In this document: piece after piece, positions 1 to 40,813 of the stretch | Layout: the number at the start of each line of letters is the position of its first letter | Position numbering within the stretch: the stretch's first letter is position 1 | Source: a virus | Reading direction: 5' to 3' (one strand) | Virus record (IMG/VR): IMGVR_UViG_3300048833_000194 | Span: 1-40,813 of that record | Length of the DNA: 40,813 bases | Made by a program: the position numbers and the translations under genes | The notes under the pieces: model-generated | What the model saw: the letters and a program-made list of their open reading frames with translations, nothing else | Told to the model about the DNA's origin: nothing | The model's database searches: none

Positions 1-76
1 CGGCACATCGCACGGCACACGGAGCCTCACCCCGAACGGTTTGCAGAGCGAAACCCTTTGGGTTACAGGCCCACCG

Positions 77-126
<50 letters not shown>

Positions 127-230
127 CATGGCAGTCCGACTTTCGTGTAATTAGCCCATCTATTTCAAATGAATACATGATGCGTTTACACGCTTCACTC
201 TGCCAATTTCCGCCACAGATTGCGGCTGCA

Positions 231-250
231 CGGCACAACTTACGTCACAC
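231..250 (+). promoter_or_regulatory. Candidate integrase arm-type site, left
   Basis: CGGCACAACTTACGTCACAC here matches CGGCACACTTTACGTCACAC at 40611-40630 in 18 of 20 positions and in the same orientation. In the circular phage the two sites would flank attP at about 105 and 57 bases from the core, which is the layout of integrase arm-binding sites. The rest of the 128-bp stretch between attL and the first gene shows no ORF and no clear terminator. Confidence 0.5.
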
Positions 251-254
251 TCGG

Positions 255-554
255 TTACCGCCGAGCTGGGTTGCAATCGATCTTCGCCCCCATGTCTCTC
301 GCCCAGCCACACAGCCGCGCCACCTGCGCCCAGCCTCGGCGACCCCAAAGCAGCGCCTCGTCGTTCCACTCGTCTTCCGCAGCTGCGGCCGCATCGCCTG
401 GCTGCAACGCTGTCTCAGGATACGCCGGCTCCGCCTCCACCTTCAGATCAGCGGCATTTGGCAACCTTGCTTGTGTCGCGTCCCTGCTGGCGCAGGATGG
501 CGCAACCACGGCGACGCCGAGCGTCATCAATATCAGAGGCACCCGCTGTCGCAT
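255..554 (-). CDS. Outer-membrane spanin (Rz1-like lipoprotein)
   Basis: A 99-residue protein with a short positive start, a hydrophobic stretch (about residues 6-18) and a cysteine at position 21 after Ala-Pro-Ser, which fits a lipoprotein signal. The start at 554 is inside the i-spanin gene in another frame and has an AAGGAG ribosome site about 7 bases upstream. Rz1 lipoproteins sit in the outer membrane and join Rz across the periplasm to disrupt the outer membrane at lysis. The mature part is Ala/Glu-rich rather than the more usual Pro-rich, and the lipobox lacks the usual Leu at -3, so the call rests mainly on the nested position after an endolysin and Rz-like gene. A longer reading from 644 has no support. 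Confidence 0.72.
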   Translation of the reverse strand: MRQRVPLILMTLGVAVVAPSCASRDATQARLPNAADLKVEAEPAYPETALQPGDAAAAAEDEWNDEALLWGRRGWAQVARLCGWARDMGAKIDCNPARR

Positions 555-804
555 CCTCCAGCTCCTTCCGCTGTCGCGCATCTGCGCGCGCATCTTCCAC
601 CCGATCAACTGCGGCCGCTGCATCGGCCTTGTCGGCCCGCGCATCCAGCTCCGCAGCGGCCTCGGCCTCTTTCAGCCTGGCGCGATCGCTCGCTGCCTTG
701 CCTCCGGAGCAATAGGCGAGCGTCAGCGTCAGCACTGCCAGCACTCCGATAACGACAGCCCATTGCCATTTCCCAAGTCCGGCCCAGATCGCGGCCGGGC
801 TCAT
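448..804 (-). CDS. Inner-membrane spanin (Rz-like)
   Basis: A 118-residue protein with one N-terminal membrane helix (about residues 13-32) followed by a long charged, Ala-rich segment (about 38-95) that looks like a coiled coil. This is the layout of Rz-type i-spanins, which stay anchored in the inner membrane and span the periplasm to an outer-membrane partner. The start at 804 overlaps the endolysin stop as ATGA; an in-frame ATG at 825 is possible but has only a weak ribosome site. Its 3' part overlaps the lipoprotein gene by 107 bases in a different frame. Confidence 0.75.
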   Translation of the reverse strand: MSPAAIWAGLGKWQWAVVIGVLAVLTLTLAYCSGGKAASDRARLKEAEAAAELDARADKADAAAAVDRVEDARADARQRKELEDATAGASDIDDARRRRGCAILRQQGRDTSKVAKCR

Positions 805-1340
805 GCCACGCGCGCCCGGAACCATCCAAACACGAAGTCCTCGTTTGCCGGCCGACCCTCTGCGATCTTCAGGTAGCGCTCACCCTGCTGGCAGTTCAGT
901 GCTTTCAGCAACACGCTTTCTCCGTCCGCTCCGCGACGTGCCTTATAGGCCCTCAGCGCGCGCAAGGTGGCCGGCCCGACATCACCGTCCACGGCGATGT
1001 CAGGGTAATGCGTGGCGCGCGCATTCAAGGCGTTCAAGGCACGCTGCAGGAACCCGGCCGCCGTTACGGTTCCCATATTCACGCCTGTGTCCAGCAGCTC
1101 TTCGGCGATAGAGGGCCACACTTCGGCTACTTCGTCGAAGCCGGGCTGCTGCCAATACACCTTGCGATAGATGTCTTTCGCGGTCTCACGGGGCATCTTG
1201 CTCATCACCCCCGAATATCCGTTCTTGCGCGCCACCCGTTCCGTGATGCCCCACATCGTTTCGCCCCCCCGGTCGGAAGGGTGGTTGGAATAGCGGCCCT
1301 CTCGGCCGACAAGCGCTTCCAACATGTCGTCAAGCTTCAT
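801..1340 (-). CDS. Endolysin, GH108 muramidase with peptidoglycan-binding tail
   Basis: A 179-residue protein. The N-terminus has the glycosyl hydrolase 108 signature EGRYSNHPSDRGGETMWGIT, with Glu14 as the expected catalytic acid. The C-terminal half (from about residue 95, with VDGDVGPATLRAL) resembles the PG_binding_3 domain that accompanies GH108. Such enzymes cleave the MurNAc-GlcNAc bond of peptidoglycan at lysis. There is no signal peptide, so release through the upstream holins is expected. Two ATGs lie close together; the one at 1340 is 7 bases from a GGAG site, while 1346 is only 1 base away, so 1340 is chosen. It overlaps the holin gene by 11 bases. Confidence 0.92.
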   Translation of the reverse strand: MKLDDMLEALVGREGRYSNHPSDRGGETMWGITERVARKNGYSGVMSKMPRETAKDIYRKVYWQQPGFDEVAEVWPSIAEELLDTGVNMGTVTAAGFLQRALNALNARATHYPDIAVDGDVGPATLRALRAYKARRGADGESVLLKALNCQQGERYLKIAEGRPANEDFVFGWFRARVA

Positions 1341-1599
1341 CGTCATGCTCCTGTGGCTTTGGGGATAGCGGGGGTGGGGGCGGCAACTGGTCCCGGATCG
1401 CCCGGCCGTTGTCCGCCGAGCCTTTCGAGCTGCCCAGCCAATAAGCCACCATCGTCACCAGGCCGGTGGAAAGCCACGCCTGCACGATGATCGAAATCAT
1501 CTCGTCCGACGTGCCCGGCCGAAACAGCACGATCAGCGTCACCACGAAGGCGCCGGTCGCGATCAGCAGCGATACCAGCAGCCTTGGTTCAATCCTCAT
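1330..1599 (-). CDS. Putative holin, two membrane segments
   Basis: An 89-residue protein with two predicted membrane helices (about 7-27 and 35-56), a short loop and a charged, Pro-rich C-terminal tail. Size, topology and position directly before the endolysin fit a class II holin that lets the endolysin out of the cytoplasm. The start at 1599 forms an ATGA overlap with the previous gene. No specific holin family motif is recognised, so the role is inferred from topology and context. Confidence 0.65.
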   Translation of the reverse strand: MRIEPRLLVSLLIATGAFVVTLIVLFRPGTSDEMISIIVQAWLSTGLVTMVAYWLGSSKGSADNGRAIRDQLPPPPPLSPKPQEHDDEA

Positions 1600-1862
1600 T
1601 GCGGCCCCTCCCGGAAAAAAACCCAAAGCGCGCCAAAGGCCGCCAGCACCGTCGCAGCCCATTTGATGATCCGGCCGCCCAGGCTCACCAAATTCCACGT
1701 CTGTGCTACCGTCACCAAAGTATCGGCCGCCTGTTGGATGCCGGCCATCTTCTTCAGATCGGAGCGGATTTCGCGGAAGCTTTCGTCGCCTTTGTCCAGG
1801 CGAGCGTTTATCTTCGCCAGCGCGTCCATTATGTCGGTATTGGTTGGATCGGCCACGGTCAT
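1596..1862 (-). CDS. Small C-terminally anchored membrane protein, holin or antiholin candidate
   Basis: An 88-residue protein with a polar, helix-forming N-terminal part (residues 1-60) and one membrane helix near the C-terminus (about 65-83). It lies between the esterase and the putative holin, coupled to both by 4-base overlaps. The form resembles the small lysis-cassette proteins of many proteobacterial phages, which act as holin partners or regulators of lysis timing. No catalytic motif is visible. Which of the two membrane proteins is the pore former cannot be told from sequence. Confidence 0.55.
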   Translation of the reverse strand: MTVADPTNTDIMDALAKINARLDKGDESFREIRSDLKKMAGIQQAADTLVTVAQTWNLVSLGGRIIKWAATVLAAFGALWVFFREGPQ

Positions 1863-2935
1863 GGCAGCAGCGCCTGCACCAGGGGGCCGATGATGGAGGC
1901 GCCAACGTCGTTCGGGTGTACGCCGTCGGGCAAGGTTCCGGTACCGATCGGCATCCCTCCTGCGTTACCTGCCAGGAACACAGTGTTGGCATCCGCCACC
2001 GCAGTGACTGCGGCTTGCATCGCGTTTCGGAATTGCTGCAGGGTTGGGCTGTTCCCCGCATAGGGGCCGCCCTGCCCAACGTCCGACGTCGAGTAGAGAT
2101 CTGACAGCATCACCAGCTTAGAGGCTGGCTTCCCCGCCAACACGGCGGCCGCCCTGTAGTTGGATATCAGCAACTCATAGGCCGCCTGCACCGCCGGCAG
2201 GCTGGCGCCGCCACCATAAAAATTGTTGAAGCCGCACAGATACACAGCCCCATCGGCGCCAAGGCCACCTGCAGCAGTTCCATCGGCCGGGATTATCTGC
2301 CGCCCGCCATAACCAAGGTTCAGCGCCTGCGCAGAGGCACCGGCTGCGGCAAGATCCAACCAGCTCGCCAGCGCACGGGAAACATTGAAGCCGTGCGTCC
2401 GGCTATCGCCAAAGCCGACGATGCGTTTCGAAGGTCTCGCCGGCGCCGCCCCCAGGGTAACGCCTGCCGGCAGCCCCAGCGCCTCCAGATCAAGGCTGGC
2501 ACAATAGGGCCAGATAACAGAAATGCTGTTGGAGCCGATGCCCACCGGCACCAGCACCGTTGCCGCGCTGATGGGGTGCGGCCCTGATTTCGGCACCGGG
2601 CAAGCAAAGTCTCGCGCCGCCGCGCCGTTCACCATCACCGTGCCAACATCGGCATAGGTGTCGGTTCGCGTCACCAGTCCGGTATATCGCACGCGCAAGG
2701 TCAACAGCGTGGGCGCCACGGCCGACACCACGATGCTTGCCCTGGCGCCGGGCGCGCAATGTTCATAGCCCTGCTCGTCGACGATTGGCCGTGTGGCGCG
2801 GGCACGCGAAGCGGTAACGCTCCAGCTTCCAGCCAGATCGGAATAGGTCCAGGCCGCGTCGTTCGGCAGCACGGTCGACACAACCGGCGGCGCCACCAGC
2901 GGCGATCGCGGATTGCGCGTTGCAAAGGCTACCAT
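1859..2935 (-). CDS. SGNH/GDSL hydrolase, virion-associated esterase
   Basis: A 358-residue protein with an N-terminal beta-rich region (about 1-165) and a C-terminal SGNH hydrolase domain. Block I is GFGDSRTHG with nucleophile Ser178, block II has Gly210-Gly211, block III is CGFNN with Asn237 or Asn238, and block V is DGVH with Asp337 and His340, so the full catalytic set is present. SGNH enzymes on phage tails typically remove acetyl or other ester groups from capsule or lipopolysaccharide. The gene overlaps the end of the tail-fibre gene by 7 bases, which supports an accessory role in adsorption. The natural substrate is unknown. Confidence 0.85.
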   Translation of the reverse strand: MVAFATRNPRSPLVAPPVVSTVLPNDAAWTYSDLAGSWSVTASRARATRPIVDEQGYEHCAPGARASIVVSAVAPTLLTLRVRYTGLVTRTDTYADVGTVMVNGAAARDFACPVPKSGPHPISAATVLVPVGIGSNSISVIWPYCASLDLEALGLPAGVTLGAAPARPSKRIVGFGDSRTHGFNVSRALASWLDLAAAGASAQALNLGYGGRQIIPADGTAAGGLGADGAVYLCGFNNFYGGGASLPAVQAAYELLISNYRAAAVLAGKPASKLVMLSDLYSTSDVGQGGPYAGNSPTLQQFRNAMQAAVTAVADANTVFLAGNAGGMPIGTGTLPDGVHPNDVGASIIGPLVQALLP

Positions 2936-4278
2936 TCCGGCACCTCTGCAAACGAAAGGCGGGTGGCGATTTGGGCGTCAACGCGCGCGGCCCGCACACT
3001 GGTCAGGCTGGCAGTTGCGCAGCGGAACACCGGGCCAACCCTGCTGGAGGGCGCGCACCGAACTTGCCATTGCAAATCCAGCGCTTCGAACGATTGCTGA
3101 TAGTGCAGCTGCGTTCGTCGATAATTCGCCGGGATTGCGGAGAGGTCGAACACGTTGGTCAGGCCGAAATCCACCGGCGCGCCCTGCTCCGTGCCAACCG
3201 GCGCCCCATAGTTGGGCGCCTCCAGAACGATGTTGTCGAACCAGAATTGCGCATGAAACTGGTAGATCGTCGGGCGCGGCGCCTGGAAACAATTGTTCAC
3301 CGCGTCGAACCACGGCTTGGAGGGCTCCAGATCGGCGTCCGTGTCGGGGCAGAATATCTTCTGCCAGGTCGTGCCGGCACTGTTCACCACGGCCGCCTGC
3401 GTCAGCTGGCCGGCAAACGGACGCGTCACACCCAGCAGTTTGTCCCATCCACCACCATTGAAGCGTAGCAGCGCGGTTTCACCCGCGTGCAGGATGCGGT
3501 TGGGCTGGCCGCCCATAAGATGCCCGCTGGCTGGAAAGCCCGCCAGCGTCAGCAACCCCGGCCAGCTAGCCGCCACCATCACCAGCACCGCGTCACCGAT
3601 GTTCACTGCCGATACGGCCGGCATGTTCAGCGTCAGGGCAGCGGCGGCACCCGCCACCACTACCACCCGATTGATGGCCATCGCGTCTAGCACGGCGCTG
3701 CTCGTCACCGTGATGATCTCGGCAGGGTCCAAGCTGATGCTGCTGTTCAACACCTGCGAAAGCTGGGCGCCCTCATGCAGGATCGCCAACGTGTCCATCG
3801 GCGTTCCTACAAGCGGGTTCACTGGCACCAGCTGCCCGCCGGAAAGGCCCAGCAGCTTGCCTTCCAGGTCGGCAAGCGGCGGCAGCAGCATAGCGCCCGC
3901 ACCAGCATCCGCATCGCGCACCACAACCGCTCTCGAAACGCCGTCGTCCAGCTCTTGTGCAATCAGCGTCAGCTTATCTAGCGCGGCCTCATGAGTTTGC
4001 GCCGGAAACGGATCATTGGGCACATAGTTGGTCCGCTGCGTCCGGGCCGTCACGCGCTTGATCCGGATGCGCTGGCCAACTGGAGGTGGCACCAGAAACA
4101 CCACTGCTGCGCCCAGTACCTGAAAGTCGATGTTCAGCAACGCCGGCAGATCAGCGCCACCCCAGTTTCGCACGACCACCAGATCTGCTGCTCCGGCGAA
4201 CGGAAACGGCACGGCAAAGCTCACCGTTACCCCATTGCCTTCATAGGCCACCCGACTTTGGGTTACCTCCACCGTCAT
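2929..4278 (-). CDS. Tail fibre with T7 gp17-like N-terminal domain
   Basis: A 449-residue protein. Residues 1 to about 130 look like the N-terminal particle-binding domain of T7-type tail fibres: a beta-rich region with YEGNGVTVSFAVPFPF, a middle IRIKRVT, and a helical end with HEAALDKLTLIAQELDD. The rest is beta-rich and lower in complexity, with a C-terminal receptor-binding part of unknown fold. The fibre would attach at the head-tail junction and bind the cell surface. It follows the ejection proteins, as gene 17 does in T7, and has a 4-base overlap with the gene before it. It is separate from the tailspike encoded at 21.5-24.4 kb. Confidence 0.85.
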   Translation of the reverse strand: MTVEVTQSRVAYEGNGVTVSFAVPFPFAGAADLVVVRNWGGADLPALLNIDFQVLGAAVVFLVPPPVGQRIRIKRVTARTQRTNYVPNDPFPAQTHEAALDKLTLIAQELDDGVSRAVVVRDADAGAGAMLLPPLADLEGKLLGLSGGQLVPVNPLVGTPMDTLAILHEGAQLSQVLNSSISLDPAEIITVTSSAVLDAMAINRVVVVAGAAAALTLNMPAVSAVNIGDAVLVMVAASWPGLLTLAGFPASGHLMGGQPNRILHAGETALLRFNGGGWDKLLGVTRPFAGQLTQAAVVNSAGTTWQKIFCPDTDADLEPSKPWFDAVNNCFQAPRPTIYQFHAQFWFDNIVLEAPNYGAPVGTEQGAPVDFGLTNVFDLSAIPANYRRTQLHYQQSFEALDLQWQVRCAPSSRVGPVFRCATASLTSVRAARVDAQIATRLSFAEVPEW

Positions 4279-6785
4279 TCGCTTTCCCCTTCGAACACAT
4301 TGCTGATATCCGGCGCGCGCTCAGGCGCCGGGTCGCCGGGCGCCCACCAGTAGGGCGCGTTCAACTCATCCTCGGCCCGCCGGATCATCCGGCGGTTTGC
4401 CGCGTCGAAGTCCGGGTCTGCCATGCGCTGCATCTCGCCCCAGATCAGCCGATCCATGGCAAGCCGCGCATACCAGATGCTGCTGCCCGGCGTGTTTGCG
4501 CGCAGGAAGCGCACGGTCTCGCGCCCCACGTTGCTGTCGTCGCCGTCGGCCGCCTGCTGGATGTTCCCCATGGTCAGCTTGCCGAAGCCTTCCAGCGTGC
4601 CGGCAAGCGGCCCTGCAAGCGTCGCCGCAAAGCCGCCGCCCATGCGGTTCTGGTCGGAAAATAGGAAGTCACCCATGATGCCAAGGCCGCCGCCCTGGAC
4701 GGCCGCCGCGCCCCAAAAGCGGGGGTCATCCATCGGCCGAGGGTCACGGCCTGCCAGCAGGGATTTTGTCTGGGCTGCCAGCGCACCGAACAACGTGGTG
4801 GCGATCATCACATGCGCCGCATATTGCGCGCGCGAAAGGGCGCCCCGCCCATGCACGGCGCGGGTCAGATGGGTGAACAGGATGGAGACAGGGAACGCCT
4901 TGAACTGCATCGCGCTCCGCACGAACTCGCCCATAACCGTGCCTGGCCGAACGCCGGCCGTGGTCACCGCCCGCGCGCGCAGCCCCGCATCGGGCACCGC
5001 ATAGCGCGTCTCGGTCTGGATCATTTCCAGCAGCAGGTCGGAAAGCCGTTCGCGGTCGGCGGCCGGAATGGCCGGGTTGGTCCGCACTTCGTCCGGCCTC
5101 AGAAGGCCGCCGCCGTTCTGCGCCTGGTGCAAGGGCGTCTGCCGGATGGCATCCCAGTCGGCCGCTCCGATGCCATGGCGCTCGAAGGCCTGCCGCAAGG
5201 GCGCGTCTATGTCAGCGAAGGCCTTTCCGGCGTTGTCGCCGACAGAGCCCATGAACTCCATGCCGAACAGCCATTTGCCCACCTGCGTCCAGCGCGAAAG
5301 ACCGGTCACCCGCAGCACGCCGGATGCCAGCCGCGAAGCCCAGGCCGGCGTGTTGAACTCATCGGCATAGCGATGCAGCGTTGCCATGCGGCTCGCCGCC
5401 TCCTCGGCCAGCAGACCGGATCGGATCGCCACCGCCCTCTCGCCCGCCTTAACGCGCGGCGCCATCCACTGCACATAGTCGCCCAGCGCCTTCGCCACCG
5501 GCAGGCCGTTGAAGGCGCGCGTGGTCATCTGAAAGCCAACGTCGGTCACGGCTGAAATGGCGGCCCCGCCCAGCTTGGCTGCGGTCTGCAGGCTGCGCGC
5601 TGCCGAAAAGCTGCGCGCCAGCTGGGCGTTCACCGGCCGCGTCAGCTCACCGTTGAACAGCCCCCACATGGTCTGCATCTGATATTTGGCGACGTTGGCC
5701 TTGCTTTCCACCGTCAGCACCCGGCCATTCGTGATGGCATCTGTCGCGGCGGCCTTGTCCAGCATGTTGGAAAGCCAGCGCACCGTCTGCTGCGGTTCAG
5801 GCCCAAGGATCTCCAGCGCGGCAATGTCGCGCGCCATCCCGTCCATGTGCCCCATCATCACGTCGAAGATGGCCCCCGGATCTCCGCGCGTGTCGCCGGC
5901 GCCGAACCGCGCCTGATAGTCCAGCCACTGGTCAGGATCTCGGAAGATCAGGAAGCGATGTTCGGCCCGCCTGTTCGCCAGGCTGCCGGCGCCGGCGGTC
6001 CCCAGCGTGCGGTCATCCCAGCCGCTGGTGATGATGCTGTCATAGGTCTCGCGCAGTTTGCGGTTCAGCTGCGCTCCCGTGAAGGGCCGGCCTGTCGCGT
6101 GGTTCACCATGCGCCCCACGTCCAGCATGGGCAGGATGCTTGCACGCCACTCGGCGAAGCCGGCCGCCTTCACCTTCACCGCGTCGTGCACCTGCGGCAG
6201 GCCCCAGTTCTGGATGCGGCCGATATCGCCGCCGGCCAGATTGAAACGTTTGCGCAGATACTCGGCCGCCTCGCCCCACGCCTTCGCCATCTGCTGTGCG
6301 GCGGCGTCACCGGTGGATTTTCCGAACGCCTCGCGCACCACATTTTCAAGCCGCGCGGGCTCCCGCATCCGGCCCAGCACGTCGCGGTCGAAGGTTTCCA
6401 GCAGATCGGCGATCATGCCGTGCGCCTTGCCCAGCACGGCCTTGCGGCGGCCTTCCACGTTGCTCATGCCGGTTGCGCGTTCGTCGAAGTCGAACAGCGC
6501 CGGGATCGCAACGTCCAGCTCCACGCCGTCGCCATCCAGCCTTTGCAGCTGCTGCACGATATCGCGGCGCGCATGGTAACGCAGGCCCGCCAGCCGCTGC
6601 CGGCGAAGGATGGCTGCCTGCGCTGCCGCCATCGTCTGCTGGGTGGCGGCGGCGGCGGCGGCGGCTGCCGACATGCTGCTGCGCAGGTTCGCACTCAGCT
6701 CGTCGAAGGTGTCGATATACAGCTGCGCCTGGGCGGCCGTGATGCTGCCCTGCGCGCGCAGGTTCAGGATGCAGGCATGGATCAT
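4275..6785 (-). CDS. Large internal virion (ejection) protein, 836 residues
   Basis: A large, mostly helical protein with an Ala run near residues 39-47 encoded by a GCC/GCG repeat, and several Ala/Gly-rich hydrophobic helices (for example about residues 395-430 and 640-700). No catalytic motif is recognised. Its place after the gp14-, gp15- and 1107-residue proteins and before the tail fibre matches the large core protein (gp16) of T7-like phages, which leaves the capsid first and helps form a DNA channel through the cell envelope. The C-terminal part also resembles domains that accompany large polyvalent phage proteins, but I cannot confirm this. Coupled to the upstream gene by ATGA. Confidence 0.7.
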   Translation of the reverse strand: MIHACILNLRAQGSITAAQAQLYIDTFDELSANLRSSMSAAAAAAAATQQTMAAAQAAILRRQRLAGLRYHARRDIVQQLQRLDGDGVELDVAIPALFDFDERATGMSNVEGRRKAVLGKAHGMIADLLETFDRDVLGRMREPARLENVVREAFGKSTGDAAAQQMAKAWGEAAEYLRKRFNLAGGDIGRIQNWGLPQVHDAVKVKAAGFAEWRASILPMLDVGRMVNHATGRPFTGAQLNRKLRETYDSIITSGWDDRTLGTAGAGSLANRRAEHRFLIFRDPDQWLDYQARFGAGDTRGDPGAIFDVMMGHMDGMARDIAALEILGPEPQQTVRWLSNMLDKAAATDAITNGRVLTVESKANVAKYQMQTMWGLFNGELTRPVNAQLARSFSAARSLQTAAKLGGAAISAVTDVGFQMTTRAFNGLPVAKALGDYVQWMAPRVKAGERAVAIRSGLLAEEAASRMATLHRYADEFNTPAWASRLASGVLRVTGLSRWTQVGKWLFGMEFMGSVGDNAGKAFADIDAPLRQAFERHGIGAADWDAIRQTPLHQAQNGGGLLRPDEVRTNPAIPAADRERLSDLLLEMIQTETRYAVPDAGLRARAVTTAGVRPGTVMGEFVRSAMQFKAFPVSILFTHLTRAVHGRGALSRAQYAAHVMIATTLFGALAAQTKSLLAGRDPRPMDDPRFWGAAAVQGGGLGIMGDFLFSDQNRMGGGFAATLAGPLAGTLEGFGKLTMGNIQQAADGDDSNVGRETVRFLRANTPGSSIWYARLAMDRLIWGEMQRMADPDFDAANRRMIRRAEDELNAPYWWAPGDPAPERAPDISNVFEGESE

Positions 6786-9700
6786 GCCGCGCCCCCCGGA
6801 TCTTTCAGGCAGCCTTCCACGGCCTTGAAGGCGGCCGCATCGGCATCGATGTCCGCCAGATCCGCGCGCGGGTCCGCCTCATCGCCATCGAACAGCGCGA
6901 ACAGGCCGCCAGTCTCGCCATCTGGCTCCCCGCCGGCCTCCAGCTCGCCACGCATATCGTGCAGCAGGTTGTCAGCCTGGGCAGCCGCCCCGGCTCCATA
7001 GGGGTCGTCGAACTCGTCAATGGTGCGGCCGCTGGCCGCGTCAGCCGTCAGTCGTCGGAGAAGATCTTCTCCAGCATCTCCTTCGCCGATGCGCTGGGGT
7101 TCTGCTCGAAGATCTGCTGCGTCCGGCTGTGCACCCGGTCGTCGATCTCCGACAGGTCGGTAAAGCCCTTCGTCCGAGGTTCTGACGAGCGACGGGGCAT
7201 TTCCTTCGGGGACGGCATTGCTGACATGCAGATATCCTTTCAGGTCACCACCGCGCTCGTCAAGCAAGCGCTGGAAATTGCGGGACGGCGCGTCCCCGAT
7301 CGAAGCAACATAGTCTGGATCGACAAGCCTGCCAGTGGCGGCATAGCGCGCCTTCGCGCGACGGACTGCCTCATCTCCGGGCAGATCCACGAAGTGGACA
7401 TAAACCGAGTAATTCTGCTTGACAAGTGCGTCAATGCGATTTTCGAGCTGGGCATAAGTGCGCCCCACCACGGGCAAAACGATGTTGTCCCCCGCCTCTA
7501 CGGAATGCCTTTCCGCCACCCGCGCCAGATCCGCGCTTTCTTCGTGCACGGCCACGGCGCCGATGCCGTCCCGATACTCAGGCAGTTTCGCCTTGGCATC
7601 GTCGCTGTCCACGATGCGCGCGCTGCGCGCCTTCGCAAGCGGCTCTGCCAGCGACGATTTACCGGCGGCCGGCGGCCCCAGCACGATATGCGCCTCACGG
7701 CCCTTTGCTGCAGGGCGCGCAAGCAGATCCTCCACGATGGCAAGCCGCAGATCGCCACGCGTGCGGCCGCTGCCGTCGCCGGCGGCATCTGCGTTTCTGA
7801 TGTTGTGTGTGCCGGGCGCCCCGCCCTCGGTGCGCGGAGGGTGCGCCTGAAGCAGCGCCTCCGCTTCCAGCCGTGCATCCTCGATGCTCTTGCCAGTACC
7901 GGGAAAAACCGGATTGTCGGGATCGCTCAGCCTGCCTGCGTCTGCGCCGACTGCACCCGCGCCGCTTTCCGCTGCATCACCAGTGCCTGCGCGTCCCGCC
8001 AGTCCTGCATCCCCTGCAGCATCTCGTGCAGGGCGTCCTCTTCCGACAAGCTCGTCAACAAGGTCGGGCTGCGATCGGAGGCCGGCGAGGAAGTCTCTGG
8101 CAGCGGCATCGGCTCGTTTCCCTTCGCTCATGGAAACAGCGGCACGCGAAAGCGCCGTGTTCACCGGGTTGTCCGTCACGCGCGCCAGCCGCTCTATCAC
8201 GTCCGCCAGCTGCGCGTTCTGCTCGGCCACGGCGGCGGCGCGGCCGCGATCGATGCGGGCGCCTGCTTCGGCCAGCGTGTCGGCATTGTCGGCTGCCGAA
8301 ACCAACGCACGCTTGGCGCGCCGCACACTCTCCAGCGCCCGTTCCAATATGCGGGCACGCTCGGCATAAAGGCTGCGCGTCACTTCCAGCACGCCAAACA
8401 TGTCGGTCTGATGCTCGCGGCTTCTTGGCGCGGCCAGCATGTCGCGCAGCATCAGTTCACGCTGTGCCGCGCTCGAAACATCGGCGGTGCGCAGGGCCTG
8501 GATCATCTGCGCGTGCAACTCGGGCGCGTCGGGCGCCACCCGGCCGACGATCGCGCCGATAATCATGGTTTCGTCGTCGCCGTTGATAACCATGCCGAAA
8601 GCATCGTCAGACAGGCGCGCCAACCCCATGGATTGCTGGCCGAAGGCGCTGGCCTTGTTGAAGCCCTTCAGGTGCGCACTGTCGATCCCGGCCCGCCGGA
8701 TGATCCGCGCCGCATCGGTCGGCGTTCCGGTGCCTGCCAGAATATTGGCCCCGGCGGCGCGAAGCATGGCGGTTTCCGCTGTCACGCCGTCTGCCTCGCG
8801 ATACACATGCGAAAGCAGGCCGATGTCCTCATAGCGGCCTTCGCCGATCAGCCGCCGCGCCAGCCCGCTGCGCTGGTGTCCGTCCGCTACGAACAGGGTT
8901 CCGTCGGCGCGCTCCCACACCATGATGGCGCCAGCCGCATCGGCATTCCATTCCGTCACGCCGCGCAGCCTGTCCGTCACGCCCTGCCCGTCGCCGCCGG
9001 CCTTGTATTGAAACGTCTCGGGGTCGGTCTGCAGATCCTTGGCGGAAAGGATCCGATAGTTACCGGGAAGCTGGGCGTCGATCGCGGCAGGGCTCAGCGG
9101 CGGCTCCATTCCGGCAGGCCCTGGCAACGGGTCGTCGGTCAGCAGCGCGTCTTCCGTCTCGTGCAGTCGCTGCAGGTGCGCCGCATCGGCATGGGGATCA
9201 GGCGCAAAGGGCGAAGTGTCCAGGTCATCCGCCTGCCGCTTCAGCACCTTCACTGCGGCCAGCTCGGTCGCCGTCAGCGGCATCCCGCGCGTATCCGGCA
9301 GGGCTTCCAGCTCGCGCGCCAGGCGGCGGGCACTCATCGCTTCCACACCCTTGTCCAGCGCCACCCCACCGGCGGCGGCGGTCGCGCCCAGCCCGCCGCC
9401 CACCAGCGCCGCCAGCCCCAGGTCCAGCGCCGCATCGCCAAGGCCATATTCGCGGCCCAGCTCTTCCATGTTCCTGTCTTTGAACGCCAGCGCCGGCACG
9501 GTCGCAGCCGTGTTCAACGCCGCCTCGCGCAGGGCGCTGATGCCGATCTGCCGCGCGATCCCGCCGCTTACCGGCCCGCCAAACGGCAATGTCAGCCCCG
9601 TGGTAATCCACGTCACCGGGTCGGCCAGGGTGGATTGGATGGCGCCGCCCAGCTCGCCCACCACGGTTGCGGCCCCGCTGCCGGATGCCAGCACGCTCTC

Positions 9701-10105
9701 CGCGTCCACCAGGTCGCGCTTCCGGCGCGCCAGCACCGCGTTGTCGAAGGCATCCCGGTCGGGATAATCCTGCAAGAAGCCCGGATCGCGCTCGCGTTCG
9801 GCGGCAACCTCCTGCCAGATCCGGTCGGCAATGGCTTCACGGTCGCGGGCAAAGTTGCGCGGCGTGATGGCAATGCGCCGGCCATAGCCGGTGTCGATCG
9901 ACGTGCGACCACGCGAACGCAGCGCGTCCACCACCGGCTGGGCCAGTTGCTTGGCGTAAAGGTCGTAACTGTCCGAACGGTCCAGCACGTCGGATTGTTG
10001 GCGGGCTGCCCCCCATATGTCGCCAAAGCTCGGCGGCATCGAACCGCCGCGCGGCAGGATGGCGCTCAGATCTGGCTGGGCGAAGCTGTCCAGAAGGCCG
10101 CTCAT
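6782..10105 (-). CDS. 1107-residue ejection protein with ParB-like and zeta-toxin-like domains
   Basis: Residues 1-260 are helical with Gly/Ala-rich hydrophobic stretches, like an internal virion protein. Residues about 345-475 resemble a ParB/Srx-type domain, with VADGHQRSGLARRL at 406-419. Residues about 555-640 are coiled-coil-like. Residues about 800-975 form a P-loop domain with Walker A GPPAAGKSS (810-818), then IVDSDDAKAKLPEY, which fits zeta-toxin-type kinases. The C-terminus is acidic. Zeta toxins phosphorylate UDP-activated sugars; activity here is not shown. The gene lies between the gp15-like and 836-residue ejection genes, with 4-base overlaps, so the product probably travels in the virion. 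Multi-domain delivered proteins of this type are known as polyvalent proteins. ParB and zeta calls are by motif only. Confidence 0.8.
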   Translation of the reverse strand: MSGLLDSFAQPDLSAILPRGGSMPPSFGDIWGAARQQSDVLDRSDSYDLYAKQLAQPVVDALRSRGRTSIDTGYGRRIAITPRNFARDREAIADRIWQEVAAERERDPGFLQDYPDRDAFDNAVLARRKRDLVDAESVLASGSGAATVVGELGGAIQSTLADPVTWITTGLTLPFGGPVSGGIARQIGISALREAALNTAATVPALAFKDRNMEELGREYGLGDAALDLGLAALVGGGLGATAAAGGVALDKGVEAMSARRLARELEALPDTRGMPLTATELAAVKVLKRQADDLDTSPFAPDPHADAAHLQRLHETEDALLTDDPLPGPAGMEPPLSPAAIDAQLPGNYRILSAKDLQTDPETFQYKAGGDGQGVTDRLRGVTEWNADAAGAIMVWERADGTLFVADGHQRSGLARRLIGEGRYEDIGLLSHVYREADGVTAETAMLRAAGANILAGTGTPTDAARIIRRAGIDSAHLKGFNKASAFGQQSMGLARLSDDAFGMVINGDDETMIIGAIVGRVAPDAPELHAQMIQALRTADVSSAAQRELMLRDMLAAPRSREHQTDMFGVLEVTRSLYAERARILERALESVRRAKRALVSAADNADTLAEAGARIDRGRAAAVAEQNAQLADVIERLARVTDNPVNTALSRAAVSMSEGKRADAAARDFLAGLRSQPDLVDELVGRGRPARDAAGDAGLAGRAGTGDAAESGAGAVGADAGRLSDPDNPVFPGTGKSIEDARLEAEALLQAHPPRTEGGAPGTHNIRNADAAGDGSGRTRGDLRLAIVEDLLARPAAKGREAHIVLGPPAAGKSSLAEPLAKARSARIVDSDDAKAKLPEYRDGIGAVAVHEESADLARVAERHSVEAGDNIVLPVVGRTYAQLENRIDALVKQNYSVYVHFVDLPGDEAVRRAKARYAATGRLVDPDYVASIGDAPSRNFQRLLDERGGDLKGYLHVSNAVPEGNAPSLVRTSDEGLYRPVGDRRPGAQPDAADLRAEPQRIGEGDAGEDLLRRLTADAASGRTIDEFDDPYGAGAAAQADNLLHDMRGELEAGGEPDGETGGLFALFDGDEADPRADLADIDADAAAFKAVEGCLKDPGGAA

Positions 10106-12144
10106 TGGGCGCCCCCGATGCGGAGGGCAAACAGCTTGCCGTCTGGCCGGCGCAGCGGCGTCGATGCGCCGGGCAGCACAACATAATATCTGCCGTCACC
10201 AGCGGAGTAGAGCGCACCCCCCCTTATTGTTTCAGCGGAAACATCGCGGCCGCGATCGTCCACTGGCCGAAGCCCGGCGGCTGCTTTCAGCCGCTCGTCT
10301 GTCAGCCGCGCCATAGAGCCGTCGAAATCCTCCTGGGAAACGCCGGCTCCCAGCACAACCGGCACGCCACGCCATTCCCCCAGGCCGCCGCGCTCCACGC
10401 CATCCGCGCCGCGCACGGCGCCAAGCGCCATCCTCACGCCGGCATCAAAGGCCGGCGCGCGCCAGTCGGCGCCGCCGCTACGGCCCCAGCGCGCCGCATA
10501 GATCTGGGTGGCGGCCGCCTTCGCCGGCCCGGAAGCCCCAGGCATGAAGCGGAAGGCCGGGCCGATCAGCGCTGTGAAGCGCTCATCCACCTTGTCTTTC
10601 GGCGCCAGCTTCGGCTGGGCCTTCAGATAGTCGGCGCCCTGGAACAGATCCTGCGTCGCTGCCAGCCGGCCTTGCCCGGCAAGCCCGATCGCCCAGCCCG
10701 CTACCGGGTCTTTCGCGGCAACCTGCCGCGCTGCATCCTTGGTATAGGGGCCGAACTGCGAAAGCTGCGAAACCGCCACCATTTTCTGCTGGGGCGTGCC
10801 GGTCGTCAGCTGCAGCGTGAAGGCGTCCGCTTCTGTGGATGTCAGCGGCGATGGCTTCACGCCGTAGCGCCGCGCTGCGGAAGTCGCGATGGCGCCACGT
10901 CGGCGGAAGCTGTCAGGGTCGTTTCCGTCCAGTGTGGGGATCTGCTGGCCATATTGCGCTTCCCACCCAAGCAGATCCTCGCTGGCGGCTTTGCGCTGGG
11001 CCTGCCGAAGGTCGCGCAGCTGGTCGCGCGCCGCGATGGCCGTGGGGTCAGCATTTGCGCCATCCTTGGCGATCTGCGCGGAAAGCGCCTGTTCGTTGAA
11101 TTGCAGCTCAACCGGGCTCATCCGGCCAAACTGCTGGTTTACGGCCGCCTTCGTCCCCAGCACCGCTATGGCAACGGATTGCCCGGGATTGCCCAGCGAA
11201 CCCGCCATGCGCGCGGCCTGCCGCACAGTGTCCATGGGCACAGGAACCCCGGCGCTCAGGGCAGCACTGATGCCACCCACATAGTCGCGTGCGGCTTCCC
11301 TGCGGTCCCGTTCGGCTTCGCGCGCAGCGGCGGCCGCCGCCCTTGCTTCTGCCCGCCGTGCGGCCTCCTCGGCGCGCGCCTGCGCCTCGCGCCCCCGGAT
11401 CTCGCTGTCCACCCGGTTCGTGATACCGGTCATGTTGTCGGCGTCGATCAGGCTATTCAGCTTGCCCGAGCGCAGGATTTCCCGCGCCTTATATGGGTCA
11501 CGCTCGGCCAGCCCCTCTATGAAGCTGCGCGAAAGCCGGTTGGTGGCCAGCTTCTCCAGCTTCGATTTTTGCTCGGCATTCAGCTGCGGGATTGCCGCCA
11601 GATTTTCGCGGAACAGCGCCACGGATTGCGCCAGGCCGCGTTCGCTGCCGGCGATGGCCAGGTCGTTCGCGGCCGTCGAAACCGCCGTGTCGAAGTCGCT
11701 TGCGGCCTTGTGCGCCTGCACGCCCACCACATAGGCGCCCTCGTCCAGGTCCAGATCGGCGCGCAGCTCCGCCACCCGCGCCTGATACTCCGCCTGCAGC
11801 TTGGGGCTGGTCACCCCACCCATGAAGGCGGCGGCCCGTTCGTCGAAGCGCTTCAACAGGCCTTCGCGATGCTCGGCGCCGTCGGGCGCCATGTTGCGCC
11901 GCGCTTCCTGCCGGTCTGCGGCGGTCGCTGTGCGCAGCCCCACAAAGTCGTTCAGCTTCGCCAGACGCTGTGCATTCTCGCTTTCGCGCTGTTCCTTCTC
12001 CTCGCGCGCCGCAATCGCTTGCCCCATGCGTTGCAGGCCATGCCCCACCTGGCCGCCGAAGTGGCTGGCATCCACGCGCGGCAGATCCAGCCGCGTGCCC
12101 ACCTCGGCCGCCACCTGGGAACGATATGTCGGAATGCGCGCCAT
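10102..12144 (-). CDS. Internal virion protein, T7 gp15-like
   Basis: A 680-residue, mainly helical protein. The N-terminus (RIPTYRSQVAAEVGTRLDLP) and long charged helices rich in Ala, Arg and Glu (for example about residues 235-290) resemble the gp15-type internal core proteins of short-tailed phages, which are ejected after adsorption and extend the tail across the periplasm. No enzymatic motif is seen. The start overlaps the stop of the gp14-like gene by one base (TGATG), and the end overlaps the 1107-residue gene by four, consistent with one ejection-protein operon. Confidence 0.78.
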   Translation of the reverse strand: MARIPTYRSQVAAEVGTRLDLPRVDASHFGGQVGHGLQRMGQAIAAREEKEQRESENAQRLAKLNDFVGLRTATAADRQEARRNMAPDGAEHREGLLKRFDERAAAFMGGVTSPKLQAEYQARVAELRADLDLDEGAYVVGVQAHKAASDFDTAVSTAANDLAIAGSERGLAQSVALFRENLAAIPQLNAEQKSKLEKLATNRLSRSFIEGLAERDPYKAREILRSGKLNSLIDADNMTGITNRVDSEIRGREAQARAEEAARRAEARAAAAAAREAERDRREAARDYVGGISAALSAGVPVPMDTVRQAARMAGSLGNPGQSVAIAVLGTKAAVNQQFGRMSPVELQFNEQALSAQIAKDGANADPTAIAARDQLRDLRQAQRKAASEDLLGWEAQYGQQIPTLDGNDPDSFRRRGAIATSAARRYGVKPSPLTSTEADAFTLQLTTGTPQQKMVAVSQLSQFGPYTKDAARQVAAKDPVAGWAIGLAGQGRLAATQDLFQGADYLKAQPKLAPKDKVDERFTALIGPAFRFMPGASGPAKAAATQIYAARWGRSGGADWRAPAFDAGVRMALGAVRGADGVERGGLGEWRGVPVVLGAGVSQEDFDGSMARLTDERLKAAAGLRPVDDRGRDVSAETIRGGALYSAGDGRYYVVLPGASTPLRRPDGKLFALRIGGAQ

Positions 12145-12569
12145 CAGCCGCCGGCACCCACAGCAGCGGCACCCGCATCCATGATGCCGCCCAGCAGCTC
12201 GAAGGCACCCTGACGTTTCGCCAGTCGGGCCTGATAGTTCAGCGCTGCGGATTTGTTATGCGCGTCCGCCTTCACGCGCAGCCGATCCAGCCCGCTTTCC
12301 ACTTCGATTTCGCGCAGGGCGTCCAGGGCGCTGCCGCTGCCCATGCCGCCACCGTTCGCGCCCATGCCGGCAATGGCCTCTCCGGCCGTCCGGCGGGCCT
12401 CCATGCGGATGTCGTCATCCTGCGCCACGCCGGTGCGGATGGCCGCGCGCGCTTCTGCCCGCATCAGCTTCGCGTTGGCCTTGCCGGCCATGAAGCCGGA
12501 CACGCCCTTTACCAGCGGGCCGCCCATTTGCAGCGCCTTGGCGGCCGTTTGCGATCCGCCGTTGCTCAT
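12144..12569 (-). CDS. Internal virion protein, T7 gp14-like
   Basis: A 141-residue Ala/Gly-rich helical protein. The central stretch ALREIEVESGLDRLRVKADA followed by a Tyr-Gln-Ala-Arg-Leu segment and a hydrophobic Gly/Ala C-terminus is characteristic of the small ejection protein of T7-like particles, where gp14 inserts in the outer membrane. It sits directly before the gp15-like gene, in the T7 order, and overlaps its upstream neighbour by four bases. Confidence 0.75.
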   Translation of the reverse strand: MSNGGSQTAAKALQMGGPLVKGVSGFMAGKANAKLMRAEARAAIRTGVAQDDDIRMEARRTAGEAIAGMGANGGGMGSGSALDALREIEVESGLDRLRVKADAHNKSAALNYQARLAKRQGAFELLGGIMDAGAAAVGAGG

Positions 12570-13054
12570 GCGGCAGCCCTTGCGCAGTCGGCCGCCCGCA
12601 CGAAGGTCAGGAACCCGTCGGCCAGCACGTCCAGGCTGGCAGGCACCAGATGCAGCCCCAGCAGGGCCGCCCAGCGTCGGGCCGGCAGCCAGTCGGCGCG
12701 GATCAACGCCTCCACGCGGCCATATGGCGCGCTGGCAATCTTCTGGCGCACCAGCCGCGTCACCGCCGCGTGGTCGCGGCCAAGGCCCTGCGCCACCAGC
12801 GCCCAGGCGATCGCATAGCTGCCGCGCTGGGAACTCGCGGCCGAAGGTGAAGCTGCCATCTCATGGAAACCGCCGGCGCCCAGCACCCACCCCTTGGAGT
12901 CCCGCGCAGTCCAGCACGGCCCCGCCTCCACCAGTTGGCGGCCATAGTCCTCGTCGAGGACCGGGCTGGCAGAACCAAGCCACTGCTGCTGCACCGGCTC
13001 CAGGAACAGCCAGTCCAGATCGGATGGCACGAAGGGCGAAAGGAAGATGCTCAT
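12566..13054 (-). CDS. GNAT-like virion-assembly protein (T7 gp13 position)
   Basis: A 162-residue protein that looks like a degenerate GNAT acetyltransferase fold: an N-terminal strand-helix segment, a central strand with GWVLGAGGFHEM, then AQGLGRDHAAVTRLV, which recalls the acetyl-CoA loop and following helix. In podoviruses a GNAT-like protein often follows tail tube B, at the place of T7 gene 13. Whether it acetylates anything is unknown, and the binding loop is only partly conserved. Coupled by ATGA to tail tube B. Confidence 0.6.
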   Translation of the reverse strand: MSIFLSPFVPSDLDWLFLEPVQQQWLGSASPVLDEDYGRQLVEAGPCWTARDSKGWVLGAGGFHEMAASPSAASSQRGSYAIAWALVAQGLGRDHAAVTRLVRQKIASAPYGRVEALIRADWLPARRWAALLGLHLVPASLDVLADGFLTFVRAADCARAAA

Positions 13055-15270
13055 TCGCCCTCGCTCACTTCCAGCCGCGGCGCCAGGCTCAGCAGGGTGA
13101 AGGGCAGGGCCTGAAAGCTCTCCACCACCACCCGCGCTTCGCGATCATAACCGCCGGGGAACCCCACCAGCCGCTCGCCGGAGAACAGCGGCGGCGCCGC
13201 GTCCATGGCATGGGCGCTCGTGCGAAACTGCACGGTCTCATTCAGCCCGCCCGGCCGACGCACGCGGATGCCCAGCGTCTCCTGCAGGTCAAGGCCCAGC
13301 TTCACCACCCGCTTGATCTTCGTCAGCCCGCTTCCGCTCCCCACGTCGGCGGTCAGGCGCATGCTCTCCACCAGCGCGGCAAACGGCAGGCCCACATGCA
13401 CCTGCCGCGCCGGGCGCTCCAGCTCGATGGAGCCGCCGATCACGGTCAGGTCGGGGTGCGAGGCGCCATCGGTCACCACGGTCACCGTCTGCCCGTTCAG
13501 ATGCGCCAGCCCGCTGATCACGGTGGCGGGCGCCCCCTGATAGGTCAGGCTGCAATCGACGAAACAGCCCGATGCCTGCTCGTCCCCCTCCTGCCACAGG
13601 GGCAACAGGCGCTCGATCGTCTGCCGCTCCACCCCCGCGATCGTGCGCGTCACCGCCAGCCACAGCTGGTCCTGCGTGCCGTCGGGCGAAGGGATGCAGC
13701 AGATGCTGCGCACGGTGCCCGCCGTGTCGTGCAGGGAAAAGCCGCGCACGTTCTGGTCATCGCTCCACGTCAGGCACACAAGGCGGCCATCGCTGCGCAG
13801 GCCCCACACGCTGGCTTCCGGCTCCATCTGCGCTGCCAGCCGCGTCACGCGCGGCCGGGTGATATGCTCGGCTCGCACCGTTACGTCGGGCGCCTGATAG
13901 CGGTCGCGATCATAGGCATAGTCGGCCGCGCGCAGCTTCCGCCCACCCTTTGCAACGAACAGCGTGGCCGTGCCGATCGCCACCGGCCGCACCGGGTAGC
14001 TGCCGTGCGCCGACTGTCGGGGCGTGGCCAGATTGTTGAAGGCCACCGCTTGCGCCGGGTTCACCGGCTGCACGGCATATTCGGCCGCGCTGGTGCCCAC
14101 CAGCAGGGAACGGTCGTTCGCCAGCCAGCGCACCCGTTCCGGGCGCGGTAGTCGGCGGCGAATGCCAAGGTCGGCCTGCGCCAGGCCGCTGCCGTCGCGG
14201 GCAGAAAAATCCTCATAATCGCCCACCACGCTGGCAAACAGCTGGTTGCCCTTCGCCAGCCACAGCCGTTCGTCGCGGATGGCCACGGCATCGGCCCAGC
14301 CTTCCGCATTGCTGAAGGCTCCCATCGCCCACAGTTTGGAAGGGCTGGCCACCACCTCGTCTGGCAGGCGCTTGATCACGGTGGCCGAAACCTGCGTCGG
14401 GCTCAGATAGCCCGTGATGCGAACGATCCCGGCCCGGCTATAGAGGTATTTCCACAGCACGCCGCCGACATCATCGCCGTTCAGGTCCTTGCCCTCGCTC
14501 GTTCCGTCCCGCTCGCTGCCTTCGTCATGAATGGGTCGGTCGGTGCCGGTGCGCTTGCTGCTGCTGGCAGGCATGGCAATGGCCTCATACACCTTGCCGT
14601 CGCTTCGGCGCTTATCGCCGATCTCCATCTTCACCTGCGGTTCCCAGGCCGGAATGCTCGCGAAGTCCGCGCACTCGATCTCCAGCAGGCCGCCCGCATG
14701 GCCAGCTTTGAAGATCGGGCCGGAAGCGGTGATGGTCACCGCCCCCTCGCCGGCGCTCGCCTGCACCGTCAGGCCATCATTGTTGTTCTGGTCGTTGAAG
14801 GGGCCGTTCTTCAGTTCCAGCGCGGATAGCGCGAACGTCGTCGCGCTGGTGCGCACCAGCACCTGGTGCGGGTTGCGGCCATCCACCAGATACAGCTTCT
14901 CGGCCGATTGCTCACTTTGCAGCAGCGGCAGGTCGGCTGCCAGAAACGGCGTGGCGATCTGGTAGGGCACGCCCGGCGCGCTTTCCACCTGCGCGTCATT
15001 CGTGAAAAACCGGAAGTATCCCGGCCCGGCCTCGATCACATAGCCCTGCGTTTCGTTGTACACGAAGGGCAGCAGCTCCACCCCGGCAATCCCGCCCGCC
15101 TCTGCCACCCAGCGTGTGCCGCTGCGCTTCACCAGCGGCCCCTGCACGGTTACCACCATATTGCGGATCTTGCGGGCCGCCACGCCATAGGCAGCCAGAT
15201 CGGGGCGGCCTTCCATCCGCGCGGAAAGCTCGCCTCCGTTGAAGCTGGTCTGAAGCAGGCTCTGCACCAT
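13051..15270 (-). CDS. Tail tubular protein B (T7 gp12-like nozzle)
   Basis: A 739-residue protein, close to the usual length of gp12-type nozzle proteins. The N-terminus SLLQTSFNGGELSARMEGRP followed by KIRNMVV and VKRSGTRWV is the classic start of this family. The middle is a beta-propeller-like region. The protein forms the lower tail tube beneath the tail-tube A adaptor and holds the fibres. It follows the adaptor gene after a single base. Confidence 0.93.
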   Translation of the reverse strand: MVQSLLQTSFNGGELSARMEGRPDLAAYGVAARKIRNMVVTVQGPLVKRSGTRWVAEAGGIAGVELLPFVYNETQGYVIEAGPGYFRFFTNDAQVESAPGVPYQIATPFLAADLPLLQSEQSAEKLYLVDGRNPHQVLVRTSATTFALSALELKNGPFNDQNNNDGLTVQASAGEGAVTITASGPIFKAGHAGGLLEIECADFASIPAWEPQVKMEIGDKRRSDGKVYEAIAMPASSSKRTGTDRPIHDEGSERDGTSEGKDLNGDDVGGVLWKYLYSRAGIVRITGYLSPTQVSATVIKRLPDEVVASPSKLWAMGAFSNAEGWADAVAIRDERLWLAKGNQLFASVVGDYEDFSARDGSGLAQADLGIRRRLPRPERVRWLANDRSLLVGTSAAEYAVQPVNPAQAVAFNNLATPRQSAHGSYPVRPVAIGTATLFVAKGGRKLRAADYAYDRDRYQAPDVTVRAEHITRPRVTRLAAQMEPEASVWGLRSDGRLVCLTWSDDQNVRGFSLHDTAGTVRSICCIPSPDGTQDQLWLAVTRTIAGVERQTIERLLPLWQEGDEQASGCFVDCSLTYQGAPATVISGLAHLNGQTVTVVTDGASHPDLTVIGGSIELERPARQVHVGLPFAALVESMRLTADVGSGSGLTKIKRVVKLGLDLQETLGIRVRRPGGLNETVQFRTSAHAMDAAPPLFSGERLVGFPGGYDREARVVVESFQALPFTLLSLAPRLEVSEGE

Positions 15271-15271
15271 C

Positions 15272-15847
15272 TCAGGCGCCCCGCTCTCGCGCCAGCACCC
15301 AGTCGTCGGCGGGCATGTCTTGCGGCGCGTCCTCGATGCCGTTCACAGCCTTCGCCGTGCGAAGCTGTGCAATATACTCCTCTTCGGCGCGCGCCTTCGC
15401 GCTGTCGCTACCAGTGATTTTTTTCGCCACCTGCATGGCGATCCGCGCCGCCAGCGCTTCCACGAACAGCGGGTCGAAGCGCCCGGTGTCTTCCACCCGG
15501 CGGATATAAAGGATGTTCAGCGGCCCCGGCCCGTGCACCAGGATCATGCTGCCTTCCAGCCGATATCGCCGCTCGTCGTCCAGCTCCACGAAGCGGATGA
15601 AGTCGGCCGGCTTCTGGAAAAGCGTTTCCGTGCCCCACCAGCCGGCTGGCTTTTCCGCCAGCTCGGGCAGGCTGGCGCGCGTCCGGGCGAAGTCCCACGG
15701 GTGCGCGCGCAAAACCGCATCGCGCATGGCGGCGAAGCAGGCATTCACCGCGCGGGCAGCGCGGCTGTCTTCGTCCAGCGAATTGATTTCACCTTCGTCG
15801 CCGATCTTCTCCAGCGCAAGGTTCGCAATTTCAACGGCAGAGGCCAT
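15272..15847 (-). CDS. Tail tubular protein A (T7 gp11-like adaptor)
   Basis: A 191-residue protein with the family start (ASAVEIANLALEKIGDEGEI), then an HPWDFAR motif and a helical C-terminus, all typical of gp11-type adaptor proteins that form the ring between portal and nozzle. The start at 15847 gives a one-base TGATG overlap with the upstream gene; an ATG five codons earlier (15862) would lie within that gene and is less likely. Confidence 0.92.
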   Translation of the reverse strand: MASAVEIANLALEKIGDEGEINSLDEDSRAARAVNACFAAMRDAVLRAHPWDFARTRASLPELAEKPAGWWGTETLFQKPADFIRFVELDDERRYRLEGSMILVHGPGPLNILYIRRVEDTGRFDPLFVEALAARIAMQVAKKITGSDSAKARAEEEYIAQLRTAKAVNGIEDAPQDMPADDWVLARERGA

Positions 15848-16053
15848 CAGGCGGCAGGCCATTTCGATTGCAGGATGTGGGCTTCCAGGCGGCCCAGCAT
15901 TTCCAGCAGGTCGGCGCGGCGCATCTTGCTGCTGAACTCCACCGTCAGTTGCACGCCATCACCATTCACGCCGGCGATCGCAGATCCCGGCCCTTCCGCC
16001 ACCACAGGGATCCGCGTTCCCATCTGCAGGGTGTAGCTTCGCGTTGCCATCAA
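15847..16053 (-). CDS. 68-residue structural module, paralogue of the tailspike N-terminus
   Basis: A small protein that aligns along its whole length with residues 1-66 of the tailspike at 21532-24426. Shared stretches include TRSYTL/TRRYTL, the Gly-Val-Gln-Leu core, SKMRR/NKMRR and an end of KWPA/AWPA; roughly 40 percent of positions match by eye. It lies between a structural protein and the tail adaptor gene, so it is probably a virion or assembly component. Since the same fold is the N-terminus of the spike, it may be an attachment or oligomerisation module. Two adjacent ATGs (16053, 16050) are possible starts. Confidence 0.7.
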   Translation of the reverse strand: MMATRSYTLQMGTRIPVVAEGPGSAIAGVNGDGVQLTVEFSSKMRRADLLEMLGRLEAHILQSKWPAA

Positions 16054-16105
16054 AGGCCTTTCCGAAAATTGGGGCGGCGTCGTCGCCCGCCGCCCCAGTT
16101 GGGGG

Positions 16106-16561
16106 TCAGGCCGCCGCCGAAGCCCAAACTTCCACGATGAACGTGCCGGCCGTTGGCAGGTCGGCGGCGCCCACGGTCAGGAACACATCCTGCGGGCTGG
16201 GCGAAGGCGGGTCATCGGCAGCCGCCACCGGCATGCCGATTTCCACGCCGGCCGCGTTCTTGATGGCGGCGGCCCGGAATTGGCCGTTGGTCGCGTGCAC
16301 GGGGCTGGTGCCCACGGCGATTTGCGCCGTGGCGCCCAGGGCAATGCCGTTCAAAATCGTCAGCGCCGGCACATATCCGGCAGGCAGCTGGAACAGCAGC
16401 ACATTGTCGGCCTGCGTCACCAGCCCGTTGCCGGCGACCGCCAGCGCGATCACCGCGCGAAAGCGCTTCAGGTCGCCACCGATCACCGCACCCTCGGCAC
16501 GCAGCTTCGGCACTGTGCCGTCGCGCACGCCCAGCATTTCCTGCGAAAACTTCTTGGCCAT
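16106..16561 (-). CDS. Putative head-decoration or minor structural protein
   Basis: A 151-residue, beta-rich protein with many Ala, Gly and Val residues and almost no charged surface in the C-terminal half, as in phage decoration proteins. It directly follows the major capsid gene after a 60-base gap with a strong hairpin. A ribosome site (AGGAGAG) lies just upstream of the start. No family is recognised with certainty, so the structural role is inferred from position and composition. Confidence 0.55.
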   Translation of the reverse strand: MAKKFSQEMLGVRDGTVPKLRAEGAVIGGDLKRFRAVIALAVAGNGLVTQADNVLLFQLPAGYVPALTILNGIALGATAQIAVGTSPVHATNGQFRAAAIKNAAGVEIGMPVAAADDPPSPSPQDVFLTVGAADLPTAGTFIVEVWASAAA

Positions 16562-16589
16562 CTCGTCTCTCCTGAAATCTTGGCGGGCT

Positions 16590-16614
16590 GGCGGCAGGCC
16601 TGCGGCCTGCCGCC
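16590..16614 (-). terminator. Strong hairpin just downstream of the capsid gene
   Basis: GGCGGCAGGCC and GGCCTGCCGCC form a perfect 11-bp stem with a 3-base loop, 8 bases after the capsid stop on the minus strand. There is no U-run after it, so it is not a canonical intrinsic terminator; it could be a leaky terminator, an RNA processing site or a 3' stabiliser. T7 has its late terminator at the same place, right after the capsid gene. Confidence 0.55.
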
Positions 16615-16621
16615 GCCTGCA

Positions 16622-17539
16622 TCACTCAGCGCACAGGATCTGCACGCACTTGGCTTCCTCGGTGCGGGTGCCGGTCTGCATGTTGCGGGCGTAAACCTGC
16701 AGGGCGAAGTTCAGGTCTTCCCGCTCGCTCACGCGGGCGAACAGGCTTTCCCACGTCACCATGGCCATGCCGCGCTTGCACCAGGTCGGAACCCGGCGAT
16801 ACACGCCCGAAAGCGTGATGGCGGCGATGTCCTCGCCGACGCTCGCCGGGTTCCCGAACTCCATGGGAATGAAGTTGAAGCCCAGCAGCCGCGCCAGCTT
16901 GCCCTCGCGCAGCACCGGCGCGTCGAAGGCGTTGAAGTCACGCGAAGTCATCTCGATCTCGCGCTGCAGATCGCGCACCTGGTGAGAGGTAAGGGCGCAG
17001 AACAGCTCTTCGCTTTCCACGTCCACCAGCCCGGCGCGATACAGGCGGGCGGCTTCGGCCAGCTTGTCCACGTTCATGCCCGTCGCCGCCGCACCGCCGA
17101 AATCCACCGGCACAATGTTGGCGCCGCTGAAGGTCACCTGCGTCTGGCCAGTCTTGCCGGTGTAGTTCACGCCATAATAGCCTTCCAGGAAAGCCATATC
17201 CTTGGCGCGCTCAAGCGTGGCGGCGCCGGTTTGCGTGTAACCACCCTGAAGGCTGATCCCGGCTTCCACCTGGTCGATGCTGTCCACACCACGCACGAAC
17301 ACATAGGGCTCGGTGCGTGGTGCCCAGCGGCGCTGGAAGTCGCCGCTCTTCAGGTTGATCGACTGAAAGCGTGTGCTGATCCGCTCGGGCAGGGCAGAGC
17401 CCACGATGTTGGTCACTTCGGTCAGCTCGCCGCTGCCGGGCTGCTGAATGGCGTGCTGTGCCAGCTTCGATTGCGCCTGCTGGCTCACCAGCTGCATGTT
17501 GTTGGTGAACTTGATGGTCGGGGTCTGAAGGATAGACAT
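16622..17539 (-). CDS. Major capsid protein
   Basis: A 305-residue protein. It begins with SILQTPTIKFTNNMQLVSQQ and continues with conserved capsid-type blocks (for example RFQSINLKSGDFQRRW near residue 57, and GVYRRVPTWCKRG near 244), typical of capsid proteins of short-tailed proteobacterial phages with an HK97-type fold. Scaffold is encoded directly upstream, as expected. A GGAG ribosome site lies about 9 bases before the ATG. The gene is flanked by strong hairpins on both sides, which may set apart its mRNA for high expression. Confidence 0.9.
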   Translation of the reverse strand: MSILQTPTIKFTNNMQLVSQQAQSKLAQHAIQQPGSGELTEVTNIVGSALPERISTRFQSINLKSGDFQRRWAPRTEPYVFVRGVDSIDQVEAGISLQGGYTQTGAATLERAKDMAFLEGYYGVNYTGKTGQTQVTFSGANIVPVDFGGAAATGMNVDKLAEAARLYRAGLVDVESEELFCALTSHQVRDLQREIEMTSRDFNAFDAPVLREGKLARLLGFNFIPMEFGNPASVGEDIAAITLSGVYRRVPTWCKRGMAMVTWESLFARVSEREDLNFALQVYARNMQTGTRTEEAKCVQILCAE

Positions 17540-17670
17540 GGGAAACTCCGCTCGATTTGGCTGTGATCGGGCGAAGGCGTGTCGGCGGGCTGCCGGGCCG
17601 TTCTCGCAGTTTGGCGCCAGCTACGGCGTGCGGCTCCACCGCAAGGGCCGGGGGCGTTCCCATCCTCTGC

Positions 17671-17714
17671 GAAACAGAAAAGGGGGGCGGCCGTATCCGG
17701 GCTCGCCCCCCTTT
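17671..17714 (-). terminator. Intrinsic terminator-like hairpin between scaffold and capsid
   Basis: On the minus strand AAAGGGGGGCG and CGCCCCCCTTT make an 11-bp perfect stem (17704-17714 with 17679-17689) with a 14-base loop, followed by TTTTCTGTTTC. This is close to an intrinsic terminator for leftward transcripts. It sits in the 223-bp gap before the capsid gene, the largest gap in the head operon, so either the capsid gene has its own promoter in 17540-17670 or the terminator is leaky. No clear promoter consensus is seen there. Confidence 0.6.
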
Positions 17715-17762
17715 CACCACGGGGTGCAGGGGCGCATGGAAGCCCCCCGAATGAAGTTTTTT

Positions 17763-18713
17763 TTAGCCCGCCCGGCGCCGCTCGGCGGCGGCCGCTTCCA
17801 CCTTGGCGATCAAGTCCCATTCGTCCTGAAGGCTCTTCGGCGCCGTGCCGTTCATCAGCTGGTCCCTCAGCGCCTTGTCGCGCATGATCTCGGCCTTCCG
17901 CGTGGCCGCCTGATCGGTCGTCATGCCGCCGCTATCGCCCTGCCCGTCGCCGCCGAATGTGCCGGCCTCGCCCAGCCCATTCCCCAGCCTTGCCATCAGC
18001 TTCATGGTGTTGGCTAGGCCGTAACCCATTGCCATCTGGTTCACGTCGCCGGGCTCCAGCCCCAGCGCTGCCATGCCACGGCGCGAAAGCTCCATGTTCG
18101 CCTTATAGGCGCCCTTCCATTCTCCCTGCAGCTCGGCCTGCGCGGCCTTCGCATTTTCGGCCGCCGTGGCGCTGTCCTGGCTATCCAGCCACTGCACCAG
18201 CTCCTGCGCCTGGTGCGGCAGCAGGCCGATCTCGTGCGCCTTCGCGCGATAGCTTTCCACCAGTCCGGCGTCGAAGCCGTCCGGCAGCTTCAGGTCATAG
18301 GCGTCCGGCGCGTCCGGCCGGCCCAGCGCCTTCAGCGCCGCGTCCAGTCCGGCCTTGTCTTCCGGCCCCTTGGGCAGCACGAACTTCTCGCGGCCGATCT
18401 GGCTTTCCAGCCCGCGCATGGCTTTGATCATTTCCGGCAGGCTGGAATATTTTTTGTTGTCCAGCCACTCGGCATCGGAAAGCCCTTCGCCGCCCTCAGG
18501 CTTTGCGTTGCTCACCTTCAGCGTATCGCCCTGCCACCAGGGCACGCCCTTTGGCTCGCCGCCATCTTCCTGCCCTGCGGCCGCGCCGCCTTCACCGGCA
18601 TCGGCGCCGGCGCCATCTGCCAGCAGCAGGTCGGCGGCGCTTGCGCCGGCATCGGCCGTCCCGCCGTTGGCCGCACCGCCGTCTGCGCCGGCCCCCTCAG
18701 TCGTCGTCGTCAT
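17763..18713 (-). CDS. Scaffold protein
   Basis: A 316-residue protein with an acidic, Ala/Gly-rich disordered N-terminus (about 1-60), a central helical region with LPDGFDAGLVESYRAKAHEI, and a charged C-terminal helix ending in ERRRAG. This composition and the place between portal and capsid genes match scaffolding proteins of T7-like phages, which guide procapsid assembly and then leave. It overlaps the Bbp19-like gene by 17 bases. Confidence 0.82.
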   Translation of the reverse strand: MTTTTEGAGADGGAANGGTADAGASAADLLLADGAGADAGEGGAAAGQEDGGEPKGVPWWQGDTLKVSNAKPEGGEGLSDAEWLDNKKYSSLPEMIKAMRGLESQIGREKFVLPKGPEDKAGLDAALKALGRPDAPDAYDLKLPDGFDAGLVESYRAKAHEIGLLPHQAQELVQWLDSQDSATAAENAKAAQAELQGEWKGAYKANMELSRRGMAALGLEPGDVNQMAMGYGLANTMKLMARLGNGLGEAGTFGGDGQGDSGGMTTDQAATRKAEIMRDKALRDQLMNGTAPKSLQDEWDLIAKVEAAAAERRRAG

Positions 18714-18987
18714 TCTCAGGCTCCTTGATGTCGGCCAGCTGCCGGTCGGTCAGGTTCAGGAAGGTCTGTTTGCGCAGCCACACTTCGCGGCGGCCCTCGC
18801 GGAAGGCATGAATGCGAGCATCGGGGTCGAAGCAGGGCGTCTCCGCGTGGCAGAAGCGTTTCAGGTCGGCCAGCACCAGCTCCTGCGCCGGGGTGAACCG
18901 CCCCTGCGCGTCCGGCCCGAACACTTCGCGATAGGCGCCGCGCAAACGCCGCATACGTCTCAGACGAAGCCGCTCAATCAGCCCCAC
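18697..18987 (-). CDS. Bbp19-like conserved phage protein
   Basis: A 96-residue protein with LRGAYREVFG, FTPAQELVLADLKRFCH and the acidic end (Asp-Asp-Asp-Asp) preceded by DRQLADIKEPE. This pattern is found in small proteins next to portal genes in podoviruses and is named after Bordetella phage BPP-1 Bbp19; its function is not known. A GTG at 18987, one base after the portal stop, is the likely start; longer readings from 19062 run into the portal gene. Confidence 0.7.
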   Translation of the reverse strand: MGLIERLRLRRMRRLRGAYREVFGPDAQGRFTPAQELVLADLKRFCHAETPCFDPDARIHAFREGRREVWLRKQTFLNLTDRQLADIKEPENDDDD

Positions 18988-18988
18988 G

Positions 18989-20629
18989 TCAAAGCCCCGC
19001 CGCGCCGGCGGCCTCTTGTGCCTTCGCAAAGGAAAGTGCTGCACGGCCCGCCACATCGGCACCCTGCAGCAACTCGCCCACTTGCGCGCTCGCCTGCTCG
19101 GCCTCGCGCTCGGCTGCGCGCCGTTCCGGGGATTTCATCCAGCTGGGCGGCACGCCCTGGTCTTCCAGCAGGCCGGCAATGGCCGCGTCGAAGTCGATCG
19201 CCGCGTAAACCTCCGGGCCGATCGCAGCCGCCACCGGCCCCAAGGCCTCAAGGCTCCGCATCAAGCCTGCGCTGCGTTCGCTGCGGGCAGCGCGCTGCAG
19301 CGGATTGTCGTAGGTCACCCGATATTCGCCGTCGATCTCGGCCAGCTCGGGCGGCAGCGGCGGCAGGCGGCCCATGGCGGCCAGAATGTCGATCTCGCGC
19401 TCGATCATCGGCCCCAGCAGCTCGGCTTCGATCTTGCCGGCAGCAGGGCGCAGCAGAATGCCCTTCTCCTTGGCGCGCTCCATCACCTCGGTTGCCGTCA
19501 TCCGGTCGGGCGTGTCGGAATAGATGGAAAACAGCGGCACAAGGAAAGCCCGCTCCACCAGCTTCTGGGTATCCGCCAGCAGCTCCATTCCAAAGCGCAG
19601 GTCGCTGCCGAAGTGCATGGGTTTCACCAGTTCTGCGCCGCGATGGTCCAGCCCGCCCACGTTCACCGCATTCGGCCGAAGGCTCAGCTTGCCCAGGATA
19701 CCGTCGTCGGCCGTCAGCAGCGGCGGCTTCACCGCCCGGTGCCCGGCCTCCATCATGGTCTTTTTCTGCTCGTTTGCCATTTTCAGGTCGGGCAGGGCCA
19801 TCATGGCGGGCGATCGGCCATAGGGTTCGCGGGGGCTGGCCGTGAAGCGCGGCACCAGCAGCGGCATGGTGCGGTATCCACCTTCGCGCACGATGTCGGT
19901 ATCAGTCACCGAAACCACGATGCTTTCAAAGGCCATGCCGCGCCAGTCGATCCGTTCCGGGTCGCGGTCCATCCGGGGTCGGATGCAATGCACGAACTCC
20001 AGCACGCGGTCGGGGTTACCGCCGGGCGCCAACGCTTCCCGCACGCTCGCCAGCCGCGTTGCCGTTTCCGGCCAGCGGCGCGCCCATTCACGCGCCGGCA
20101 GGCGGCCCTTGCGGTAAACGCGATCGACAAAGCCGTGGTGGTTTTCTTCTATGCACACCTCGCTCATGTGAATGCAGCGATAGGAAATGCCTTCGCCCAG
20201 CACCTCGTCCACCCACAGCGGGCCAGTGCCGAAAGCACCCAGAGAAATGCGAACCTCGTTCAGCTGGTTCTCGAAATTCGCGCGCGGCGAATAGCGCATA
20301 TAGAACAGCTCGTCCGTCACCGCCTCGAAATAGGCCTGGACGCGCGGCTGCCGATCGACGGACTGGATGCCGGTTCGCAGCCCGTGCCAGCGCTGTTCGC
20401 GGGGCATGATCATTTCGCCCAGCGCCGCGCCGAACGTCTGCAGCGCCAGCGATCCGGTGCTGTCGAACATCTTGCCCGTGCGGCGTTCGCCTGAAGCCGA
20501 AAGCGTGGTGAAGTCCGCCAGGTGCGGGCAGATGCGCTCGGCTATCTGCTGCCAGTGCGCATCCCAGTTCGCGCGCTCGCCAAGCAGGCGCGCGTGCGTC
20601 TTCAGGATCTCGTCCGCACGTTCGCCCAT
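18989..20629 (-). CDS. Head-tail connector (portal) protein
   Basis: A 546-residue protein that matches the T7 gp8-type head-to-tail connecting family in length and sequence style, with WDAHWQQIAERICPHLADF near the N-terminus and TGSLALQTFGAALGEMIMP after it. It forms the ring at the capsid vertex through which DNA is packed and released. An AGAGGG ribosome site lies before the start, and the gene follows the beta-helix gene without a gap. Confidence 0.93.
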   Translation of the reverse strand: MGERADEILKTHARLLGERANWDAHWQQIAERICPHLADFTTLSASGERRTGKMFDSTGSLALQTFGAALGEMIMPREQRWHGLRTGIQSVDRQPRVQAYFEAVTDELFYMRYSPRANFENQLNEVRISLGAFGTGPLWVDEVLGEGISYRCIHMSEVCIEENHHGFVDRVYRKGRLPAREWARRWPETATRLASVREALAPGGNPDRVLEFVHCIRPRMDRDPERIDWRGMAFESIVVSVTDTDIVREGGYRTMPLLVPRFTASPREPYGRSPAMMALPDLKMANEQKKTMMEAGHRAVKPPLLTADDGILGKLSLRPNAVNVGGLDHRGAELVKPMHFGSDLRFGMELLADTQKLVERAFLVPLFSIYSDTPDRMTATEVMERAKEKGILLRPAAGKIEAELLGPMIEREIDILAAMGRLPPLPPELAEIDGEYRVTYDNPLQRAARSERSAGLMRSLEALGPVAAAIGPEVYAAIDFDAAIAGLLEDQGVPPSWMKSPERRAAEREAEQASAQVGELLQGADVAGRAALSFAKAQEAAGAAGL

Positions 20630-21532
20630 CTATTCAGCCCTCTGCATCCACATGTCACGCATCGTAAGCGCCTCAGCACCCTTCAGAAACGCGCGGGGTG
20701 CGAACTGCTCACGCGGCGGTTTGGGAAGCCCGCGCGGGTCGCGGGTCGCAAAGCTGGCGATGCGCTCCAGCAGCGCCCCCCGGCTCTGGCTCAGCGTCAG
20801 GCCCTGCGTGTGCTGGCTGATAACCACGATGTCGCGCAGGGTCGGCCGCACCCACCAGCCGGAGCGGTCACCCTTGCAATACATGGAAATGCCCATGACC
20901 GGATGCCCGTCACGCTGCTCGCAGGTCACAGTGTCGAGCAAGAAGTCACGCACGTCCTGCCCGTCGGTCCACAGGCCGACAAAATTGCCGTGATCCCCGT
21001 CGCCGCCATAGTTTTTGGGCAGCACGGTGTGCAGCATCAAACGGGTAAAGCGGTTATCGTTGCCAGGCGACCCCAACAACGGCGAACGCCTGGTGCGCCC
21101 CAGCTCGCAGTTGTCCACCCTCACGTCGTCGTTCTTGGCTATGACCAGCGCGGACCAGAAGTCAGTTATCTTCGAGTTGATTATCGTGATGTCGGCCGAA
21201 CGACTGTCCAGCACCAACCCGTAACCGTTGGGCGACCCTTCGGTGTCAAGGGAGCCTGAAGCCATCAACCCGTCGAACGCAATACCTTGAGCCACAACGC
21301 GGATGCACGCGGTCTTTGTCGCGTCCCCCAACTCCGCCTGCTCAACCCGCAAGCCTTCAAAGCGATGGCCTGCGCCATAGATCAACAGGCTCTCTGCAAC
21401 GCCGCCGCGAACCGTCACGCCCGTCTGCTTGGCGCCAAGCTTCACCGCGCCCAGCGGCTCGTCCGCCGCGAAGATAAGAACGGCGCCGGGCTTCGCCGCC
21501 GCGATGGCCTGGGCTGGGGTCATCGTCGCCAT
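20630..21532 (-). CDS. Right-handed beta-helix protein, second spike component
   Basis: A 300-residue protein made of short repeated beta rungs, seen as recurring patterns such as VTVRGG, HRFEGLRVEQAE, ADITIINSKITD and DDVRVDNCEL. This is the pattern of right-handed parallel beta-helix proteins, common in tailspikes and polysaccharide lyases. It starts with a one-base TGATG overlap after the tailspike gene, so it likely belongs to the same adsorption module. It has no obvious particle-binding domain of its own. No catalytic site can be assigned. Confidence 0.72.
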   Translation of the reverse strand: MATMTPAQAIAAAKPGAVLIFAADEPLGAVKLGAKQTGVTVRGGVAESLLIYGAGHRFEGLRVEQAELGDATKTACIRVVAQGIAFDGLMASGSLDTEGSPNGYGLVLDSRSADITIINSKITDFWSALVIAKNDDVRVDNCELGRTRRSPLLGSPGNDNRFTRLMLHTVLPKNYGGDGDHGNFVGLWTDGQDVRDFLLDTVTCEQRDGHPVMGISMYCKGDRSGWWVRPTLRDIVVISQHTQGLTLSQSRGALLERIASFATRDPRGLPKPPREQFAPRAFLKGAEALTMRDMWMQRAE

Positions 21533-24426
21533 CAGGCCGGTTCCCGCGCGCCAGAAGTCACCGTCTCGCCCCGGATTGCTCCGCCGAGATAGGTGTCTGT
21601 GCAGGCTACGCCGCCGATGCCGATCATGGGCGAGCCCGTCGCCGGGCGATAATCCCCATTGCCAGCACCAACAACGGCAGCCTTGCAAAGATCCGCGCGA
21701 TAGTCGGTCATTCCCAACCAACTGAGCGTAATCGCCTCGTAGGTGCGCTGCACTTGTGCCCGACGGCCAAAATAGGAAAACTGGAAATCTTGCGGGTTTG
21801 CAATAGCATCGTTGGCATTCACGTTGCCTTCAAAGCCTACGCCATAGATATATTCCCAGCTTCCTGTCAGCGAGCCGTCGTTTTTGAACAAGTCGTGCTT
21901 CGTGGCCGTCCTGGCGAAGACGCAGTTGCGGATCACGTTGCCGATATGCTGCAGATTGACAAAGGGGCTGGGGCTGTCGTTGTAGCAGCCGTTCCAGCCA
22001 TTGCCGAGGACAGTCATACCTTCGAAGATGCTTTCCTGCATCTGCTCATAGGCAGACTCGCCAACACCCCATATACGCTCGCCAGTCGCCCCCTTCGATC
22101 GCTCGCACAGGCTGTTGATGATGGCGAACCGCTTATAGGTCGTCGGCGCAGCCTGCGTGTCATTGCCGCTGGACCAGGCGCCGGCGGTTGTCGTGAAGCG
22201 GCCAGCCCAGTCCATGGCCGTGCACCCCCACACCATGGCGTCCGAATTGGGAAAGGTGGAAACCCCCCACGTGCCGAAAGCCACAACATCGCGGTTCAAA
22301 AACAGAGGATCGGCGATCTTGGAGCCGCCGATATGCACAACCGCTTCGGCGGCACGGCTGGTTTCGCACGACCGCATCAGCAAGGCGCGGGTGTTGGAAC
22401 CATTTGGGCCCAACCCGTATTTCCACCAACGCAGCCGCGTCGCCGAAAGGATGGCGTAACCATTGGCCGACGTGCCCGAGAATATGCCGGTCGTTGCAGC
22501 CTCGAAGCCCGGTTTTCCGATCACCTCCACATTGTCGAGATGCCAAAGCCCGCCGCCCAGCGGCGCTTCACCGCCCTGCACCTGCAAGTTCTGCAGCCAG
22601 AAGCGCGCAGCCTGTTTTGACGGGGACGTCGACCCAGTCCGCCAGATGCAATTCTCGCGCGGGCTGGCATCGTCCGGGTCGCCCTGGACCACCAACCGCC
22701 CCTCGTTGCAGTTTGCGCCAGAGGTCACCGTGGTTGCGCCCCAGCCCTGCACACCGGCCGCCAGCGTAATCGTCGCCCAGTCCATCGCCCGCGCGGTGTC
22801 GGCGGCCCAGCCATTGCGAGCCGGGAGCGCCCGATTGGCCAGATACAGCGCCTGCATCGCAGTCGAAATATCGGCGGCAGCCGTTCCGGCCTTCGCCGCA
22901 GAGAGCGAGGCGCCCACTGTCACACTCGCCGGCGTCGTCGTGCCGGTTGCGCTGGACACGAATACATGCGCTTCGGGGTAGAGAGTGCCGTCCGGATCGT
23001 AGCAAATAACCAGCGGAGAGGCCCACGCGGTTGCGTTGCCGTTCGTCGTGTCGGTCGATTGCCCCGAGCCCGTCGAGCGTTCCGCTCCGATCCAGGGATA
23101 CTCCGTCCGGTGAATGGTCACCGGCCCGGCGGTCAGCCCGGTAAGGTCGATTTGCGCTCCCCAGCAATGCAGGTTGTCGCCGTATTGCGTGGACACTCGT
23201 GGGGCCGTAACCCAAAAGTCTTTCGTCGTGGTCCCGTCGGTCGCCGTCAGCTTCATTCCGGCGATCGCCTGATGCAGCAGCGGCCCGAAATGGCGCGGGT
23301 GGTGCGCCGCCACAATTACGTCCACGTCCACCAATGCGGTATTACGCACCAGTGTGTAATTCGGCTGTGCCCAGCGCGAAATAGCAACCGGCAGCGTCCG
23401 GGCCGAGTTGTTGGCAATTGCGCCCAGCGCAACCGCGCTCTGGCCAGCCTTCCAACCATCGGCAAAAGTCACCGCCGTCACGCTATCGCCGGCGTAGACC
23501 CTGTTGGAAAGTGCCAGCCGAACTGTGCGGGTGCCGTCGCCGTGGTCGGTTTCGTCGAGGGTGGCCTCGCTTGGGTGCGGCCGTCGAAGCGCCTTGGTCG
23601 CAACAAGCACCTCAACGTCACCCGAAGACGCCACCGCTTGGCCGCCCGAGCGCGTATAGCCCTGCCGCGCCACGGTCAGCATCACCTTCGGCGAGCTGTC
23701 CGGCGAAAGTGGGAACTGATCGACGCCACCCGAGAGATATTGGCCTTCCGTGCGATCGAACGACACCGGCGCCCATGCACCAGGCGTAGCGCCCCACGCG
23801 CCGCGCACGGCCAGAACCCAGCCATTCGCCTCTATGGAGACGGCGTAGGTCGGAACCGGCGGCGCATCATTGTTCAACACCGTGAAGTCGGCCGTTGCGC
23901 TGCCAAGGGTGCAATTGACGGGGTTGGAGATCGTCACTCGCCCGCCTTCGTCCGGCTCCACGTCGGCGTCGTCCACCGTCGCAAAGGTTCGTGTGGCCGA
24001 AAGCTGGCCCGCCGCGATCGTCACGCCGCTCCAGGTCGGAAAAGTGCCGCCGAAGTCGGCCGCGTTCAGCGGATTTGCGCCCTGGCCTGAAATCGCGATG
24101 TCCACCATCATGGGGCTGGCGCTGGTGGCCGATGCGGTCACCGTCACCGTCATCGTTCCGCCCTCGGCGAGCGATCCGGTCACACTTACCGAGACGGATG
24201 GGCTATCACCCGGCAGTGGGGTAACGTCGCCCGCAGGCCAGGCCCCCTCGGATATGTGCATGCGCACCGTTTCCAGCAGTCTCACAAGATTGCCGCGCCG
24301 CATCTTGTTGGCGTTGACAACCAACTGGACGCCGTTGCCCGACACACCGCCGAATGCCGCGCCTTCGCTCTCGCTCACCTGTGGCAGGCGCTGCCCCAGC
24401 GGCAGGGTGTATCTGCGCGTTCCCAT
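21532..24426 (-). CDS. Tailspike with N-terminal adaptor, Calx-beta-like and beta-helix regions
   Basis: A 964-residue protein. Residues 1-66 are a paralogue of the 68-residue protein at 15847-16053, so they are probably the particle-binding part. Residues about 77-190 look like a Calx-beta domain with a calcium-type acidic stretch (VDDADVEPDE). Residues about 190-500 are beta-rich and unassigned. From about 520 to 950 the pattern fits a right-handed beta-helix, and the end (TGSPMIGIGG onwards) resembles the end of many phage spikes and fibres. It probably recognises or degrades surface polysaccharide. Its position between terminase and portal genes is apart from the T7-type fibre. Confidence 0.78.
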   Translation of the reverse strand: MGTRRYTLPLGQRLPQVSESEGAAFGGVSGNGVQLVVNANKMRRGNLVRLLETVRMHISEGAWPAGDVTPLPGDSPSVSVSVTGSLAEGGTMTVTVTASATSASPMMVDIAISGQGANPLNAADFGGTFPTWSGVTIAAGQLSATRTFATVDDADVEPDEGGRVTISNPVNCTLGSATADFTVLNNDAPPVPTYAVSIEANGWVLAVRGAWGATPGAWAPVSFDRTEGQYLSGGVDQFPLSPDSSPKVMLTVARQGYTRSGGQAVASSGDVEVLVATKALRRPHPSEATLDETDHGDGTRTVRLALSNRVYAGDSVTAVTFADGWKAGQSAVALGAIANNSARTLPVAISRWAQPNYTLVRNTALVDVDVIVAAHHPRHFGPLLHQAIAGMKLTATDGTTTKDFWVTAPRVSTQYGDNLHCWGAQIDLTGLTAGPVTIHRTEYPWIGAERSTGSGQSTDTTNGNATAWASPLVICYDPDGTLYPEAHVFVSSATGTTTPASVTVGASLSAAKAGTAAADISTAMQALYLANRALPARNGWAADTARAMDWATITLAAGVQGWGATTVTSGANCNEGRLVVQGDPDDASPRENCIWRTGSTSPSKQAARFWLQNLQVQGGEAPLGGGLWHLDNVEVIGKPGFEAATTGIFSGTSANGYAILSATRLRWWKYGLGPNGSNTRALLMRSCETSRAAEAVVHIGGSKIADPLFLNRDVVAFGTWGVSTFPNSDAMVWGCTAMDWAGRFTTTAGAWSSGNDTQAAPTTYKRFAIINSLCERSKGATGERIWGVGESAYEQMQESIFEGMTVLGNGWNGCYNDSPSPFVNLQHIGNVIRNCVFARTATKHDLFKNDGSLTGSWEYIYGVGFEGNVNANDAIANPQDFQFSYFGRRAQVQRTYEAITLSWLGMTDYRADLCKAAVVGAGNGDYRPATGSPMIGIGGVACTDTYLGGAIRGETVTSGAREPA

Positions 24427-24429
24427 GCT

Positions 24430-24702
24430 TCAATACCCCAGAATGATGCTGCCGGCCGAAACACTCGTGCCCGTCGCCATGATGCGCCTCACGCGAAGCG
24501 GCAGGTGCAGGCCGGCCGTCACTGTCAGTTGAACGGGCGCGCTGTCGTCCACCGCGATCAGCGATACCGTGCCGGCCTGGCCGAAATACACCAGCCGCGT
24601 CACGCCGGGCGCCGGCAGGTCATTCGCATCGCTCAGCACGGCAGCGCGCAGCACACGAATGGGCGCCTTCGCCCCCGTTTCGCCGGCCATTTTACTCGGC
24701 AT
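24430..24702 (-). CDS. Small spike-base-like protein
   Basis: A 90-residue beta-rich protein with PGVTRLVYFGQAGTVSLIAV and LHLPLRVRRIMATGTSV. The pattern is like the small spike-base proteins (RCAP_rcc01079 type) of alphaproteobacterial phages, and it lies directly before the tailspike gene with a 3-base gap, which supports a base or collar role. The ATG at 24702 has AAGGA 10 bases upstream; the TTG at 24711 is too close to that site. It overlaps its upstream neighbour by 11 bases. Confidence 0.55.
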   Translation of the reverse strand: MPSKMAGETGAKAPIRVLRAAVLSDANDLPAPGVTRLVYFGQAGTVSLIAVDDSAPVQLTVTAGLHLPLRVRRIMATGTSVSAGSIILGY

Positions 24703-25402
24703 CGGCGCCAATCCTTTCGATGATCAGGCTGCGCGCGGGCAGGTGCAGCCCGTTGCCCGCGCCGAACTGCACAGGCGTCTGCAGGCCGCAGCGCCCCAGC
24801 AGCACGTCCGGCTCGTCGGCGCGACGGCCCAACAGGAACACGGTCGAAACCATGCGCTTCACCAGCCCGGCCTCGGCAATCATATCCACAGATGCCGTCA
24901 CCGTCGCCTGGTCCAGTCGGCCGACATGCAGCAGATCCGTAATGGCAATTTCGGTCAGGCCGATTTCATCGTCCGGCGTATCCGTGCCCAGCGCCAGGAA
25001 CATCTGTGGCAGGGAAATCGAAGCAGCCGCCGGGATGAAAAGTGGCTGCTGCACAACGTCGATCACGTCGCCAGCCTCAGGCGCTGCGTCGCTGGCTTCC
25101 AGCCGCTCGGGAACCTTGGCATCACCAGCTCCACTGGCATCGTCGGCAGCGCCGCCATGGTGCCCATGATCGTCATCCGCAGAAACAGCGATTGCGGCAG
25201 CGCCTGCCTCGGCGTCCGTGCCGGCGTCCAGATCGCCGGGGGAGAGATCAGCGGCAGCGCCTTCCGCCACCGCTGTCGTATCTTCGCCAGCCTCGCCCTC
25301 AGCACCGTCGGCGGCTGTGGCCGCAACAGATGCTGCCTCATCTGCCAGCGGCGCGTCACCCGGCTTTGCTGTCTCGCCATTCATCGGGCCCTTCTTCGCC
25401 AT
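24692..25402 (-). CDS. Protein with acidic low-complexity N-terminus, unknown function
   Basis: A 236-residue protein. Residues about 10-120 are almost only Ala, Asp, Glu, Gly and Thr, so probably disordered. Residues about 125-236 are a folded domain with SISLPQMFLALGTDTPDDEI and a C-terminal beta part with LHLPARSLIIERIG, a phrase that recalls the end of the following small beta protein. A clear GGAGAG ribosome site lies before the ATG at 25402, so longer readings are rejected. It sits between terminase and the spike genes and may be a structural or assembly factor. Confidence 0.6.
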   Translation of the reverse strand: MAKKGPMNGETAKPGDAPLADEAASVAATAADGAEGEAGEDTTAVAEGAAADLSPGDLDAGTDAEAGAAAIAVSADDDHGHHGGAADDASGAGDAKVPERLEASDAAPEAGDVIDVVQQPLFIPAAASISLPQMFLALGTDTPDDEIGLTEIAITDLLHVGRLDQATVTASVDMIAEAGLVKRMVSTVFLLGRRADEPDVLLGRCGLQTPVQFGAGNGLHLPARSLIIERIGADAE

Positions 25403-25404
25403 GC

Positions 25405-25596
25405 TCACTCTCCAGTCAGTTGTTTCGGCGCCGTGCTGCTGGCTTCCGCCCCGCCCGCGCCCAGAAGCTCGTTCGCGCCACCACCACGCCGCTTGCGCAG
25501 TCGGCGCATTTCGCCAGAGGCCTCCTCCACGCTGTCGCGCTGGGGCGTGGGCGCGGCCTTCGGCCCCTCTCCGCGCAGGCCAAGCAGGCCAGCCAT
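25405..25596 (-). CDS. Small basic protein after terminase
   Basis: A 63-residue protein with a central basic stretch (EMRRLRKRRGGGANELLG) and no other motif. The ATG overlaps the terminase stop by one base (TGATG). Small proteins of this kind follow the large terminase in related short-tailed phages, but no function is known. The basic patch could bind nucleic acid; this is only a guess. Confidence 0.6.
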   Translation of the reverse strand: MAGLLGLRGEGPKAAPTPQRDSVEEASGEMRRLRKRRGGGANELLGAGGAEASSTAPKQLTGE

Positions 25597-27074
25597 CAGG
25601 CGTCGTCTCCGAAGATGTCGTAATCCGCGCCAATCACCTGCATCCGCCCGCTCCCACGCTCCATGCCCAGTGCCGCCACCAGTCCACCCGTGCCGCCCAG
25701 CTCGAAATATTCGGCGGCTTCCGCGATATGGCTGAACGGGTTCTTTGCCGGTTTGGTATCGAAGCGACCGCTGGCGCCAAGCAACTGGATTTTTCGGAAA
25801 TGATATCCGCTGTTTAGTGCTTTTCTCAGGTTCTTCATGCTGGGGCACATCAGGAAGCTGGGCTGCCCCTCCACCATGCGGGTCAGCTTCGTCTTCAGGG
25901 CCTGCTGGCGTGCCAGCGGCTTGTTCGTCGGCGCCGGGCGGATGCGGAACTTCACCACGTCCTGCACGGCACGCATCCAGTGCGGATCCGCGCCCTCATC
26001 GTTGCCTCCATATTCGGCGGACGGATCGCAGACTCCCTCCACTTCGCGCACGTCATGGTGGCGGCAGCGCTCCTGCAGGCCCTCCAGCAACATTTCGCCA
26101 AAGCGCCTGGGCCCTGTGCCCGGCCCACTCACCACTTCAGCGATCAGCCGCGTGCGGCCGCCCGCCAGCTCCTGCCCGATCACTGCTGCCGGCGTGCCGC
26201 CTGCATCCATGGCCACCCTCAGCTTCACGCCCCGCACGGGTTCCAGCCGGGTGGCCGCCACATGCAGCGTGTCGTTGAACTCAGGGTGCACGGGCTTTCC
26301 ATCCCGGCTGTAGCCCCAGCGGTTGTGCACCAGGCGCCGCGCCCGCCAGTCGGGCATGGTCCGCATCATCGTCTCATAGTAGCGGGGCGGCAGGTTGTGG
26401 CGGTTCTCGGCGCCGGCATCCAGCCCGCCCGGCTGCACGAAAAAGCTGATCCCGGTCGCAGGCCGCACCGGGTCGCTCTCCGGGATCTCTCCGTCCACCA
26501 GCAGCTGGTGCAACCAGTGGTCCTGCTCGGGCGCGTTGAAGTCCAGCCAGCCCCCGAACCACGTCGGCCCGCCGTCCATCTTGGAAGGGTAGCGGCCCAT
26601 GCGGCTTTGCAGAAAGTCCACCACGCCATAGCCCATCAGATCGACTTCGTTGCCGTAGAAGCCGGTCCCTTCGTAACCGCGCAGCAGGTTTTCCACCGCG
26701 TCGTCACCCAGCCCCATGAAGTCCACCTGCAGGTGGATCGGCCCCCAGCGGTCGGAAAACTGCAGCCGGTGGGTCGCCGGCGGCCCACCCACCCACTCGC
26801 CGGCGTCTTTCGGAAAGATGTTGAACCAGCTGGGCAGGATCGTCCGCTGCAGGTTCGTGAACGTATCGCGGATCACCAGGTGCTTGTATCGGCGGATGCC
26901 GTCACGCGGGCTGGGCCGCTGCAGCTGGGCCGCCTTCACGATCTTCACCAGGCACCCGGTTGTTTTCCCCGATCCCACCGGCCCCATGATCGCGGATAGC
27001 GGGCTCCAGTCGTCGACGAAGCTGGCGCAGATCGGGCCGGGCGGATGCCAGTCGAGGTTCAGCACGTCGCTCAA
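25596..27074 (-). CDS. terL: Terminase large subunit
   Basis: About 492 residues. The ATPase has a Walker A motif (GPVGSGKTTG) near residue 31, and later RDTFTNLQRTILPSW and YEGTGFYGNEVDLMGY; the C-terminal part has AMDAGGTPAAVIGQ, which fits the nuclease domain. It is the motor that packs DNA and cuts concatemers. The start is uncertain: a TTG at 27074 forms TTGA with the stop of a doubtful ORF, as used elsewhere in this phage, and a GTG at 27065 is also possible. A reading from 27389 adds over 100 residues unlike any terminase and is rejected. Confidence 0.93.
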   Translation of the reverse strand: MSDVLNLDWHPPGPICASFVDDWSPLSAIMGPVGSGKTTGCLVKIVKAAQLQRPSPRDGIRRYKHLVIRDTFTNLQRTILPSWFNIFPKDAGEWVGGPPATHRLQFSDRWGPIHLQVDFMGLGDDAVENLLRGYEGTGFYGNEVDLMGYGVVDFLQSRMGRYPSKMDGGPTWFGGWLDFNAPEQDHWLHQLLVDGEIPESDPVRPATGISFFVQPGGLDAGAENRHNLPPRYYETMMRTMPDWRARRLVHNRWGYSRDGKPVHPEFNDTLHVAATRLEPVRGVKLRVAMDAGGTPAAVIGQELAGGRTRLIAEVVSGPGTGPRRFGEMLLEGLQERCRHHDVREVEGVCDPSAEYGGNDEGADPHWMRAVQDVVKFRIRPAPTNKPLARQQALKTKLTRMVEGQPSFLMCPSMKNLRKALNSGYHFRKIQLLGASGRFDTKPAKNPFSHIAEAAEYFELGGTGGLVAALGMERGSGRMQVIGADYDIFGDDA

Positions 27075-27406
27075 AGCACGGCCCCCGGCCCGGTCCTGAA
27101 ACCCCCTCGCGTGCGCCCGCGTGAGCCCCCCCGCCCCCCGAGATGGCAGCGGGGAAATTCGCGAAATTTTTTTTCCAGAGGCCACAGGATTTTTCCGCAC
27201 CCTGTGCCAATGGGCATACAGGCGCGGCGCCGCGCGCTGGGGGGGGTGGGGGGGGCTTCGCCCGATCGGCAGGCCGGAAGGCGCGGGCACCTGCTGTTCA
27301 AACAGGTGCCCACATGCGCGCAAGCCACTGATAACAAAAGCACAACGACCGTCGAGCGCGGCCCATGTGCCGCGAAACGTGACGGCCAAGCCCGGAAACC
27401 GCTCAT
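27071..27406 (-). CDS. Doubtful 111-residue ORF filling the gap between terminase genes
   Basis: The ATG overlaps the small-terminase stop as ATGA and the ORF ends exactly at the TTG start of the large terminase, which fits the coupling used throughout the phage. It would encode one hydrophobic stretch (STVVVLLLSVACAHVG) and Cys-, Pro- and Arg-rich remainder. However, its third codon positions are less GC-rich than in neighbouring genes, it has rare codons such as TTA and AGG, and it contains the G8TG8 run. It could equally be non-coding DNA with a packaging signal. Confidence 0.3.
   Translation of the reverse strand: MSGFRAWPSRFAAHGPRSTVVVLLLSVACAHVGTCLNSRCPRLPACRSGEAPPTPPSARRRACMPIGTGCGKILWPLEKKFREFPRCHLGGRGGSRGRTRGGFRTGPGAVL
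27239..27311. other. G8TG8 run and 9-bp hairpin in the terminase gap, packaging-site candidate
   Basis: Two runs of eight G separated by one T lie at 27239-27255. Just after, GGGCACCTG (27285-27293) and CAGGTGCCC (27303-27311) form a perfect 9-bp stem with a 9-base loop and no U-run, so it is not a terminator. Packaging (pac or cos) sites often lie in or next to the small terminase gene, so the region is a candidate. No cohesive end can be read from the sequence. Confidence 0.35.
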
Positions 27407-27906
27407 TCGCCCACCGCCTCGCCGTCCACGATCTGCCCCGCCAGGCGCTCCCAGGGCGGCAGATCGGCGCTGCCCGAGCCTTCCCACTGGCCCACCGTCA
27501 GTTGGATCGTCCGCGCGTCCACCTGCAGGCTCACCGGCTTCTTGCTCTCGAAGTAGGGCAGCGCCTCCACCGCGCACCGAACCTTCAGGGCCATCGCCTC
27601 GCCCTTTTTTACGTTCAGTTCGCGCGCCAGCTCCTCCACCGGCTTCGTGTAGGTTTCAGCCAGCGTCAGCAGCGGGTGCTGATGCTTTGCCAGCACCCAC
27701 CGGATCAGCTCCTCCGACCGCCGGTTGCGGCTGCCCTTCGGCCGCCCGCGCTTGCGCGCCGGCTCGCCGGCTGCGATCGGCCCGCCCGCCGCCACGCCGC
27801 CCGAGGCATCGCCCGCCAGCGGCAGCGCCGCCTGGACGCCGCCGCCCGGCACGTCCGCGCCGCGCGCTGCCTCCGCAATCCCTGCTGCTGCACCTTTCAA
27901 CGCCAT
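27403..27906 (-). CDS. terS: Terminase small subunit (putative)
   Basis: A 167-residue protein with an Ala/Gly-rich N-terminus, a basic AT-hook-like RKRGRPKGSRNRRSEEL near residue 53, and a helical region with LTLAETYTKPVEELARELNV. It lies directly before the large terminase, and size and position suit the DNA-recognition subunit that picks the packaging site. The family match is weak, so the call is partly from position. The late operon appears to begin here, with the GTTAC-box region directly upstream. Confidence 0.65.
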   Translation of the reverse strand: MALKGAAAGIAEAARGADVPGGGVQAALPLAGDASGGVAAGGPIAAGEPARKRGRPKGSRNRRSEELIRWVLAKHQHPLLTLAETYTKPVEELARELNVKKGEAMALKVRCAVEALPYFESKKPVSLQVDARTIQLTVGQWEGSGSADLPPWERLAGQIVDGEAVGE

Positions 27907-27980
27907 TTCGGGCCTTATTCAATTGGATCAGGCCCCATGGCTGCCACGCCCCCCCGGTGCGCAGGGAAGCCCCCTTCACC

Positions 27981-28252
27981 TTGTTACCGAAAAGTAACAT
28001 GGTAACAAAGCGAAGTAACAAGAAAACCTATATATATCTGCGACATAGATAGATTGTTACCGTGTTACCGGCTTGTCAGCCAATTCCTTCGCGTGTGCCC
28101 GCGCGCGCGTGCACATGTGGGCTGTGCGCGCGCGTGGCGCGCGTCCCGCGCGCGCGAGACGGCGGTAACGCGGTAACGATACCTCTAACGCACTGATAAT
28201 GCTGGATTATCCTGCTACCGAAAGGCGTTACCGTGTTACTTTCCGGTAACAA
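27981..28252. other. Array of eleven GTTAC boxes, candidate origin or late control region
   Basis: Eight GTTACC and three GTTACT boxes in both orientations lie at 27981, 27993, 28001, 28014, 28054, 28062, 28164, 28172, 28225, 28233 and 28245. Three pairs are direct repeats with an exact 8-base period (28054/28062, 28164/28172, 28225/28233). TTGTTACC (27981-27988) and GGTAACAA (28001-28008) are a perfect inverted repeat. An AT-rich stretch (about 28019-28056) and an alternating GC tract (about 28091-28157) lie between. This is like an iteron origin with an unwinding element, but the boxes could also be operators of the late promoter. The remaining 27907-28345 has no gene. Confidence 0.6.
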
Positions 28253-28345
28253 CCCCTTGAACCGTTTCAGCGGCAGGCATTGCCTCCATACTTGCTTGCT
28301 ACCATGGGTTCAAGGTTGCAGGATGGAGAGGGAAGGGGCCGTGAA

Positions 28346-28609
28346 ATGGGCGCAGCCGGGTTGTTCGGGTGGATTTTGATGGCGCTGGCCTGCTTGCCAA
28401 CGCGCCACTGGTGGCCGGGGCTGATCGCCGCATTCGCCCTGGCGTTCTGGAATGTCAGGCATGCGCTCGCGGTTTACGCTGAGCTGGGCGTGGATGCGCA
28501 GCCGGCCGCGCTGGCCACTCGCGCTGCCATGCCCTTCCTATTGTTCGTTCTGTTGCGCGGCGCGCGCTGGCTGGCCCTGCGGTTCAAGGCGCGAGGAGAG
28601 GAGCGCTAG
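28346..28609 (+). CDS. Small membrane protein on the opposite strand, moron candidate
   Basis: An 87-residue protein with about three membrane segments (near residues 5-20, 24-42 and 58-74) and a basic C-terminus. The start at 28346 has a strong GGAAGGGG site upstream; earlier ATGs (28280, 28304) lack one. It is the only plus-strand gene between the attachment site and 33.8 kb, and its end overlaps the end of the convergent helicase gene by 4 bases. A lone, oppositely oriented membrane gene at a module border often is a moron that alters the lysogen, for example in superinfection exclusion, but nothing in the sequence proves this. Confidence 0.6.
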   Translation: MGAAGLFGWILMALACLPTRHWWPGLIAAFALAFWNVRHALAVYAELGVDAQPAALATRAAMPFLLFVLLRGARWLALRFKARGEER

Positions 28610-30537
28610 CCCTCCGGCCCCATATCAAGGCAGCGCTCCAGCGGGATCGCCACGCATTTCTGCTGCACGCCGCCGATGCGCACATTCTGGTCGCGCTCTG
28701 CCATCACCAGGCGCCCGAGGCTCTGCCCCCACACGCCGGCGGCGCCGCTCGATGCCTGCCAGTGCGTGCCCTGGAACAGCTTTGCCAGCCCCTGATGCGC
28801 CACGGGCACCATCACCCATCGCCTTTGCGTGCGGCTCTTCTTGTCGGTCCGGTCCATCACGCGCAGCCCCAGCACGGCCAGCGATCGCGCCGCCGTATCC
28901 GGCCGCTTCCCCGTCGCCAGATCTGGCTCGGCGTCCAGCTCGTCGGCCGCGCGGCCGATCCAGTGCGCCACCGTCTGCGGTCTCGATCCGCCCTCCAGCG
29001 TGGCGGCAGAGGTCAGCAGGTGCGCAAGGCAGCGATCCGTGTCCGTCATCGCCTCGCGCGTCTCGCCCAGCACGCCGGCGCCCATCAGCGCCTTCCAGGG
29101 CTCGATATCCTCGGGCTTCGGCGTGGTGCTGGATAGCAGCAGATCCGCGCCCGCCAGCAACACGCCAAACTGCGCGCTGCCCCGCCCGTCATGCCCGGCC
29201 TCGCGCAGCATCTCGCGATAGGCGCGCAGCGTCTCGCCAAAGCGCGGCCAGCCGTCCAGCAGCCGGCGACGCAGCGTCCCGCCCACCTTTTCCATCCAGC
29301 CGGCATCCAGCACGGGCTCCCGCGCCTCTTTCGGGAAGGGGCCGAGGTCCAGCACAGCCAGGCGGCTGCGATCCTGCCCCTGCAGCGGCGGTATAAGGAT
29401 GGACGACAGCAGGAAGCACGCGCGCGCGGTGAAGGCGTGGGCGGTATGGTCGCTGCCGCCCCGCACCACGTTGCCGCCGCTCGATGCCTGCCGCGCCAGC
29501 TTCACCAGCGCCTTCAGCTTGCGGTTATCTTCCTCGGCCTCGGCCTCGTCGATCGCCACCGGTAGGGTCTGATGCCCCACGCTCTGCCGCACGCCGGCCT
29601 CGCTGGCATCACTGGTGGAAAGCAGGCCCTCGCCCATCACGCCTTTGATCAGCGCATGCAGCGTCGATTTCCCCGTCCCCTTGTCCCCAGTCAGCCAGAC
29701 GATGGGGCGCCAGTCGAGCGCGCCGCCCAGGAAGGCGCAGGCCATCCACCCCAGCAGCAGGTAAGGGTCTGTCTCCGGTCGCTGCCAGTTCCAGCTGCGG
29801 ATAAGGCCCAGCAGCTCGTCGATCGCGTCGGTGTCTGCCGGCCCGTCCAGCGGTCGCGGCACGGGTGGCGCCGATGGATAGACATAGCGGCCGTGCATGC
29901 CGGTCTTCTGCCACTGGCCTTCAATCAGCACTTCATCGCCCACATGCACAATCAGCCCGCCGGCCGCATCCAGCCATACGCCGCGATCGCGCCGCTTGTC
30001 CTGGGCGTTCCACACGCCGGCGGCAGCGCAGGCGCACATCAGCACCTCGCCGGCCTCTTCCGGCCGCCATCCCGTCAGATTGCCTTCCTTGTCATAGCGC
30101 GGCCATGTCTCGTGCAGAAAACCCGTCTTCGGCGCGAACAGCGCCAGCAGATCCTTGTTGCCATGGTCGCGCGCCTTCAGGCTGCGCAACTGGCCTACGG
30201 TGTCCAGGTAGAAGAACGCGCCATCATAGGTGCCCAGCGGCGAAACAGGGCAGTCAGGCGGCAGCTGCCAGCCGCCGAAATCGCGCACCTTGCGCGGCGA
30301 TCGCCGCTCCTCGCCGCCGGCGCTCGCGCTCGATCCGCCGGATTTCCCGCCGCCCTTGCCCTTCGGCCGCCGCTTGGCGCGGTCCGTCTTAGACGGAAAG
30401 GCCACAACGTTGGCGTCAGCGCCGGCGCCATCCCCGGCAGGGGTGGCGGCAGGCGCACCCGCCAGCGCCTCTCTGGCGGCGTCAGCGGTTGAAGGGGTTT
30501 CGCCCGCCTCTGGCGGGATCTCGCCGTCCTCGCTCAT
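28606..30537 (-). CDS. Replicative helicase-like P-loop ATPase
   Basis: A 643-residue protein. Residues about 1-90 are low-complexity and basic. A middle domain precedes the ATPase, which has Walker A GDKGTGKST (284-292) and Walker B LPVAIDEAE (325-333). The overall form fits phage superfamily-3-type or related helicases that act with a primase at the fork. It overlaps the primase gene by ATGA, and together they form the only recognisable replication module. No polymerase is encoded, so the host replisome would be recruited. The exact helicase family needs a profile search. Confidence 0.75.
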   Translation of the reverse strand: MSEDGEIPPEAGETPSTADAAREALAGAPAATPAGDGAGADANVVAFPSKTDRAKRRPKGKGGGKSGGSSASAGGEERRSPRKVRDFGGWQLPPDCPVSPLGTYDGAFFYLDTVGQLRSLKARDHGNKDLLALFAPKTGFLHETWPRYDKEGNLTGWRPEEAGEVLMCACAAAGVWNAQDKRRDRGVWLDAAGGLIVHVGDEVLIEGQWQKTGMHGRYVYPSAPPVPRPLDGPADTDAIDELLGLIRSWNWQRPETDPYLLLGWMACAFLGGALDWRPIVWLTGDKGTGKSTLHALIKGVMGEGLLSTSDASEAGVRQSVGHQTLPVAIDEAEAEEDNRKLKALVKLARQASSGGNVVRGGSDHTAHAFTARACFLLSSILIPPLQGQDRSRLAVLDLGPFPKEAREPVLDAGWMEKVGGTLRRRLLDGWPRFGETLRAYREMLREAGHDGRGSAQFGVLLAGADLLLSSTTPKPEDIEPWKALMGAGVLGETREAMTDTDRCLAHLLTSAATLEGGSRPQTVAHWIGRAADELDAEPDLATGKRPDTAARSLAVLGLRVMDRTDKKSRTQRRWVMVPVAHQGLAKLFQGTHWQASSGAAGVWGQSLGRLVMAERDQNVRIGGVQQKCVAIPLERCLDMGPEG

Positions 30538-31679
30538 GCCAGCTCACCCAGCGCAACCAGCTCCTGCACCCATTCATTGAAGTCCTTCAGCCGGGCGGGC
30601 GGCCGGGCCACACGCACAGCCCGGCCTGCCGCCTCGTGCGCCGCCACGGCGCGGGCAAAGCCGGCGATCGCCGGATGCGGCCGCCCGTCCGGCAGGGTTG
30701 CAGGGTCGTTCTGCCCCACCAGCACCACGTCGCGGCACTGCGGCGGCAGCTCCACGGCCGCCATGTTGGAAAGGCTGGCCGCCGCGATCACGCGGGCCGA
30801 AGGCAGCAGCCGCGCTGCGGAAAGCCCATCTTCGTTGCCTTCCGCGATATAGACGGGCACGCCGGCGGGCAGCTCGCGAAGCGTCTGCCGATGCTCGCCC
30901 TTCCAAAGCGGGATATGGGCGCCGCGATAGTCGCCCAGCACCAGCTTTGCCCGGCTCAGCGGCGCTTTCCTAACGCCGGCGCTGTCTGCCTGCAGGAACG
31001 TCCGGTGTGTGGCCACCTGCCGGCCATCCAGCCGAACCATGCTCGCCAGCATGGCCGGCCAGCCGCTGCCCCCGGAATTGGCGGCCTCTGTCGGGCCGCC
31101 ATCGGGATGGCGCAACGCCTGGCCGGCGCGCAGGCAGTTGGGCCGCCGGCCCAGCTGCAGGAGCCCGATGCCTCGGCCCGCCAGATAGCGGTCCACAACA
31201 TCGCCCGGCTCCAGGGGCCGTGCCTTCAGCCACAGGGCTTGCGCATGGGCGGTTCTGCGTTCGCTATCCATCGCCTCAACTTGCGCTTTTTTCGCCCGCA
31301 GCTGCGCGGCACGTTCTGCAGCGGCCGGGTCCGGCGTCGCCGCCCCCTCCGCTCCCATTCCCAGCCAGTCTTTCGCCCAGCGGATGGCGGCGCCCTTGTC
31401 GCCGCCGGTTCGCACATAGGCGATCAGGTCCAGCAGATCGCCGCCGGTGTTCGCGGAAAAATGCGCCCAAACTCCCTTGCGCACACCGTTCATGCGCACG
31501 GACAGGCTGTCGCCCAGCCCGCCCCTCGATGTCGGCGCGTCCAGAAACTCCGGCCCATGTTGCCGCCCCGCCGGCAACAGCAGCGGCACCAAGCTGTCGA
31601 TGCGGTCCGTCAGCAGCTGCACCAGCTCGCCAATGTCGACCAGGTGCGGGCCGGGTGCGCCGCGCTTGCGGCCGCTCAA
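30534..31679 (-). CDS. Toprim DNA primase-like protein
   Basis: About 381 residues. Residues about 65-90 (VWAHFSANTGGDLLDLIAYV) have the form of the fold around a CHC2 zinc finger, but no Cys/His zinc ligands are present. Residues about 275-381 are a Toprim domain with VYIAEGNEDGLSA (catalytic-type Glu280), VLVGQND in place of the usual DxD, and KDFNEWV at the end. Such proteins make RNA primers. The likely start is a TTG at 31679 in a TTGA overlap with the preceding stop; ORF readings from 31937 run through two other genes. Confidence 0.75.
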   Translation of the reverse strand: MSGRKRGAPGPHLVDIGELVQLLTDRIDSLVPLLLPAGRQHGPEFLDAPTSRGGLGDSLSVRMNGVRKGVWAHFSANTGGDLLDLIAYVRTGGDKGAAIRWAKDWLGMGAEGAATPDPAAAERAAQLRAKKAQVEAMDSERRTAHAQALWLKARPLEPGDVVDRYLAGRGIGLLQLGRRPNCLRAGQALRHPDGGPTEAANSGGSGWPAMLASMVRLDGRQVATHRTFLQADSAGVRKAPLSRAKLVLGDYRGAHIPLWKGEHRQTLRELPAGVPVYIAEGNEDGLSAARLLPSARVIAAASLSNMAAVELPPQCRDVVLVGQNDPATLPDGRPHPAIAGFARAVAAHEAAGRAVRVARPPARLKDFNEWVQELVALGELA

Positions 31680-31894
31680 TGCAACAGCGGTGCGCCCGCC
31701 TCCCCGGCCGCATCGCATGCAGCTATGGCGGGGCTTTGCAGGGCCGCCACCAGCGCGGCCCGCGCAACGTCCGGCAGCTGCACGCCCAGCGTGGGCAGGC
31801 CGGCCTTCCGAATAATCAGCACGGGCTCGCCATGGCTTTCGCCCAGGCTCAGCCCGTCTGCCAACACATAGTGCAACGGCGGCGCCTCGCTCAC
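31676..31894 (-). CDS. Small protein of unknown function
   Basis: A 72-residue protein with a beta-hairpin-like middle (EPVLIIRKAGLPTLGVQL) and an Ala-rich C-terminal helix. It is coupled by ATGA to the previous gene and by TTGA to the primase, so it is part of the replication operon. No family is recognised. Confidence 0.6.
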   Translation of the reverse strand: MSEAPPLHYVLADGLSLGESHGEPVLIIRKAGLPTLGVQLPDVARAALVAALQSPAIAACDAAGEAGAPLLH

Positions 31895-32340
31895 GGCTGT
31901 TCCCCTTCAATGTCAGCGCCCCAGTCTTCGCGTTCAAACTGTTCCAGATCCTGCCCGCCTATCGCCGGCCCGCTATCGGGCCACTCATCCTCATCGTCGG
32001 GGCCGCCCAGGTCGCGTCGCAGCTGCCAGCTGGGCGGATAGGTCAACGGCTCTCGCGGCCAGTTCACTGCCAGCGCGTCGTTGAACAGATCGGTCGGAAT
32101 GTCCGCCTCCTTGCGTGTGGCCACCAGCACAGCGCGCGCCAGAAGGCGGGCCGCCGGCGGCGGCCAGTCCTTGCCGCCCGTGGCGACGGCAGCATCCACG
32201 GCCAGGCGCAGATCGCGAAGATCCCGCATGCTGGCCGCCGCCGCGCGCGGCGGAAAAAAGGCGAGGACCGGCGCCACCAGGTCGTTGAAGGCCTGCGGGG
32301 CGCGGTAGGTGCGCTGTCGCTGGATAGCCGCCCGCCTCAT
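31891..32340 (-). CDS. Replication-operon protein of unknown function
   Basis: A 149-residue protein with a basic N-terminus (MRRAAIQRQRTYRAP), a helical middle and a very acidic C-terminus (from about residue 118, many Asp and Glu). The ATG at 32340 gives ATGA with the HTH gene stop. Basic start and acidic tail are seen in some DNA-binding or polymerase-contact proteins, but no family can be named. Confidence 0.6.
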   Translation of the reverse strand: MRRAAIQRQRTYRAPQAFNDLVAPVLAFFPPRAAAASMRDLRDLRLAVDAAVATGGKDWPPPAARLLARAVLVATRKEADIPTDLFNDALAVNWPREPLTYPPSWQLRRDLGGPDDEDEWPDSGPAIGGQDLEQFEREDWGADIEGEQP

Positions 32341-32816
32341 GCAGCCGCGTTCCGTTTTTGCCCAGCCCGGCGCCGCGTCTTCCACTGTGGATCGGCGGTT
32401 GCCTTTCCGGTCGCCAAAATCGTCACCACCCGAGAGTTCGTGGTGCGCTCAACCCGAATGAACCGCCGGCTTTCCAGTGCCTCTATCAATCCGCCGACGG
32501 ATAGCTGGTCTGTGCCAAGCCGTTCGGCGATTTCCCGGTTGGTCGGGCAATAGGCGCCCATGTCGGCCGTCTGTTCCAGCACAGCCAGCAACCGGCGCTG
32601 CAGATGCGCGCGGGAAAGCGGGTCTCTTGCTGGCGAGGCGTTCTTGCGCCCCACCGGCTCTTGGCCCGCCCAGGCCACGCTTTTGGCTATGGCGTGCAGA
32701 TCGGCCATCAGTTGGCGGGCCTCGTCCACAGTCAGCTCCACCATCTGCTGGCGCAACTGCATCTGCACACGCCCCCGGTTCAAGGCCGCGATCAGCCTGA
32801 TATCGGCCAGGCTCAT
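32337..32816 (-). CDS. Winged-helix-like DNA-binding protein
   Basis: A 159-residue protein. Residues about 85-140, with CPTNREIAERLGTDQLSVGG followed by IEALESRRFIRVER and a strand pair, have the layout of a winged helix: helix-turn-helix, then a two-strand wing. The first 60 residues are helical. It lies upstream of the primase and helicase, so it could be a replication initiator that binds the GTTAC boxes, or a regulator. The start at 32816 forms ATGA with the previous stop. Confidence 0.65.
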   Translation of the reverse strand: MSLADIRLIAALNRGRVQMQLRQQMVELTVDEARQLMADLHAIAKSVAWAGQEPVGRKNASPARDPLSRAHLQRRLLAVLEQTADMGAYCPTNREIAERLGTDQLSVGGLIEALESRRFIRVERTTNSRVVTILATGKATADPQWKTRRRAGQKRNAAA

Positions 32817-33124
32817 TTTTGATTGCCCTGCGGGCGCCGGCCATCCGGCCGGCTTGCTTCCTCGCATTGGCTCGGGCGCGCGGTCGCGCTTGCGGCCTGC
32901 GGCCGCGCTGCGCCTCTGGATCGGATGGGCAGGTCGCCGGGCGTTTCCGCCAGCGCGCAGGCAGCCTCGATCTGCGGCAACAACGCACGCCATTGCTCAA
33001 CGCCCAGCGTCAGCATCACCATAGCCGCGCGGTCCTCGTGCATCAGCGTCACGCCGAAACTGCCGCCCGCCATGCGCGAAACCACGGCGACAGTGCCGCC
33101 CTGTTCGGCGAAATCAGCGCCCAT
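32813..33124 (-). CDS. Small early protein of unknown function
   Basis: A 103-residue protein. Residues 1-60 look folded, with alternating strands (GTVAVVSRM, FGVTLMHED, AAMVMLTLG) and a helix; the rest is basic and low in complexity. The ATG at 33124 overlaps the previous gene by 11 bases. No family is recognised. Confidence 0.55.
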   Translation of the reverse strand: MGADFAEQGGTVAVVSRMAGGSFGVTLMHEDRAAMVMLTLGVEQWRALLPQIEAACALAETPGDLPIRSRGAARPQAASATARPSQCEEASRPDGRRPQGNQK

Positions 33125-33464
33125 GGCCCGCCCCCCTGCGGGAAGCGAACAGATCTCCGGCAGGCTTCGCACGCGCCTCGGGCGGCGCGGCCGGCGCCGA
33201 ACCGGCCAGCCGCAGCTTCTCCGCCTCCCACTCTGCCCAGCGCTGCAGCAGTTCCACGGGGTTGCGGCCGTGCGCGGAAAGTGCGCCCGCCAGCTCCAGC
33301 AACAGCCGCTCGGCGGCGCCGATTGTCAGGCCATAGGAAAACTCCAGCTTGCCGGCGCGCCCGGCCTCGGCCTGAATGGGTTGCTCGGCGCCGTCGACGG
33401 CCCGCACGCGCAGCCGCCCGAAGAAGAAATCCCACTCGGGCTGCGAATAGTCCGGGGCGCTCAT
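33114..33464 (-). CDS. Early protein of unknown function
   Basis: A 116-residue protein with Trp/Phe-rich start (YSQPEWDFFFGRLRVRAV), a strand with GKLEFSYGLTIG and a helical middle ending in LLQRWAEWEAEKLR, then an Ala/Pro tail. It is the second gene of the leftward early operon, coupled by ATGA to the Cro-like gene. No family is recognised. Confidence 0.6.
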   Translation of the reverse strand: MSAPDYSQPEWDFFFGRLRVRAVDGAEQPIQAEAGRAGKLEFSYGLTIGAAERLLLELAGALSAHGRNPVELLQRWAEWEAEKLRLAGSAPAAPPEARAKPAGDLFASRRGAGHGR

Positions 33465-33781
33465 GCAGCGGTCCGTCCGCGCGTTAACGCCGTTTCACCA
33501 TTGCACCCGTCTTTCGGCATGCCAGTATTGAGGACTGGGGGGTTGCTATGCGTAGGCAGATCATAGAAATCATTGGCGGTCACCGCACCGTTCGTCAGCG
33601 CAATAAGCTTCGCCATGAAGTCAGCGCTTGGGATGTTCGATCCGCTTTCCCAACTGTGCCACGTCTGCCGGGTGCACCCAACTTCGGCGGCGGCGTCGTT
33701 AACGCTCTTTTCCTGCGCCATGCGCCAGGTTCGGAGCTTGTTTTGTGCAGGATGTGCCATATCTGGGCTGGTGTAAGACAT
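33461..33781 (-). CDS. Cro-like HTH regulator, first gene of the leftward operon
   Basis: A 106-residue protein with a helix-turn-helix at about residues 26-47 (VNDAAAEVGCTRQTWHSWES), as in Cro/C1-type regulators. It begins the early leftward operon and is divergent from the repressor gene. The ATG at 33781 is preferred, since GGTAAGAG lies just before it; a TTG at 33799 and an ATG at 33760 are alternatives. A perfect operator (33773-33789) covers this start codon, so bound repressor would block the gene. Which of the two HTH proteins keeps lysogeny is inferred from neighbours. Confidence 0.75.
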   Translation of the reverse strand: MSYTSPDMAHPAQNKLRTWRMAQEKSVNDAAAEVGCTRQTWHSWESGSNIPSADFMAKLIALTNGAVTANDFYDLPTHSNPPVLNTGMPKDGCNGETALTRGRTAA

Positions 33782-33789
33782 TCTCTTAC
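33773..33789. promoter_or_regulatory. Operator 1, perfect palindrome at the Cro-like gene start
   Basis: GTAAGACATTCTCTTAC is a GTAAGA / TCTTAC inverted repeat with a 5-base spacer. It covers the ATG and part of the ribosome site of the Cro-like gene. Matching sites occur at 34629 and 34662. A single half-site GTAAGA at 33807-33812 lies between the two divergent genes. Confidence 0.75.
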
Positions 33790-33827
33790 CGACGCGCAAG
33801 GCCCAAGTAAGACACTATGAGATAGAC

Positions 33828-34247
33828 ATGTCAGGAACCGTCTTACATTTTCCGGATATGTCGAGATTGCCCAACAGGTTGCGCGAATTGCGAGAGGCGC
33901 TCGGCATGTCCCAGCAGGAACTGGCGGACGAGGTCGGCTGCTCCAAGATGCAGATCTCCACGCTGGAGCGTGGCCGGCCAAGCCTCGATATAGCCTGGAT
34001 GCAGCGCCTCGCCCCTATCCTCCGGGTAGAGCCGGGCGACCTGCTGAACCCCGGCGACAACAGCAAGGCTGCGCGGGATGCGGAAGAGCTGCGGTTGATC
34101 CAGCTCGCCCGCCGCATGCCGCAATCCGTCCGGGAAAAGTTCCTGGGCGTGGGGGAAGCGCTCGCGGGCGACTACCCCGCCGAAGAGCCTGCCGCCACCC
34201 ATTCCGAACAGGCGGACTACGCCGCCGGTGAGCGCAAAACAGCCTGA
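33828..34247 (+). CDS. Phage repressor, Xre-family HTH
   Basis: A 139-residue protein with a classical Xre helix-turn-helix (about residues 18-66): LREALGMSQQELADEVGC, then SKMQISTLERGRPSLD. The C-terminus is helical and has no LexA/CI-type protease residues that I can see, so SOS cleavage is not evident. It faces away from the early leftward operon and is followed by a membrane protein gene, so it is likely the lysogeny repressor. GAG lies about 7 bases before the ATG at 33828; an in-frame ATG at 33858 is an alternative. A degenerate operator overlaps its first codons. Confidence 0.82.
   Translation: MSGTVLHFPDMSRLPNRLRELREALGMSQQELADEVGCSKMQISTLERGRPSLDIAWMQRLAPILRVEPGDLLNPGDNSKAARDAEELRLIQLARRMPQSVREKFLGVGEALAGDYPAEEPAATHSEQADYAAGERKTA
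33830..33846. promoter_or_regulatory. Degenerate operator at the repressor start
   Basis: GTCAGGAACCGTCTTAC keeps the perfect right half TCTTAC and four of six bases of the left half GTAAGA, with the same 5-base spacer as the perfect sites. It lies within the first codons of the repressor gene, so it could serve in autoregulation. The imperfect left half makes it less certain. Confidence 0.4.
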
Positions 34248-34629
34248 ACCCCGGCTGCCGCCGCTGCGTCCATGGCTCGCGGCGCACTTCCCGGCTATGC
34301 TTGCCATCCTGCTGCCGACAGCCGCCCTGTGGCTCGTCGCCATCCTCGGCGTTCGGGATAGCTGGCAGGCAATCGCCGTCACCGTCACGGCCGCCGGTGG
34401 CGGCGCCCTCGCCGTCGTGTGGCTGCTGGCCCCGCTCTACCTCGCAGAGGCGAGCGGGCCTGCGCCGGCATTCATAGGCCGCCTCCCTCAGATACTGCGC
34501 ACGATCGGCGCCATCATCGGCGTCCTCGCCTATCTCCTGCTGCCCCTTCTCCTGATCGAGCTGGCGGCCGCCAGCCTGCCGATGGTAAGGGTAGGGCGAT
34601 ACCTGCTGGAGAACCACGCGGGTCTATAG
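34228..34629 (+). CDS. Membrane protein co-transcribed with the repressor
   Basis: A 133-residue protein with three membrane regions (about 24-42, 48-73 and 88-117; the last is long and may be two). It has a GTG start inside the end of the repressor gene (20-base overlap), so both are likely made from one lysogenic transcript. Membrane proteins expressed with a repressor often block superinfection or change the host surface, but no family is recognised. Its stop lies next to operator 2. Confidence 0.7.
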   Translation: MSAKQPEPRLPPLRPWLAAHFPAMLAILLPTAALWLVAILGVRDSWQAIAVTVTAAGGGALAVVWLLAPLYLAEASGPAPAFIGRLPQILRTIGAIIGVLAYLLLPLLLIELAAASLPMVRVGRYLLENHAGL

Positions 34630-34645
34630 TAAGATAATATCTTAC
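34629..34645. promoter_or_regulatory. Operator 2, perfect palindrome before the rightward operon
   Basis: GTAAGATAATATCTTAC is the same inverted repeat as operator 1 with a 5-base spacer. It overlaps the end of the membrane protein gene by one base, and its centre is 33 bases from operator 3, about three helical turns, which suits cooperative binding on one face. Confidence 0.75.
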
Positions 34646-34653
34646 ATTATCGC

Positions 34654-34681
34654 TTGACTATGTAAGACGATAGCTTACAAG
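34654..34681 (+). promoter_or_regulatory. Candidate rightward early promoter
   Basis: TTGACT (34654-34659) resembles a -35 box and TACAAG (34676-34681) a weak -10 box with a 16-base spacer. The start would be about 25 bases before the first gene of the operon. Operator 3 covers the spacer and operator 2 lies just upstream, so bound repressor would block it. Confidence 0.45.
34662..34678. promoter_or_regulatory. Operator 3, within the rightward promoter
   Basis: GTAAGACGATAGCTTAC has the perfect left half GTAAGA and five of six bases of the right half (GCTTAC). It covers the spacer of the candidate promoter. Confidence 0.72.
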
Positions 34682-34709
34682 GTGGGGCCGTTCAAGGAAC
34701 GGAGGCACC

Positions 34710-34904
34710 ATGCAACCCACCCAACGCAGCCGCCAGCTCGAAGCTGTCTGGAAAGCAACCCACCGCGATTACAAGGGCACTCTGCCCGATGGCACCCGCA
34801 CCATTCTCGTGTGTCGCGCAGGCTCCACGCAGATCTGCCCCCTGCAAAATCTCACTGATCGGGAAATTGCCGACCGGTTGCCGCGCGAACGGGCGGCGGC
34901 ATGA
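34710..34904 (+). CDS. First small protein of the rightward operon
   Basis: A 64-residue protein with RQLEAVWKATHRDYKG at the start, a strand pair with TRTILVCRAG, and a helix near the end (NLTDREIADRLP). A good GGAGG site lies before the ATG at 34710. It directly follows the operator-controlled promoter. No family is recognised. Confidence 0.65.
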   Translation: MQPTQRSRQLEAVWKATHRDYKGTLPDGTRTILVCRAGSTQICPLQNLTDREIADRLPRERAAA

Positions 34905-35152
34905 GCGCGCAGCCAGTGACCCCCGATCAAACCCCCACCGGCATCTTCCCCCGCGCCGCCCTGTCGGCGGCCGTGGGCGAAGCAGCGGCGGCCGCCGCCC
35001 AGCTGCATCTTAACCACCTCCACAACGGCCTGCTGCGGCTGGCCCGCACCACGCACGCCAACAACAGCCCGGCCGAAGTCGGCGTCATCGCCGAACACTG
35101 CCTGGAAAATCTGCAGGCATTCCTCAGCAGTTTGCAAGGCTCATCAAAATGA
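34901..35152 (+). CDS. Small helical protein of unknown function
   Basis: An 83-residue Ala-rich helical protein, coupled by ATGA to both neighbours. No motif is recognised beyond two helices (about 20-50 and 58-78). Confidence 0.55.
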   Translation: MSAQPVTPDQTPTGIFPRAALSAAVGEAAAAAAQLHLNHLHNGLLRLARTTHANNSPAEVGVIAEHCLENLQAFLSSLQGSSK

Positions 35153-35484
35153 AACCAAGACTTACCGACGCAAGTTCGATCGTTCGCGAGAGCACGCGCA
35201 TGCCCAAAATGTTGCCGTTCGTCCTGCCCATAAACGGGCGCGACATCACCTTCATGCAGGCGACCCATTTACGCATCACCTCATCCGAGATGTCGAAGGA
35301 TGACCCTGCCCCCGCCCACTCAAGTCATGTCGTGATGGCGAACATCTGCGCCCCCGACAAATCCACCCTCGGCCTGTTCATAGCACTCTCGCCGCATGCT
35401 GCCCGCAGCATGGCTGATGCGCTGAACTGTGCGGCAGACAAAGTTGAAGCCAAGATCCTGAAAGGCACCACCCATGAAAGCTGA
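35149..35484 (+). CDS. Small early protein of unknown function
   Basis: A 111-residue protein with alternating strands in the middle (ITFMQATHLRITSSEM and SSHVVMANIC) and a C-terminal helix (AARSMADALNCAADKVEAKI). Coupled by ATGA to the previous gene. It has the same general build as the next gene (strands, then an Ala-rich helix), but I cannot show homology. No family is recognised. Confidence 0.55.
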   Translation: MKPRLTDASSIVRESTRMPKMLPFVLPINGRDITFMQATHLRITSSEMSKDDPAPAHSSHVVMANICAPDKSTLGLFIALSPHAARSMADALNCAADKVEAKILKGTTHES

Positions 35485-35761
35485 ACCGCTCCCAGCGGCG
35501 TTCGGGCGCAAGCCCTTCTGCACCGCGCCCATCTCTATCCAGACCTGCCTGCCGGATGATGGGCAGGGGTTCGGGGTTCTTCGCCTCGTCGCCACCGGCC
35601 TCGGTGTCACCGCCTGCCTCACCCCCGGGCAGCTCCGGTCGCTGTCGGCCATGGCGGCCGCTGCCGCTGCAGAACTGGAAGCCTGTTCCAGTGCCTGCGG
35701 CGGCAGCAATGTCATCTCCATCTTCACGCCCGCCGCCAACCATCCGGAGCCACAGGCGTGA
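35474..35761 (+). CDS. Small early protein of unknown function
   Basis: A 95-residue protein with FGVLRLVATGLGVTACLTPG, then an Ala-rich helix. It overlaps the previous gene by 11 bases and the excisionase gene by four (GTGA). Function unknown. Confidence 0.55.
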   Translation: MKAEPLPAAFGRKPFCTAPISIQTCLPDDGQGFGVLRLVATGLGVTACLTPGQLRSLSAMAAAAAAELEACSSACGGSNVISIFTPAANHPEPQA

Positions 35762-36015
35762 AGGCCGGGCTCCTGCGACGCGCAGAGGCAGCGCAGCGGC
35801 TGGCGGTCAGCGATCGCACGCTGGCGCGCCTCATCGCACGCGGGGAACTGGCCGTGCACCGCATCGGCAACCAGGTGCGGCTGGAACCGGATGAACTGGA
35901 ACGCTTCATCCGCAACGCGCGCGAACTCGCGCCCGAACCCCGTGCGCGCCGGCTGCAGCGCCAGCGCGCCTCGATGCCGGAAGGCGTCCCCGATTTTGAA
36001 AAGATCCGCGCATGA
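35758..36015 (+). CDS. xis: Excisionase-type HTH protein
   Basis: An 85-residue protein with a MerR-like winged helix: RRAEAAQRLAVSDRTLARLI, then ARGELAVHRIGNQVRLEPDE and a final helix. This is the HTH_17 excisionase-family pattern. It sits directly before the integrase gene, overlapping it as ATGA, so it likely bends attachment-site DNA and steers the integrase to excision. It has a GTG start at 35758. The basic tail after residue 58 may add DNA contacts. Confidence 0.8.
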   Translation: MKAGLLRRAEAAQRLAVSDRTLARLIARGELAVHRIGNQVRLEPDELERFIRNARELAPEPRARRLQRQRASMPEGVPDFEKIRA

Positions 36016-37199
36016 GCCTCTACCGCCGCAAGGTCACCAGCATCGATCCGGCAACGGGCAAGCGCAGCGTGCAGGCGGGCCGCGTCTGGTGGTTTGATTT
36101 CACCGTGAACGGCAAGCGCATCAGGGGCAGCAGCGGCACGGACATAAAGGCGGAAGCCCGGCAGGTGGAAGCCAAGGCCCTGCAGGATGCAAAGGCCGCC
36201 TCTGCCATGCCCAACCGCTGGCGCCTGCGCCACATGTTCGGCGCCTATTGGGAAGGCCGCGCCCGCCACGCCAAGAATGCAGATGATCTGAAGGCGCAGA
36301 TGGCCGCCATCTCCGATGGGCTGGGGCCTAACCTCTATGTGATGGATCTCACCGCCGAAATGCTGGTGGCCTATCTCACCCGCCGCCGCACCGGCATTCG
36401 CCTGGTGTGGGAAAAGGTTCCGGCCGCCCGGCGCAATGGCACCAGGGCAGAGCGCCGCCAGGTCGAACGCCCATATCTCCGGTCGAACGCCACGCTGAAC
36501 CGCGAGCTGGCCGCCCTGCGCGCCGCCATGAACTTCGCCGCCGATGCCCATGGCCAGCCGGTGCCCCGCATCAACTGGAAGAAGATCGTTCTGAAGGAAG
36601 CTGCGCCCCGCGTGCGCCACCTCCGGCAAGACGAGTTTCAACGGCTTCTGGAATGCGCGGCGGACGATGAAATGGCGCTGATGATCGTGCTGGCGATCGG
36701 CAGCGCGCTGCGCCGCCAGAACCTGCGGGATCTGGATTGGGCGCAGGTCGATCTCATCACTGGCCGCATTGCCGACATCACCACCAAGGGCGGCAAGAAC
36801 TTTCAGGTGCGGCTCAGCGGCGACCCGCTCACCCGCCTGCAGCGCCACGCCGCCGCCGTGCAGAAGGAAACGGGCAAGCTCGAAGGCAGGGTTTTCACCC
36901 GGCCCAACTGGCGCCGCCGCTGGGATGCCACCCGCAATGCCGCCGGCATCGCCAACTATCGCTGGCACGATCACCGCCACACCTTCGGCGCCTGGATGCG
37001 CCTGGCCGGCGTGGACATCGCCGATATCCGCGACGCGATGAACCACAGCAGCATCGCGATGACCACGCGCTACATGCACATAACCCCGGAAGAGGCGACC
37101 ACCGCCTGGGACGTGATGGGCAAGCGCCTCACCCCCGAAGCACCCCAAAAAGCAAAAGGCGCGGCCGCACCAAAGCCCGCCACCCGTGAAGGAGAATAG
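36012..37199 (+). CDS. int: Tyrosine-recombinase integrase
   Basis: A 395-residue protein. Residues 1-55 are an arm-binding-type domain, about 60-180 the core-binding domain and about 200-365 the catalytic domain. The active-site set is visible: Arg234 (SALRRQN), Lys259 (TTKGG), His319 and Arg322 (WHDHRHTFG), His345 (MNHSS) and Tyr354 (TRYMH). It would recombine attP with the tRNA-Thr gene. It lies about 3.5 kb inside attR, with many genes between, while many phages have int next to attP. Confidence 0.95.
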   Translation: MSLYRRKVTSIDPATGKRSVQAGRVWWFDFTVNGKRIRGSSGTDIKAEARQVEAKALQDAKAASAMPNRWRLRHMFGAYWEGRARHAKNADDLKAQMAAISDGLGPNLYVMDLTAEMLVAYLTRRRTGIRLVWEKVPAARRNGTRAERRQVERPYLRSNATLNRELAALRAAMNFAADAHGQPVPRINWKKIVLKEAAPRVRHLRQDEFQRLLECAADDEMALMIVLAIGSALRRQNLRDLDWAQVDLITGRIADITTKGGKNFQVRLSGDPLTRLQRHAAAVQKETGKLEGRVFTRPNWRRRWDATRNAAGIANYRWHDHRHTFGAWMRLAGVDIADIRDAMNHSSIAMTTRYMHITPEEATTAWDVMGKRLTPEAPQKAKGAAAPKPATREGE

Positions 37200-37201
37200 G
37201 C

Positions 37202-37447
37202 ATGTCCAGCAGCAACGTAAGCGCCGAACAGCTGAAGCTGTTCATCGAACGGATCGAGCGCCTTGAAGAGGAAAAGGCCGGCATCGCCGACGACATCAAG
37301 GAAACCTACGCCGAAGCCAAGGCCAACGGTTACGACGTGAAGACGATCCGCGCCATTGTCCGCCTGCGCAAGATGGACACGAACGCGCGCGCCACCATGG
37401 AAGCCCTTCTGGATACCTACAAGGCAGCGCTGGGGCTGGAACTGTGA
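37202..37447 (+). CDS. GapR-like DUF2312 chromatin protein
   Basis: An 81-residue protein that matches the DUF2312 family nearly end to end: a helix with LKLFIERIERLEEEKAGIAD, then IKETYAEAKANGYDVKTIRA and VRLRKMD, and a final helix. In Caulobacter the family member GapR binds overtwisted DNA ahead of moving polymerases and aids gyrase and topoisomerase IV. A phage copy could help replication, condense DNA or mimic the host protein. It lies 2 bases after the integrase gene. Confidence 0.85.
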   Translation: MSSSNVSAEQLKLFIERIERLEEEKAGIADDIKETYAEAKANGYDVKTIRAIVRLRKMDTNARATMEALLDTYKAALGLEL

Positions 37448-37623
37448 AGGGGATCTTCACCTTCATGGCAAATGTCATGTTCCTCGCCCTGCTGGCGCTC
37501 GGGATCCTCTTGCTGGCGCTGAGTATCCGCAGCGAAATCACCGGCCAGCAGCTGCTGGAAGCACGCCTTCTGCGCGAACAGCTGGAGCTGATGAAGCTGG
37601 GGGAGGGGGCGAACCATGCCTGA
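37444..37623 (+). CDS. 59-residue membrane protein
   Basis: A GTG at 37444 overlaps the GapR stop (GTGA) and opens a 59-codon frame with one strong membrane helix (MANVMFLALLALGILLLALS, about residues 8-27) and a charged helical tail (EARLLREQLELMKLGEG). It ends 7 bases inside the next gene. Tight coupling on both sides and the clear membrane helix support a real gene. Its role is unknown. Confidence 0.65.
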   Translation: MKGIFTFMANVMFLALLALGILLLALSIRSEITGQQLLEARLLREQLELMKLGEGANHA

Positions 37624-37891
37624 CACCCTCTATCTGAAATGGGGCACACTCAAAGGCTGGGATCTCAAAAGCGACGCCGCTGTGGCTGCAGGCAAAGCAT
37701 ACGCGGAATGCGGCAAGCATTCCGCGTCCGCGATGCTCCAGCACGACACGCCCGAACAGGTCGACCTGCTCTGCAAGCTCATCGACGCGATCGACGGCAC
37801 AATCATCAACGACTGGAGCGGCGAAAAGATGACCGCCGAGCAAGCCAAGGAATATGTGCGCGAATACCCGAGGGAGGATGTCCATGGATGA
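37616..37891 (+). CDS. Small acidic protein of unknown function
   Basis: A 91-residue protein with TLKGWDLKSDAAVAAGKAYA, then a helical part (QVDLLCKLIDAIDGTIIND) and an acidic end. A ribosome site GGGGGAGGG lies about 8 bases before the ATG. No family is recognised. Confidence 0.6.
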   Translation: MPDTLYLKWGTLKGWDLKSDAAVAAGKAYAECGKHSASAMLQHDTPEQVDLLCKLIDAIDGTIINDWSGEKMTAEQAKEYVREYPREDVHG

Positions 37892-38714
37892 TCTCCATCA
37901 GGGCGTAACCCCGGCCGCGCACGCCGTGCTGGATCAGCTGGAGGCGCTCCGCGCTCAGCCGGATCCAGCCGGCACCTATTTCCACCCCCACGCAGCCAAG
38001 GCCCTGCTGCCGCGCCTGCTGCGCACCACGATGATGGCCACCGCCACGCGCATGGCGGTGGAAGCCGCCGCCCATCTTATCCGCTTCGTCGAACAGCAGG
38101 ATGCCAGCCACCAGCGCCTGGGCATCCACCTGTTCGGCAATCCAGATGCTCCAGGGTTGGAGCAGGTCGCCGAAGGTGCAGGGTCGGAAGCGGGGGGCAC
38201 TCCTCCTCCTTCTCCCCCCGCGCCTTCACCTTCGGCGGCCATCATCGAAACCTGCGATCGCCTCGCCCAGCGCATGGGCGGGCAATATGTCCCCCACGAA
38301 AGCGAGCGCGCAGACCGCAACGCCGCCGCTGCCGCACTGGAGGCAAACGAGCGCCAGCGGTTGGAAGCCGAGGTGGAGAGGCTGAGGGCTGAGAGAGACC
38401 GCCCGGAAACGACAGACTGGCTTCGGGGTGTCATGCTTGAAGCCTCTCACCAGCGGGCAAGGTGGGGTTCCGATCGCGATGCTGGGAAGACACCGCTCGA
38501 TTGGTTCTGGCTGATCGGCTTCCTCGCCCAGAAGGCCGCGCAGGCCGCAGTATCGGGCGACACTGAGAAAGCTGCGCATCACACGATCAGCACAGCCGCC
38601 GCTTTGGCGAACTGGCACTTGGCCATCACCGGCCAGTCCAATGCAATGCGTCCGGGTATCAACCCGCCGGAAGCCCTGTCCGCCGAAGCCATCAATCAGG
38701 AGCCCGCCAAATGA
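37884..38714 (+). CDS. 276-residue protein with C-terminal helical domain
   Basis: Residues 1-85 are helical, 90-120 a Pro/Ser-rich linker, 125-175 coiled-coil-like, and 180-265 a separate helical domain with EASHQRARWGSDRDAGKTPL, then DWFWLIGFLAQKAAQA and an Ala-rich helix. That last domain is common in phage proteins and looks somewhat like an all-alpha MazG-type nucleotide hydrolase, but the metal-binding Glu/Asp set is not clear. The ATG at 37884 is chosen since GGGAGG lies 6 bases upstream; 37878 is too close. Confidence 0.6.
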   Translation: MDDLHQGVTPAAHAVLDQLEALRAQPDPAGTYFHPHAAKALLPRLLRTTMMATATRMAVEAAAHLIRFVEQQDASHQRLGIHLFGNPDAPGLEQVAEGAGSEAGGTPPPSPPAPSPSAAIIETCDRLAQRMGGQYVPHESERADRNAAAAALEANERQRLEAEVERLRAERDRPETTDWLRGVMLEASHQRARWGSDRDAGKTPLDWFWLIGFLAQKAAQAAVSGDTEKAAHHTISTAAALANWHLAITGQSNAMRPGINPPEALSAEAINQEPAK

Positions 38715-39535
38715 GCCCCCCCCTCAAGCCAAAGGCCCGGTCGTTGAACCCCGCGCGCGGCACGCCGCCCACGCTCGAATGGGTCGCGCTCGATCGGCTG
38801 GAGGTAGACGAAGCCTACCAGCGCAGCGTGGAAGATCCGCGCAGCCAGAAGCTGATCGCCGCGATCGCGCGCGATTTCGACTGGAGCCTGTGCCTGCCGC
38901 TCTCCTGCGTGCGCCGGGAAGGCGGCCAGATCATGGTCGTTGATGGCCAGCACCGTCTTACCGGCGCCAGGATGCGCAGCGATATCGCCCACCTGCCGTG
39001 CGTCATCACCTCGGCGCCCACGGTGCAGGATGAAGCGGCCCTGTTCGCCAAGCTCAACCGCCACCGCCGCCCGCTCTCCGGCTTCGAGATCTGGCGCGCC
39101 GCCCTCGCCGGCGGCGATGCAGACGCGACGGCCGCCAACGCCATCATAGAGGCCGCCGGCCTGAAGCTCGCCGCACATACCAACTACAGCAGTTGGAAGC
39201 CCGGCCAGGTCGGCTGCATTGCCGGCGTCGTCCGAGCCATGAAGAATTACGGCCCGAAGCCGACGGAGCGCGCCCTGATCGCGATCGCCGAAGCCTACGA
39301 GGGCGAAGTGCTGAACTATGCCGCCACGCTGCTGCAGTCGCTCGTTCCCATCTATGGCTCGCCACCGGCGAACTTCGATCCCGATGCCATGATCGCGGGC
39401 CTGCAGGAAAAGATGCAGGAAGAGTGGAAGACAGCCGCCGTCGAGGACGCCCGCCGCCAGCTCCGGCCTCCGCGCGATGTGATGACGGACCATTTCCTCC
39501 ACGCCCACAACCGCCACGCAGGAAAAGCCGCTTGA
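38711..39535 (+). CDS. ParB/Srx-like DUF6551-type protein
   Basis: A 274-residue protein. Residues about 20-110 form a ParB N-terminal-type domain: LEWVALDRLEVDEAYQR, then MVVDGQHRLTGARM (VDGQHR at 77-82) and LFAKLNRHRRPLSGFE. The C-terminal half is helical. Such domains in phages are thought to bind or cut DNA or hydrolyse CTP, but the role of DUF6551 proteins is not known. It is coupled by ATGA to the previous gene. Confidence 0.75.
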   Translation: MSPPLKPKARSLNPARGTPPTLEWVALDRLEVDEAYQRSVEDPRSQKLIAAIARDFDWSLCLPLSCVRREGGQIMVVDGQHRLTGARMRSDIAHLPCVITSAPTVQDEAALFAKLNRHRRPLSGFEIWRAALAGGDADATAANAIIEAAGLKLAAHTNYSSWKPGQVGCIAGVVRAMKNYGPKPTERALIAIAEAYEGEVLNYAATLLQSLVPIYGSPPANFDPDAMIAGLQEKMQEEWKTAAVEDARRQLRPPRDVMTDHFLHAHNRHAGKAA

Positions 39536-39849
39536 GCGAGGATAAGCGTTTCCCGAATTGCGGCGCGCCGGAAACATGGGGCGCGTTCGATCCAAGCGAC
39601 CCGCTCAACCGGGCATGCGAAGTCGAGAGGAAGCTGCTTCTTCGGCACCTTCGGCATCGAGTGCTTAAGTCTCGTGGCGGCAGTCAGGCAGTCCTGGTCG
39701 GTCTGTTTATGGCCATGGCGCAGATGTATTCTGCGGCATCGGGGAAGACGTTCGTCACCGACGAAGACAGGGCAAAACTGCACGAGCTTCTAGATTTCGC
39801 GCTTTTCGCGGGCGTCGATAGCTTCGACCATGGGGAGACGAAGCAGTGA
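39532..39849 (+). CDS. Small helical protein of unknown function
   Basis: A 105-residue protein with a TTG start at 39532 in a TTGA overlap with the ParB-like gene. It has ACEVERKLLLRHLRHRVLKS, then a hydrophobic helix (AVLVGLFMAMAQMYSA) and TDEDRAKLHELLDFALF. No family is recognised. The TTG start is chosen for the junction; the longer reading from 39193 lies in the ParB gene. Confidence 0.6.
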   Translation: MSEDKRFPNCGAPETWGAFDPSDPLNRACEVERKLLLRHLRHRVLKSRGGSQAVLVGLFMAMAQMYSAASGKTFVTDEDRAKLHELLDFALFAGVDSFDHGETKQ

Positions 39850-39980
39850 AGGCCGCCACCACAGACGAGGTTCTGCGCGACCTTCTCCGGGCTAAGCTGA
39901 TATTCCAGCAGCGCGCCCTGCAGGCCATCATTGAACAGCGTCCGCCCCAACCGGCTAGCGATCGCGATGAACGCGCCTAG
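39846..39980 (+). CDS. 44-residue protein
   Basis: A GTG at 39846 overlaps the previous stop (GTGA) and encodes a short amphipathic helix (TDEVLRDLLRAKLIFQQRAL) and a polar tail. The next gene begins inside its end. Coupling on both sides and the clean helix support it, but size limits certainty. Confidence 0.55.
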   Translation: MKAATTDEVLRDLLRAKLIFQQRALQAIIEQRPPQPASDRDERA

Positions 39981-40341
39981 CGCCGCTCTACACGAGTCCG
40001 TCTCACACGGAGGTGCGCGCGGCCGCCGCCTCGCCGCGCATCCCTGCCCGGAATGCGGCGGCCCGGTGCAGCTGCGCGGCCCCGGCCAGATCTTCTGCGC
40101 GCCCAGCTGCAAGAAGGCGCACCACTACCGGGAGGGCATTCGCGGCCGCCAGCTGATGATGTATGCCATGGCCGCCCGGCAAACGCGCAACGGCAGCCGA
40201 GGCAATCAGGAAGTCGGCGCCCACGCCAGCACCCGAATGAACCAGCTCATGGCAGACTGGAAAGCGGAAGACACGGCCGCCGGCCAGATGGACGCGGTAG
40301 AGCTGGCCGCGCTAAGGCAGCGCAAGAACCACGACTGGTAG
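39967..40341 (+). CDS. Zinc-binding small protein
   Basis: A 124-residue protein with a likely zinc site: Cys27 and Cys30 (CPECGG), then Cys44 and Cys48 (FCAPSCKK), with His52/His53 close by. This is the layout of a small zinc ribbon or treble-clef finger, found in DNA- or RNA-binding phage proteins. The rest is basic and helical. The ATG at 39967 lies within the end of the previous gene; an ATG at 39931 is also in frame. Confidence 0.65.
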   Translation: MNAPSAALHESVSHGGARGRRLAAHPCPECGGPVQLRGPGQIFCAPSCKKAHHYREGIRGRQLMMYAMAARQTRNGSRGNQEVGAHASTRMNQLMADWKAEDTAAGQMDAVELAALRQRKNHDW

Positions 40342-40396
40342 AGCCCCCGGCGCCGGGAGGCGCGCCATGCCCGACAAGCTCAAATAGCGCGCACGC

Positions 40397-40594
40397 ATGC
40401 TCCGCACCACGGACGCCTGGCTGGTGCGGCTACGAAGCTGCGCCGCTCTATCCCACGCTCTCAACGACGCGATGCAACCCGCCTTCGGCCGGGGCCTGAT
40501 CCAGAGCAAGACAGATCCAACCACCACGCAAAAAGGGCGAGAAATCGCGGCCGCCCTGCAGGAATGGGGCGACAAGCCCCTGCGCGGATTGTAG
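40397..40594 (+). CDS. Weakly supported 65-residue ORF
   Basis: A possible protein with WLVRLRSCAALSHALNDAMQ and a polar end. No good ribosome site precedes the ATG, but it follows a 6-codon reading frame with a good GGGAGG site (40367-40387), which might couple to it. It is the last ORF before the attachment site. Confidence 0.35.
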   Translation: MLRTTDAWLVRLRSCAALSHALNDAMQPAFGRGLIQSKTDPTTTQKGREIAAALQEWGDKPLRGL

Positions 40595-40610
40595 TAGGCT
40601 TCAAAGGTCG

Positions 40611-40630
40611 CGGCACACTTTACGTCACAC
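40611..40630 (+). promoter_or_regulatory. Candidate integrase arm-type site, right
   Basis: CGGCACACTTTACGTCACAC is the partner of the site at 231-250 (18 of 20 identical, same orientation), 56 bases before the attR core. Confidence 0.5.
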
Positions 40631-40686
40631 ATGCCAAGACTGAAAGACGATTGCAAAAATAAAGCCTTTAGTTTACAAGGCTATAA

Positions 40687-40770
<84 letters not shown>

Positions 40771-40813
40771 TTTCACGTCCGCCGACGTCCACCCGTGTCA
40801 TTGCAACCCACGG

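What the first reader, a model, noticed from the sequence alone, without database searches (positions are those of the whole stretch)
6782..10105. Ejection protein with ParB-like and zeta-toxin-like domains
The 1107-residue protein sits in the ejection cassette, yet has a ParB-type motif (VADGHQRSGLARRL, residues 406-419; DNA about 8681-9073) and a zeta-type P-loop domain (GPPAAGKSS, 810-818; DNA about 7181-7708). Known polyvalent proteins of phages and conjugative elements join such domains and are thought to act at once in the new host. Here the place in the virion operon suggests that enzymes enter with the first DNA, perhaps to protect it or alter host metabolism.
Basis: partly seen in the sequence, partly recalled or inferred. 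Interest (0 to 1): 0.78.

Follow-up and report, generated by a model that had tools for sequence, protein, structure and literature searches.

The report
Phage ejection protein with swappable enzymes
A short-tailed phage builds one of the proteins it probably injects into bacteria from a fixed carrier, with a ParB-type DNA-binding part and a single end-of-chain cysteine, plus an interchangeable enzyme (here a zeta-toxin-type kinase), which points to a loadable injection device rather than a single odd fusion.

Summary
The 1107-aa protein (6782-10105, minus strand) has a ParB fold (AlphaFold pLDDT 94; best PDB matches are ParB/Noc CTPases, covering both the CTP-binding domain and the helix-turn-helix) and a zeta-toxin kinase (Pfam E=3e-12; zeta and PezT are the top PDB hits). 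It sits in a prophage between gp14/gp15-slot ejection genes and phrog_684. About 100 syntenic relatives share the trunk, but the slot after ParB varies. Among 81 non-redundant proteins, 31 have no enzyme, 25 a RelA/SpoT-like module and 18 a zeta module; PBECR1 nuclease, GNAT and ART-like modules are rarer. The window's nearest relative (ParB region 89% identical) carries the RelA-like module. Two contigs are 88% identical on both sides of a ~1 kb module swap. The protein's only cysteine is C1099. The next gene's only cysteine is C5. This C-terminal/N-terminal pair recurs in distant podophages without ParB, even when the two genes are not adjacent, and is absent from single-chain gp16s (T7, SP6, phiKMV, P-SSP7) and from a natural fusion. 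I infer a split gp16 joined by its terminal cysteines and carrying a swappable effector. Injection, catalysis and the disulfide are untested. Closest known concepts: polyvalent proteins and MuF polymorphic toxins.

The parts
6782..10105 (-). ParB-zeta ejection protein, 1107 aa
   Evidence: open frame; conserved position between gp15-slot gene and phrog_684 in about 100 relatives
9074..10105 (-). N-terminal helical trunk, residues 1-344, with weakly hydrophobic Gly/Ala-rich segments (225-249)
   Evidence: about 80% identical to L006 over residues 1-687; hydropathy; helical in a low-confidence model
8732..9073 (-). ParB/Srx N-domain, residues 345-458, with invariant DGHQR at 408-412
   Evidence: AlphaFold pLDDT 94, ParB/Noc best matches; invariant in 67 relatives
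8420..8731 (-). helix-turn-helix part of the ParB unit, residues 459-562
   Evidence: model residues 104-227 match Spo0J-parS and Noc DNA-binding domains
8036..8419 (-). beta-hairpin and long-helix segment of the trunk, residues 563-690
   Evidence: model m5c451c3757de; conserved in the family
7205..7705 (-). zeta-toxin-type kinase module, residues 801-967 (Walker A GPPAAGKSS 810-818; DxD 833-835; RYAATGR region)
   Evidence: Pfam, PDB profile, fold, alignment of 24 homologous modules
6782..7054 (-). conserved C-terminal tail, residues about 1018-1107
   Evidence: re-emerges after the module swap, 67% identical to L006
6809..6811 (-). codon of Cys1099, the only cysteine of the protein
   Evidence: C-terminal Cys in 81 of 81 non-redundant relatives
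4275..6785 (-). phrog_684 virion protein (836 aa), proposed partner; gene overlaps the ParB-zeta gene (ATGA)
   Evidence: PHROG E=3e-183; sequence of the junction
6771..6773 (-). codon of Cys5, the only cysteine of the phrog_684 protein
10102..12144 (-). gp15-slot ejection protein, 680 aa, no cysteine
   Evidence: synteny; no cysteine in 73 of 76 relatives
12144..12569 (-). gp14-like internal virion protein, no cysteine
   Evidence: phrog_418 E=1e-21, Pfam T7_gp14 E=0.002

Best explanation
The protein is the upstream half of a split T7-gp16-type ejection protein. SHOWN by sequence: a fixed trunk (helical N-terminus, complete ParB CTPase-like domain with helix-turn-helix, helical segment) and a fixed C-terminal tail flank a slot in which unrelated enzyme modules replace each other; here the slot holds a zeta-type kinase with its phosphate-binding and acidic motifs kept. 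SHOWN: the protein and its neighbours are almost free of cysteine, except one at its own C-terminus and one at the N-terminus of the next protein, and this pair goes with the split state. INFERRED: the proteins are packed in the head and leave first; the two halves are joined through the terminal cysteines (most simply a disulfide formed once they leave the reducing cytoplasm) into a long gp16-like chain; the ParB part holds or clamps the entering DNA at the inner membrane; the kinase reaches the cytoplasm and acts at once, most likely phosphorylating UDP-amino-sugar precursors and so slowing wall growth or host metabolism while the phage establishes itself. The swapping suggests the effector is under arms-race selection.
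For: Folds. Position: gene order tail tube A, tail tube B, gp14, gp15-slot, ParB protein, phrog_684, fibre in nearly all intact relatives. Slot: window (zeta) and L006 (RelA-like) are 80% identical over residues 1-687 and 67% over the tail, with unrelated middles. L072 (RelA-like) and L091 (zeta) are 88% identical in DNA for 11.1 kb upstream and 1.9 kb downstream of an unrelated ~1 kb. On a tree of the ParB region the module type changes at least 25 times among 81 tips, zeta versus not at least 11 times. Modules by Pfam: Zeta, RelA_SpoT (4.8e-9), PBECR1 (2e-9), GNAT (6e-5). Cysteines: Cys in the last 12 residues in 81/81, sole cysteine in 66/81; phrog_684 Cys near the N-terminus in 71/71; gp15-slot no Cys in 73/76; other structural junctions show no such pattern. 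Same pair in phiV10, VC8, YeP5, BcepC6B, epsilon15, Ab31, Shamal, Piluca, Tyrion, Acinetobacter and Pelagibacter phages in which no ParB was found, and in ZCVPP1 where the genes lie 2.9 kb apart. Both Cys codons and variable spacing argue against a DNA signal. No Cys in gp16 of T7, SP6, phiKMV, P-SSP7, in the 2563-aa P-SCSP1g protein, or in the L112 natural fusion.
Against: No virion proteomics, no biochemistry. A homotypic disulfide, a metal site or another use of the cysteines is not excluded. No immunity gene is seen beside the zeta-type proteins, unlike classical polymorphic toxins (looked at gaps over 150 bp only). Thirty-one of 81 relatives manage without any enzyme. Fused giants in Gastranaerophilales contigs hold 3-5 internal cysteines. 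ParB's CTP-binding residues were not compared one by one. The zeta substrate cannot be read from sequence. The relatives are the 80 best of 450 viral hits plus 39 genome hits, so counts are not an unbiased census, and the tree is a quick one.
Confidence: 0.6

Rival explanations
1. The enzyme module acts in the producing cell late in infection: zeta phosphorylates cell-wall precursors to help lysis, and the protein is a late host-modifying enzyme, not an injected effector.
For: It is a late gene; zeta toxins are known to block wall synthesis and cause lysis (PMC5512222).
Against: The module is embedded in a trunk that keeps the ejection-protein slot in about 100 relatives; alternatives in the same slot (RelA-like, PBECR1, GNAT, ART-like) share no lysis role; zeta modules lack cysteine entirely (0 in 2816 residues), as expected for a chain that must pass the periplasm.
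Confidence: 0.15
2. Anti-defence reading: the ParB unit coats or clamps incoming DNA and the modules counter host immunity (for example by consuming or making nucleotide signals), so the effect is protective rather than toxic.
For: ParB-type DNA clamp is the constant part; phage 80alpha gp44, an ejection protein, protects DNA ends (PMC7290940); RelA-like and zeta-like enzymes act on nucleotides or nucleotide sugars; frequent swaps fit an arms race.
Against: Module types coincide with known toxin classes (zeta, RelA_SpoT, PBECR, ART, GNAT); nothing ties them to a given defence system.
Confidence: 0.25
3. The terminal cysteines are not linked to each other: each forms a homotypic disulfide or joint metal site within a ring of its own subunits.
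For: gp16-type proteins are oligomers, so like residues come together; one cysteine per chain would suit a ring contact.
Against: The two cysteines occur together and vanish together in single-chain versions, including the L112 fusion that lacks the N-terminal part of the phrog_684 unit.
Confidence: 0.3
4. The modules are inert passengers or structural spacers.
For: Many relatives have no module; some slots hold only low-complexity linker.
Against: Walker A, DxD and arginine motifs are kept over most of 24 zeta modules from diverse contigs.
Confidence: 0.08

Closest known systems
Polyvalent proteins with DdrB-like ParB domains (Iyer et al. 2017, PMC5512222)
   Same: ParB-fold domain joined to conflict-type enzymes (RelA/SpoT, PBECR, GNAT, ART, zeta) in late phage genes, predicted to be injected with DNA.
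   Different: The ParB here matches no Pfam ParB model and includes a helix-turn-helix. That paper places zeta kinases in conjugative elements and MuF fusions and does not mention ejection proteins or internal virion proteins. Here one trunk has one variable slot plus a conserved tail.
T7 gp16 and the podophage ejectosome (review PMC8954989)
   Same: Operon slot after gp14 and gp15, cysteine-free neighbours, size, helical weakly hydrophobic parts.
   Different: gp16 is split into two genes with complementary terminal cysteines. No lysozyme domain found in the window's protein; instead ParB and a kinase. No sequence match to T7 gp16 was obtained.
MuF polymorphic toxins, e.g. Apk2 (PMC12226406)
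   Same: Phage-associated carrier with variable toxin enzymes, including RelA/SpoT-type synthetases.
   Different: Carrier is an ejection protein, not MuF; the variable module is internal, followed by a conserved tail; no adjacent immunity gene in zeta-type loci.
Zeta/PezT toxins
   Same: Fold and motifs of the kinase module.
   Different: No epsilon/PezA antitoxin; module embedded in a virion-type protein; the motif after the central strand reads PVVG/PKVG instead of the acidic EGT-type motif of zeta.
Phage 80alpha gp44 (PMC7290940)
   Same: Ejection protein that binds DNA.
   Different: No resemblance was looked for in sequence; it has a different gene position and no enzyme module is described in the abstract.

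Membership tests
ParB/Srx superfamily | ParB N-domain fold | tested here: met
   pLDDT 94 model; ParB chains Z 9.0-9.9, Noc and KorB also listed; sulfiredoxin Z 6-7
ParB/Srx superfamily | conserved [D]GxxR nucleotide/phosphate-binding motif | tested here: met
   DGHQR invariant in 67 relatives
ParB CTPase clamps | CTP binding and sliding-clamp activity | not testable with these tools
   needs biochemistry; HTH part matches Spo0J/Noc DNA-binding domains
ParB-type Pfam families (including the polyvalent DdrB-like ParB) | match to a Pfam model | tested here: not met
   no ParB-type Pfam hit in the window protein or in nine relatives at E<=1
Zeta toxin family (PF06414) | score above curated cut-off | tested here: met
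   46.8 bits against 22.3
Zeta toxin family (PF06414) | Walker A and DxD motif aligned with solved zeta toxins | tested here: met
Zeta toxin family (PF06414) | UDP-GlcNAc kinase activity | not testable with these tools
   assay needed
Zeta toxin-antitoxin system | cognate antitoxin gene alongside | tested here: not met
   the gene overlaps phrog_684 by ATGA and the gp15-slot gene by four bases; no antitoxin-like gene between
Podophage ejection (internal virion) proteins | position in the gp14-gp15-gp16 operon | tested here: met
Podophage ejection (internal virion) proteins | presence in virion and ejection | not testable with these tools
   mass spectrometry needed
Podophage ejection (internal virion) proteins | sequence homology to T7 gp16 | tested here: inconclusive
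   profile of 19 relatives hit no ejection protein in the PDB
Polyvalent proteins | several disparate conflict domains in one phage late-gene product | tested here: met
   ParB plus zeta, in the virion operon
Polymorphic toxins | constant carrier with exchanged toxin modules | tested here: met
Polymorphic toxins | adjacent immunity gene | tested here: not met
   none in the window or in the zeta-type loci except an uncharacterised gap in L030; some non-zeta loci have small genes in the gap

The most novel reading that the evidence does not exclude
A large group of podophages carries gp16 as two proteins that are stapled together by one C-terminal and one N-terminal cysteine in an otherwise nearly cysteine-free ejectosome. 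In one branch the upstream half has become a loadable delivery protein: a ParB-type DNA clamp with an internal socket in which toxin-class enzymes are exchanged, so each virion injects an enzyme together with its DNA.
Probability: 0.45. Interest if true: 0.88.

Novelty: new variant of a known kind. Interest (0 to 1): 0.75.

Why it matters
If true, short-tailed phages have an injected-effector platform comparable to MuF toxins, with natural near-isogenic pairs (the same phage backbone with zeta or RelA-like module) that make the role of injected enzymes directly testable. The cysteine pair would give a simple, checkable rule for how ejection proteins are joined in a large group of phages, and a sequence signature for finding split ejection proteins.

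Tried and rejected
ParB by Pfam: no hit in any relative, so structure was used. PDB sequence search with the ParB profile: nothing. Single-sequence PDB search of the zeta part: only weak kinases. A scan for relatives of the L112 fusion in viral contigs: none. Immunity genes in gaps after the gene: small ORFs exist in some loci; among zeta-type loci only L030 has a gap. The first RelA-like profile grew into the ParB helical segment, so only matches after ParB were counted, using a second profile. Only the L062 subgroup matches Pfam RelA_SpoT directly; a seed profile of that subgroup reaches 12 proteins, and L006-type modules are linked only by chained BLAST, so the name RelA/SpoT-like is moderate for them. 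That they are unrelated to zeta is clear (hhalign probability 0.8%). Several long 'unknown' slots proved to be low-complexity linker. Extra cysteines in some predicted proteins lie in probable wrong N-terminal extensions (for example L006 residues 65 and 70, before the homologous start). The cysteines as part of a DNA signal: rejected, since both codons are used and spacing varies from 14 to 1850 nt. Literature searches found no report of zeta or ParB in ejection proteins or of this cysteine pair; only open-licence papers were searched.
Full report
OBSERVATION. The gene at 6782-10105 on the minus strand is a single open frame of 1107 codons. The zeta part is beyond doubt: Pfam Zeta_toxin E=3.2e-12, a family profile that hits the solved zeta toxin and PezT, and a model whose first eight Foldseek hits are zeta/PezT. 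The ParB part is invisible to Pfam and barely seen by PHROGs, but an AlphaFold model of residues 336-690 built on 67 relatives has pLDDT 94, and its best structural matches are ParB and Noc. The match runs on through the helix-turn-helix, so this is a ParB unit, not only a ParB-like motif.

SETTING. The window is an integrated prophage: an 86-nt near-repeat (41-126 and 40651-40736) ends in the start of the tRNA-Thr gene, an integrase lies at 36012-37199, and the minus strand holds portal, capsid, tail tube A and B, a gp14-like protein, a 680-aa gp15-slot protein, the ParB-zeta protein, phrog_684 and a T7-type fibre. The same order holds in nearly all of about 100 relatives from viral contigs and mostly alphaproteobacterial genomes whose contigs cover the region.

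VARIABLE SLOT. The nearest relative (L006) is 80% identical over residues 1-687 and 67% over the tail, yet has an unrelated, RelA/SpoT-like domain in place of the kinase. The ortholog in Dunaliella viridis virus SI2 has no enzyme. Of 81 non-redundant proteins, 31 have no enzyme, 25 RelA-like, 18 zeta, 2 PBECR1 nuclease, 1 GNAT, 1 a phrog_938-like piece, and 3 ART-like modules (one of them together with a RelA-like one; the ART calls are tentative). On a quick tree of the ParB region the module type changes at least 25 times. In the clearest case, L072 and L091 are 88% identical over 11.1 kb before and 1.9 kb after an unrelated stretch of about 1 kb. The module is thus exchanged as a cassette inside a conserved gene. 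The naming of the RelA-like class is firm for one subgroup (Pfam E=4.8e-9) and moderate for the rest.

CYSTEINES. Cysteine is 0.13% of the residues in these proteins. All 81 have one in the last 12 residues, and in 66 it is the only one. The following phrog_684 protein has a cysteine near its N-terminus in 71 of 71, as its only one in 66; the gp15-slot protein has none in 73 of 76 and the gp14-like protein none in 64 of 75. Tail tube proteins show no such pattern. The pair is probably older than the ParB domain: phiV10, VC8, YeP5, BcepC6B, Acinetobacter MD-2021a, Shamal, Piluca, Tyrion, epsilon15, Ab31 and three Pelagibacter phages have one cysteine within about 8 residues of the end of the upstream protein and one near the start of the phrog_684 homologue. 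In Vibrio phage ZCVPP1 the two genes are 2.9 kb apart and the pair is still there. Single-chain gp16 proteins of T7, P-SSP7, phiKMV and SP6 have none. In L112 the ParB protein, an ART domain and the phrog_684 unit are fused in one 2812-residue chain in the same operon slot, without a single cysteine and without the first 54 or so positions of the phrog_684 unit. The zeta modules themselves have no cysteine in 2816 residues. The simplest reading is that the split halves are joined through these cysteines, and that all else is purged of cysteine because the chain passes an oxidising compartment. The bond itself is an inference.

MECHANISM. Shown: folds, slot, swapping, cysteine rule. From established knowledge of T7-type ejectosomes (review PMC8954989): gp14, gp15 and gp16 leave the head first, and gp16 spans the inner membrane with a DNA-binding part in the cytoplasm. 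Inferred: the ParB unit handles entering DNA; the module is delivered and acts at once; zeta phosphorylates nucleotide-sugar precursors. Protective and lytic readings are listed as rivals.

KNOWN OR NEW. The general idea, injected multidomain proteins with ParB, RelA/SpoT, PBECR, ART and zeta domains, was put forward in 2017 (PMC5512222), and MuF toxins are a tested example of phage-borne RelA-type toxins (PMC12226406). What I did not find in the literature searched is the ejection-protein trunk with a single swappable slot, the cassette exchange, and the terminal cysteine pair. I therefore file it as a new variant of a known kind, with the cysteine-joined split as the most novel part.

LIMITS. 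No proteomics or biochemistry; open-licence literature only; the relatives are the best-scoring hits and not a census; fused cases other than T7-type ones are few; some start codons of the automatic ORFs are wrong, which affects only counts of extra N-terminal cysteines. Absence of ParB in the distant podophages rests on the tblastn search, not on structures.

Noticed in passing
window 6771-6773 and 6809-6811; loci L139-L158: Single C-terminal and single N-terminal cysteine in consecutive ejection proteins, conserved far beyond the ParB branch and absent in single-chain gp16 proteins; treated in the report but deserves its own study.
   Followed up: partly
L112:8747-17185: Natural fusion of the ParB protein, an ADP-ribosyltransferase of the polyvalent type (PF18760, E=9e-13) and the phrog_684 unit, 2812 aa with no cysteine.
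   Followed up: partly
L001, L012, L013, L015, L086, L123: Giant 3900-4400 aa ParB-bearing proteins, with recognisable helicase- and methylase-like stretches in some, that contain no cysteine at all.
   Followed up: no
window 38711-39535 (+): A second, stand-alone ParB-like protein (DUF6551, E=1.5e-20; PHROG ParB-like, E=1e-19) near the integrase end of the prophage.
   Followed up: no
window 41-126 and 40651-40736: Near-identical repeats that include the start of tRNA-Thr mark the ends of the integrated prophage.
   Followed up: partly
window 12566-13054 (-): Small protein between tail tube B and the gp14-like gene, in the slot that Pelagibacter phage records annotate as an acetyltransferase; variably present in relatives.
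   Followed up: no
L118 about residue 980, L138 about residue 1005 of their ParB proteins: Gastranaerophilales and Elusimicrobia-labelled contigs have 2100-2700 aa ParB proteins; two of them show a zeta-like P-loop (GAPASGKSS, in L118 followed by IIDSDMAKERIPEF), so the pairing may reach phages outside Proteobacteria.
   Followed up: no
L129:7988-9982: One relative carries a peptidase M15 domain (E=1e-14) in front of ParB, so the N-terminal part is variable as well.
   Followed up: no
window 1859-2935 (-): GDSL-type esterase gene follows the fibre gene (Pfam E=2e-10), probably a receptor-modifying tail enzyme.
   Followed up: no
window 6959-10186 (+): A 1075-codon open frame lies antisense to the ParB-zeta gene; judged a by-product of high G+C, not tested further.
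   Followed up: no

Follow-up and report, generated by a model that had tools for sequence, protein, structure and literature searches.

A mirrored GTTAC box array behind a helicase gene is the probable replication origin of a prophage

The array of short repeated boxes at positions 27983 to 28250 of the viral record IMGVR_UViG_3300048833_000194 is very probably the replication origin of a prophage, and the product of the adjacent helicase gene is the protein most likely to bind the boxes, via its C-terminal domain. Sequence comparison leads us to class the array as a putative theta-type phage origin, a variant of the initiator-helicase kind known from SaPI/PICI, P4, and Sfi21. The whole stretch of DNA analyzed (40,813 nucleotides, here called the window) has a 50-bp direct repeat in tRNA-Thr at 77 to 126 and 40687 to 40736, the two attachment sites. 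Since this repeat lies at both ends, the window holds a whole prophage of ∼40.6 kb, which also encodes a tyrosine integrase (36012 to 37199).

Eight GTTACC and three GTTACT boxes were found within 27983 to 28250 when motifs were counted across the window, exactly the number given in a first-pass annotation of this DNA. Counting GTTACC over the whole genome, a check proposed with that annotation, gave 19 occurrences compared to 3.4 expected from shuffled sequences (10 in the largest shuffle). All three GTTACT boxes of the window fall inside the array, and a motif scan found no second box cluster anywhere in the 40,813 nucleotides. The 8-bp spacing described earlier was correct, but the number of tandem pairs with this spacing is four rather than three (∼27993/28001, 28056/28064, ∼28164/28172, and 28227/28235). 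The symmetry had been understated as one perfect inverted pair: 10 of the 11 boxes mirror each other exactly, as five pairs, about a dyad axis at 28116.5 (27983+/28245-, 27993-/28235+, 28001-/28227+, 28056+/28172-, and 28064+/28164-). The mirror partner of the eleventh box (28014) is degenerate, reading GCTACC at 28214. When 11 boxes were placed at random 200,000 times, four mirrored pairs arose 8 times and five mirrored pairs never arose. The mirrored boxes thereby make up two iteron sets that flank a central region (Table 1).

Table 1. Features of the box array and of its neighborhood in the window
Feature	Positions	Strand	Remarks
Large terminase subunit (TerL)	25596..27389	-	Neighbor, left of the array
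Small terminase subunit (TerS)	27403..27906	-	Identified from its location and family context; adjacent to the array on the left; unlikely to belong to the origin
Left outer box cluster	27983..28019		GTTACC+ 27983, GTTACT- 27993, GTTACC- 28001, GTTACT- 28014; mirrored by 28227-28250
AT-rich spacer, candidate melting element	28020..28055		72% AT versus 34% AT in the window
Left inner pair GTTACCGTGTTACC	28056..28069	+	8-bp spacing
Core between the inner pairs	28070..28163		94 bp; alternating purine-pyrimidine tract around CACATGTG
Right inner pair GTTACCGCGTTACC	28164..28177	-	8-bp spacing
Right spacer	28178..28226		53% AT; holds the degenerate box
Right outer box cluster	28227..28250		GTTACC+ 28227, GTTACT+ 28235, GTTACC- 28245
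Small hydrophobic ORF	28346..28609	+	Neighbor, between the array and the helicase gene
D5/Cch-type initiator helicase (predicted), 643 aa	28606..30537	-	Proposed box reader via C-terminal winged-helix-like domain (∼494-643)
TOPRIM (DnaG-like) primase	30534..31937	-	DUF7146 and Toprim_3; 4-bp overlap with the helicase gene

The AT-rich and alternating GC tracts noted in the first-pass annotation are both real. Purine-pyrimidine alternation in the core reached 0.72 versus a window mean of 0.53, which ranked second of 867 segments. The core itself is 24% AT, and the AT-rich part of the array is the spacer at 28020 to 28055. With its TA, CA, and CG steps, the alternating core could be Z-prone and easy to distort. 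The axis of the array lies 490 bp past the stop codon of the helicase gene, on the 3′ side of that gene, with one small open reading frame intervening, for which protein family searches found no match. No match to a sigma-70-type promoter was found inside the array; the only match in the gap is at 28373 to 28400 on the minus strand. Searched by nucleotide against phage records, the array region returned no match.

The layout of the array is conserved among related phages, while the word spelled by its boxes drifts. Seven viral contigs with a related terS gene were compared. In those with a visible array the layout was kept, whereas the word could differ: GTTACC (L001, L005, and L007), GTTAC with mostly A as the next base (L002), TGCTACG (L003), GGTTCCA (L004), and GGTTGAC (L006). 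A search with the helicase as a single protein found no relatives among viral contigs, and an alignment-based profile search with the same protein recovered 80 loci. A word-blind finder of paired inverted boxes, with a threshold of 9 or more boxes, detected arrays in 58 of these 80 loci versus 1 of 80 dinucleotide shuffles. It found no array with at least 9 boxes in the remaining 22 relatives, yet at least one of these, L002/L137, has one. The words among the helicase relatives were GTTAC, GCTAC, GCAAC, CTAAC, CCAAC, GAGAC, GAAAC, GCGAC, CTTAC, GGAAC, ACAAC, GTAAC, AGAAC, TAGAC, GTTCC, GTTCT, and TTGAC, and longer forms in related phages include GCTACG, GCAACG, GAAACC, and GGTTCC. Loss of the boxes in related phages had been named in advance as grounds for abandoning the earlier reading; the architecture is conserved and the word itself is not.

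Every located array in the helicase clade sits 3′ of the helicase gene. In most relatives, inner pairs or triples lie ∼30 to 60 bp from the axis and outer boxes lie ∼82 to 135 bp from it. Across 40 aligned arrays, the AT excess over the locus peaked in the spacers at 60 to 80 bp (+0.19, +0.31), and purine-pyrimidine alternation peaked at the axis (0.71 to 0.82 versus about 0.5). Tested singly, cores were significantly alternating in 36 of 42 related arrays of the window's clade. An alternating core is not general, being found in 30% of all GTTAC arrays. A similar array with the word GGTTCT was seen in an unannotated human fecal phage scaffold (L010, MT835534, 9300 to 9557), where it lies between the helicase and terS genes.

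The association with helicase genes was also recovered when gene information was withheld. We scanned for the pattern GTTACN3GTTAC-N70-100-GTAACN3GTAAC and obtained more than 119 matches in viral contigs and more than 118 in bacterial and archaeal genomes sampled at one per species, the latter including Comamonas, Streptococcus, Clostridia, Bacteroidota, Ignavibacteria, and others. The pattern read backwards, a clean control, gave 8 matches. A control with direct instead of inverted pairs gave 109 matches and is not a clean negative, because a genuine array also fulfills it with its outer plus inner pairs. Neighbors of 300 amino acids or more were then assessed for 186 nonredundant arrays among the matches listed, and these large neighbors faced the array with their 3′ end in 109 cases versus 27 with their 5′ end. 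In two Pfam scans of 3′-facing genes among the matches listed, DUF5906 was assigned to 28 of 54 and 24 of 53 genes, VapE-like to 15 and 13, DUF927 to 10 and 7, HTH_56 (the Cch HTH) to 10 and 7, and D5_N to 9 and 4; Pox_D5 was also assigned, and DUF927 occurs with HTH_56. DUF5906, VapE-like, DUF927 together with HTH_56, D5_N, and Pox_D5 are replication-helicase families. All of them are missing from the families listed for 5′-facing neighbors. With profiles of our own, most recognized helicase genes were found to end 0 to 250 bp from the array.

Arrays of this type coincide with a known origin in Streptococcus thermophilus phages. The contig L037 is identical to Streptococcus phage Sfi19, and its array lies within the annotated rep_origin (AF077306, 5231 to 5531). 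At the same place, the Sfi21 record reads "origin of replication, 302 bp non-coding region, phage inhibitory sequence." A passage of PMC6356513, citing Foley 1998, describes the Sfi21-type element as a replication origin activated by infection. Like the window, the Sfi19/Sfi21 origin (PER) has GTTAC boxes, with inner tandem pairs (8-bp spacing) in inverted orientation on either side of a core and with outer boxes flanking them, and it lies directly 3′ of a DUF5906/Pox_D5 primase-helicase gene. Unlike the window, it has an AT-rich core, an outer-box dyad that is only approximate, and no terS gene nearby. Sfi19 contains two copies of the origin array (L037, 8987 to 9232 and 10713 to 10957) ∼1.7 kb apart, and Sfi11, SFi18, and CHPC919 have two matching places each.

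The identity of the array type with the annotated Sfi19/Sfi21 origin, together with the placement of context-blind arrays at the 3′ end of initiator-helicase genes, supports the earlier suggestion of an iteron origin. The suggestion that the site is a late promoter control region was not supported: most relatives have the array behind the helicase gene in the replication module, not before the late operon, and the array itself is devoid of sigma-70-type promoter matches.

Other initiator-helicase systems resemble the window in part. The SaPI/PICI origin lies immediately 3′ of the initiator helicase gene, and two iteron sets flank a putative melting region (PMC6092414). The window shares the location and the two sets. 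However, published descriptions of PICI origins place the AT-rich region at the center, whereas the core of the window alternates and its AT-rich parts are spacers; with a core of 24% AT, the array would be a variant and not a PICI origin. The window is also a full-size prophage, unlike SaPI/PICI, whose organization is called common to no other known replicon (PMC6092414). In P4, annotated type 1 repeats (TGTTCACC) form crr and also occur in ori. The repeats of crr are arranged as tandem and inverted pairs and end 46 bp beyond the 3′ end of the helicase gene alpha. The P4 repeat resembles the GTTACC box in sequence, arrangement, and proximity to a helicase gene, but P4 carries two repeats of 120 bp in place of a single dyad, its second ori is distant, and its alpha protein is a primase-helicase fusion. 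The C terminus of Cch2 binds repeats downstream of its own gene (PMC7581432). Among solved full-length folds, that of SCCmec Cch is closest to the window helicase, but Cch2 has only three AAGTG-type direct repeats and no dyad array. SV40 and papillomavirus, an analogy drawn in PMC7581432, also place an initiator helicase on inverted origin sites; their site words are unrelated, their origin-binding domain is N terminal, and the likeness is one of analogy only.

The window helicase had no Pfam match and matched PHROG DNA primase entries. Its AlphaFold2 model (mean pLDDT, 87.9) gave best Foldseek matches to poxvirus E5/D5, African swine fever virus PrimPol, NrS-1, and the SaPI5 primase-helicase. 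VIA-align placed SCCmec Cch (5dgk) first (Z = 16.0 over 429 residues, model positions 93 to 640) and the SaPI5 primase-helicase second (Z = 15.7), with MCM helicases close behind. On the strength of the model, the gene at 28606 to 30537 is assigned a D5/Cch/Rep-type helicase fold. The isolated C terminus (model pLDDT, 93) had no significant match with Foldseek alone. Weak matches that stood above the rest were to TcpK (two entries, Z = 4.9) and to residues 447 to 558 of SaPIbov1 Rep (Z = 4.7). TcpK is an oriT-binding protein. This weak resemblance of the modeled C terminus to SaPIbov1 Rep and TcpK is consistent with its predicted role as the reader of the boxes.

The proximity of the array to terS raises the possibility of a packaging site (cos or pac), in which TerS would bind the boxes and the large subunit would cut the core. 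The array lies directly before terS here and in most loci of the window's clade (60 to 210 bp), while its distance from the helicase gene ranges from 54 to 3,452 bp. In the L014-type clade (L014, L017, L018, L021, L046, L047, and near-identical contigs), an array of 10 GTTAC boxes in perfect symmetry lies ∼207 bp before terS and has come apart from the helicase, since the only recognized helicase gene is ∼9 kb off and points away. The arrangements in both clades speak against the origin reading. In addition, a cohesive-end cut could fall within the GC-rich core at the center. Because the array stays near terS in two clades, the covariation of the box word was compared across proteins. Among 41 phages, box-word similarity correlated with the helicase C terminus (r = 0.39), the whole helicase (r = 0.37), TerL (r = 0.32), and TerS (r = 0.30). 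With TerS controlled for, the helicase C terminus kept a partial correlation of 0.29; TerS kept 0.125 when the helicase C terminus was controlled for. The nearest neighbor had the same word in 22 of 41 phages by helicase, 20 by TerL, and 14 by TerS. This covariation is modest and confounded by ancestry, but it appears to point to the helicase as the box reader. TerS, the natural packaging reader, predicts the word no better than TerL and less well than the helicase. Column-level mutual information named no specificity residues and was too confounded by ancestry to do so. The covariation comparison, the context-blind survey, and P4 led us to rank a packaging site lower, and we regard it as improbable. 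In the survey, arrays lie behind helicase genes and Terminase_2 was assigned to 1 of 56 scanned 5′-side neighbors among the matches listed; in P4, whose record has no terminase gene listed, similar repeats lie at the 3′ end of alpha. The Sfi19/Sfi21 copy is moreover an annotated origin, and as packaging is directional, an exactly symmetric array would not be expected of it.

A helicase-read origin might also tether the late module, by way of a promoter or of a packaging start near the origin. Such a dual role would accommodate both the origin evidence and the closeness to terS conserved in two clades, but many relatives have no terS nearby, and we consider it unlikely, if less so than packaging by itself. 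It is very improbable that a transcription regulator uses the boxes as operators to control the divergent terS (late) and 28346-28609 genes. The array does lie between divergent genes, the prophage encodes HTH proteins at 32337 to 34247, and the repeated half-sites of the array could be used by a host or phage regulator. However, there is no GTTAC cluster near the regulator genes, the array lacks a promoter match, relatives with other gene orders have the array after the helicase gene and not in a divergent gap, and 11 boxes in a 268-bp dyad would far exceed typical operators. The same HTH proteins, which the first-pass annotation had put forward as candidate binders, are unlikely to fill that role, given that no box cluster lies nearby and that the word tracks the helicase C terminus. 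The symmetry of the array also led us to consider a protelomerase site (tos), which was set aside; the prophage has a tyrosine integrase and the tRNA-Thr att repeat.

For the origin reading, we infer the following course of initiation. The helicase encoded at 28606 to 30537 would bind the GTTACC and GTTACT boxes through its C-terminal DNA-binding domain. Owing to the mirrored boxes, two hexamers would be loaded in a head-to-head arrangement at the two inner pairs with 8-bp spacing, while the outer boxes would supply further binding sites. The duplex may open at the AT-rich spacers, at the alternating core, or at both, and two forks would then depart bidirectionally, with primers made by the TOPRIM primase encoded next to the helicase.

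Phages of many bacterial groups carry this layout with a lineage-specific repeat word, and we did not find this breadth, or the drift of the box word on a fixed scaffold, described in the open literature. We tentatively propose, with somewhat less than even confidence, that a single, as yet undescribed class of origin is common to phages of many host groups; in it, a dyad of 5- to 6-bp boxes paired at 8 bp around an alternating core would seat two self-loading hexamers, the word drifting freely with the C-terminal reader of the helicase. If so, sequence could suffice to assign origins and compatibility groups in thousands of uncultured phages. The more than 20 box words on one scaffold would be a natural data set for specificity change in the DNA-reading domain of an initiator. 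Should the origin reading of the window hold, the origins of many temperate phages could be located from sequence alone, as a dyad of 8-bp-paired boxes beside an initiator helicase gene. Bacteria carrying cloned copies of the Sfi21 element are reportedly protected against phages (PMC6356513); predicted origins are therefore candidate phage decoys for laboratory or dairy strains.

The GTTAC dyad pattern was also matched by L376, L335, and other contigs of archaeal assemblies (a Lokiarchaeota MAG and a Nitrosopumilus MAG). Bdellovibrio phage phi1422 carries a fully mirrored array of 12 GTTACC boxes around an AT-rich core (L449, 4008 to 4312; ∼14007 to 14311 of the record). It lies directly behind a primase-helicase gene, no feature is annotated over it, and by its sequence it is likely the origin of that phage.
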